Part shown: piece by piece, positions 1 to 38,790 of the stretch
Layout: each line of letters starts with the position of its first letter
Position numbering within the stretch: the first letter of the stretch is position 1
Source: Janthinobacterium sp.
GTDB lineage: Bacteria; Pseudomonadota; Gammaproteobacteria; Burkholderiales; Chitinibacteraceae
Assembly (NCBI GenBank): GCA_025360045.1
Contig: JANYCY010000012.1
Span: forward strand, 1 to 38,790
Length of the DNA stretch: 38,790 nt
Direction of reading: 5' to 3'
Notes under the pieces: generated by a model
The model's database searches: none
What the model saw: the letters and a program-made list of their open reading frames with translations, nothing else
What the model was told of the DNA's origin: nothing
Program-made: the position numbers and the translations under genes

Positions 1-141
1 AATGGCTGACAGACACATTAGAAAAACTCCCGACCTGGCCCAATAGCCGAATTGACGAGCTGCTGCCATTTGTTAAAGATCAGAACCCACAAGATAACGA
101 AGGCTAAAGCAGCTGGCTAGGTGGGGGGGCTGAGCGCTTAC
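1..141 (+). mobile_element. Right end of an IS66-family insertion sequence (truncated by the window start)
   Basis: This stretch joins the C-terminal tail of an IS66-type transposase (3-107) to a terminal inverted-repeat end. The last bases before 141 read GAGCGCTTAC. Read inward from the end on the other strand this begins GTAAGCGCTC, and IS66-family inverted repeats are known to begin with GTAA. A G-rich run (121-129) lies just inside the end. Only about 140 bp are visible, so the left end, the accessory genes and the target duplication cannot be checked. The first bases outside the element are attaaatt, the candidate target-site copy. Confidence 0.75.
3..107 (+). CDS. IS66 family transposase, C-terminal fragment
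   Basis: The open frame enters from the window start and ends at TAA 105-107, giving 34 residues. They include WLTDTLEKLPTWP followed by NSRIDELLPF, which matches the conserved C-terminal end of IS66 TnpC transposases (a W-L-x-D-x-L-x-x-L-P ... N-x-I-D-E-L-L-P pattern). The protein would catalyse cut-and-paste or copy transposition of the element. The rest of the gene lies outside the window, so whether it is intact is unknown. Stop codon and inverted-repeat end are 34 bp apart, as expected for the last gene of such an element. Confidence 0.75.
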   Translation, partial: WLTDTLEKLPTWPNSRIDELLPFVKDQNPQDNEG

Positions 142-762
142 ATTAAATTAGCAACTAATCAAACAGTTCCGAAAAACTACGGCTCTTTGGATGCGCCGCA
201 TTTATTTTCTTGCCTTTCTCCCGCCGCCACCCCTAGTGCAATTAATACGATGTAAGTGCCTCGGTATAAATTATCAAACACTTTTCAATCATACATTTTT
301 CATAGGGTGTGAAACGACGAAGTCGTTGTGCACTAAGGGCTGGTGCGCAAGAAATGCGCTTGCACACCCTACGAAAATCACTTTATTTTGCATTTAAAAA
401 TACCATACAACTTATGCAGAACTACTTACGCGTTTCTCTTGCAATGACTTCATCCTAAAGTGCTTTTCCTCAAAAACTAAGAACTCGCCTTGATGAGATA
501 ACCGCCATCAAGATGACATATCCACATTACTGCCACATAACAGACACAAATAAATGATTTATGTCGTTAACATATAGACGGATTGGCATTTTTTGTTATT
601 ATTCACACGGCCACTTAATATTTATGAAAGATGGCCTGTTTTTTAAACATAGCTACTCATAACAATAATCAAGCGAAAACACCTGCGCTAAGAAGCGCTG
701 TTTTATGCCTGAGCCTTGAGCACACCACGTTGTTCACTCAAATCCAAGACACAGGGAGTTAT
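142..762. other. Non-coding stretch between the IS66 end and the PEP-CTERM gene
   Basis: I see no convincing gene in these 620 bases. Short open frames, such as a 68-codon one at 191-397, run through a repeat and lack a ribosome site. The stretch holds one REP-like foldback (303-371). It also holds AT-rich DNA at about 540-640 that could carry the promoter of the downstream pair, and a leader of about 130 nt before the start at 763. A GGCCA ... TGGCC pair followed by six T (about 610-642) resembles a terminator, but its loop of about 18 nt makes it weak. Confidence 0.5.
303..371. repeat. REP-like foldback element with outer and inner hairpins
   Basis: The outer arms TAGGGTGTG (303-311) and CACACCCTA (363-371) are perfect inverted repeats. 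Inside lie two smaller hairpins, AACGAC-GAA-GTCGTT (313-327) and GCGCA-AGAAA-TGCGC (345-359), giving a Y-shaped fold. GGGTG...CACCC elements of this architecture are common as dispersed REP/MITE-like sequences in Proteobacteria. Only one copy is in this window, so its repetitive nature is inferred. Confidence 0.55.
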
Positions 763-1467
763 ATGAAGCAATCACTCAAGATGGCACTGCTCACCGCAGC
801 CATTGGCTTAACCATGCCTGCTGCACAGGCTTCTATCCTTAACTTTAATGCAATGGCTGCCGATGTTTTTGGTGGAGGAGAAGTACTTAAAGAATCATCG
901 TTTGATATCACCGTAGTAGGCGATGGAATGGCAGGCGCCATTGCTAATTCAGGCTCTTGCTCTGTGCTTGATTGCCCCGTAGGCAACGATACAAACTACT
1001 ACCTTACTAGTAATGATTCGGGCTTAACAATCTCGCAAAGCGACAATTTTGGCTTTCTGTTCAGTAGCTTTGAAAGCAGCTTTGTTGCTCCTGTACAAGC
1101 CAACATCCCTTTTTCAGTGGCGCGATTACTTGTTTCAGGCCATGACATCAATAATGTAAGTTTTTCCGATTTCTTTGACCTGCCAGGTCAAAATATGGCT
1201 GGCAATTGGACTTTCACCCAGTTCAACTTCGCTAACCCTAATCGTATTTATAAAGATGTTTCCTTTTTCTCTTGCTTGACAACAACAAGCGGCGATTGTG
1301 TCAGCAATGGCAATAATCAAGCCCAATTTGCAATTGATAACATCAATGTTACTGCTGTTCCTGAACCCGCTGAGTGGTTATTAATGGCACTGGGCCTAGC
1401 CACCATCAGCATGGTGATGCGCCGTAAAAACAAGGCTCAAAATAATTCAGCAGGGATTGCATCATGA
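763..1467 (+). CDS. PEP-CTERM sorting-signal protein, secreted
   Basis: This is a 234-residue exported protein of unknown function. A signal peptide (about residues 1-23, MKQSLKMALLTAAIG then PAAQAS) leads into a beta-rich, Asn/Ser-rich body with a few Cys. From residue 199 the C-terminus shows the PEP-CTERM tripartite signal: VPEP, a hydrophobic segment (WLLMALGLATISMVM), then RRKNK. In known systems an exosortase (EpsH/XrtA type) cleaves at this signal and delivers the protein to the envelope or matrix; no exosortase is in the window. QFAID lies just before the signal. An open frame extends upstream to 631, but ATG 763 has GGGAG at proper spacing and starts a proper signal peptide. Its stop overlaps the protease start by 4 nt (ATGA), so the two are probably translated together. 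Confidence 0.85.
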   Translation: MKQSLKMALLTAAIGLTMPAAQASILNFNAMAADVFGGGEVLKESSFDITVVGDGMAGAIANSGSCSVLDCPVGNDTNYYLTSNDSGLTISQSDNFGFLFSSFESSFVAPVQANIPFSVARLLVSGHDINNVSFSDFFDLPGQNMAGNWTFTQFNFANPNRIYKDVSFFSCLTTTSGDCVSNGNNQAQFAIDNINVTAVPEPAEWLLMALGLATISMVMRRKNKAQNNSAGIAS

Positions 1468-4400
1468 TGAAGCGCAGTATTATTAATTTAGCCGTTGCCG
1501 CCTTACTAACGACTGGGTTTTCTAGTGTTGCCAGTGCTGACGAAGCGCGCTTACCGTACATTATTCAACTGGCTGATAAGCCTGCAGCATCTTATACCGG
1601 CGAAGTAAATGGGCTAAAAGCCACAAAGCCAACCAATGGCCAGCAACTGGATGTGAGTGCCTATGATGTGCAGGCTTACATCAATTATCTAGATAAAAAA
1701 CAGAGCAATGTGATTGCCAGTATTGGCAATGCGATGATCGTGCATAACTATCAAGTCGTTTTCAATGGCTTTTCGGCGATGCTGACCGATGCAGAAGTGA
1801 GAAAACTCAAAAACAGTGCAGATGTGGTCGCAATTACACTGGATGAGCCACGCAGTATCCAAACCAATTACACCCCTAAATTTTTAGGGCTGGATAAACC
1901 CGGCAGTGGATTATGGTCATTATTGAATGGCTCAAGTAGTGCCGGTGAGAATGTGATCATTGGCGTGATTGATACCGGTGTATGGCCAGAAGACCCTTCT
2001 TTTGCCGATCGAGTAAACACCAATGGCGAGGCAACACATGATGCAACAGGTCGCCAAGTTTATGACGCGCCGCCAGCATCTTGGAAAGGCTCTTGCGAAA
2101 TAGGTGAAGGTTTCACCACGGCCAATTGCAATAATAAACTGATTGGTGCCAAAAAATTCCGCTCAGGATACGAAGCATTAGTCACCAGTGGTGCCAAAGT
2201 GCCTCATTGGAGCGATTACAATTCACCCCGTGATAGTGATAGTCATGGCTCGCATACCGCATCAACCGCGGGTGGCAATGGCAAAGTGGCAGGCGTGATT
2301 GGCGGCGCATCTATTGGGTATATTTCAGGTATTGCTCCTCGAGCCCGTCTTGCTACTTACAAAATTTGCTGGACTTCGAACGATCCTGCCGCTGCTGCAG
2401 GTAAAAATAATTGCTATGGTGGCGATGGCATTAAAGCCATCGAAGCCGCGGTCAGTGATGGTGTCAACGTCATTAACTATTCAATTAGTGGTGGCGAACA
2501 ACTGAATGATCCTGTCGATCTCGCGTTTTTAGCGGCGACCAATGCAGGGGTGTTTGTTGCTGCATCAGCGGGCAATAGTGGCCCAGCGAATATGGTTGCG
2601 CATATTGGCCCGTGGCTCACTACTGTTGCCGCATCCACTCATGATCGCACGCAGGAAAGTAGCGTCACTATCGGCAGCAAAGTACTGAAAGGGGGTTCTG
2701 TTAATCCAGCCCCTCTCACCGCGCAATTAATTTTGGCAAAAGATGCTGCCCTCACTGACTACAACAGCCTTTCTGCGGCAAGCAAGCTCGCCCTAGATCG
2801 TTGTTCCGGTACTGCGGATGCAGTACCGGCTGACGCACGACTAGATCCAATCAAAGTTGCTGGCAAAATTGTACTTTGTGATCGTGGCGCGACTAATTTG
2901 GTGAATAAGAGCGCGGCCGTGAAAGATGCGGGTGGCGTAGGCATGCTGCTTACTAACGTCGCATTGGGCAACACAACCATCACCGCCTTCTCACATGTGG
3001 TGCCTACCGTACATATCAGTGCTGCGGATGGTGTTACTGCCAAAGCCTACGCAGTATCAGCAGGCGTCAATGCAGCAACGACCTTTAGCGCATCGGTAAC
3101 AACAGCCGCTGGCAATGCGCCTGTCATGGCTGATTTTTCATCGCGCGGCCCGAATCGCGCCGATGCGAATGTGCTGAAGCCTGATTTAACCGCGCCAGGT
3201 GTGGATATTCTGGCCGCTTCACGCCCACAACTCACAGAAGAACAGCGCAACCAAGTCGCGAGTGGTGCCGTCGCTCCAGCAGAATGGCAATCCATGCAAG
3301 GCACTTCGATGTCTAGCCCACATGTGGCTGGTCTTGCTGCACTCTTACATCAATTACACCCAACATGGTCACCTGCTGCAATTAAATCGGCCTTGATGAC
3401 CAGCGCCTATTCCACGCTTAACGATGGTCAGCCAGGCTTACAAAACGGTTTACTACCTTGGGCGCAAGGTGCAGGGCACGTTAATCCAAATGCTGCTGCA
3501 GACCCAGGCTTAGTCTATGACGTTACGGCGCTTGATTATGATCGCTACCTATGCGGCCAAGGTCAGCTTACTCAAGCCAAGTGCAGTGTAATCGGCAGCA
3601 TTCAGCCTTATAACTTGAATGTCCCTTCCTTAACTACCGCCAATGTTCTCGGCAAATTCACCTTTAATCGTACCGTGACTAATGTTAGTGATCGTGCAGC
3701 AATCTACACCTCACAAGCGGTGATTTCTGGCTTTACTGCGACGGTTTCCCCAGCAACGCTGAGCTTAAACCCTGGTGAAAGCAAAGCATTTACCGTCACA
3801 TTAAGCCGTACCAATGCGCCTAAAAATGTTTACCAATATGGCTCATTAGTCTGGTCGGACGGAACACACACCGTTCGTTCCCCTATAACGGCAAAAGCGA
3901 GTTTACTTGCCGCCACTGCGCAGCTTAATAGTGAAGCGACTACGGGCAGTAAGATCATCACCATTGCGACAGGCAGTGACGGTGTGTTGACGCTAACTAA
4001 AGGTGGATTGAAAGAGGCGACCTTGACTAGCGCTTCAATTGCCACCGACAGCGCGGCTAAAGATGGTGTGCTCGAATGCACTGCAGGAACAAGTACTGCA
4101 GGCGTAAAAGTCCATCAATTTAATATCCCCGCCAATAATCTGGTGACTCGTTTTGCGCTTTACAATTCAGATACCACTCACGGCGCTGCTGATGACTTAG
4201 ATTTACTGGTCATGAACTCAGCGGGGGTAAAAGTAGGTGGTAGTGGTAGCGATGGTTCTAACGAAACAGTGCAGTTATCTAACTTGCCAGCCGGCAACTA
4301 CAAGGCTTGCGTTATCGGCTACGGCGTTCAAGATGGCAGCACCAACTACAAACTGTCTAGCTGGATTGTCAATGCAGGAGATACAGGTGGCTCGTTTAAA

Positions 4401-4607
4401 GCCCTTGCCCCAAGCAAAATCTATGTAGGCGGTACAGCTTCTGTCGGCTTTAGCTGGAAAGATCTGCAAGCAGGTAAACGCTATCTTGCTAATGCAACTT
4501 ACCTTATCGATGGCGCTGCGCAAAGCAGTACCTCACTCATGGTTGAAACCAACGATCCACTGCCAACAGCGACCTCTGTTACACGTGCTGTAAATGCAGG
4601 GATTTAA
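1464..4607 (+). CDS. Secreted subtilisin-like serine protease (S8 family) with I9 prodomain and PA insert
   Basis: At 1047 residues this is a large exported protease. A signal peptide covers about residues 1-25 (cleavage after SVASA). An inhibitor-I9-like prodomain follows (about 30-135), then the peptidase S8 domain. The catalytic triad is visible: Asp170 in VIDTGVWP, His261 in DSHGSHTAS, Ser615 in GTSMSSPHVAG. A protease-associated (PA) insert lies between His and Ser (about 440-540, with KIVLCDRGA). Next come an Fn3-like region (about 720-810) and a C-terminal beta domain (about 890-960) resembling a pre-peptidase domain. This layout resembles plant subtilases and their bacterial relatives. 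ATG 1464 overlaps the stop of the PEP-CTERM gene; a second ATG at 1467 is equally possible. No sorting signal is seen at its own C-terminus, so it is probably released. Substrate is unknown. Confidence 0.9.
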   Translation: MMKRSIINLAVAALLTTGFSSVASADEARLPYIIQLADKPAASYTGEVNGLKATKPTNGQQLDVSAYDVQAYINYLDKKQSNVIASIGNAMIVHNYQVVFNGFSAMLTDAEVRKLKNSADVVAITLDEPRSIQTNYTPKFLGLDKPGSGLWSLLNGSSSAGENVIIGVIDTGVWPEDPSFADRVNTNGEATHDATGRQVYDAPPASWKGSCEIGEGFTTANCNNKLIGAKKFRSGYEALVTSGAKVPHWSDYNSPRDSDSHGSHTASTAGGNGKVAGVIGGASIGYISGIAPRARLATYKICWTSNDPAAAAGKNNCYGGDGIKAIEAAVSDGVNVINYSISGGEQLNDPVDLAFLAATNAGVFVAASAGNSGPANMVAHIGPWLTTVAASTHDRTQESSVTIGSKVLKGGSVNPAPLTAQLILAKDAALTDYNSLSAASKLALDRCSGTADAVPADARLDPIKVAGKIVLCDRGATNLVNKSAAVKDAGGVGMLLTNVALGNTTITAFSHVVPTVHISAADGVTAKAYAVSAGVNAATTFSASVTTAAGNAPVMADFSSRGPNRADANVLKPDLTAPGVDILAASRPQLTEEQRNQVASGAVAPAEWQSMQGTSMSSPHVAGLAALLHQLHPTWSPAAIKSALMTSAYSTLNDGQPGLQNGLLPWAQGAGHVNPNAAADPGLVYDVTALDYDRYLCGQGQLTQAKCSVIGSIQPYNLNVPSLTTANVLGKFTFNRTVTNVSDRAAIYTSQAVISGFTATVSPATLSLNPGESKAFTVTLSRTNAPKNVYQYGSLVWSDGTHTVRSPITAKASLLAATAQLNSEATTGSKIITIATGSDGVLTLTKGGLKEATLTSASIATDSAAKDGVLECTAGTSTAGVKVHQFNIPANNLVTRFALYNSDTTHGAADDLDLLVMNSAGVKVGGSGSDGSNETVQLSNLPAGNYKACVIGYGVQDGSTNYKLSSWIVNAGDTGGSFKALAPSKIYVGGTASVGFSWKDLQAGKRYLANATYLIDGAAQSSTSLMVETNDPLPTATSVTRAVNAGI

Positions 4608-4638
4608 GTCATGGTTTTAAGTTGTTTGTAGTAAAACA

Positions 4639-4667
4639 AAACGGCGAACCAAGGTTCGCCGTTTTTT
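4639..4667 (+). terminator. Rho-independent terminator after the protease gene
   Basis: The stem AACGGCGAACC / GGTTCGCCGTT with a two-base loop is followed by a run of T. It lies 32 bp after the stop at 4607. A-rich sequence on the other side could let it also stop the convergent minus-strand gene at 4687. Confidence 0.9.
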
Positions 4668-4686
4668 ATGTCAATCAATCAAGCGA

Positions 4687-5040
4687 CTACATCGCTCTAT
4701 CATCCTGTAGCACACACTGTTTTTGCTTACAAACCGAGCCGGGGTCGGCTACAAATTGGCAACTAGACTGCTCTCCCGACTGCTTAATCTGTGCAACTCG
4801 CGCATCCGTGTATTGCTTGGCCAGCGCCGCGATTTTGTCTGCCTTGCCCTCGAGGAGAGACCAAGGTAAATAAAATTCCGGACCACCACAAGATTTTGCC
4901 CCCACCGCCAGCGTGCGACATTGCACATCTTGCACACAAGAGGCCTCACCGATTTCCACTCTGAGCCTAAGTAAAGGCCCGCCTCCCGCAGAGGCCACAG
5001 ACGCGATCAAGATTAATAAACTCGCAGCAAGTATCTTCAT
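4687..5040 (-). CDS. Small secreted cysteine-rich protein, function unknown
   Basis: The product has 117 residues. The N-terminus MKILAASLLILIASVASA is a clear signal peptide with likely cleavage before GGG. The mature part has six Cys (EASC, VQC, KSC, SSC, SVC, KQC), an even number that suggests disulfides in the periplasm. A CxxDxQC-like start followed by AVGAKSCGGPEFYLPWS resembles small hypothetical proteins of Betaproteobacteria, but I cannot assign a function. The frame continues upstream to 5115; I start at 5040 because it begins the signal peptide and the upstream part would run into the nuo terminator. The gene converges with the protease gene and sits just downstream of the nuo operon. 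Confidence 0.7.
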   Translation of the reverse strand: MKILAASLLILIASVASAGGGPLLRLRVEIGEASCVQDVQCRTLAVGAKSCGGPEFYLPWSLLEGKADKIAALAKQYTDARVAQIKQSGEQSSCQFVADPGSVCKQKQCVLQDDRAM

Positions 5041-5100
5041 TCTCTGTATCTCTGTGTTGTGTATGGAACGTAAATCGCGACGCCGCAAATCATGAGATAC

Positions 5101-5129
5101 AAAAAAGCCCAACAACCGTTGGGCTTTTC
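5101..5129 (-). terminator. Rho-independent terminator of the nuo operon
   Basis: On the minus strand the stem AAAAGCCCAAC / GTTGGGCTTTT with a four-base loop ends in a run of six T. It begins immediately after the DUF2818 stop (5131-5133), so it marks the end of the long nuo transcript. Confidence 0.9.
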
Positions 5130-5130
5130 T

Positions 5131-5427
5131 TTAAACGCCGGGCTTGCGCCAGAAGTAACGCCAGACAAATCCAGGCCAAGCAAAGACGATAAACATCGCA
5201 AAAGTGCTGGCAAAGAAAGGCCAGTTTTGCTCGTGGACCGAAGAAAGACGCCCTTCCAGAACTCGCGCAAGTACACCTAGTGCTAAATACAATAAAACCA
5301 TTTCCAAAAGCCGCCAATGAAAACCCTTAGCCTTTTTTGCTGGAATGCAAAAAATAATGCGCTCAAAGAAAAAAGGTAGATTGGCAGCAATCAGTGCCAA
5401 TCCACAGAGCAGATACACATTATTCAT
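5131..5427 (-). CDS. DUF2818 family membrane protein
   Basis: This 98-residue integral membrane protein has about three hydrophobic segments (residues 2-28, 43-58, 70-92). It begins MNNVYLLCGLALIAANLPFF and ends FVWRYFWRKPGV. DUF2818 proteins are a betaproteobacterial family that usually sits directly after nuoN, as here; a role in complex I assembly or stability is a guess from this position. Its start overlaps the nuoN stop (TAATG), so it is translationally coupled and the last cistron before the terminator. Confidence 0.85.
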   Translation of the reverse strand: MNNVYLLCGLALIAANLPFFFERIIFCIPAKKAKGFHWRLLEMVLLYLALGVLARVLEGRLSSVHEQNWPFFASTFAMFIVFAWPGFVWRYFWRKPGV

Positions 5428-6884
5428 TACATAGGTACAGTAAGTGATGAAGTAACGGCTTGCGAAAGCACGGACATCAGACGATCAGGCATCAAACCCA
5501 TCACCAGTAACAAGATACAGTTAACTGAAAGCACTAACTTGGTATCAAAGCCTGCGGCAATCGGTGCAGTGTCTGTGGCTTCATCGAAGTACATGATCTT
5601 CACAATACGTAGGTAATAAAACGCACCCACCAGTGAGAACATCACCGCAATTACTGCCAACCAGATATAGCCTAAATTCACCACAGCTTGTAATACCGAC
5701 AATTTGGCAAAGAAGCCAACAAAGACCGGAATACCTGCCATAGAGAACATCACAAACATCATCATGCAGGCAAACCATGGGCTACGCGCTGCTAAGCCTT
5801 TGAAGTCATCAATTTTATCGGCTTCAAAGCCTTCACGGGACAGTAACATCACCATACCGAAACCGGCTGCGGCAGTCAGTACATAAACCATGGCGTAGAA
5901 AAACGATGCGGCGTAACCAATTGGGCTAGCGACCAAAATCCCTAAGAGCAAGAAGCCCATATGCGAGATCGTGGAGTAAGCCATCATGCGTTTCATACTG
6001 GTTTGAGCGATCGCAGTCAGATTCCCAATACCCATCGAGAGTACCGACAACACCACCAACATACCGCGCCAATCAAAGGCGTAGCCTTCCATGCCTTGCG
6101 CCAACAAGCGAATCACAAATACAAAGGCCGCTAACTTAGGAGCAGAACCAATCAGTTGAGTCACTGGCGTTGGTGCGCCTTCGTAAACATCCGGCACCCA
6201 CATATGGAACGGTACAGCACCTAACTTAAAGCCAATACCGGTTACCAAGAACACCAAGCCAAAGGCCGCTAACATGCGATTTGCTTCGCCGCTGGCAATC
6301 TTATGTGCAATCACAAAGATATCGAGCGAGGCAGTTGCGCCGTAAATCATCGACATCCCGTAAAGCAGCATCCCCGAAGCCAAAGCCCCAAGAATAAAAT
6401 ACTTCATGGCAGCTTCAGTGGATTGCACTGAATCACGCTGCAATGCCACCAAGGCGTACAAGGACAACGATAGCAACTCAAGGCCCATATACAGCGTTAA
6501 GAAATTAACACTAGAGGCCATGATCATCATGCCTGCTAAGGCAAACAACGTCAGTGTGAACAACTCGCCACGGAACAAACCGCGAACCATACTGTATTCA
6601 CGACCATAAATCAGCACCAGTGCCACACCTAAGATCATACCCATCTTGGCGAAATCAGCGATTGGGTCACTAATAAACAAGCCATTAAAGGCCAGACGTG
6701 GTGAGGGCTGATAGCCATTCACAACAAGGAAAGCCGTTATGGCTAACACAATCAATGTCAGCACATAAGTAATGTGGCGCTTGGCATCACTGACAAACAG
6801 ATCAATTAGAAGTACCGCACAGCTGGCACATAGCAGGAAGATTTCCGGCATTGCCACCCAAGCATTAAGGCTGGTCCAGGTCAT
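5427..6884 (-). CDS. nuoN: NADH-quinone oxidoreductase subunit N
   Basis: This 485-residue polytopic membrane protein is one of the three antiporter-like proton-pumping subunits of complex I. About 14 hydrophobic segments are visible, with the family's conserved lysine and His-bearing half-helices, for example GFKLGAVPFHMWVPDVYEGAPT around residues 218-240 and the MKRMMAYSTISHMGFLLLG stretch around 285-305. Length fits NuoN of other Betaproteobacteria. It is the last nuo gene, 97 bp after nuoM, and that gap contains a 9-bp-stem hairpin (6946-6971). The stop overlaps the DUF2818 start. Confidence 0.97.
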   Translation of the reverse strand: MTWTSLNAWVAMPEIFLLCASCAVLLIDLFVSDAKRHITYVLTLIVLAITAFLVVNGYQPSPRLAFNGLFISDPIADFAKMGMILGVALVLIYGREYSMVRGLFRGELFTLTLFALAGMMIMASSVNFLTLYMGLELLSLSLYALVALQRDSVQSTEAAMKYFILGALASGMLLYGMSMIYGATASLDIFVIAHKIASGEANRMLAAFGLVFLVTGIGFKLGAVPFHMWVPDVYEGAPTPVTQLIGSAPKLAAFVFVIRLLAQGMEGYAFDWRGMLVVLSVLSMGIGNLTAIAQTSMKRMMAYSTISHMGFLLLGILVASPIGYAASFFYAMVYVLTAAAGFGMVMLLSREGFEADKIDDFKGLAARSPWFACMMMFVMFSMAGIPVFVGFFAKLSVLQAVVNLGYIWLAVIAVMFSLVGAFYYLRIVKIMYFDEATDTAPIAAGFDTKLVLSVNCILLLVMGLMPDRLMSVLSQAVTSSLTVPM

Positions 6885-6945
6885 TATTCAACCCTATCAA
6901 ATAATAGTATGGTGGTCCGAAGGTATGCTCTACCTCTGGATAAAA

Positions 6946-6971
6946 TCGGGGATTGATCGACAAATCCCCGA
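6946..6971 (-). promoter_or_regulatory. Hairpin between nuoM and nuoN
   Basis: A perfect 9-bp stem (TCGGGGATT / AATCCCCGA) encloses an eight-base loop 10 bp after the nuoM stop. On the minus strand it is followed only by TTTT, so it is more likely an mRNA-stabilising or partially terminating structure than a full terminator. nuoN begins about 60 nt further on. Confidence 0.5.
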
Positions 6972-6981
6972 CTATCGCGAA

Positions 6982-8481
6982 TCAGTGCAATTTGCTTTGT
7001 GAAACATGCCAGATCAAATCATTAACCGACACATGCATCACATCCACAAATGGCTTCGGATACAGACCCATGCCCAGCACGGCAACGGCTAACACAGCAA
7101 GGATCAGGAATTCACGCGAGTTAACGTCTTTCAGATGCTCAACATGATCATTGGCGACCTCACCGAATAACACCCGTTTGTACATCCACAGGGTATACGC
7201 TGCACCAAAGATCAAGGTCGTAGCACCGGCAAAGGCGTACCAGAAGTTCACTTGTACCGCCCCCAGAATCACCATAAATTCACCGGCAAAACCAGAAGTA
7301 CCAGGCAAACCCGAATTGGCCATCGCAAACAACATCATAAAGCTAGCGAAGATCGGCATTTTATTAGCCACGCCGCCGTAATCGGCAATCTTGCGGCTAT
7401 GCACTCGGTCGTACATCACACCGATACAGAAGAACATCGCGGCAGAAACAAAGCCGTGCGAGATCATTTGCAGCAATGCACCTTCAACCGCGTACTGGTT
7501 CATTTGTGTGCCACCGGCAAACATAAAGAAGCCCAGTGTGACAAAACCCATATGCGAGATCGAAGAATAAGCTACCAGCTTTTTCATATCGGTTTGTACA
7601 AGCGCCACTAAACCGATGTAAATCACCGCTACCAAGGACAGCGCCACAAATACCCATGCATATTCACGCGCGGCATCAGGGGCAATCGGCAGAGCAAATC
7701 GCAAGAAGCCGTATGCACCCAGCTTCAGGGTAATCGCCGCCAACACCATCGAACCACCGGTAGGCGCTTCAACGTGGGCATCTGGCAACCATGTGTGAAC
7801 GGGCCACATCGGCACTTTCACGGCAAAGGCAAAGAAGAAGGCAATCAGCAGATACGTTTGTGCTGACATATCAAGCGGCAAACGCTGGAAATCAGCAATT
7901 TCAAAACTACCGCCGGTTTTTTGATACAGGTAGATAAAGCCAACCAGCGTCAACAAAGAACCGAGCAAGGTGTACAAGAAAAACTTAATCGACGCATACA
8001 CACGGCGTGGACCGCCCCATATACCAATAATCAAATACATTGGGATCAGCATGGCTTCAAAGAATACATAGAACAAGATCGCATCCATGGCGGCAAATGC
8101 ACCATTGATCAAGCCCGACATAATCAGGAAAGCGGCCATATATTGCGCGGTACGCTTTTCAATAACTTGCCAACCCGCGAGGATAACCATCAGGGTAACA
8201 AAGCTATTTAAAATCACAAACAGCATCGAAATGCCATCAACCCCAAGATGGTAGTTGATATTAAAAGAAGCGATCCAAGGCTTCATTTCTTCGAACTGCA
8301 TGCCGCCATGCAAAGACTCAAACTGCGTAAAGAGCGGTATGGTTACCAAGAAACTTAGCAAAGCGCCGACCAGCGCCAACCAGCGCGCCGCCGTGGCGTT
8401 TTTGTCCCCGCCTGTCGCGAGTACTACAAGGCCCGCCACGATCGGCAGCCAGATCGCGAGGCTTAGAAGATTACCCGTCAT
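6982..8481 (-). CDS. nuoM: NADH-quinone oxidoreductase subunit M
   Basis: This 499-residue antiporter-like membrane subunit of complex I has about 14 hydrophobic segments. Conserved features include the KVPMWPVHTWLPDAHVEAPT stretch around residue 220-240 (Lys and His of the proton channel) and MKKLVAYSSISHMGFVTLG around 300-320. I start at ATG 8481 (MTGNLL), which has AGG six bases upstream, instead of the TTG six bases earlier. It lies 85 bp after nuoL; this gap carries a C-rich inverted repeat and a small CCGGC/GCCGG hairpin. Confidence 0.97.
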   Translation of the reverse strand: MTGNLLSLAIWLPIVAGLVVLATGGDKNATAARWLALVGALLSFLVTIPLFTQFESLHGGMQFEEMKPWIASFNINYHLGVDGISMLFVILNSFVTLMVILAGWQVIEKRTAQYMAAFLIMSGLINGAFAAMDAILFYVFFEAMLIPMYLIIGIWGGPRRVYASIKFFLYTLLGSLLTLVGFIYLYQKTGGSFEIADFQRLPLDMSAQTYLLIAFFFAFAVKVPMWPVHTWLPDAHVEAPTGGSMVLAAITLKLGAYGFLRFALPIAPDAAREYAWVFVALSLVAVIYIGLVALVQTDMKKLVAYSSISHMGFVTLGFFMFAGGTQMNQYAVEGALLQMISHGFVSAAMFFCIGVMYDRVHSRKIADYGGVANKMPIFASFMMLFAMANSGLPGTSGFAGEFMVILGAVQVNFWYAFAGATTLIFGAAYTLWMYKRVLFGEVANDHVEHLKDVNSREFLILAVLAVAVLGMGLYPKPFVDVMHVSVNDLIWHVSQSKLH

Positions 8482-8566
8482 AGTCAACCTACTTGTTAAT
8501 TTAATTCGTAAGGGGGATTCGATCTACTTAAGACCTTCCCCCCCGATTCCCGGCAAGATGCCGGCT

Positions 8567-10606
8567 TTAGGCCAGCAGGCCAGCAATCCACCATGTCATC
8601 AAACCAATTGCTCCGATAATCATGGCAAAAGCGTAATGGTAGATATAACCCGTTTGCAATTTACGCGCCGTTGCTGAAATCAAGCCAACCAGCTTAGCCG
8701 TACCATTGACGAGTAAACCATCGATGATAAAAGTGTCACCGACTTTCCAAAACAGCGTACCAAGAACACGGCCACCTGCTGCAAAACCATTGATATACAG
8801 GTGATCCATGTAGTACTTCTCATCCAGCAATTTCTTGATGCCAATTGAGGTAAAGAAGCGATCCAGTGCCGCAGGGATACTTGGCTTCACTAAATAGAAG
8901 TACCAAGACATCACTACACCCGCTAGGGCTAGCCAAAATGGCATGCTCATTAAGGAATGAATACCCATTGCCGCTGCGCTATGGAACTCTTCTTTCAGCA
9001 CTTCCATCGCAGGATGTGCTTCGTGATTAACCGTAATCACACCCTTGAAGAAATCACCGTAGAGCATAGGCTCGATGGCAAAGTAACCAATCGCCAAAGA
9101 TGGAATCGCCAACATCACCAACGGCAAAGTCACAACCCAAGGTGTTTCATGAGGTTTGTGGCCAGGAGCCAAGCCATGATGATCATCATGGCCATGATCA
9201 TCCGCGTGAGCCGCATCATGACCATGATCGTGCGCTTTACCGAAACGCTCTTCACCGTGGAATACCAAGAAGTACATACGGAAAGAATAGAAAGCCGTTA
9301 CAAATACGCCCGCCACTACAGCGAAGTATGCAAAGCCCGCACCCGGCAGATTAGATGCAGCAACCGCTTCAATAATCGAATCTTTAGAATAAAAACCCGA
9401 TAAGAACGGCGTGCCGATCAATGCCAAGGAGCCAATCAAAGAAGTAATCCAGGTAATCGGCATGTATTTACGCAAGCCACCCATCCTGCGGATGTCTTGA
9501 TCGTGATGCATACCAATAATCACTGAACCTGCAGCAAGGAATAACAACGCTTTAAAGAAGGCGTGAGTCATCAAGTGGAATACCGCCACCGAGTAAGCCG
9601 ATGCACCTAAGGCAACCGTCATATAACCCAGCTGTGACAATGTTGAATAAGCCACTACGCGCTTGATATCGTTTTGGATAATCCCAAGGAAACCCATAAA
9701 CAGCGCAGTGATCGAGCCAATCACCATCACAAAATTCAGCGCAGTATCTGATAGCTCAAATAATGGCGACATGCGCGCCACCATAAAGATACCTGCCGTC
9801 ACCATCGTTGCTGCGTGAATCAGCGCGGAAATCGGTGTTGGGCCTTCCATCGAATCAGGCAACCAAACATGTAGCGGGAACTGAGCCGATTTACCCATCG
9901 CGCCGATAAACAGCAAGATGCAAGTCACTGACATCAAGGACCAAGTCACATTCGGGAACAAGCTAATGGTGGCGTCTTTCAGCTCAGGCGCTTTGGCAAA
10001 TACATCGACGTAATCGAGCGAGCCAAAGTAAGCCAGTACCAAGCCAATCCCGAGTAGGAAACCAAAGTCACCCACGCGGTTGATCAAGAAAGCCTTCATA
10101 TTGGCGAAAGTTGCCGTTGGCTTTTTGAACCAGAAACCGATCAAGAGGTAAGAAACTAAACCCACCGCTTCCCAACCGAAGAAGAGCTGAACGAAGTTAT
10201 TCGCCATCACCAGCATCAACATCGAGAAGGTAAACAGCGAGATATAACTAAAGAAACGCTGATAGCCTGGGTCTTCTGACATATAACCGATGGTATAGAT
10301 ATGCACCATCAAGGATACAAAAGTCACCACACACATCATCATTGCGGTGAGCTTATCAACCAAGAAACCAACGTTAAAATCGACGCCATTAACAGTCAGC
10401 CAAGTGTAAACCGTACCGTTAAAGTTATCGCCACCTGAAACCAAGTGGTTCAGCGTATAGGCTGACAGCAAGAAGGAAACCGCCACACCACCGATCGTCA
10501 CAACGTGCGATGCACGTCGCCCAATCGCCCAGCCAAACAGCCCTGCGACTAGCGCGCCAAACAAGGGCGCCAGCGGGATTAAGAGATAAATCGTTTTCAT
10601 ATCCAT
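8567..10606 (-). CDS. nuoL: NADH-quinone oxidoreductase subunit L
   Basis: At 679 residues this is the largest membrane subunit of complex I, the distal proton pump, whose C-terminal lateral helix braces NuoM and NuoN. Typical motifs are SAQFPLHVWLPDSMEGPTPISALIHAATM (about 240-268) and the KRVVAYSTLSQLGYM stretch. Residues 455-485 form a very His/Asp-rich loop (HDHGHDAAHADDHGHDDHHG), probably cytoplasm- or periplasm-exposed and possibly metal-binding. The start ATG 10606 has GGGGA 11 nt upstream. The 170-bp gap before it contains a decayed duplicate of the nuoK end and the nuoL start (see 10560-10840). Confidence 0.97.
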   Translation of the reverse strand: MDMKTIYLLIPLAPLFGALVAGLFGWAIGRRASHVVTIGGVAVSFLLSAYTLNHLVSGGDNFNGTVYTWLTVNGVDFNVGFLVDKLTAMMMCVVTFVSLMVHIYTIGYMSEDPGYQRFFSYISLFTFSMLMLVMANNFVQLFFGWEAVGLVSYLLIGFWFKKPTATFANMKAFLINRVGDFGFLLGIGLVLAYFGSLDYVDVFAKAPELKDATISLFPNVTWSLMSVTCILLFIGAMGKSAQFPLHVWLPDSMEGPTPISALIHAATMVTAGIFMVARMSPLFELSDTALNFVMVIGSITALFMGFLGIIQNDIKRVVAYSTLSQLGYMTVALGASAYSVAVFHLMTHAFFKALLFLAAGSVIIGMHHDQDIRRMGGLRKYMPITWITSLIGSLALIGTPFLSGFYSKDSIIEAVAASNLPGAGFAYFAVVAGVFVTAFYSFRMYFLVFHGEERFGKAHDHGHDAAHADDHGHDDHHGLAPGHKPHETPWVVTLPLVMLAIPSLAIGYFAIEPMLYGDFFKGVITVNHEAHPAMEVLKEEFHSAAAMGIHSLMSMPFWLALAGVVMSWYFYLVKPSIPAALDRFFTSIGIKKLLDEKYYMDHLYINGFAAGGRVLGTLFWKVGDTFIIDGLLVNGTAKLVGLISATARKLQTGYIYHYAFAMIIGAIGLMTWWIAGLLA

Positions 10607-10840
10607 ATATAGCCCTATCCCCTTAACCCTGAAGCTGTCTGGATCGTTGATTGACCGCAGATTGCGTTATAACACCGCTCAAACAAACCGGTAGCTCAGT
10701 GCTCAACACGCCAAGTAGGGGCGAAGGTGGAATAGAGAGATAAATCATTTGCATATCCATTTGTAATCTAGTCCCCTTAACCCTTCAGGCTGTCGAGATC
10801 TTCGACGTTGATCGAGCGCAGATTGCGGAATAACACAATC
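10560..10840 (-). repeat. Tandem duplication of the nuoK/nuoL junction (period 154 bp)
   Basis: The DNA around the nuoL start (10606) and nuoK stop (10777) is present twice. The extra copy lies between the genes: a nuoL-like start at 10760 and a nuoK-like end with its stop at 10623. Similarity covers the GGGTTAAGGGGA stop/Shine-Dalgarno region, the ATGGATATG start and ATTTATCTCT, and then fades. In the nuoK reading frame the copy carries a stop and a small deletion, so it is not a second functional nuoK end. Divergence is spread along the copy, which argues against an assembly artefact. Confidence 0.85.
10623..10760 (-). CDS. Hybrid mini-ORF (NuoL-like start, nuoK-derived end)
   Basis: This open frame of 45 codons starts MDMQMIYLSIPPSPLLGVL. 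NuoL starts MDMKTIYLLIPLAPLFGAL, so 12 of the first 19 residues are identical. It ends QLQG-stop in DNA derived from the nuoK 3' end. GGGGA lies 11 nt before its ATG, the same spacing as at the true nuoL start. It may be translated as a short cistron between nuoK and nuoL, or may be a neutral remnant; the sequence does not show a product function. Confidence 0.4.
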   Translation of the reverse strand: MDMQMIYLSIPPSPLLGVLSTELPVCLSGVITQSAVNQRSRQLQG

Positions 10841-11082
10841 AGGATCGCGAGCCCAATGGCCGCCTCTGCCGCAGCTACCGTCAAGATAAAGAACACGAAA
10901 ATCTGCCCTGCTGAATCGCCGAGGAACTGCGAGAAAGCAATGAAATTCATATTCACCGCAAGCAACATCAACTCGATCGCCATTAAAAGTACAATTAAGT
11001 TTTTACGGTTCATAAAGATACCGAAAATACTGATGGCAAATAAACAAGCCGCCAGCACAAGATAATGCGTCAACTCAAGCAT
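10777..11082 (-). CDS. nuoK: NADH-quinone oxidoreductase subunit K
   Basis: This 101-residue membrane subunit of complex I has three transmembrane helices (about 3-22, 28-50, 60-83). It carries the two conserved membrane glutamates of the E-channel, seen in [16 protein letters not shown] (about residue 36) and [12 protein letters not shown] (about residue 72). Length is standard. It follows nuoJ by 12 bp. Its 3' end has been copied into the downstream intergenic region, but the gene itself is intact and ends DLDSLKG. Confidence 0.97.
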
Positions 11083-11094
11083 AGAAACTCTTCC

Positions 11095-11730
11095 TTAGGC
11101 AGCCGGTTTATCGTCACTTGCAGGAACATCTGCAAGCACTGTTACTTCTGCAGCCATCTTCACGATACGCAGACGATCCTGCGCTTTTACACGAACTTGA
11201 TCACCAGGATTGATGTACTTAGTGCTCTTACGCTTACGTAGCGTCAGGGCAATGGCGGCAATCATACCCACCAACAAAATCACCGATGCTAACTGGAATG
11301 GTAAGAAATACTGGGTGTAAATCAAACGGCCCAATTCATGCACATTGCTGTAACCAGCAGGGTGATCGACCAAGCCAGCACTATCAATCTGGCTTGCACC
11401 GTGCGTAATGACCAAGACCATTTCCACCAGCATCGTGCCAGCAACCACACCGGCAACAGGAGCGAATTTCCAGAAGCCCTTACGCAGCTCCTCGAAATTA
11501 ATGTCGAGCATCATCACCACAAACAGGAACAGCACCATGACTGCCCCCACATAAATCAGCACAAGGGAAACAGCAAGAAATTCGGCCTTCATCAACATCC
11601 ACAGCATGGCTGCGGTGAAGAAAGACAAAATCAGCAACAAAGCGGCTTGTACCGGATTTTTGGTACTCACAACGCCTAGTGCAGAAGCCAGCAGCACAAA
11701 GGCGAAGAAACTAAATAGTGCGATTGTCAT
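11095..11730 (-). CDS. nuoJ: NADH-quinone oxidoreductase subunit J
   Basis: This 211-residue membrane subunit of complex I has five transmembrane segments. The family signature LVLIYVGAVMVLFLFVVMML lies around residues 56-75, where the pi-bulge helix TM3 is expected. A hydrophilic C-terminal tail (about 165-211) ends ASDDKPAA. It lies between nuoI (102 bp upstream) and nuoK (12 bp downstream). The nuoI-nuoJ gap is one of the longer ones in the operon and shows no hairpin with a U-run. Confidence 0.96.
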   Translation of the reverse strand: MTIALFSFFAFVLLASALGVVSTKNPVQAALLLILSFFTAAMLWMLMKAEFLAVSLVLIYVGAVMVLFLFVVMMLDINFEELRKGFWKFAPVAGVVAGTMLVEMVLVITHGASQIDSAGLVDHPAGYSNVHELGRLIYTQYFLPFQLASVILLVGMIAAIALTLRKRKSTKYINPGDQVRVKAQDRLRIVKMAAEVTVLADVPASDDKPAA

Positions 11731-11832
11731 TGGACACCTATCAATATTTGACCTTTAACAGTCGATAAAAAACGTTGCGAGCAGGGCAAGCCAAGCAGCC
11801 CTTGGAGTTCGCAGTAGTTTGGTATCTAGCTG

Positions 11833-12321
11833 TTAGCGGTATTTGGCATCTTGCGCTTTGCGTTCAGCAATTTCGCTCTCGTACTTATCACCTACAGCCA
11901 ACAACATTGGCTTGGTGTAGTAGAGGTCGCCCCGTTTTTCGCCGTGATATTCAAGGATATGCGTTTCCACGATGGCATCCACCGGGCAAGCTTCCTCACA
12001 AAAGCCACAGAAAATACATTTGGTCAGATCAATATCGTAACGGGTGGTGCGGCGTGTGCCGTCCTCACGTTTATCTGACTCAATCACAATCGCTTGAGCT
12101 GGGCAAACTGCTTCGCAAAGCTTACAGGCGATACAACGCTCTTCACCATTGGCGTAGCGACGTTGTGCGTGCAGGCCGCGAAAACGCGGGCTGTACGGTG
12201 TTTTTTCTTCTGGGAACTGCACGGTGATCTTGGTCTGGAACATATGGCGGCCGGTAAGCATCAAGCCTTTTACCAGTTCCACGAGCAAGAACGTTTTAAA
12301 GAAATAAGCAATCTTTTCCAT
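11833..12321 (-). CDS. nuoI: NADH-quinone oxidoreductase subunit I, two [4Fe-4S] ferredoxin
   Basis: This 162-residue peripheral-arm subunit carries clusters N6a and N6b that pass electrons toward NuoB. Two ferredoxin motifs are visible: C63-x2-C66-x2-C69-x3-C73 ([12 protein letters not shown]) and C102-x2-C105-x2-C108-x3-C112 ([12 protein letters not shown]). The N-terminal helix (about 1-25) anchors it to the membrane arm. It starts 12 bp after nuoH. After its stop a 19-bp stretch closely resembles the last codons of the gene (11811-11829 versus 11833-11851). Confidence 0.97.
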
Positions 12322-12333
12322 AATGGTTCCTGT

Positions 12334-13389
12334 TTATTTCCCTAGCGGCCAGATTGAGAACGGCGTTTGCATCCAAGCGCCCACGACCACAATCCAAATC
12401 AAGGTGACCGGGATGAAAATTTTCCAACCCAAGCGCATAAGCTGATCGTAACGATAGCGAGGGAAAGTAGCGCGGAACCACAAGAAGCAGAACAGCATAA
12501 AGGCTACTTTTAATACCCACCACAGTACCGATGGCGCGCCCAAAATACCCCAGCTTGCCGGGAGAGGGCTTAACCAACCGCCAAGGAACATGATCGATGT
12601 CATTGCTGAAATCAAAATCATATTGGCGTATTCGGCCAAGAAGAACAGCGCAAAGCTCATGCCCGAGTATTCGACCATGTGACCCGCAACAATTTCTGAT
12701 TCGCCTTCGGTTACATCAAACGGCGCGCGGTTGGTTTCAGCCACACCAGAAATAAAGTACACAACAAACAGCGGCAGCAAGGGGATCAGATTCCACGAAA
12801 GAATCGAGCCACCCGCCATACCTTGGCCTTGCTGATTGACGATTTCGGTCATATTTAAGCTGCCCGAAACCATCATCACGCCAACTAAGGCAAAACCCAT
12901 CGCCAACTCATAAGAAATCACCTGAGCCGCAGCGCGCATTGCACCAAGGAAGGCATATTTAGAGTTAGATGCCCAGCCCGCCAGAATCACACCATAAACG
13001 CCCATCGAAGTGATGGCCATTACATAGAGCAAGCCGACATTCACATCCGATAACACATAGCCAGGATAAAACGGCACCACGGCCCAAGCCGCTAGTGCCG
13101 GCACCAGAACCATAATCGGCGCTAAAAAGAACAGACCGGTGCTAGCTGCGCTTGGAGAAATAATTTCTTTTAGCAGCAGCTTTACACCGTCAGCTATCGG
13201 TTGCAGCAAACCAAACGGACCAACCCGATTCGGGCCGATACGAATTTGCATATAACCGATAACTTTACGTTCGGCCAATGTCAAGTAAGCCACCGCGCCC
13301 ATCAAAGGCGCAACGATGCAAACAATCTTGATGAGGGTCCAGAGGACAAACGCGATCTCTGCGCCAAACCACCCTTGTAACATTTCCAT
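12334..13389 (-). CDS. nuoH: NADH-quinone oxidoreductase subunit H
   Basis: This 351-residue membrane subunit joins the peripheral and membrane arms and helps form the quinone-binding chamber. About eight transmembrane helices are visible. Conserved loops include [20 protein letters not shown] (about residues 40-59) and [19 protein letters not shown] (about 220-238), rich in the acidic residues of the E-channel. It has standard length and lies 12 bp from both nuoG and nuoI. It starts ATG-GAA-ATG, so a start two codons later cannot be excluded. Confidence 0.97.
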
Positions 13390-13401
13390 ATTGGGCGCCC
13401 T

Positions 13402-15699
13402 TTAAGCTTTAGAAACCGAGAGAGGATCGAACATGCCAGCGAGCTGACGCGTCGCAGCATGGCCAGTCGCCACACGAATCACGTTATCTGCAAGGCCAGC
13501 ATCCAGCTCAACAAACAGTGATGCGGCTTGACCACCCTGCTCTACTCGCGCCAGATCATTCACAGCCAGACCTAAAGCCGCCAGTGTTGCCGCATTGGCT
13601 TTCAACGCCGGAGCAGCTTGAGTCGCTTGCAAGCTTGGCGCACGACGCACCAAGGCGTCGCTCTGATACATCGCCACTTCGCCTAAGCGAACCAGACCAG
13701 ACGCAGCCTGTGCTTTAACTGCCACAGCAGCCACAGCCGAGTTATTGAGGCGGGCTGCGGTGTCACCTGGCAGCGCTTCATCACGAATCTGTTCTGACGA
13801 TTCGTAGTCAAAGCCATTAAAGCCAAGCACATTACCTAAGACGCGGAATACTTTCCAAGCCGGACGAGTCTCGCCAAGCGGACGAACCACGCCGTTAAAG
13901 CTTTGTGGCTTGCCTTCCATATTCACAAACGTGCCCGATGTTTCGGAGAACGGTGAGATCGGCAGAATCACATCAGCAAAATCTAGTGCGCAGCTATTGA
14001 AGGCTGACATCACGACAACCATTTCAGCGGACTTCACTGCCGCCAGCGCTTCTTGGCCATTGTGCGTATCAAACTCGGTTTCAGCATTTAAAAGGACATA
14101 GGCTTTTTTAGGTGCAGCAAAGACATTGCCGCCAACCGTTGCACCAATCAGTTGAGCGCCCACGGTATTCGCCGCTTCGCTCATCACACCTAACGTTGCG
14201 CCAGTTAGCTCGGCCAATGCCGCAGCCGCAGCGTGTAACTCAGCAGCGCGTGGATTGTGCGTTGCAATATTACCTAGCAATACGGCCGCTTTACCGGTCA
14301 GGGTTGCAGCAATCCTTCGAACTGCATCAGTCACTTCAACGCCAGCCAAATCGATGTTCGCAGGAGCGGCTTTGCTGGTATCTGCTTCAACAACCGCCTT
14401 AATCACGGCCAACACGCCTTCCACCAACTGATCCGGGCGAACGACAGATTGTGCGGCGACTTTAGTCAGCAAATCATCGCTATGCACATTCACTAAAGAA
14501 AGCTTCATGCCTTTCTTAACGGATTGACGCAGGCGCTGTGCCAGCAAAGGCTGCTCTTGGCGTAATGAAGAGCCAATAACGAGTACCGCTTCAGAAGCAG
14601 CCAAATCAACAATCGATTGGCCTAACCAAGTAGCGCCGGTCGTATTCAGGCTAAAGTCTGCGTTACGTAAGCGAGTTTCGACGTTATTTACGCCTAAGCC
14701 TGCCATAAGTTTACGCAGGATAAACAGCTCTTCAACCGTGCTGTGGGGCGTTGCCACAGCAGCAACAGAGGCAGCGCCGTGATCTGACACCACTTGCTTC
14801 AGGCCATTGGCTACGTATTCAAGCGCAGTTTGCCAGTCAGTTTGCTGCCAAACGCCGCCTTGCTTAATCATTGGCTTTTGCAAACGATCAGCGCCGTTTA
14901 ATGCTTCATAAGAGAAGCGATCACGATCCGCCAGCCAGCATTCATTAATAGCTTCGTTTTCCAGCGGCAATACACGCATCACCTTGTTGTTTTTTACTTG
15001 CACAACAAGGTTGGAACCCAAGCCATCATGCGGGCTAACAGACTTACGACGGGATAATTCCCATGTACGTGCTGAGTAGCGGAACGGCTTGCTGGTCAGC
15101 GCGCCAACCGGGCAAAGATCGATCACATTACCGGAAATTTCCGATTTAACCGCCTTGCCCACAAAGGACATGACTTCGGTAAATTCACCGCGACCTGCCA
15201 TACCCAATTCTTGGAAACCGGCGATTTCTTCGGTGAAGCGAACGCAGCGGCTGCAATGGATGCAACGCGTCATATCAGTAGAAATCAGCGGGCCAAGATC
15301 TTTATTAGCGACAACGCGTTTTTCTTCTGTATAGCGGGAGCCGGATTGGCCGTAGCCTACCGCCAGATCCTGCAACTGACATTCGCCACCTTGATCGCAA
15401 ATCGGGCAATCGAGCGGGTGATTAATCAGTAAGAATTCCATCACCCCCTGCTGCGCCTTCACGGCTTGATCAGAGTGGGTCCAGATTTTCATCCCGTCGG
15501 TGACGGGGGTTGCACAGGCAGGTAAAGGCTTAGGTGCTTTCTCAACCTGAACAAGGCACATACGGCAGTTTGCGGCAATAGACAGCTTTTTGTGATAGCA
15601 GAAATGCGGGATATGCACGCCAACCGAATTGGCTGCGTCCATTACCGTGCTACCACCTGGCACTGTCAGTTTCTTACCGTCGATTTCAATTTCCAGCAT
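13402..15699 (-). CDS. nuoG: NADH-quinone oxidoreductase subunit G
   Basis: This 765-residue iron-sulfur subunit belongs to the NADH-dehydrogenase module. Cluster ligands are visible in order: [2Fe-2S] N1b Cys34, 45, 48, 62; N5 with His94, Cys98, 101, 107; N4 with Cys146, 149, 152, 196. The rest is a molybdopterin-oxidoreductase-like domain that has lost its cofactor role, with a shortened, Ala-rich C-terminal third typical of Betaproteobacteria. I start at ATG 15699 (MLEIEIDGKK), which matches the family N-terminus; a TTG at 15711 is possible. No N7 cluster motif (CxxCxxxC plus C) is evident in the 200-260 region. Confidence 0.96.
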   Translation of the reverse strand: MLEIEIDGKKLTVPGGSTVMDAANSVGVHIPHFCYHKKLSIAANCRMCLVQVEKAPKPLPACATPVTDGMKIWTHSDQAVKAQQGVMEFLLINHPLDCPICDQGGECQLQDLAVGYGQSGSRYTEEKRVVANKDLGPLISTDMTRCIHCSRCVRFTEEIAGFQELGMAGRGEFTEVMSFVGKAVKSEISGNVIDLCPVGALTSKPFRYSARTWELSRRKSVSPHDGLGSNLVVQVKNNKVMRVLPLENEAINECWLADRDRFSYEALNGADRLQKPMIKQGGVWQQTDWQTALEYVANGLKQVVSDHGAASVAAVATPHSTVEELFILRKLMAGLGVNNVETRLRNADFSLNTTGATWLGQSIVDLAASEAVLVIGSSLRQEQPLLAQRLRQSVKKGMKLSLVNVHSDDLLTKVAAQSVVRPDQLVEGVLAVIKAVVEADTSKAAPANIDLAGVEVTDAVRRIAATLTGKAAVLLGNIATHNPRAAELHAAAAALAELTGATLGVMSEAANTVGAQLIGATVGGNVFAAPKKAYVLLNAETEFDTHNGQEALAAVKSAEMVVVMSAFNSCALDFADVILPISPFSETSGTFVNMEGKPQSFNGVVRPLGETRPAWKVFRVLGNVLGFNGFDYESSEQIRDEALPGDTAARLNNSAVAAVAVKAQAASGLVRLGEVAMYQSDALVRRAPSLQATQAAPALKANAATLAALGLAVNDLARVEQGGQAASLFVELDAGLADNVIRVATGHAATRQLAGMFDPLSVSKA

Positions 15700-15720
15700 G
15701 CTTCGACTCAATGGCTCGAA

Positions 15721-17010
15721 TCAAACCCAAGCCTGCAGAGCAGTCTTGTGTTCGATCAGGTATTCAAATTCGCTACGGAAGTGTTTAAGCATTCCGCGCA
15801 CCGGGAAAACAGCTGCGTCGCCGAGGGCACAAATGGTTCGCCCTGCGATGTTATTACCGACACTGTCTAAGAGCTCCAAGTCTTCCGGAACGCCATGACC
15901 CTGTGCGATACGATGAACAATGCGATACAGCCAGCCGGTGCCTTCACGACACGGCGTACATTGGCCACACGATTCTTCGAAGTAGAAGTAAGACAAACGC
16001 TCTAGCGCTTGCACCATATTGACGGTTTCGTCCATCACAATCACCGCACCCGACCCCAACATCGAGCCCGCTTTTGCGATCGAATCGTAGTCCATGGTGC
16101 ATTGCATCATGATGTCAGCAGGCAATACTGGAGAAGATGATCCACCAGGAATAACCGCCTTCAGTTTTTTGCCATCACGCATACCGCCGCATAATTCCAG
16201 CAGTTCCGAAAACGGCATGCCGAGCGGTACTTCGTAATTTCCAGGGCGATTGACATGACCAGAAACCGAAAATAACTTGGTACCACCGTTATTAGGTTTA
16301 CCTAGCTCAAGGAATTTCTGCCCGCCTTCGCGGATAATGTAGGGTACGGAGGCAAACGTCTCCGTATTATTAATTGTGGTTGGCTTGCCGTAGAGGCCAT
16401 AGCTCGCTGGGAAAGGTGGCTTAAAGCGAGGTTGGCCTTTTTTGCCTTCCAAGGATTCAAGCAGCGCCGTTTCTTCGCCGCAAATATAAGCACCGTAGCC
16501 ATGATGCGCATGCAGCTCAAAGCTAAATTCTGAACCCAGAATTTTATCGCCTAAAAAGCCTGCCTTGCGTGCTTCTTCAAGTGCTTCTTCGAAACGCTCG
16601 TAAGCTTCAAACACTTCACCGTGGATATAGTTGTAACCCACGGTAATGCCCATCGCGTAAGCACCAATAATCATGCCTTCGATCAGCGCATGTGGATTAG
16701 ACACAATAATGTCTAAATCCTTAAAGGTGCCCGGCTCGCCCTCATCGGTATTACAAACGAGGTATTTTTGCCCAGGGAAGCTACGTGGCATAAATGACCA
16801 CTTCAAGCCGGTAGGGAAGCCCGCACCGCCACGGCCACGCAGGCCGGAAGTTTTCATTTGCGCAATGATTTCATCTTGAGTGATATTTTCACTCAGGATT
16901 TTTTTGAGTGCATCATAGCCACCACGCTTAACGTATTCGTTAATGCGCCAGCAGTTAGGATCTTCAAAATTGACGTCATCAAATACAACGCCGGTTGTGT
17001 AGACGGTCAT
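15721..17010 (-). CDS. nuoF: NADH-quinone oxidoreductase subunit F (NADH/FMN-binding)
   Basis: This 429-residue subunit oxidises NADH. The glycine-rich nucleotide site GRGGAGF is at residues 59-65, and [12 protein letters not shown] around residue 92-103 belongs to the FMN/NADH pocket. Cluster N3 ligands are Cys348, 351 and 354 ([11 protein letters not shown]) plus Cys394 (TICALGD). Length is normal. The start overlaps the nuoE stop (TAATG), so E and F are coupled, consistent with their forming one sub-module. nuoG follows after a short gap. Confidence 0.97.
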
Positions 17011-17483
17011 TATTCGAGCTCCGCCAGTTTCTTATCGATCGCCTCAGGCGTCATATGACTACACATGGAATGGTTGTTTACCAGCATCACTGGCGCATAA
17101 CCACAGGCTCCCATGCACTCCCCTTCCTTCAGCGTAAACTTACCATCGGCTGTGGTTTCATTAAAACCAATGCCCAGCTTTTGCTTAATGTAATGCGCCG
17201 CAGTATAGCCGCCCGAAAGAGCACAGGGCAGATTGGTACACACAGTGATTTTGTGCGTACCGACGGGCTTTAAATCGTACATATTGTAGAAAGTAGCTAC
17301 TTCAAGCGCCATCATTGGCGCAATGCCAAGATAGTTAGCCACGAATTCGATCATGTCATTGCTAAGGTAGCGATGCTCGGTCTGCGCAATACGCAGCGCG
17401 CCCATCACGGCAGAGCGCTTGTGCTCTGCTGGGTACTTTGCTACTTCATGATCAATCAATGCTAGGGATTGAGTAGTTAACAT
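17010..17483 (-). CDS. nuoE: NADH-quinone oxidoreductase subunit E
   Basis: This 157-residue thioredoxin-fold [2Fe-2S] protein pairs with NuoF. Ligands of cluster N1a are Cys82 and Cys87 (CTNLPC) and Cys123 and Cys127 (CMGAC), with the expected 35-residue spacing. The N-terminal helical part (about 1-70) includes [15 protein letters not shown], strongly conserved in the family. The start overlaps the nuoD stop (TGATG) and its own stop overlaps the nuoF start, so D, E and F are linked translationally. Confidence 0.97.
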
Positions 17484-18739
17484 CAGCGATCAATCTCCCC
17501 AAATACAACGTCTTGAGTGCCGATAATGGCCACCACATCGGACAACATATGGCCACGCGCCATTTCATCTAAGGATGCTAAGTGGGCAAAACCCGGTGCA
17601 CGAATTTTCATTCGGTACGGTTTATTTGCGCCATCGGACACCATATAGATACCAAACTCACCCTTAGGATGTTCAATAGCGGCGTAAGCTTCGCCCTCTG
17701 GAACGTGCATCCCTTCGGTAAACAGTTTGAAGTGGTGAATCAGCTCTTCCATATTGGCTTTCATGCCACCACGTGAAGGAGATGCCACTTTATGATTGTC
17801 CACAATCACAGGACCCGGATTGGCTTTAAGCCATGCCACACACTGCTTGATAATGCGGTTGGACTGGCGCATTTCTTCAACGCGAACCAGATAGCGATCA
17901 TAACAATCACCATTAGTGCCCACTGGAATATCAAAGTCCATTGCACCGTAAACTTCATACGGCTGTTTCTTACGTAAATCCCACTCAATACCTGAGCCAC
18001 GCAGCATAGGGCCAGTCAGCCCCAGAGCCAGAGCGCGTTCAGGCGTGATAATGCCAATGCCAACGGTACGTTGCTTCCAGATACGGTTATCTGTCAGCAG
18101 GGTTTCGTACTCGTCAACATAGGTTGGGAAGCGCTGGGTGAAGTCTTCGATAAAATCGAGCAAAGAGCCTTCACGGTTGCCATTTAATTTTTTGATCGCA
18201 GCGGCGTTACGTACCTTAGAAGCTTGGTACTGCGGCATTTGATCAGGTAGATCACGGTAAACACCACCCGGGCGATAATAAGCCGCGTGCATACGTGCCC
18301 CTGACACTGCTTCATAGCAGTCCATTAGGTCTTCACGTTCACGGAAGGCATACAAGAAGATGGTCATCGCGCCACAGTCAATACCGTGCGCACCAATCCA
18401 CATCAGGTGATTCAGGATACGGGTGATTTCATCGAACATCACACGGATATACTGGGCACGCAGCGGCACTTCAATGCCAGTCATTTTTTCAATCGCCATG
18501 CAGTAAGCATGCTCATTGCACATCATCGACACATAGTCGAGACGGTCCATATAAGGCAGCGATTGAATATAGGTTTTTGATTCAGCTAATTTTTCAGTAC
18601 CACGGTGCAAAAGCCCGATATGCGGGTCTGCCCGTTCAACCACTTCACCATCAAGCTCTAGCACGAGGCGAAGCACACCATGTGCTGCGGGGTGTTGTGG
18701 TCCGAAGTTAAGCGTGTAGTTGCGGATTTCAGCAGCCAC
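17483..18739 (-). CDS. nuoD: NADH-quinone oxidoreductase subunit D (49 kDa)
   Basis: This 418-residue peripheral subunit forms much of the quinone site with NuoB. Conserved stretches are [22 protein letters not shown] near the N-terminus, [12 protein letters not shown], and [10 protein letters not shown]. The start is GTG 18739, with AGGAG nine bases upstream and family-standard N-terminus (V/M)[20 protein letters not shown]. An in-frame ATG at 18799 lies inside the duplicated junction and would add 20 residues unlike the family, so I reject it. The GTG lies inside the stop region of the mini-ORF upstream (GTGGCTGCTGA), the same overlap that nuoC makes with the mini-ORF. Confidence 0.96.
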
Positions 18740-18878
18740 CGTAGTTCTCCTCGCGGATAGTATGGCTGTGTGTTGGACACGCCAGAGATGCACCGCCAAA
18801 ATACTGCGGACAGAGATTGAGCGTGTAGTTACGGATTTCAGCAGCCACCGTAGTTCTCCTCGCGGATGATACGCGGTG
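18661..18878 (-). repeat. Tandem duplication of the nuoC/nuoD junction (period 109 bp)
   Basis: The segments 18711-18758 and 18820-18867 are identical at 47 of 48 positions. They contain the end of nuoC, a Shine-Dalgarno AGGAG and the GTG start of nuoD. Outside this core the copies diverge quickly. The left copy holds the true nuoD start; the right copy holds the true nuoC stop (18838-18840). The sharply conserved core with decayed flanks suggests either selection on the initiation region or recent homogenisation. Confidence 0.92.
18729..18848 (-). CDS. Hybrid mini-ORF (NuoD-like start, NuoC-like end)
   Basis: This 39-codon frame starts at GTG 18848, overlapping the nuoC stop, and ends at TGA 18729-18731, overlapping the nuoD GTG. 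Residues 1-11 ([11 protein letters not shown]) equal the NuoD start; the last nine (IREENYGGC) equal the NuoC end; the middle ([19 protein letters not shown]) matches neither well. AGGAG precedes its start exactly as at nuoD. Ribosomes leaving nuoC would meet this cistron first and reach nuoD only after it. Translation is inferred, not shown. Confidence 0.45.
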
Positions 18879-19446
18879 TTGTTTCTCGCGGATCGATAGT
18901 GACAGGCTGGTAGATAACACGACCCTGTTCCGGGTCGTAACGCATTTCTACATAGCCAGAAAGCGGAAAATCCTTACGGAAAGGATGACCAACAAAACCG
19001 TAATCGGTCAGGATACGACGTAAATCAGGGTGACCTTGGAACATGATCCCGAACAGATCGAACGCTTCACGCTCAAACCAGTTTAGACCTGGCCAAACTG
19101 ATACAACGGACGGCACAACAGGGAAATCATCATCAGTACAGAACACCCGCACACGTAAGCGCACATTGTGTTTGTAAGAGAGAAAATGGTACACCGCAGC
19201 AAAACGATGGCCTTCCCATACCGCATCTTTGTAAGTGCTGTAATCAAGACCACAGACATCAAGACAGGATTCAAAATGCAATGCTTCATGATCTCGCAAA
19301 GCAAGAGCGACTTCAGACCATGCCGCAGCGGGTACTTCGATAGTGACTTCATCCAGAGCACAGACTAGCTTGGCAAGGTTTGCGCCACCTATCTCACCCA
19401 GAACGGCCTTCAGGCTGTCCATCAGGACGCTAAGTTTACGATCCAC
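18838..19446 (-). CDS. nuoC: NADH-quinone oxidoreductase subunit C (30 kDa)
   Basis: This 202-residue peripheral-arm subunit packs against NuoD and NuoI; here it is separate from NuoD, unlike the fused NuoCD of enterics. The family signature ERE(A/E)[18 protein letters not shown] is seen around residues 128-148, followed by [20 protein letters not shown]. The start is GTG 19446 with GAGAGGG upstream; an ATG eight codons further in has no good ribosome site. It overlaps the end of nuoB. The C-terminus [10 protein letters not shown] is duplicated downstream. Confidence 0.95.
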
Positions 19447-19966
19447 TGTTTACCCTCTCACTCGCCAATACACCTGATCGCGCAATAGTGTTAGTACGCT
19501 TAATCTTATTCTGTAGCTGAATAATGCCGTAAAGCAAAGCTTCAGCCGTCGGCGGACAGCCCGGCACATAGATATCAACCGGCACAATGCGATCACAACC
19601 ACGTACCACAGAGTAGGAATAATGGTAGTAGCCACCACCATTGGCACAGGACCCCATCGAGATCACCCAACGCGGCTCTGGCATTTGGTCATAGACCTTA
19701 CGCAGCGCTGGCGCCATCTTATTGCAGAGCGTCCCCGCAACAATCATCAAGTCAGATTGTCGTGGGCTTGGGCGAAAAACGATACCGAAACGATCCAAGT
19801 CATAGCGCGCCGCGCCAGCATGCATCATTTCTACCGCACAACAGGCCAAACCAAAGGTCATTGGCCATAAAGAACCGGTGCGGGTCCAGTTGATCACGGT
19901 ATCCAGTGAGGTGGTAACAAAGCCCTTATCTGCAGACTGAACACTTGCTAAGGATTGAGCATCCAT
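19436..19966 (-). CDS. nuoB: NADH-quinone oxidoreductase subunit B (PSST)
   Basis: This 176-residue subunit holds cluster N2, the last carrier before quinone. The tandem Cys42-Cys43 ([11 protein letters not shown]), the Cys of [10 protein letters not shown] and the Cys of [11 protein letters not shown] are the four ligands. The start chosen is ATG 19966 ([10 protein letters not shown]), preceded by GGGAG at good spacing; ATG 19981 would overlap the nuoA end and also remains possible. The N-terminal tail before GFVTTSLD is somewhat longer than usual. The stop lies inside the nuoC start. Confidence 0.95.
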
Positions 19967-19971
19967 ATTTA

Positions 19972-20340
19972 TTACTCCCATTCCAATGCGCCCTTCTTCC
20001 ACTCAAAGATAAAGCCCACAACCAGCACGGTCAGGAAAATCATCATTGCAAGGAAGCCGAACATGCCGAGCTCTTTAAGCACAACAGCCCATGGCACAAG
20101 GAAGGCCACTTCGAGATCGAACAAGATAAATAGGATAGCAACGAGGTAGTAACGCACATCAAACTGCATGCGCGCGTCTTCGAAAGCTTCGAAGCCACAC
20201 TCGTAAGGCGAGCGTTTTTCAGGATCAGGTCGATTGGTTCCGAGAATCTTGCCCACCCCCCAGCCAAGAACCAGCGGGGCAACGCCCACCAAGAGTCCTA
20301 CAGCCAGAAACATCAGGATGGGGAAATAGTTAGCGAGCAT
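19972..20340 (-). CDS. nuoA: NADH-quinone oxidoreductase subunit A
   Basis: This 122-residue membrane subunit has three transmembrane helices (about 5-28, 63-85, 92-115). The conserved loop [33 protein letters not shown] (about 45-77) is the Cys-bearing loop that moves near the quinone entry. It is the first gene of the nuo operon, with GGGGAG just before ATG 20340. Upstream are 75 bp and then tRNA-Leu on the same strand with no clear terminator between, so the operon may be co-transcribed with secG and the tRNA. Confidence 0.97.
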
Positions 20341-20415
20341 GGCACTCCCCAGATTTGAAGGTTAAGGATATTTTTATATGTTGTATTCGCCCACATTGCG
20401 CGGGCGTTTTGATTC

Positions 20416-20500
20416 TGGTGCCGACAGAGAGACTCGAACTCTCACAACCGAAGTCACTACCCCCTCAAGATAGCGTGTCTACCAATTTCACCATGTCGGC
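20416..20500 (-). tRNA. tRNA-Leu, anticodon GAG
   Basis: On the minus strand the 85-base sequence begins GCCGACA and ends TGTCGGCACCA, with a seven-pair acceptor stem and encoded CCA. The anticodon arm CTATC-TTGAGGG-GGTAG gives anticodon GAG (leucine CUC/CUU). The long variable arm expected for class II tRNA is present (AGTGACTTCGGTTGT region), and the T arm reads GAGAGTTCGAGTCTCTC. It lies between secG and nuoA, a conserved place in Betaproteobacteria. Confidence 0.95.
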
Positions 20501-20536
20501 ATTACAAACAGCGGATACTCCCCCCTGAGCTAAAAC

Positions 20537-20857
20537 TTACTCAGGGATTTTACTTGGCTGAACAGGCTGCTGAACCACGGGTTTTTGTGTGCTCATCACG
20601 CCTAAATCAGACTTTTTAGCTGGGCTTGTTAACAACACCAGCGCAAGGCAACTCGCAAAAAACAAAGTCGCGGTTACCGCTGTAGTACGGCTTAAAAAAT
20701 TAGCCGCACCTGATGAGCCAAACAAACTACCTGCTGAGCCACTACCAAAAGCAGCCCCCATATCTGCGCCCTTACCGTGCTGCATAAGCACCAAAACGAT
20801 GGTTGCAATAGCAGAAATCACGTTCAAAATAAGCACGAGTGATTGAATAAGTTCCAT
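20537..20857 (-). CDS. secG: Preprotein translocase subunit SecG
   Basis: This 106-residue small membrane subunit of SecYEG has two hydrophobic segments (about 3-24 and 55-75) joined by the glycine-rich cytosolic loop HGKGADMGAAFGSGSAGSLFGSSG, which is the family signature. The polar C-terminus ends QPSKIPE. It follows tpiA by 52 bp and precedes tRNA-Leu. A 7-bp inverted repeat (20523-20546) overlaps its stop but has no U-run on this strand, so transcription probably continues into the tRNA. Confidence 0.95.
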   Translation of the reverse strand: MELIQSLVLILNVISAIATIVLVLMQHGKGADMGAAFGSGSAGSLFGSSGAANFLSRTTAVTATLFFASCLALVLLTSPAKKSDLGVMSTQKPVVQQPVQPSKIPE

Positions 20858-20909
20858 TTATTTCTCATTTCAATGCGGCGCGCATTCTAGCTGGTTTTAA
20901 TTACCTTGA

Positions 20910-21620
20910 CTAGCGCGCAGCCATACAGATTTCTAAAAACTCGGACGCCGAAAGGGCCGCTCCGCCAACAAGTACACCATCCACCCCTTCAACCGCAAGG
21001 ACTTCATCGGCATTGCTGCCTTTTACACTACCGCCATACAACACACGGGTGCGAGGCTCTAGGGTCTCTTTGATAAATGCATGCATTTCAGCAATTTGCT
21101 CTGATGTGGCAATCACGCCAGTGCCCACCGCCCATGATGGCTCGTAAGCAACGGCATAAAGCCCAATTGGCAAACCACGCAAAACGGCTAATTCTGCGGC
21201 AATAATTTCTTTTGCCCGGCCACTGGCTCGCTCATCAGCATCTTCTCCAACACAATAGACTGGAAAAAGGCCTGCGTCTAAACAAGCTCTCAGTTTACGA
21301 GCAGCATTTTCACTACTTTCACCAAAATAACGGCGACGCTCAGAGTGTCCCACAATAACCAGCTCGCAACCAATGTCAGCCAACATCGACGCTGATACGG
21401 CCCCTGTGTAAGCCCCAACATGATACTCGCTGACGTCCTGAGCACCAACCTGAACCTGACTATCTTTTAGTAAACTCTTAGCAAGCATGACATAAGGATA
21501 AGGAATACATACCGCAACGTTCGACCCTAACTTGGCGCGAGCCAACTCAGGTAATACCGAACGAACCTTGCCGATGCTGCCATGCATCTTCCAATTACCA
21601 ATCACAAGCTGTCTTGTCAT
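20910..21620 (-). CDS. tpiA: Triosephosphate isomerase
   Basis: This 236-residue glycolytic enzyme interconverts dihydroxyacetone phosphate and glyceraldehyde 3-phosphate. Catalytic residues are visible: Lys11 in GNWKMHG, His in VIVGHSERR (about 85), Glu in VAYEPSWAVGTG (about 155). The phosphate-binding GGSVKGSNA and GVLVGGAAL loops follow. I start at ATG 21620 (MTRQLVIGNWKMHG). A GTG at 21665 with a G-rich stretch before it would add 15 residues without family support. It is slightly shorter than the usual 250 residues but lacks no core motif. It diverges from pstS. Confidence 0.95.
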   Translation of the reverse strand: MTRQLVIGNWKMHGSIGKVRSVLPELARAKLGSNVAVCIPYPYVMLAKSLLKDSQVQVGAQDVSEYHVGAYTGAVSASMLADIGCELVIVGHSERRRYFGESSENAARKLRACLDAGLFPVYCVGEDADERASGRAKEIIAAELAVLRGLPIGLYAVAYEPSWAVGTGVIATSEQIAEMHAFIKETLEPRTRVLYGGSVKGSNADEVLAVEGVDGVLVGGAALSASEFLEICMAAR

Positions 21621-21847
21621 ACGACGTGAAGCACCTACTTCAAAAGTCCGAGATTGTATTCCCACCCCTACCCCCAGTCAAACCAAGGCACGGTTAATCA
21701 AATTATGTGCCTTGCTTAGTTTATTGATTTTCAAGAGAAGCTCACCCAAACTGAGTGACTTGTAATATTTCAGCAACAATCAACGGATAGCATAGCGAGA
21801 TAATTCTTTCACCCCAAAACAAGTTCTAGCCCTTGGAGTTTCTAGTA

Positions 21848-22888
21848 ATGTCATTTGCACGCAAACTGATTGTTACCATCGGCCTTACAGCCGGCCTGTT
21901 CACACATGCTATCGCGGCTGACATTACAGGCGCAGGTGCGACCTTCCCGTATCCGCTCTACGCCAAGTGGGCTGAAATGTATAAAGCGAAGACCGGCACA
22001 GGGCTGAATTACCAGTCGATTGGCTCTGGTGGTGGTATCAAACAAATTCAAGCCAAAACAGTTGATTTTGGTGCTTCCGATATGCCATTGAAGCCTGAAG
22101 AATTGAACAAACAAGGCCTGATGCAATTCCCTACCGTGATCGGTGGTGTTGTTCCTGTTGTGAACTTGGTAGGCGTAAAACCAGGTCAATTGAAGCTGAA
22201 CCCACAGGTTCTAAGCGATATTTTCCTAGGTAAAATCAAGAAATGGAATGATCCAGCGCTTGTTGCACTAAATTCTGGCGTTACTTTGCCAGATCAAAAC
22301 ATCACCGTTGTTCGTCGCTCTGATGGCTCAGGCACAACCTTTGTTTTTGCTGACTACTTATCAAAAGTTTCAGCAGAATGGAAAGAAAAAGTAGGCGCTA
22401 ACACTTCATTGCAATGGCCAGTCGGTGTAGGTGGTAAGGGCAACGAAGGCGTTTCTAACTACGTTCAGCGTATCAAAGGTGCCATTGGTTATGTTGAATT
22501 TGCTTACGCAAAACAAAACAAGCTTGCACATACAGCCTTGCAAAACCGTGACGGCGCTTTTGTAGAGCCATCTGAAGAAGCGTTTATTGCCGCAGCAGCC
22601 GGTGCTGACTGGAAAAATGCACCAGGCATGTACTTGTTGACCACCAACTCGGGCGGCAAAACATCTTGGCCTATCGCCAACCCAACCTTTATTTTGATGC
22701 ACAAGAAGCAAGATAAGCCAGCTCAGGCGCTTGAAGTACTGAAGTTCTTTGACTGGGCTTACGGCAATGATGCAGACAAAGTAGCGCTTGATTTAGATTA
22801 CATCCCAATGCCAGACAGCGTTGTGAGCATGATCAAAGCAAACTGGAAAGCACAAATGACTGATGGCACCAATTCCATCTGGAAATAA
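21848..22888 (+). CDS. pstS: Phosphate ABC transporter, periplasmic phosphate-binding protein
   Basis: This 346-residue protein binds phosphate in the periplasm and delivers it to PstCA. The signal peptide is residues 1-24 (MSFARKLIVTIGLTAG then THAIAA). The mature start DITGAGATFPYPLYAKW and phosphate-site loops IGSGGGIKQI, DFGASDMPL and RRSDGSGTTFVFADYL are typical. ATG 21848 has GGAG nine bases upstream; TTG 21833 is an unlikely alternative. The gene leads pstSCAB. I could not find a convincing PHO box in the 227 bp before it; TAATAT at about 21763 could be a -10 element. Confidence 0.96.
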   Translation: MSFARKLIVTIGLTAGLFTHAIAADITGAGATFPYPLYAKWAEMYKAKTGTGLNYQSIGSGGGIKQIQAKTVDFGASDMPLKPEELNKQGLMQFPTVIGGVVPVVNLVGVKPGQLKLNPQVLSDIFLGKIKKWNDPALVALNSGVTLPDQNITVVRRSDGSGTTFVFADYLSKVSAEWKEKVGANTSLQWPVGVGGKGNEGVSNYVQRIKGAIGYVEFAYAKQNKLAHTALQNRDGAFVEPSEEAFIAAAAGADWKNAPGMYLLTTNSGGKTSWPIANPTFILMHKKQDKPAQALEVLKFFDWAYGNDADKVALDLDYIPMPDSVVSMIKANWKAQMTDGTNSIWK

Positions 22889-22900
22889 GCCAGCACTTAC

Positions 22901-22961
22901 TGTGACAACCGTGTTGTTACATGTCTAAACACAACAGGAGCCATGATGCTCCTGTTGTGTT
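22901..22961 (+). promoter_or_regulatory. Two intercistronic hairpins between pstS and pstC
   Basis: The first is TGTGACAAC/GTTGTTACA (22901-22921, one mismatch). The second is a perfect 14-bp stem AACACAACAGGAGC/GCTCCTGTTGTGTT with a six-base loop (22928-22961). Neither is followed by a T-run. Such stems after a binding-protein gene commonly protect its mRNA and lower expression of the membrane genes; this role is inferred. Confidence 0.65.
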
Positions 22962-22992
22962 GTTGTGAAGCCTCGGTGGAATGGAGATTTTA

Positions 22993-23949
22993 ATGCCGAA
23001 TCAAAATCAACGAATGAAACAGCAGCGCTTGCAAGATGCTCTGTTCGTCGGTAGCACACGTTTCTTTGCTTTTTTTGTCCTTGCTTTACTAAGCGGCATT
23101 ATTCTTTCTTTATTGTATGGTGCAATGCCCAGTATTAAACACTTTGGCTTAAGCTTTATTACCTCTGAAAGCTGGAATCCAGTGACAGAAGAATTCGGCG
23201 CATGGCCATCTATTCGCGGCACTTTAATTTCTTCATTTATTGCGCTGATTATTGCGGTTCCAGTGAGTTTTGGGATTGCGATTTTCCTCACTGAATTATC
23301 ACCAACTTGGTTGCGCCGCCCACTCGGCGTGGCAATTGAATTACTTGCTGGTGTTCCCTCGATTATTTACGGTATGTGGGGGCTATTTGTATTTGCACCG
23401 CTATTTGCTGATCATGTACAGCCATGGCTTAGCGAAATCACAGAGGGCTGGCCTATTATTGGCAATTTATTTGTTGGCGCCCCTATGGGAATCGGCATGT
23501 TTACGGCCAGTTTAATCCTCTCCATTATGGTCATCCCCTATATCACCTCGGTCATGCGTGATGTGTTTGAAGTTGTGCCTCCCATGCTTAAAGAATCTGC
23601 CTACGGACTTGGCTCAACAACATGGGAAGTCGTTTGGAATGTTGTTGTTCCCTTTACCAAGAATGGGATTATTGGTGGTGTGATGCTGGGCTTAGGCCGT
23701 GCATTAGGTGAAACAATGGCCATTACCTTTGTAATTGGTAATTCCCAAGCCAAAATGAGTTCGCTGTTTGACCCTGCCACTACAATATCAGCCACACTAG
23801 CCAATGAATTTACCGAAGCCAATGGCGATCTATATGTTGCATCGCTGATTGAATTAGGTTTATTGCTTTTCTTTATCACCTTTGTGGTGCTTGTCCTGTC
23901 AAAACTATTATTGCTGCGTTTACAGCGTAATGAAGGCGCAAACTCGTGA
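22993..23949 (+). CDS. pstC: Phosphate ABC transporter permease PstC
   Basis: This 318-residue inner-membrane permease has about six hydrophobic segments. The ABC-permease coupling (EAA) loop is around 215-235 ([20 protein letters not shown]). GIAIFLTEL and [18 protein letters not shown] are family features. I start at ATG 22993 (MPNQNQ) because GGAG lies six bases upstream; the ATG at 22981 sits on that site. It follows the double hairpin after pstS and ends 8 bp before pstA. Confidence 0.95.
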
Positions 23950-23957
23950 GGCATGCC

Positions 23958-24794
23958 ATGAATATTTATAATCGCCGTCGCGCAATCAATTATTTAAGCT
24001 TAACCCTTTCCATTTTTGCCATGGCCTTTGGTTTATTTTGGTTATTTTGGATTATGTTTACGCTATTTAAAAATGGCCTGCCGGGACTAACCCTTGCTAC
24101 CTTTACTCAAACCACTCCCGCACCAGGTAGTGCAGGTGGTTTATCCAATGCGATTTTGGGTAGTTTGCAAATGTCGATTGTGGGTGTTGCTATCGGAACG
24201 CCTATTGGCATTTTAGCCGGCACCTATTTAGCTGAATTTGGGAACAAGGGCTGGTTAGCACCCACCACCCGCTTTATTAATGATATTTTGCTTTCTGCTC
24301 CATCGATTGTGATTGGTCTATTTATCTTTGAAATGTATGTTGCACGCGTACAGCATTTCTCTGGTTGGGCGGGCTCACTTGCTCTGGCTATTTTAGTGAT
24401 CCCCGTTGTATTAAGGACCACTGAAAATATGCTACGCCTTGTACCAACAGCCATGCGTGAAGCCGCTTATGCATTGGGCGCCCCACAATGGAAGATGGTT
24501 TTATTAGTCACATTGCGTGCAGCCAAAGCAGGTGTTGCAACCGGTATTTTGCTAGCAATTGCACGCATTTTAGGTGAAACCGCACCACTACTCTTTACTG
24601 CCCTAAATAACCAGTTCTACTCGAATATGAACCAACCGATGTCTAACTTACCGGTGGTTATCTTCCAGTTTGCGATGAGCCCGTATGAAGAATGGCATCA
24701 ATTAGCTTGGACAGGTGCTTTATTAATTGGCCTATTTGTACTCGGTTTAAATGTTATTGCGCGCGTTATGCTGCGTGAGCCGAAACAAAACTAA
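23958..24794 (+). CDS. pstA: Phosphate ABC transporter permease PstA
   Basis: This 278-residue partner permease of PstC has about six membrane segments. Visible features are [30 protein letters not shown], the coupling loop [17 protein letters not shown] (about 170-186) and [20 protein letters not shown] 23958 has GAGG six bases upstream; a GTG at 23946 overlapping the pstC stop is an alternative. It is followed after 25 bp by pstB. Confidence 0.95.
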
Positions 24795-24819
24795 TAAATC
24801 AATACGGAATAGCTTAATC

Positions 24820-25587
24820 ATGATTACTAAAAATCCAGCAAAACTTGCCATTAAAAATCTAAACTTTTATTACGGCAACTTCCATGCTCTCAAGAATGTC
24901 AATTTAGATATTCAAGAAGGGAAAGTAACCGCGTTTATTGGTCCTTCGGGCTGCGGTAAATCGACACTGCTGCGCACTTTCAACCGTATGTATGATCTTT
25001 ATCCAAAGCTACGTGCGGAAGGTGAAATTATCCTTAATGGCAAGAATGTTTTAGATAGCGATGTTGATTTAAATATGCTACGCGCCAAGGTGGGTATGGT
25101 ATTTCAAAAACCAACGCCATTTCCAATGTCTATTTATGACAATATTGCTTTTGGTGTGAAATTATATGAAACGCTACCAAAATCAGAAATGGATGACCGC
25201 GTTGAATGGGCTTTGCAAAAAGCGGCGCTATGGAATGAAGCAAAAGATAAGCTCAAGCAATCGGGTTTAAGCCTTTCTGGTGGTCAGCAGCAGCGTCTTT
25301 GTATTGCGCGTGCGATTGCGGTTAAGCCTGAAATTTTACTACTGGATGAGCCAACTTCTGCACTTGATCCTATTTCTACAGCACACGTTGAAGAATTAGT
25401 GCATGAATTAAAACAGGACTACACCATTGCAATGGTGACGCATAATATGCAGCAAGCCGCTCGCGTTTCAGATATCACCGCCTATATGTATTTAGGTGAA
25501 TTAATTGAAGTGGGTGAAACAGACAGCATTTTTACTACGCCAAAAGTTAAAGCCACAGAAGATTATATTACCGGAAAATTTGGTTAG
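24820..25587 (+). CDS. pstB: Phosphate ABC transporter ATP-binding protein
   Basis: This 255-residue ATPase powers phosphate import. Walker A is GPSGCGKST (about residues 46-54), the Q-loop [11 protein letters not shown], the ABC signature LSGGQQQR, Walker [13 protein letters not shown] and the H-loop [13 protein letters not shown] 24820 begins [19 protein letters not shown], the expected N-terminus. It is the last gene of pstSCAB. PhoU, often next, is absent here: a terminator follows within 20 bp. Confidence 0.97.
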
Positions 25588-25602
25588 TTTAATCTAGACA
25601 TT

Positions 25603-25633
25603 AAAAAGGCAAGCCTTGTGCTTGCCTTTTTTT
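25603..25633 (+). terminator. Terminator of pstSCAB
   Basis: The stem AAGGCAAG / CTTGCCTT with a seven-base loop is followed by a run of seven T, 16 bp after the pstB stop. Confidence 0.9.
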
Positions 25634-25658
25634 ATGCCTACTCACTGCGCAACAATGT

Positions 25659-25685
25659 AAAAAGGCAGCCTAAGCTGCCTTTTTA
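25659..25685. terminator. Bidirectional terminator between pstB and the BON gene
   Basis: The stem AAAAAGGCAGC / GCTGCCTTTTT with a four-base loop has A-run and T-run on either side, so it can act on both strands. On the minus strand it lies 16 bp after the stop of the BON-domain gene; on plus it backs up the pst terminator. Confidence 0.88.
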
Positions 25686-25700
25686 TTACATATGCTTCAA

Positions 25701-26003
25701 TTAGTTCTTTGGAACAATATTATTGAATACATAACGGACACCTTTAACCTGCTCGGCTACATTGCCAGCGTGTGCCATTTGTTCACCTTCATCAACGCTA
25801 CCTTCAATGGTCACGTCGTTTTCTTTGCCCTTCACTTTTAAATTAAATTTTTGCAGCACTAAATCATTATCCAAGTTACCTTTAACGGCAGCAGCTAATG
25901 CATCACCAGTCAACGGGGCAATAGCAGGTACATCCGAAGCACTCACTGTGCCCATAGCAAATACCAAAGCACTGGATACCAAAATCAGGCGGGCTAATTT
26001 CAT
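25701..26003 (-). CDS. Periplasmic BON-domain protein
   Basis: This 100-residue protein has a signal peptide (MKLARLILVSSALVFAMG then TVSA, about 1-22) and one BON domain (about 34-98). The domain shows the pattern VKGNLDNDLVLQKFNLKVKG, DVTIEGSVDEGEQ, and VKGVRYVFNNIV. BON domains bind lipids or support envelope stability (OsmY-like), but with a single domain the specific role is unknown. It stands alone, convergent with pstSCAB, with its own terminator. The 193 bp upstream to glmM are AT-rich and probably carry its promoter. Confidence 0.85.
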   Translation of the reverse strand: MKLARLILVSSALVFAMGTVSASDVPAIAPLTGDALAAAVKGNLDNDLVLQKFNLKVKGKENDVTIEGSVDEGEQMAHAGNVAEQVKGVRYVFNNIVPKN

Positions 26004-26196
26004 AAGATCATTCTCTCAGATTGTTGTGACAACAGATAACCCTGTGTCGGGCCATTAACTAACAACATTCTAAAAGGATTAAGTTACAGAATTGTTTAAT
26101 TACCATGACAAATCGTTAAAAGAATTCACTTACGTTTTAAAAGAATAAAAATCATAGCGAGCAGGGCGAATCGATTGACTCACCCCACCCTTTTTC

Positions 26197-27558
26197 TTAC
26201 TCGGCATTCGCCTCGCTGCTCACAACCTTCGCAATCTGCTCTGCCCAATCACGTGCAATCACGGCATCAATATGCTCAACCATCACCCGCACGACCGGCT
26301 CGGTACCCGAAGGACGCAATAATACGCGCCCATCTTCACCCATCGCCGCTTCTGCCTTAGACACTTCTGCCTTAATAAGATCAGATGCGTGGCAATCAAA
26401 GCCTTTTGCAATACGTACGTTTTTGAGTACTTGCGTTGATAAGACTAAATCGTGGCAATACTGAGCTAGCGTCTTGCCACTTTCTTTTAGGGCTTGTAAT
26501 ACTTGCAGAGCTGACACAATACCGTCACCAGTAGAATGCTTATCAAGGCAAAGTAAATGCCCCGAGCCTTCTCCACCCACTAGCCAATTATTAGCCAGCA
26601 GTTTTTCTAGCACATAGCGATCGCCAACCTTAGCTCGCTCAAAACCAATGCCCCGCGCTTTCAGGCCATTTTCAACCCCTAAGTTGGTCATTAAAGTGCC
26701 CACTACACCTGCGCCCAAAGTGCCTTTATCTTGGCGATAACAAGCTAGGGCATAGAGCAATTGATCACCATCGACAATCGTGCCATCTCGATCGATCATA
26801 ATCAGGCGGTCGCCATCACCATCCAGCGAGATACCAAAGTCTGCGCCTTCGGATAGCACCGCTTTACGCGCTGTTTCTGGGTGAGTCGCACCGACTTCTT
26901 CATTAATATTGTAGCCATTGGGTGTCACACCAATCTTCACAACTTCAGCACCCAGCTCATGAAATACATGCGGGGCGATATCGTAAGTTGCACCGTGGGC
27001 ACAATCGACCACTAACTTTAAGCCACGCAAGTCCAGCTCATTTGGGAAGGTCGATTTGCAGAACTCGATATAGCGGCCAGCAGCATCATCAACACGCCAA
27101 GATTTACCAATTTTTTTAGGTGAAACACAAGGCTGCTTCTCATCAATGGCCGCTTCAATCGCCAACTCAACGTCATCAGCGAGTTTTTTACCGCCAGCGC
27201 CAAAAAACTTAATCCCATTATCGTGATAAGGATTGTGTGATGCAGAAATCACGACGCCTGCAGATAAACGCAGCGCACGGGTCAGATAAGCAATGCCTGG
27301 AGTAGGCAGAGGCCCTGTGAGATAAACATCCACGCCAGCGGCGTTTAAACCCGCTTGTAGCGCAGCTTCCAGCATATATCCTGACACACGGGTATCTTTA
27401 CCAATCAGCACAGCAGCATGATCGCCATTTCCACGCTTACTCTCCGCTGCAAGTACCTTGCCTGCGGCATAGCCCAGCTTCATCGCAAACTCGGGGGTAA
27501 TTGGGTATTCACCCACTAAACCACGCACGCCGTCCGTTCCAAAATACTTGCGACCCAT
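26197..27558 (-). CDS. glmM: Phosphoglucosamine mutase
   Basis: This 453-residue enzyme converts glucosamine-6-phosphate to glucosamine-1-phosphate for UDP-GlcNAc, peptidoglycan and LPS. N-terminus [11 protein letters not shown] is diagnostic. The phosphoserine loop is SASHNP (Ser107), the metal loop DGDGDR (about 245-250), the sugar loop GEGSGH and the phosphate loop [11 protein letters not shown] near the C-terminus. The gene follows folP in the conserved ftsH-folP-glmM order, with about 80 bp between. Confidence 0.97.
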
Positions 27559-27639
27559 TCTTCACCCCAATTATTAATATGTATTTTGACTCACCTTTAG
27601 CAGGAGAGTATTGCGTAACAACAAACTACTAACTGCCAA

Positions 27640-28464
27640 TCATTGTAAGGCATGCCAAATTTTTAAAGCATCCACTGTTTCCCGCACATCATGCACGCGA
27701 ATTACCGCCGAGCCTGCCTGTGCGGCCATCAATGCCGCAGCGATGCTGGCGGGCATCCTATCCCCTACTCCCTGACCTGTAATTTGCCCCAGCATACTCT
27801 TGCGAGATACACCAATCAGCAAAGGTGTTGCTAGCTGCTCCTGCATGCCTTGCAAGGCTTTAAATAAGGCGATATTGTGCTCTAGCGTTTTACCAAAACC
27901 AAAACCTGGGTCAAGTAATAATCGACAATGCGAGATTCCTGCAGCCAAAGCTGCATCGCGCCGTGCCGCCAAATAAGCAGATACCTCCGCCACCACATCC
28001 AGATACGCAGGTGTGGCTTGCATATTATGCGGGTCTCCTTGCATATGCATCAGGCAAATTGCCGCATGACTTTTGGCAACCAGCGTCAAAGCACCTTCAT
28101 CCTCCAATGCTGAAATATCATTCACCAGATCGACACCCACATCTAAAGCGGCACGCATCACTGCTGATTTACGCGTATCAATAGATAAGGGCACATTAAG
28201 GCTTTGTAGCGCTTTGATCACTGGAATCACACGGCTGATTTCTTCTTCTGCGGGAACAAAAGCCGCACCGGGCCGGGTAGATTCGCCGCCAATATCTAAG
28301 ATATCTGCGCCATCAGCCAATAATTTCTCTGCATGCGCGAGCGCGGCATCCATTTGCTGGTAATGCCCGCCATCCGAAAACGAATCAGGAGTGATATTTA
28401 CGATTCCCATTACCAAGGGACGATTTAAATTCAACCTAAAACGCCCGCATTGCAATTCTTTCAT
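27640..28464 (-). CDS. folP: Dihydropteroate synthase
   Basis: This 274-residue TIM-barrel enzyme joins p-aminobenzoate to the pterin diphosphate in folate synthesis; it is the sulfonamide target. Signatures are MGIVNITPDSFSDGG (about 19-33), DILDIGGESTRPGA, VDLVNDIS, LLLDPGFGFGK, GVSRKSMLG and the C-terminal VIRVHDV. I start at ATG 28464 (MKELQCG), with AGGA six bases upstream; the frame extends 11 codons further. It is separated from ftsH by a terminator and a dispersed repeat. Confidence 0.95.
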   Translation of the reverse strand: MKELQCGRFRLNLNRPLVMGIVNITPDSFSDGGHYQQMDAALAHAEKLLADGADILDIGGESTRPGAAFVPAEEEISRVIPVIKALQSLNVPLSIDTRKSAVMRAALDVGVDLVNDISALEDEGALTLVAKSHAAICLMHMQGDPHNMQATPAYLDVVAEVSAYLAARRDAALAAGISHCRLLLDPGFGFGKTLEHNIALFKALQGMQEQLATPLLIGVSRKSMLGQITGQGVGDRMPASIAAALMAAQAGSAVIRVHDVRETVDALKIWHALQ

Positions 28465-28541
28465 CTTCGTCCTCGTTTTATCCATTTTTAAGACCATCTA
28501 CCGCTTAGTACTGAGTCAGCCTTACCTTCCAGTTCCGGAAC

Positions 28542-28619
28542 ACCGTCATTCCCGCGCGCCTTTGACTGGAATCCAGCAGCGCGACTGGATCCCTGATAAA
28601 AATACTCAAGGATGACGGT
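28542..28619. repeat. Dispersed CGTCATTCC/GGATGACGG inverted-repeat element
   Basis: ACCGTCATTCC (from 28542) and GGATGACGGT (to 28619) are near-perfect inverted ends. Inside are GACTGGAATCCAG and GACTGGATCCC, giving internal symmetry. Elements with CGTCATTCCCGCG ends are widespread intergenic repeats in Proteobacteria. This one sits between the ftsH terminator and folP. Only one copy is in the window. Confidence 0.65.
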
Positions 28620-28661
28620 AAAGCCATATCGGGGCGTTATTTATAGCCAAATCCTTAAGAC

Positions 28662-28690
28662 AAAAAAGGCGGCCCATCAGGCCGCCTATT
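28662..28690 (-). terminator. Terminator of ftsH
   Basis: The stem AGGCGGCC / GGCCGCCT has a five-base loop and, on the minus strand, a run of six T. It lies 18 bp after the ftsH stop. Confidence 0.92.
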
Positions 28691-28708
28691 TTATTTAAAA
28701 CACGACAA

Positions 28709-30628
28709 TTAAGCTTCTGTTGCCGGTGTAGTAATTACGGGTGTTGCAGGTGCTTCTCCACTTGGGCGATCACCACCACTCGGTGTATTGGGCTTCACAG
28801 GCAAAGCTTTAGGAGGCTTTGGCGTGCGGCCTTGCATGATGTCTTCGATCTGCTCTGCATCAATGGTTTCCCATTCCAGCAGGGCTGCGGTCATGGCTTC
28901 AACCTTATCGCGGTTTTCTTCCAGCAAGCGACGGGCTAAGCCGTATTGCTCGTCGATAATGCGGCGAATTTCTGCATCCACCTGCATCATGGTCGCTTCA
29001 GACATGTTCTTATGCGTCGTTACCGAGCGGCCCAAGAATACTTCACCTTCGTTTTCGCCATATACCATCGGGCCTAAAGCGTCGGTCATGCCGTAACGCG
29101 TCACCATATCGCGTGCTAATGAAGTAGCACGTTCAAAGTCATTCGATGCGCCGGTGGTCATCTGATTCATAAACAATTCTTCGGCAATACGGCCACCAAA
29201 CAGAATTGCAATCCTATCCATCAAATAGCCACGATCATAAGCATAGCGATCGGCTTCAGGCAGCTGCATCGTTACACCCAGCGCACGGCCACGTGGAATG
29301 ATGGTCACTTTATGTACAGGATCAGACTTAGGTAAAAGCTTCGCCACAACCGCATGACCTGATTCATGGTAAGCAGTATTGGTTTTTTCTTCTTCGCTCA
29401 TCACCATGGAGCGACGCTCCGACCCCATCATGATTTTATCTTTAGCCGATTCAAAATCGTCCATATCAACCAGACGCTTCACACGGCGAGCAGCAAACAG
29501 CGCCGCTTCATTCACCAAGTTAGCCAAGTCCGCACCGGAGAACCCTGGTGTACCACGCGCAATAACCTGCGCATCCACATCGTTAGAGATCGGCACTTTG
29601 CGCATATGCACGCCAAGAATCTGCTCGCGACCACGAATATCAGGCAATGACACCATTACTTGACGATCGAAACGACCTGGACGTAGCAAAGCAGGATCAA
29701 GCACATCAGGACGGTTGGTTGCCGCAATCACCATAATGCCGGAGTTGCCTTCAAAACCATCCATCTCAACCAGCATCTGATTCAGCGTTTGTTCGCGCTC
29801 ATCATTACCGCCGCCCATACCAGCACCACGTTGACGACCCACTGCATCGATTTCATCGATAAAGATAATGCATGGTGCGTTTTTCTTCGCATTTTCAAAC
29901 ATATCGCGAACACGGGCAGCACCCACACCGACGAACATTTCAACGAAATCTGAACCAGAGATACTAAAGAACGGCACTTTAGCTTCACCCGCAATCGCCT
30001 TAGCGAGCAAGGTTTTACCGGTCCCCGGAGGGCCAACTAACAAAATACCGCGTGGCATACGGCCACCTAAGCTTTGATATTTAGTAGGGTCACGCAGGTA
30101 ATCGACGATTTCAGACACATCAGCTTTTGCTTCATCGCAGCCCGCTACATCGGCAAAAGTAATCACATTGGTCGCTTCGTCTAGCAAACGCGCCTTTGAT
30201 TTACCAAAGCTAAATGCACCGCCTTTACCGCCACCTTGCATCTGGCGCATAAAGAACACCCACACACCAATCAAGAGCAGCATTGGGAACCAATTGATGA
30301 ATAAATTCATCAAGAAGCTTGGCTCTTCTTCAGCCTTAGCAGCAAACTTCACGTTGTGCTTGATCAGCGTATCAACCATACGGAAATCAAAAGGAGCTAA
30401 CGTTGAGAAAGCCGTGCCATCGTTACGCTTGCCTTTAATAATCTGGCCGCGAATCGGGTTACCCTCGATTTCTGCACTCGCGATACGATCAGCCTCTACA
30501 TCGGCCATAAATTGCGAATACGCCACTTGCCCGCTTGCTTCTTGCTTGCGGGAAAATTGATTAAAGACTGTCATCAGTACCAGACCAATAACGAGCCAAA
30601 TGGCGATGTTCTTGCCGAGATTGTTCAC
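28709..30628 (-). CDS. ftsH: ATP-dependent zinc metalloprotease FtsH
   Basis: This 639-residue membrane-anchored AAA protease degrades damaged membrane proteins and regulators such as LpxC and sigma-32. Two transmembrane helices (about 7-23 and 106-127) flank a periplasmic domain. The AAA module shows Walker A GPPGTGKT (199-206), Walker [12 protein letters not shown] (about 254-264), SRH region [20 protein letters not shown], and the protease motif HESGH (421-425). The C-terminus is a Pro/Thr-rich tail. The start is GTG 30628 with GGAG seven bases upstream. It follows rlmE, as in most Gammaproteobacteria and Betaproteobacteria. Confidence 0.97.
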
Positions 30629-30688
30629 GGCGCTACTCCTGATTATCCCCGAGGGGGATTAAAGAAAAAATTCTACGCGTTTTACAGG

Positions 30689-31309
30689 TCAGGCTTTTTT
30701 CTGCTTGCCGAGCAAATAAGTTTCATTGCTACGATCACGCGAAGCCTTAGGATTACGGGTTACCACACTGGTAAATGTCTCACGCATGGCAGACATATAT
30801 TCGGTAAAACCATAACCTTGGAATACCTTGACCAGAAAATGTCCATTAGGTTTCAATTGCTCACGAACAAAATCTAAAGCCAGCTCACATAAAAGCATAC
30901 TACGAGCCTGATCCATTACGGCATTCCCCGTTATATTGGGGGCCATATCGCAAATCACAAGGTCTACCTGACGGCCAGCGAGTAATTCAGTGTACTGAGC
31001 CAGCACTTCTTCTTCCCGAAAATCGCCCTGAATAAACTCCACACCACGAATCGGCGTCATATCCAATAAGTCTAGCGCAAAAACGCGACCCGACTCACCT
31101 ACATTCTGACTTGCGACTTGCGACCAGCTTCCCGGCGCCGCGCCAAGATCGGCAACCCACAGGCCTGGTTTAAATAATTTGTCTTTTTCATTGATCTCAA
31201 GCAGCTTGAAAGCCGCGCGTGCGCGGTAGCCTTCTTTTTTGGCCTGATGAACATAATGATCGTTGACGTGTTCCTTCATCCACGCATTACTGGAATTGCT
31301 ACGAGCCAT
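30689..31309 (-). CDS. rlmE: 23S rRNA (uridine-2'-O) methyltransferase RlmE
   Basis: This 206-residue heat-shock methyltransferase (FtsJ/RrmJ) modifies U2552 of 23S rRNA in the A-loop of the ribosome. The N-terminus includes KKEGYRARAAFKLLEI with the catalytic Lys; the SAM site is VADLGAAPGSWSQVA (about 53-67). Further conserved segments are LVICDMAPN (catalytic Asp) and GHFLVKVFQG (catalytic Lys). It is divergent from yhbY with 37 bp between starts and lies 60 bp upstream of ftsH, the classical rlmE-ftsH pair. Confidence 0.96.
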   Translation of the reverse strand: MARSNSSNAWMKEHVNDHYVHQAKKEGYRARAAFKLLEINEKDKLFKPGLWVADLGAAPGSWSQVASQNVGESGRVFALDLLDMTPIRGVEFIQGDFREEEVLAQYTELLAGRQVDLVICDMAPNITGNAVMDQARSMLLCELALDFVREQLKPNGHFLVKVFQGYGFTEYMSAMRETFTSVVTRNPKASRDRSNETYLLGKQKKA

Positions 31310-31346
31310 GAGGTAAAATTGCCTGTTTAGTCAAGGATTTGAAACA

Positions 31347-31661
31347 ATGGAACTCACATCGGATCAGCGTCGCCACCTGAAAAGCTTGGCTCATCATATC
31401 GATCCAGTCGTAATGATCGGCAATAATGGCTTGGCAGACGCGGTAATCCGCGAGATTGCTGTTAATTTAGACGCGCATGAACTCATTAAAATCCGAGTTT
31501 TGGGTGATGATCGCGCCCTGCGTGAAGAATACCTGCAAAAGATCTGTTCTGAACTAGGCGCAGTTGCCGTTCAACACATTGGTAAGTTATTAGTGATCTA
31601 TCGCGCATCTAATACAGATAAGCCAAGGATCGTACTACCCAAGGCAAAGAAAGCCAAATAA
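31347..31661 (+). CDS. yhbY: RNA-binding YhbY/CRM-domain protein
   Basis: This 104-residue CRM-domain protein associates with pre-50S ribosomal particles in E. coli. The whole of residues 1-90 is the domain: LTSDQRRHLKSLAHHIDPVV, then the signature IGNNGLADAVIREIAVNLDAHELIKIRVLG, and a lysine-rich tail KAKKAK. Length is typical. It is divergent from rlmE, a conserved pairing of two ribosome-assembly factors. A terminator follows. Confidence 0.95.
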   Translation: MELTSDQRRHLKSLAHHIDPVVMIGNNGLADAVIREIAVNLDAHELIKIRVLGDDRALREEYLQKICSELGAVAVQHIGKLLVIYRASNTDKPRIVLPKAKKAK

Positions 31662-31675
31662 GCGGGTTTTACATA

Positions 31676-31704
31676 AATTAGGGCGACTCAGGTCGCCCTA
31701 ATCT
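31676..31704 (+). terminator. Terminator after yhbY (possibly also for the DUF4149 gene)
   Basis: The stem TTAGGGCGAC / GTCGCCCTAA with a four-base loop is followed by TCTTT on plus. It lies 16 bp after yhbY and 18 bp from the convergent DUF4149 stop; the minus-strand side reads TAATTTATG, so action there is less clear. Confidence 0.8.
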
Positions 31705-31719
31705 TTGCGTCATGATGAC

Positions 31720-32163
31720 TTAACGATCACCATCAGACCAAATGTAAATTATACCAAACACACTTTGCAAAAGATAAATCAGGCTAGAAAGGGTATGCCA
31801 TTGAGCCAAGCCCCCTCCAAACATCCCTTCCGCAGCTGTGCTTACAGCAGGCTTTAAACTGGCAATCAGTGGAAAGATAGCAAACTGATTAACGAGTGTG
31901 CATAGCAACATGCCCATCACCAGCCAAAATTTCCCACTTTGAAAACCACGCATGCCCATCTGCCAAATCCACCAAATGGCCAGATATACACCTGCGACAA
32001 TCCCAACCCAGCCAATAGCATGAAATAGCTTTCCAGCCACCATGCCTGCTGTGGCTTTATCCAAGCCCGCAAATAAAGCAGGGGCTGCGATGACGCCAAT
32101 GGTCCACATACCGCCAATCCACAGTACGGTGAGAAGGTTTTTTAAACCCGAACCTAAGCCCAT
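31720..32163 (-). CDS. DUF4149 family membrane protein
   Basis: This 147-residue integral membrane protein has four hydrophobic segments (about 10-32, 47-70, 78-100, 122-141). Features are TVLWIGGMWTIGVIAAPALF near the N-terminus and a final ...GIIYIWSDGDR. DUF4149 genes commonly stand beside greA and yhbY in Betaproteobacteria; the function is unknown. It starts at ATG 32163, with AAGGGAA upstream, 18 bp after the greA stop, so it is likely co-transcribed with greA. Confidence 0.85.
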   Translation of the reverse strand: MGLGSGLKNLLTVLWIGGMWTIGVIAAPALFAGLDKATAGMVAGKLFHAIGWVGIVAGVYLAIWWIWQMGMRGFQSGKFWLVMGMLLCTLVNQFAIFPLIASLKPAVSTAAEGMFGGGLAQWHTLSSLIYLLQSVFGIIYIWSDGDR

Positions 32164-32181
32164 TGCATTCCCTTGCGCTAT

Positions 32182-32664
32182 TTAGATGTATTTTACGTCG
32201 AGTACTTCGTACTCACGAATCCCGCCTGGCGCCATGACTTCGGCTACATCACCGGCATATTTGCCGATCAGAGCACGTGCAATTGGGCTAGACACGGAAA
32301 TTTTAAATTCTTTGATTTCAGCTTCTTCGTCCCCAACGATCTGGTAAGTGACTTTATTGCTGGTTTCTAAGTCTTCTAAATCAACCGTTGCGCCAAACAC
32401 CACACGGCCTTCAGCTGATTCGGCAAGGCTAGCAGGCTCGATGAGCTGAGCATTAGAAAGCTTGCTTTCTAGCTCCGCAATTCGACCCTCAACAAAACCT
32501 TGTCTTTCTTTAGCCGCGTCGTACTCAGCGTTTTCTGATAAATCACCGTGCGAACGCGCTTCGGCAATCGCTGCAATCACTGACGGGCGTTCTACGCTCT
32601 TGAGATTTTGCAGTTCGGCTTTCAGTTTTACCGCACCTTGTACGGTGAGCGGAATTTTTATCAT
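32182..32664 (-). CDS. greA: Transcription elongation factor GreA
   Basis: This 160-residue factor enters the RNA polymerase secondary channel and triggers transcript cleavage in backtracked complexes. The N-terminal coiled coil (about 1-75) carries [20 protein letters not shown], whose acidic tip residues act in cleavage. The C-terminal FKBP-like domain includes [21 protein letters not shown] start at ATG 32664 ([10 protein letters not shown]), the family N-terminus. It lies downstream of carB; a terminator-like hairpin (32691-32722) sits 27 bp before its start. Confidence 0.95.
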
Positions 32665-32690
32665 TTCTTTACAGTCTCCATCCAAAAAGA

Positions 32691-32722
32691 AGAGCCGCCG
32701 TCACGAGTGGACGGCGGCTTTT
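32691..32722 (-). terminator. Terminator/attenuator-like hairpin between carB and greA
   Basis: The perfect 10-bp stem AGCCGCCGTC / GACGGCGGCT has a seven-base loop. On minus it is followed by a pyrimidine-rich TCTTCTTTTT, a moderate U-run. It can end carAB transcripts. Since greA begins just downstream, any greA promoter must overlap or precede this stem, or greA depends on readthrough. Confidence 0.75.
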
Positions 32723-32789
32723 ACTTAAGTTCTAGTGCTTATGCTTCATTAGAATGAAACATCATTCACGAACCTTAGGGCGTAAATTA

Positions 32790-35700
32790 TCAGTGTTTGA
32801 TCGTGCGATGCAAGCCCTGCAGATCATAAACTCGCATTTCACCCAAATCACGCATCCCAATACACGCTGCTTTTGCACCTGCAATCGTTGTAAACACCGG
32901 TAAGCGCGCCTTCATGGCTTCATGGCGAATCGAGTAAGAATCCTGAATGGCTTGGCGACGTTCATCGACAGTATTCACTATCATGGCAATTTCACCATTC
33001 TTGATCATGTCGACAATGTGTGGACGGCCTTCAGTTACTTTATTCACACTTTGCACCAAAACACCTGCTGCATTGATGCTGGCAGCCGTGCCTTTAGTGG
33101 CAAACACTTTAAAGCCCAAATCAGTCAGCACCTTGGCGCATTCCAGAGCACCGGTTTTATCACCATCACGCACCGAGATAAATACATTGCCCTGTGTTGG
33201 CAATGCAACGCCTGCTGCCAACTGTGACTTCACAAACGCTTCGGCAAACGTATCGCCAACGCCCATGACTTCGCCGGTTGATTTCATTTCTGGGCCCAGA
33301 ATTGAATCTACGCCAGGAAATTTAATAAACGGGAACACGGCTTCTTTAACCGAGAAGTAAGGTGGAATCACTTCCTTGGTCATACCTTGCGACACCAAGC
33401 TCTGACCCGCCATACAACGCGCAGCGATCTTAGCAATCGGCAAGCTAGTGGCTTTTGATACATAAGGCACAGTACGGGATGCGCGTGGATTGACTTCCAG
33501 CACAAACACCACCGCATCGTCACCCTTGCCCTGAATCGCAAACTGCACATTCATCAGGCCAACCACGTTCAGACCCTTAGCCATTAATACCGTCTGACGG
33601 CGTAGCTCATCTTGAATTTCTTTCGACAAGCTAAATGGAGGCAAGGAGCAAGCGGAGTCGCCCGAGTGCACACCAGCCTGTTCGATGTGCTCCATAATGC
33701 CGCCGATCAAAACATCGCTGCCATCACAAATCGCATCCACATCCACTTCAATGGCGTCGTTCAGGAAGCGATCGAGCAGCACAGGGCTATCGTTCGATAC
33801 CTTTACGGCTTCACGCATATAGCGCTCTAAATCGGACTGCTGATGCACGATTTCCATCGCACGGCCGCCCAATACATAGGACGGACGAACCACTAGCGGG
33901 TAGCCAATTTCAGCGGCCAAAATCAAGGCATCGCGCTCATTACGTGCCGTGCGGTTAGGCGGCTGACGCAGACCTAATTCATGCAATAATTTTTGGAAGC
34001 GTTCGCGATCTTCAGCAGCATCGATCATATCTGGCGTTGTACCAATAATCGGTACACCGTTAGCTTCGAGTGCGCGGGCCAATTTCAATGGCGTTTGGCC
34101 ACCGTATTGCACGATCACGCCTTCGGGCTTTTCGATATTGACGATTTCTAGCACGTCTTCCAGTGTGAGTGGCTCAAAGTACAGGCGATCCGAAGTATCG
34201 TAATCGGTCGATACGGTTTCTGGATTGCAGTTCACCATGATGGTTTCAAAGCCATCTTCACGCAATGCCAGCGCCGCGTGCACGCAGCAATAATCAAACT
34301 CAATCCCTTGGCCGATACGGTTTGGTCCACCGCCAAGAATCATGATTTTGCGATTATTCGTCGGCTGCGCTTCGCACTCTTCTTCATACGTCGAGTACAT
34401 ATAAGCAGTATCGGTAGAGAACTCGGCCGCACATGTATCCACACGCTTATAAACAGGGCGGATTTTGAGTGCGTGACGCGCTTTACGCACCGCCGCTTGA
34501 TCGGTATCTAGCAATGAAGCTAAACGACGATCAGAGAAGCCTTTACGCTTGAGGCGACGCATGGTGGCGTAATCGATGGATTCAACTGCCGTGCCACGAA
34601 TTGCGTTTTCTTCGATCACAAGATCTTCAATCTGGCGCAGGAACCAAGGATCAATCTTAGTCAGATTGAATACTTCATCCATGCTCATGCCAACGCGGAA
34701 AGCATCGGCCACATACCAAATACGCTCTGGGCCAGGATTTGCAATTTCTGCTTCGATCAGGCTGCGATCTGTGGTCATTTCATCAAAACCAGACATGCCG
34801 GTTTCTAAGCCACGCAGGGCTTTTTGCATGGATTCTTGCACCGTGCGGCCAATTGCCATCACTTCGCCAACTGACTTCATTTGTGTGGTCAGTTTGTTAT
34901 TGGCTTGTGGGAATTTTTCGAAAGCAAAACGAGGGATTTTAGTCACAACGTAGTCAATCGAAGGCTCGAACGAGGCCGGTGTTTTGCCACCGGTGATTTC
35001 GTTTTGTAATTCATCCAAAGTAAAGCCCACTGCCAGCTTGGCAGCCACTTTAGCAATCGGGAAACCCGTTGCTTTAGAGGCGAGCGCTGAAGAGCGGCTG
35101 ACGCGTGGATTCATTTCAATAACGATCATCTCGCCATTTTCTGGGTTGGTCGCGAACTGCACATTTGAGCCACCGGTATCTACACCAATTTCACGCAATA
35201 CCGCCAAAGAGGCGTTACGCATAATTTGGTATTCTTTATCGGTCAGCGTTTGTGCAGGCGCCACGGTAATCGAATCACCGGTATGCACGCCCATCGGATC
35301 AAAGTTTTCGATCGAGCAGATGATGATGCAATTGTCGGCGCGATCACGCACCACTTCCATCTCGTATTCTTTCCAGCCCAATACCGATTGCTCGATCAGC
35401 AATTCATTGGTTGGCGATGCTTCAAAACCACGATCACAAATTTCGACGAATTCTTCACGGTTATAAGCAATACCACCGCCCGAACCACCCATGGTAAACG
35501 AAGGGCGAATCAGCGTTGGATAGCCAACCGTTGCCTGCACGGCCAGCGCTTGTTCCATATTGTGTGCAATGCCCGATTTTGGCGTAGACAGGCCAATTTT
35601 GGTCATTGCATCTTTAAACTTGCCGCGATCTTCGGCTTTATCGATGGCATCTGGCTTTGCGCCAATCATTTCTACCTTGTACTTTTCCAGTACACCGTGA

Positions 35701-36011
35701 CGCCACAGATCCAGCGCGCAATTCAATGCAGTCTGGCCACCCATCGTTGGCAGCAAGGCGCATGGACGCTCTTTCTCAATAATTTTTTCAACCATCTGCC
35801 AAGTAATTGGCTCGATGTAAGTCACGTCCGCCATATTCGGGTCGGTCATGATGGTGGCAGGATTGCTGTTCACCAAGATAACGCGGTAACCCTCTTCACG
35901 CAGCGCCTTACACGCTTGCGCTCCGGAATAGTCAAACTCACAAGCCTGGCCGATCACAATCGGGCCAGCACCAATGATTAAGATGCTTTTTAAATCTGTA
36001 CGTTTTGGCAT
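32790..36011 (-). CDS. carB: Carbamoyl-phosphate synthase, large subunit
   Basis: This 1073-residue enzyme makes carbamoyl phosphate from ammonia (from CarA), bicarbonate and two ATP for arginine and pyrimidines. Two homologous ATP-grasp halves are visible. The N-terminal half starts [22 protein letters not shown]; the second half starts [19 protein letters not shown] (about residue 555). Each has an [18 protein letters not shown]-like or [18 protein letters not shown] metal/ATP loop. The C-terminal MGS-like allosteric domain is about 940-1073. I start at ATG 36011 (MPKRTDLK), with GAGGG eight bases upstream. It follows carA by 60 bp containing a hairpin. Confidence 0.97.
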
Positions 36012-36041
36012 TGCTCTACCCTCAAACCACTTTTCGCTAGG

Positions 36042-36063
36042 CTGTGCAGCCAAAGCTGCACAG
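36042..36063 (-). promoter_or_regulatory. Intercistronic hairpin between carA and carB
   Basis: A perfect 9-bp stem (CTGTGCAGC / GCTGCACAG) with a four-base loop, no T-run, lies 8 bp after the carA stop. It is more likely an mRNA processing or stability element than a terminator. Confidence 0.55.
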
Positions 36064-36071
36064 TACGCCCT

Positions 36072-37208
36072 TTACACTGCTGCTTTTTGATCGCGCATCA
36101 AACCAATAAACTTATCAAATAGATAAGCCACATCGGTAGGTCCAGGGCTTGCTTCTGGGTGCCCTTGGAAAGAAAACGCAGGTTTGTCAGTCAAGGCAAT
36201 CCCTTGCACTGTGCCATCAAACAGGGAGCGATGTGTCACTGCTACATTGGCAGGCAAGCTGGTTTCATCCACCTGAAAGCCGTGATTCTGGCTGGTAATC
36301 ATCACATGCTTGCTGGCTAAATCTTGCACAGGATGGTTCGCACCATGGTGGCCAAACTTCATCTTGCTGGTTTGAGCGCCGCTAGCAAGGCCCAATAACT
36401 GATGGCCAAGACAGATACCAAACACCGGCAAATCTGCCGCTAGGATTTCTTTAATGGCCGCAATAGCATAATCGCAAGGCTCAGGATCCCCTGGGCCATT
36501 CGATAAAAACACACCATCAGGCTTCAAAGCCAACACTTCACTGGCAGGTGTTTGAGCCGGCACAACAGTTAATTTGCAGCCGCGTTCAGCCAGCATGCGC
36601 AAAATGTTGTACTTCACGCCAAAATCGTAAGCAACAACGTGGAATTCTGGATTGGTTTGCTCGGTATAACCCGCGCCCAGTTTCCATTCACGTGTTGTCC
36701 ATGCGAACGATTCTTTGCAGCTCACCACTTTAGCTAAATCTTGACCAGCCATCGAGCCAAACGACTTGGCTTTTTCGACGGCAGCGGCAGCATCGATATT
36801 GTCGCCAGTGACAATACAACCTGGCTGAGCGCCTTTGCTGCGCAAAATACGAGTGAGCTTACGCGTATCAATATCTGCAATCGCCACAACATTATTCTTA
36901 ACGAGGTACTCGCCAAGACTCATATCAGAGCGGAAATTAGAATGTAAAAGCGGCAGATCACGAATGATCAGGCCAGCGGCAAATACGGAATTGGACTCTA
37001 CGTCTTCCGGGCTTACGCCGTAGTTACCGATATGTGGATAGGTCAAAGTGACCATTTGCTTGGTATACGAAGGGTCTGTCAGGATTTCCTGATAACCGGT
37101 CATCGCCGTATTGAACACGACCTCACCAATGGTTGTGCCATCGGTTCCGATGGAAATACCATGAAAGAGGGTGCCGTCGGCAAGCGCAAGAAGGGCTGGT
37201 TTTGACAC
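36072..37208 (-). CDS. carA: Carbamoyl-phosphate synthase, small (glutamine amidotransferase) subunit
   Basis: This 378-residue subunit hydrolyses glutamine and channels ammonia to CarB. The N-terminal domain begins [13 protein letters not shown] and includes [21 protein letters not shown]. The class I amidotransferase domain has nucleophile Cys266 in [19 protein letters not shown], and the His-x-Glu of [11 protein letters not shown] (about 350). The start is GTG 37208 with AGGAG six bases upstream. Upstream are a GGGCG-TTG-CGCCC hairpin and the 188-bp foldback element, within which its promoter may lie. Confidence 0.97.
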
Positions 37209-37269
37209 AGGCGGCTCCTGGGCGTTGCGCCCACAAGATTGAGTTCGGATATTTCTGAGGATGGCAAAA

Positions 37270-37457
37270 CGGGATAGCTTTAGCAGCCTGTCGGACTTAG
37301 TCGGTCGACGCGAAAAATCGCATGATCGAGAGCAGATTTTGCCGTATTTGCAGTGCCAATAACGAGTTATTGGTCAAAAATACGGTGAAATATGGGCCGA
37401 TCAGGTGATTTTGCAGCCGACTGATACTAAGTCTGACTGGTTGCTATCTCTATCCCG
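37270..37457. repeat. 188-bp foldback (MITE/REP-like) element upstream of carA
   Basis: The whole segment is an imperfect palindrome. The outer 32-bp arms (CGGGATAG... from 37270 and ...CTATCCCG to 37457) match at about 26 of 32 positions. A second paired block is AAAATCGCATGATCG with CGATCAGGTGATTTT. A third is CCGTATTT with AAATACGG, and the centre is CCAATAAC/GTTATTGG at 37356-37373. There is no coding capacity. It is either a non-autonomous mobile element or a large structured leader for carA. The remaining 81 bp to the gpx stop hold nothing obvious. Confidence 0.8.
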
Positions 37458-37543
37458 CACGCACAAAATTGAGCCACATTCTACCGCAAAATCCCTTATC
37501 CATCAATGTAATAAGGCATGCCAATTAGCAATAGCAGGCATAC

Positions 37544-38023
37544 TTACAGCAGCTTTTCAATCTCGACACTCAGATCTTCCGGTTTTGTCATCGGCGCAAA
37601 GCGATCGACCACTTTACCTTGCTTATCTAGTAAAAATTTACTGAAATTCCATTTCACCGCCTCAATACCCAACAAACCTGGCTTCTCTTCCTTTAGCCAT
37701 GTAAACAGCGGCGCAGCGTTTTCACCGTTCACATCCACCTTGGCAAACAGCGGGAAACTCACATTGAATTTAGTCGTACAAAAATCCAAAATTTCCGCCT
37801 CACTGCCCGGCTCTTGCGCACCGAACTGATTGCACGGAAAGCCCAGCACCACTAAGCCACGATCTTTATACTGCTCATAGAGCGCTTGTAAGCCTTCATA
37901 CTGCGGGGTAAAGCCACATTGACTCGCCACATTCACCACCAAAACCACCGAACCGGCGTATTGAGCCAAATCAACCGTTTCCCCTGCTATGCCTTGCACG
38001 CTAAAATCACCGATATTGCTCAT
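37544..38023 (-). CDS. Glutathione peroxidase family protein
   Basis: This 159-residue thiol peroxidase reduces hydroperoxides, in bacteria usually with thioredoxin. The peroxidatic cysteine is Cys36 in VNVASQCGFTPQY; LGFPCNQFGAQEPG supplies the conserved Gln and a second cysteine; the third conserved block is WNFSKFLLDKQGKV with the catalytic Trp-Asn. It is the Cys type, not selenocysteine. ATG 38023 is preferred over ATG 38026 because AAGGA is then six bases upstream. It is divergent from the DUF1841 gene with only 23 bp between the start codons. Confidence 0.95.
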   Translation of the reverse strand: MSNIGDFSVQGIAGETVDLAQYAGSVVLVVNVASQCGFTPQYEGLQALYEQYKDRGLVVLGFPCNQFGAQEPGSEAEILDFCTTKFNVSFPLFAKVDVNGENAAPLFTWLKEEKPGLLGIEAVKWNFSKFLLDKQGKVVDRFAPMTKPEDLSVEIEKLL

Positions 38024-38046
38024 CATTTATCCTTAGTAGAGAAAAT

Positions 38047-38481
38047 ATGTTATTTAACCCATCCCGCGATGAAGCCCGCCGCTTTTTTATTCAAGCTTGG
38101 CAAAAGCATCAGGCCAATGCGCCGCTGGCCGACATCGAAAAAATAATCGCGGGCATTTTGCTACATCACCCCGAATACCAGCCCATTTTAGCTGAAGAAT
38201 ATTTAGATAAAGACTGGCCGCCAGAATACGGCGAAACCAATCCTTTTTTACATATCAGCATGCATCTGGCGATTGAAGAGCAAATCTCGATCGACCAGCC
38301 TGCTGGCGTCAAAGCCTTATACCAGCAGCTCTGTGAAAAATTATCGCTAGAGCACACCGCCCTACACGCCATGATGGATGGCTTGGGTGAAATGATGTGG
38401 CAAGCCCAAAGAAACCAAACCCCACCCGACCCTGAGGTCTATTTAGAAATATTGCGTTTTAAGGTGGGGCAGTTGAAATAA
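38047..38481 (+). CDS. DUF1841 family protein
   Basis: This 144-residue soluble protein has no signal or membrane segment. It begins MLFNPSRDEARRFFIQAWQKH, and has HPEYQPIL, FLHISMHLAIEEQISIDQPAG and ...HTALHAMMDGLGEMMWQAQR, the His-rich helical signatures of DUF1841. Its function is unknown; the repeated His in helices could bind a metal, which is inference. Length is typical for the family. Ribosome site is weak (TAGAGA). It lies head to head with the peroxidase gene. Confidence 0.85.
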   Translation: MLFNPSRDEARRFFIQAWQKHQANAPLADIEKIIAGILLHHPEYQPILAEEYLDKDWPPEYGETNPFLHISMHLAIEEQISIDQPAGVKALYQQLCEKLSLEHTALHAMMDGLGEMMWQAQRNQTPPDPEVYLEILRFKVGQLK

Positions 38482-38511
38482 GGAGCGGCTTAACACATGG
38501 CGCATAAGCCA

Positions 38512-38661
38512 TTATTCATCCAATGATGCTTGCGCCGTAATGGCCGCCCTTTCACGTTCTAATTCCTGGCGTAGCTCTTCTTCAGAAGGCAAAATCAGCT
38601 TATAACGGCCAGGGTCTGTTGACGTTTGATTCGCGCCTGCGCTGGGCCGGAAAAGGGCCAG
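38512..38661 (-). pseudogene. C-terminal fragment of an unidentified protein gene
   Basis: The open frame of 49 codons ends at TAA 38512-38514 and has no start codon. It is limited upstream by a stop inside the 100-bp foldback. The residues (DPGRYKLILPSEEELRQELE then RERAAITAQ) are charged and helical, like a real protein tail. The pattern LPSEEELRQELERE weakly recalls C-terminal ends of DUF1016/YhcG-type nucleases, but the fragment is too short to assign. The gene was probably cut by the foldback insertion or is lost at the contig break. Confidence 0.4.
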
Positions 38662-38740
38662 TCACAAGGCATGCGACGAAGGCAATAACTAGTTATTTCC
38701 GAGGAGCATAACGCAGTGAATGGCCCTTTTCCGGCCCAGC
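38641..38740. repeat. 100-bp foldback repeat at the contig end
   Basis: The 25-bp arms 38641-38665 and 38716-38740 (GCTGGGCCGGAAAAGGGCCA...) are inverted repeats with one mismatch. Symmetry continues less perfectly inward to a central AATAACTAGTTATT at 38684-38697, centred exactly on 38690/38691. The central core resembles that of the element upstream of carA. The contig stops seven bases later at adapter sequence, as expected when an assembly breaks in a repeat. Confidence 0.8.
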
Positions 38741-38746
38741 CCTTCG

Positions 38747-38790
38747 AGATCGGAAGGCACACGTCTGAACTCCAGTCACTTACGTGCATC
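38747..38790 (+). other. Illumina TruSeq adapter with index (artefact)
   Basis: From 38747 the sequence reads AGATCGGAAG, then GCACACGTCTGAACTCCAGT and CAC: the TruSeq read-1 3' adapter with one A missing. It is followed by an eight-base index TTACGTGC and ATC, the first bases after the index in the same adapter. This is not genomic DNA. Translated on the minus strand it gives the well-known spurious SDWSSDVC peptide. Confidence 0.97.

Follow-up and report, generated by a model that had tools for sequence, protein, structure and literature searches.

The window considered here, a stretch of 38,790 nucleotides from a Janthinobacterium sp. genome whose order is Neisseriales in NCBI taxonomy, carries the nuo operon on its minus strand, and the seam between nuoC and nuoD is present in it twice. 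Both genes are intact by their NCBIfam family models: nuoC (18838-19446) has 202 codons, a GTG start and a TGA stop at 18840-18838 (NF004730, 330 bits), and nuoD (17483-18739) has 418 codons and also starts with GTG (NF004739, 660 bits). The doubled part consists of two 48-base cores on the operon strand, an upstream copy at 18820-18867 that holds the native end of nuoC and a downstream copy at 18711-18758 that starts nuoD; they lie 109 bases apart from start to start and are identical at 47/48 positions, a match far beyond chance. The single difference is a CGT at 18831 in the upstream copy, which reads CGC at 18722 in the downstream copy. Each core comprises the nuoC end, a ribosome binding site, a GTG and nuoD-type codons, with a Shine-Dalgarno sequence GAGGAG 7 bases 5' of the GTG (18856-18861 and 18747-18752, respectively) and an 11-base stop/start overlap, GTGGCTGCTGA.

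The consequence is a hybrid mini-frame of 39 codons (18848-18729, minus strand) that begins like nuoD, ends like nuoC (IREENYGGC) and overlaps its neighbors by 11 bases at both ends, with the nuoC stop at 18838-18848 and with the nuoD start at 18729-18739; the open reading frame list gives the same frame opening at a more upstream GTG. The cores are separated by 61 bases of filler (18759-18819) that contain no in-frame stop, and the distance from nuoC to nuoD is +98 nt. The other seams of the operon are also tight, nuoB and nuoC overlapping by 11 bases, nuoD and nuoE as well as nuoE and nuoF by one base. The coordinates of the doubled cores, the existence of the mini-frame between the nuoC stop and the nuoD start, and the integrity of both genes are all as the initial annotation had described them.

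When the whole window was scanned for direct repeats (at least 24 bases, exact seeds of 14), only the seam pair and one other family came up. A 62-base stretch occurs in the window in three diverged copies (5953-6014, 7544-7605 and 9624-9685, 1591 and 2080 bases apart), which presumably belong to related antiporter subunits of complex I. In an RNA family search of the whole window at gathering scores, only a tRNA was found. A tRNA-Leu (GAG) lies at 20416-20500 on the operon strand, between nuoA and a frame that we take to be SecG-like.

The junction in related genomes

We compared the junction in the window's own genome and in 40 relatives, 24 of which belong to the same family. The genus is judged to be Iodobacter, from named contigs with the same seam. 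The junction is single in all 24 other family genomes, including all eight other genus members in the comparison; relative to 23 of these 24 genomes the window carries 109 extra bases, and relative to the remaining one (G018) 106. The junction could be read in 29 loci of relatives (L003-L031). In 21/22 family loci the two genes overlap by 11 bases and in one by 14, while the seven loci from elsewhere in the order gave nuoC-nuoD distances of -14, 104, 0, 129, 16, 4 and 36, values that are estimates and were partly extrapolated past the matched nuoC end. As far as these sequences tell, the tight overlap is characteristic of the family without being needed in every relative; its absence in some relatives of the order speaks against coupling being indispensable.

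In a wider sample of 399 genomes of the order, which excluded all eight genus mates and was searched for the exact seam motif, so that junctions written differently are missed, the motif was present in 66 genomes (own included), and a second copy on the same contig occurred in the window's genome alone; G026 also has two seam motifs, but on different contigs. The doubled seam is thus known from one genome, a draft of 97 contigs. The initial annotation had named absence in close relatives as one part of what would tell against its reading, and this is what the 8/8 other genus genomes show.

Allelic ancestry of the two cores and of nuoD

The one-base difference between the cores is a standing allele split among the genus relatives. 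The upstream core matches G002, G007 and G008 at 48/48 positions and the downstream core matches G001 and G004 at 48/48, while the seams of G003, G005 and G006 are 1 and 2 bases off the two core alleles; overall, the seam varies very little within the genus. The initial annotation had suggested selection on the start/stop coupling, or gene conversion, as the reason for the conserved core, and this part of its account does not hold up well. With each copy an unmutated standing allele of different relatives, selection or conversion on the core becomes unnecessary, and conversion would have erased the difference between them. A duplication of one resident sequence is disfavored since the copies carry different alleles; a simple tandem duplication would repeat the whole unit with the same ancestry, whereas here 48 of the 109 bases match closely and 15 more weakly. 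A tandem slippage duplication of the resident seam, old enough that the flanks decayed while the cores were held by coupling selection or gene conversion, could draw on the near-invariance of the seam and on a mini-frame that is open and in register. It has to contend with the two alleles, with the surviving core difference and with the absence of the doubling in all eight genus relatives; we consider it unlikely, and the filler flanks, discussed below, bear on it as well.

The 5' part of nuoD beside the downstream core has an ancestry like that of G004 and G001 (18722 to about 18431, minus strand); its upstream edge falls together with the downstream core, the far edge can be given only roughly, and mixed ancestry follows. 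At the sites that tell G004 from G007, the window agrees with G004 at 32/36 between 18701 and 18431, and at those that tell G004 from G008 it does so at 33/38 between 18710 and 18479, neither of which was reached in 5000 shuffles; against G003 the tract is shorter, with 22/23 sites (3/5000 shuffles). At the insert the affinity of the informative sites changes: 18831 goes with G007/G008, those from 18710/18701 downward with G004. For G004 against G002, the best tract lies elsewhere (20236-20020, 19/19 sites with G004, 5/5000 shuffles). These shuffles treat linked sites as independent, and the pairwise tests were chosen after a weak result from a test that demanded agreement of G007 and G008, which lost many of the sites that are informative near the junction and gave at best 6/6 sites (18536-18500; 361/10000 shuffles).

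Sliding identity gives a similar picture: nuoE-F is mostly closest to G007/G008 and nuoC to G002, G007 or G008 depending on the window of comparison, while 18748-18449 is closest to G004/G001. G001 is 100% identical in one such window, where about 150 bases of its contig are comparable. For several hundred bases past about 18431, nuoD resembles all compared relatives to about the same degree, with no clean return to a single recipient type. The contig of G001 (C124; L044/L045), the nearest of the donor-like relatives, covers only the first 239 bases of nuoD, and the far edge of the tract lies beyond this comparison. Mutations found only in the window's own genome are not clustered beside the insert (3880/5000 shuffles).

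That the tract edge and the insert coincide has to be weighed against the surroundings. In several places, among them 20236-20020, the nuo genes (15983-20400) combine stretches from different lineages of the genus, which recombines often, and because of this mosaicism one tract edge inside the seam is not very improbable by itself. We therefore regard the coincidence as supporting evidence for recombination at the seam, and not as proof.

Cores that belong to two alleles might also be expected from an assembly error, for instance if two co-sampled strains had been joined at the seam and the gap wrongly filled. Assemblers use words of around 48 bases, the length of the core, and a draft genome of this kind, with a contamination estimate of 1.15, lends the idea some color. 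However, the one-base difference keeps the cores from being a single assembler word, no N occurs in the filler, the frame relations are coherent, and the donor-like stretch covers only about 280 bases inside one contig, all of which make such an error quite improbable.

The filler and a proposed translational relay

The initial annotation had described a conserved core with diverged flanks. The core stands, but the flanks do not behave as simple diverged copies. The left filler flank has a weak similarity to nuoD (a gapped 31-base extension whose score is reached in 16/2000 shuffles), which would suit a slippage duplication, while the right flank shows no significant similarity to nuoC (350/2000 shuffles), which would not. 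Within the first part of the filler, some 16-31 bases long and weakly nuoD-like, the best likeness is to nuoD alleles of the G003/G005/G006 type (11/16 bases, ungapped), against 9/16 for the window's own nuoD and likewise for G004.

For the rest of the filler no source was found among 43 family genomes (own included, 18 of them beyond the junction comparison); matches at E up to 1 occur in 26 of these, and those outside the locus are all short, with E of 0.01 or weaker. Filler positions 18783-18803 match the 3' part of a gene in the same genome at 20/21 bases (E 0.01) and in the same reading frame (YFGGASL versus YFGGTSL); we take this gene to be secY, from the protein it encodes. In a control with 4461 bases of neighboring nuo sequence, three non-self matches were at least as strong, corresponding to about 0.04 expected per 66 bases, so that the match is compatible with chance and we treat copying from secY as a weak lead only. 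A third piece of the filler has a 19/20 match in G004 and in G008 (E 0.04), which in G004 falls in no clear gene frame; elsewhere in the window's own genome this piece recurs at a single site, with 3 mismatches over 19 bases. Searches of plasmids and phages gave no match to the filler, and an origin from a mobile element or phage was set aside on that basis; an exact 17-base piece that is present in 9 viral contigs is taken as chance. The idea of a new promoter in the insert was dropped: one promoter-like site was found there, on the opposite strand, against 0.4 expected.

Termination-reinitiation is the most plausible consequence of the hybrid mini-frame. The initial annotation had proposed that a ribosome finishing nuoC restarts on the mini-frame and then on nuoD, which might tune the NuoD:NuoC ratio; the stop/start overlaps at both ends of the mini-frame are there, and the relay itself can be put forward as a plausible outcome of this arrangement. 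Reporter work (PMC10666635) indicates that coupling is almost abolished by a gap in the region of 20 nt, while a review (PMC12548453) cites studies with a milder dependence on the gap. With 98 nt between nuoC and nuoD, it would make a difference that the mini-frame is open, provided that nuoD depends on coupling; structurally the relay is intact, and it plausibly keeps nuoD coupled.

Whether the relay was also selected is a separate matter. In a simulation with random filler of 31-91 bases, the relay was left intact in 17% of cases. An intact frame is thus weak evidence for selection, which is possible, and it does equally little for a slippage duplication.

One could propose that the extra seam lowers or times the synthesis of NuoD and was kept as a regulatory relay for that purpose. 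The anatomy for this is complete, and a filler heptamer, CAGCCAT (18762-18768), pairs with the nuoD start GTGGCTG (18733-18739, minus strand) in the predicted fold of 18781-18711, a pairing that would be opened by a ribosome translating the mini-frame. In a longer predicted fold (18850-18701), which is also the longest, the same heptamer instead pairs with the identical upstream start, and none of four predicted folds around the starts is significantly stronger than shuffled sequences (z of 0.25, -0.71, 0.38 and -1.34). Complex I needs equal numbers of NuoC and NuoD, which makes a lower level of NuoD hard to favor, and the arrangement is found in one genome only. We thus hold a selected regulatory role to be very unlikely. 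A more general form of the idea would see the coupling seam as a portable cassette, whose doubling by recombination adds a small cistron without uncoupling the neighbors and here tunes NuoD synthesis through the pairing of filler and nuoD start; this, too, we consider very unlikely.

A 48-base direct repeat at such a distance should be easily lost by slippage, which would restore the normal seam. That the doubled seam persists suggests either a recent event or little cost.

Origin of the doubled seam and its relation to known systems

We suggest that the doubling is a one-off recombination scar, left at the edge of a nuoD segment that was imported, and we give this reading a probability of roughly 60%. 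The recipient, whose seam was of the G002/G007/G008 type, would have had about 280 bases at the 5' end of its nuoD replaced by Iodobacter DNA of the G001/G004 type. At the far edge, the exchange was presumably an ordinary homologous one. The near edge would have fallen within the nuoC/nuoD seam, which hardly varies, and here the joining would have been imperfect, so that the recipient seam was kept and the donor seam added, leaving 61 bases between them made up of a short nuoD-like remnant and filler. The 39-codon relay frame would follow because the filler happens to be of the right length and free of in-frame stops, and each seam comes complete with ribosome binding site, GTG and overlapping stop. 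Ribosomes that finish nuoC could then reinitiate first on the mini-frame and, after it, on nuoD, and with NuoD still made at an adequate level the scar would be tolerated. The sequences show the doubled seam, its two allelic ancestries, the donor-like tract and the absence of the doubling in the relatives compared; we infer the order in which things happened, a homologous exchange at the far edge, the relay and the near-neutrality of the scar.

In itself, this is one scar in one genome, and the doubled seam is an unusual detail and not a new system. It may nevertheless serve as an example of how a small cistron can be born in a tight operon, where a doubled stop/start seam, given fitting spacing, yields a ribosome binding site and coupled ends together. 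It also illustrates that a repeat with an identical core and unlike flanks can reflect two alleles meeting at a recombination edge, and need not be a sign of selection.

Our literature search found no paper with both Iodobacter and nuoD, and none came up under the term short-patch illegitimate recombination or under most of a set of operon-duplication terms taken together; for duplication combined with gene overlap, the matches listed concerned only mitochondrial or eukaryotic genomes. A single paper combines nuoC, nuoD and translational coupling, and its subject is reportedly Campylobacter membrane complexes.

Among the known processes, homology-facilitated illegitimate recombination (PMC3240628) shares with our case, as we read it, a donor tract and an irregular edge on one side; in 14 clones that were sequenced, the same source found duplications 109 to 950 bp long, ascribed to single crossing-over with incoming DNA. 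That process deletes recipient DNA of similar size, whereas the window has a net insertion of 109 or 106 bases with intact genes and no deletion seen, and for this reason we do not class it as a member. The 3-10 bp microhomology usual at such joins has no counterpart that can be read here, as the illegitimate join cannot be located within a filler whose source was not found, and the far edge of the donor-like tract is placed only approximately.

In the leaders of bicistronic design, stop and start lie close together. These leaders, used in expression vectors, likewise place a short first cistron before a gene and drive its translation (PMC5995908); the present frame differs from them in being natural, lying within an operon and deriving from the flanking genes.

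Another known process is termination-reinitiation at overlapping genes, a form of translational coupling said to have been treated by Huber in 2019. The doubled junction has two of the marks of a coupled overlapping pair, namely a stop/start overlap and a Shine-Dalgarno sequence before the downstream start, and it shares these with the systems described in PMC10666635 and PMC12548453, as well as the fact that the genes encode subunits of a single complex. Brown and Wade 2025 (PMC12548453) have already discussed short frames whose only role is to deliver ribosomes to the next gene. What sets the present case apart is that the overlap is 11 bases and not the common 4 or 1, that coupling is predicted from the sequence, and that the coupling seam itself is doubled, with a relay frame made from the end and the start of its own neighbors.
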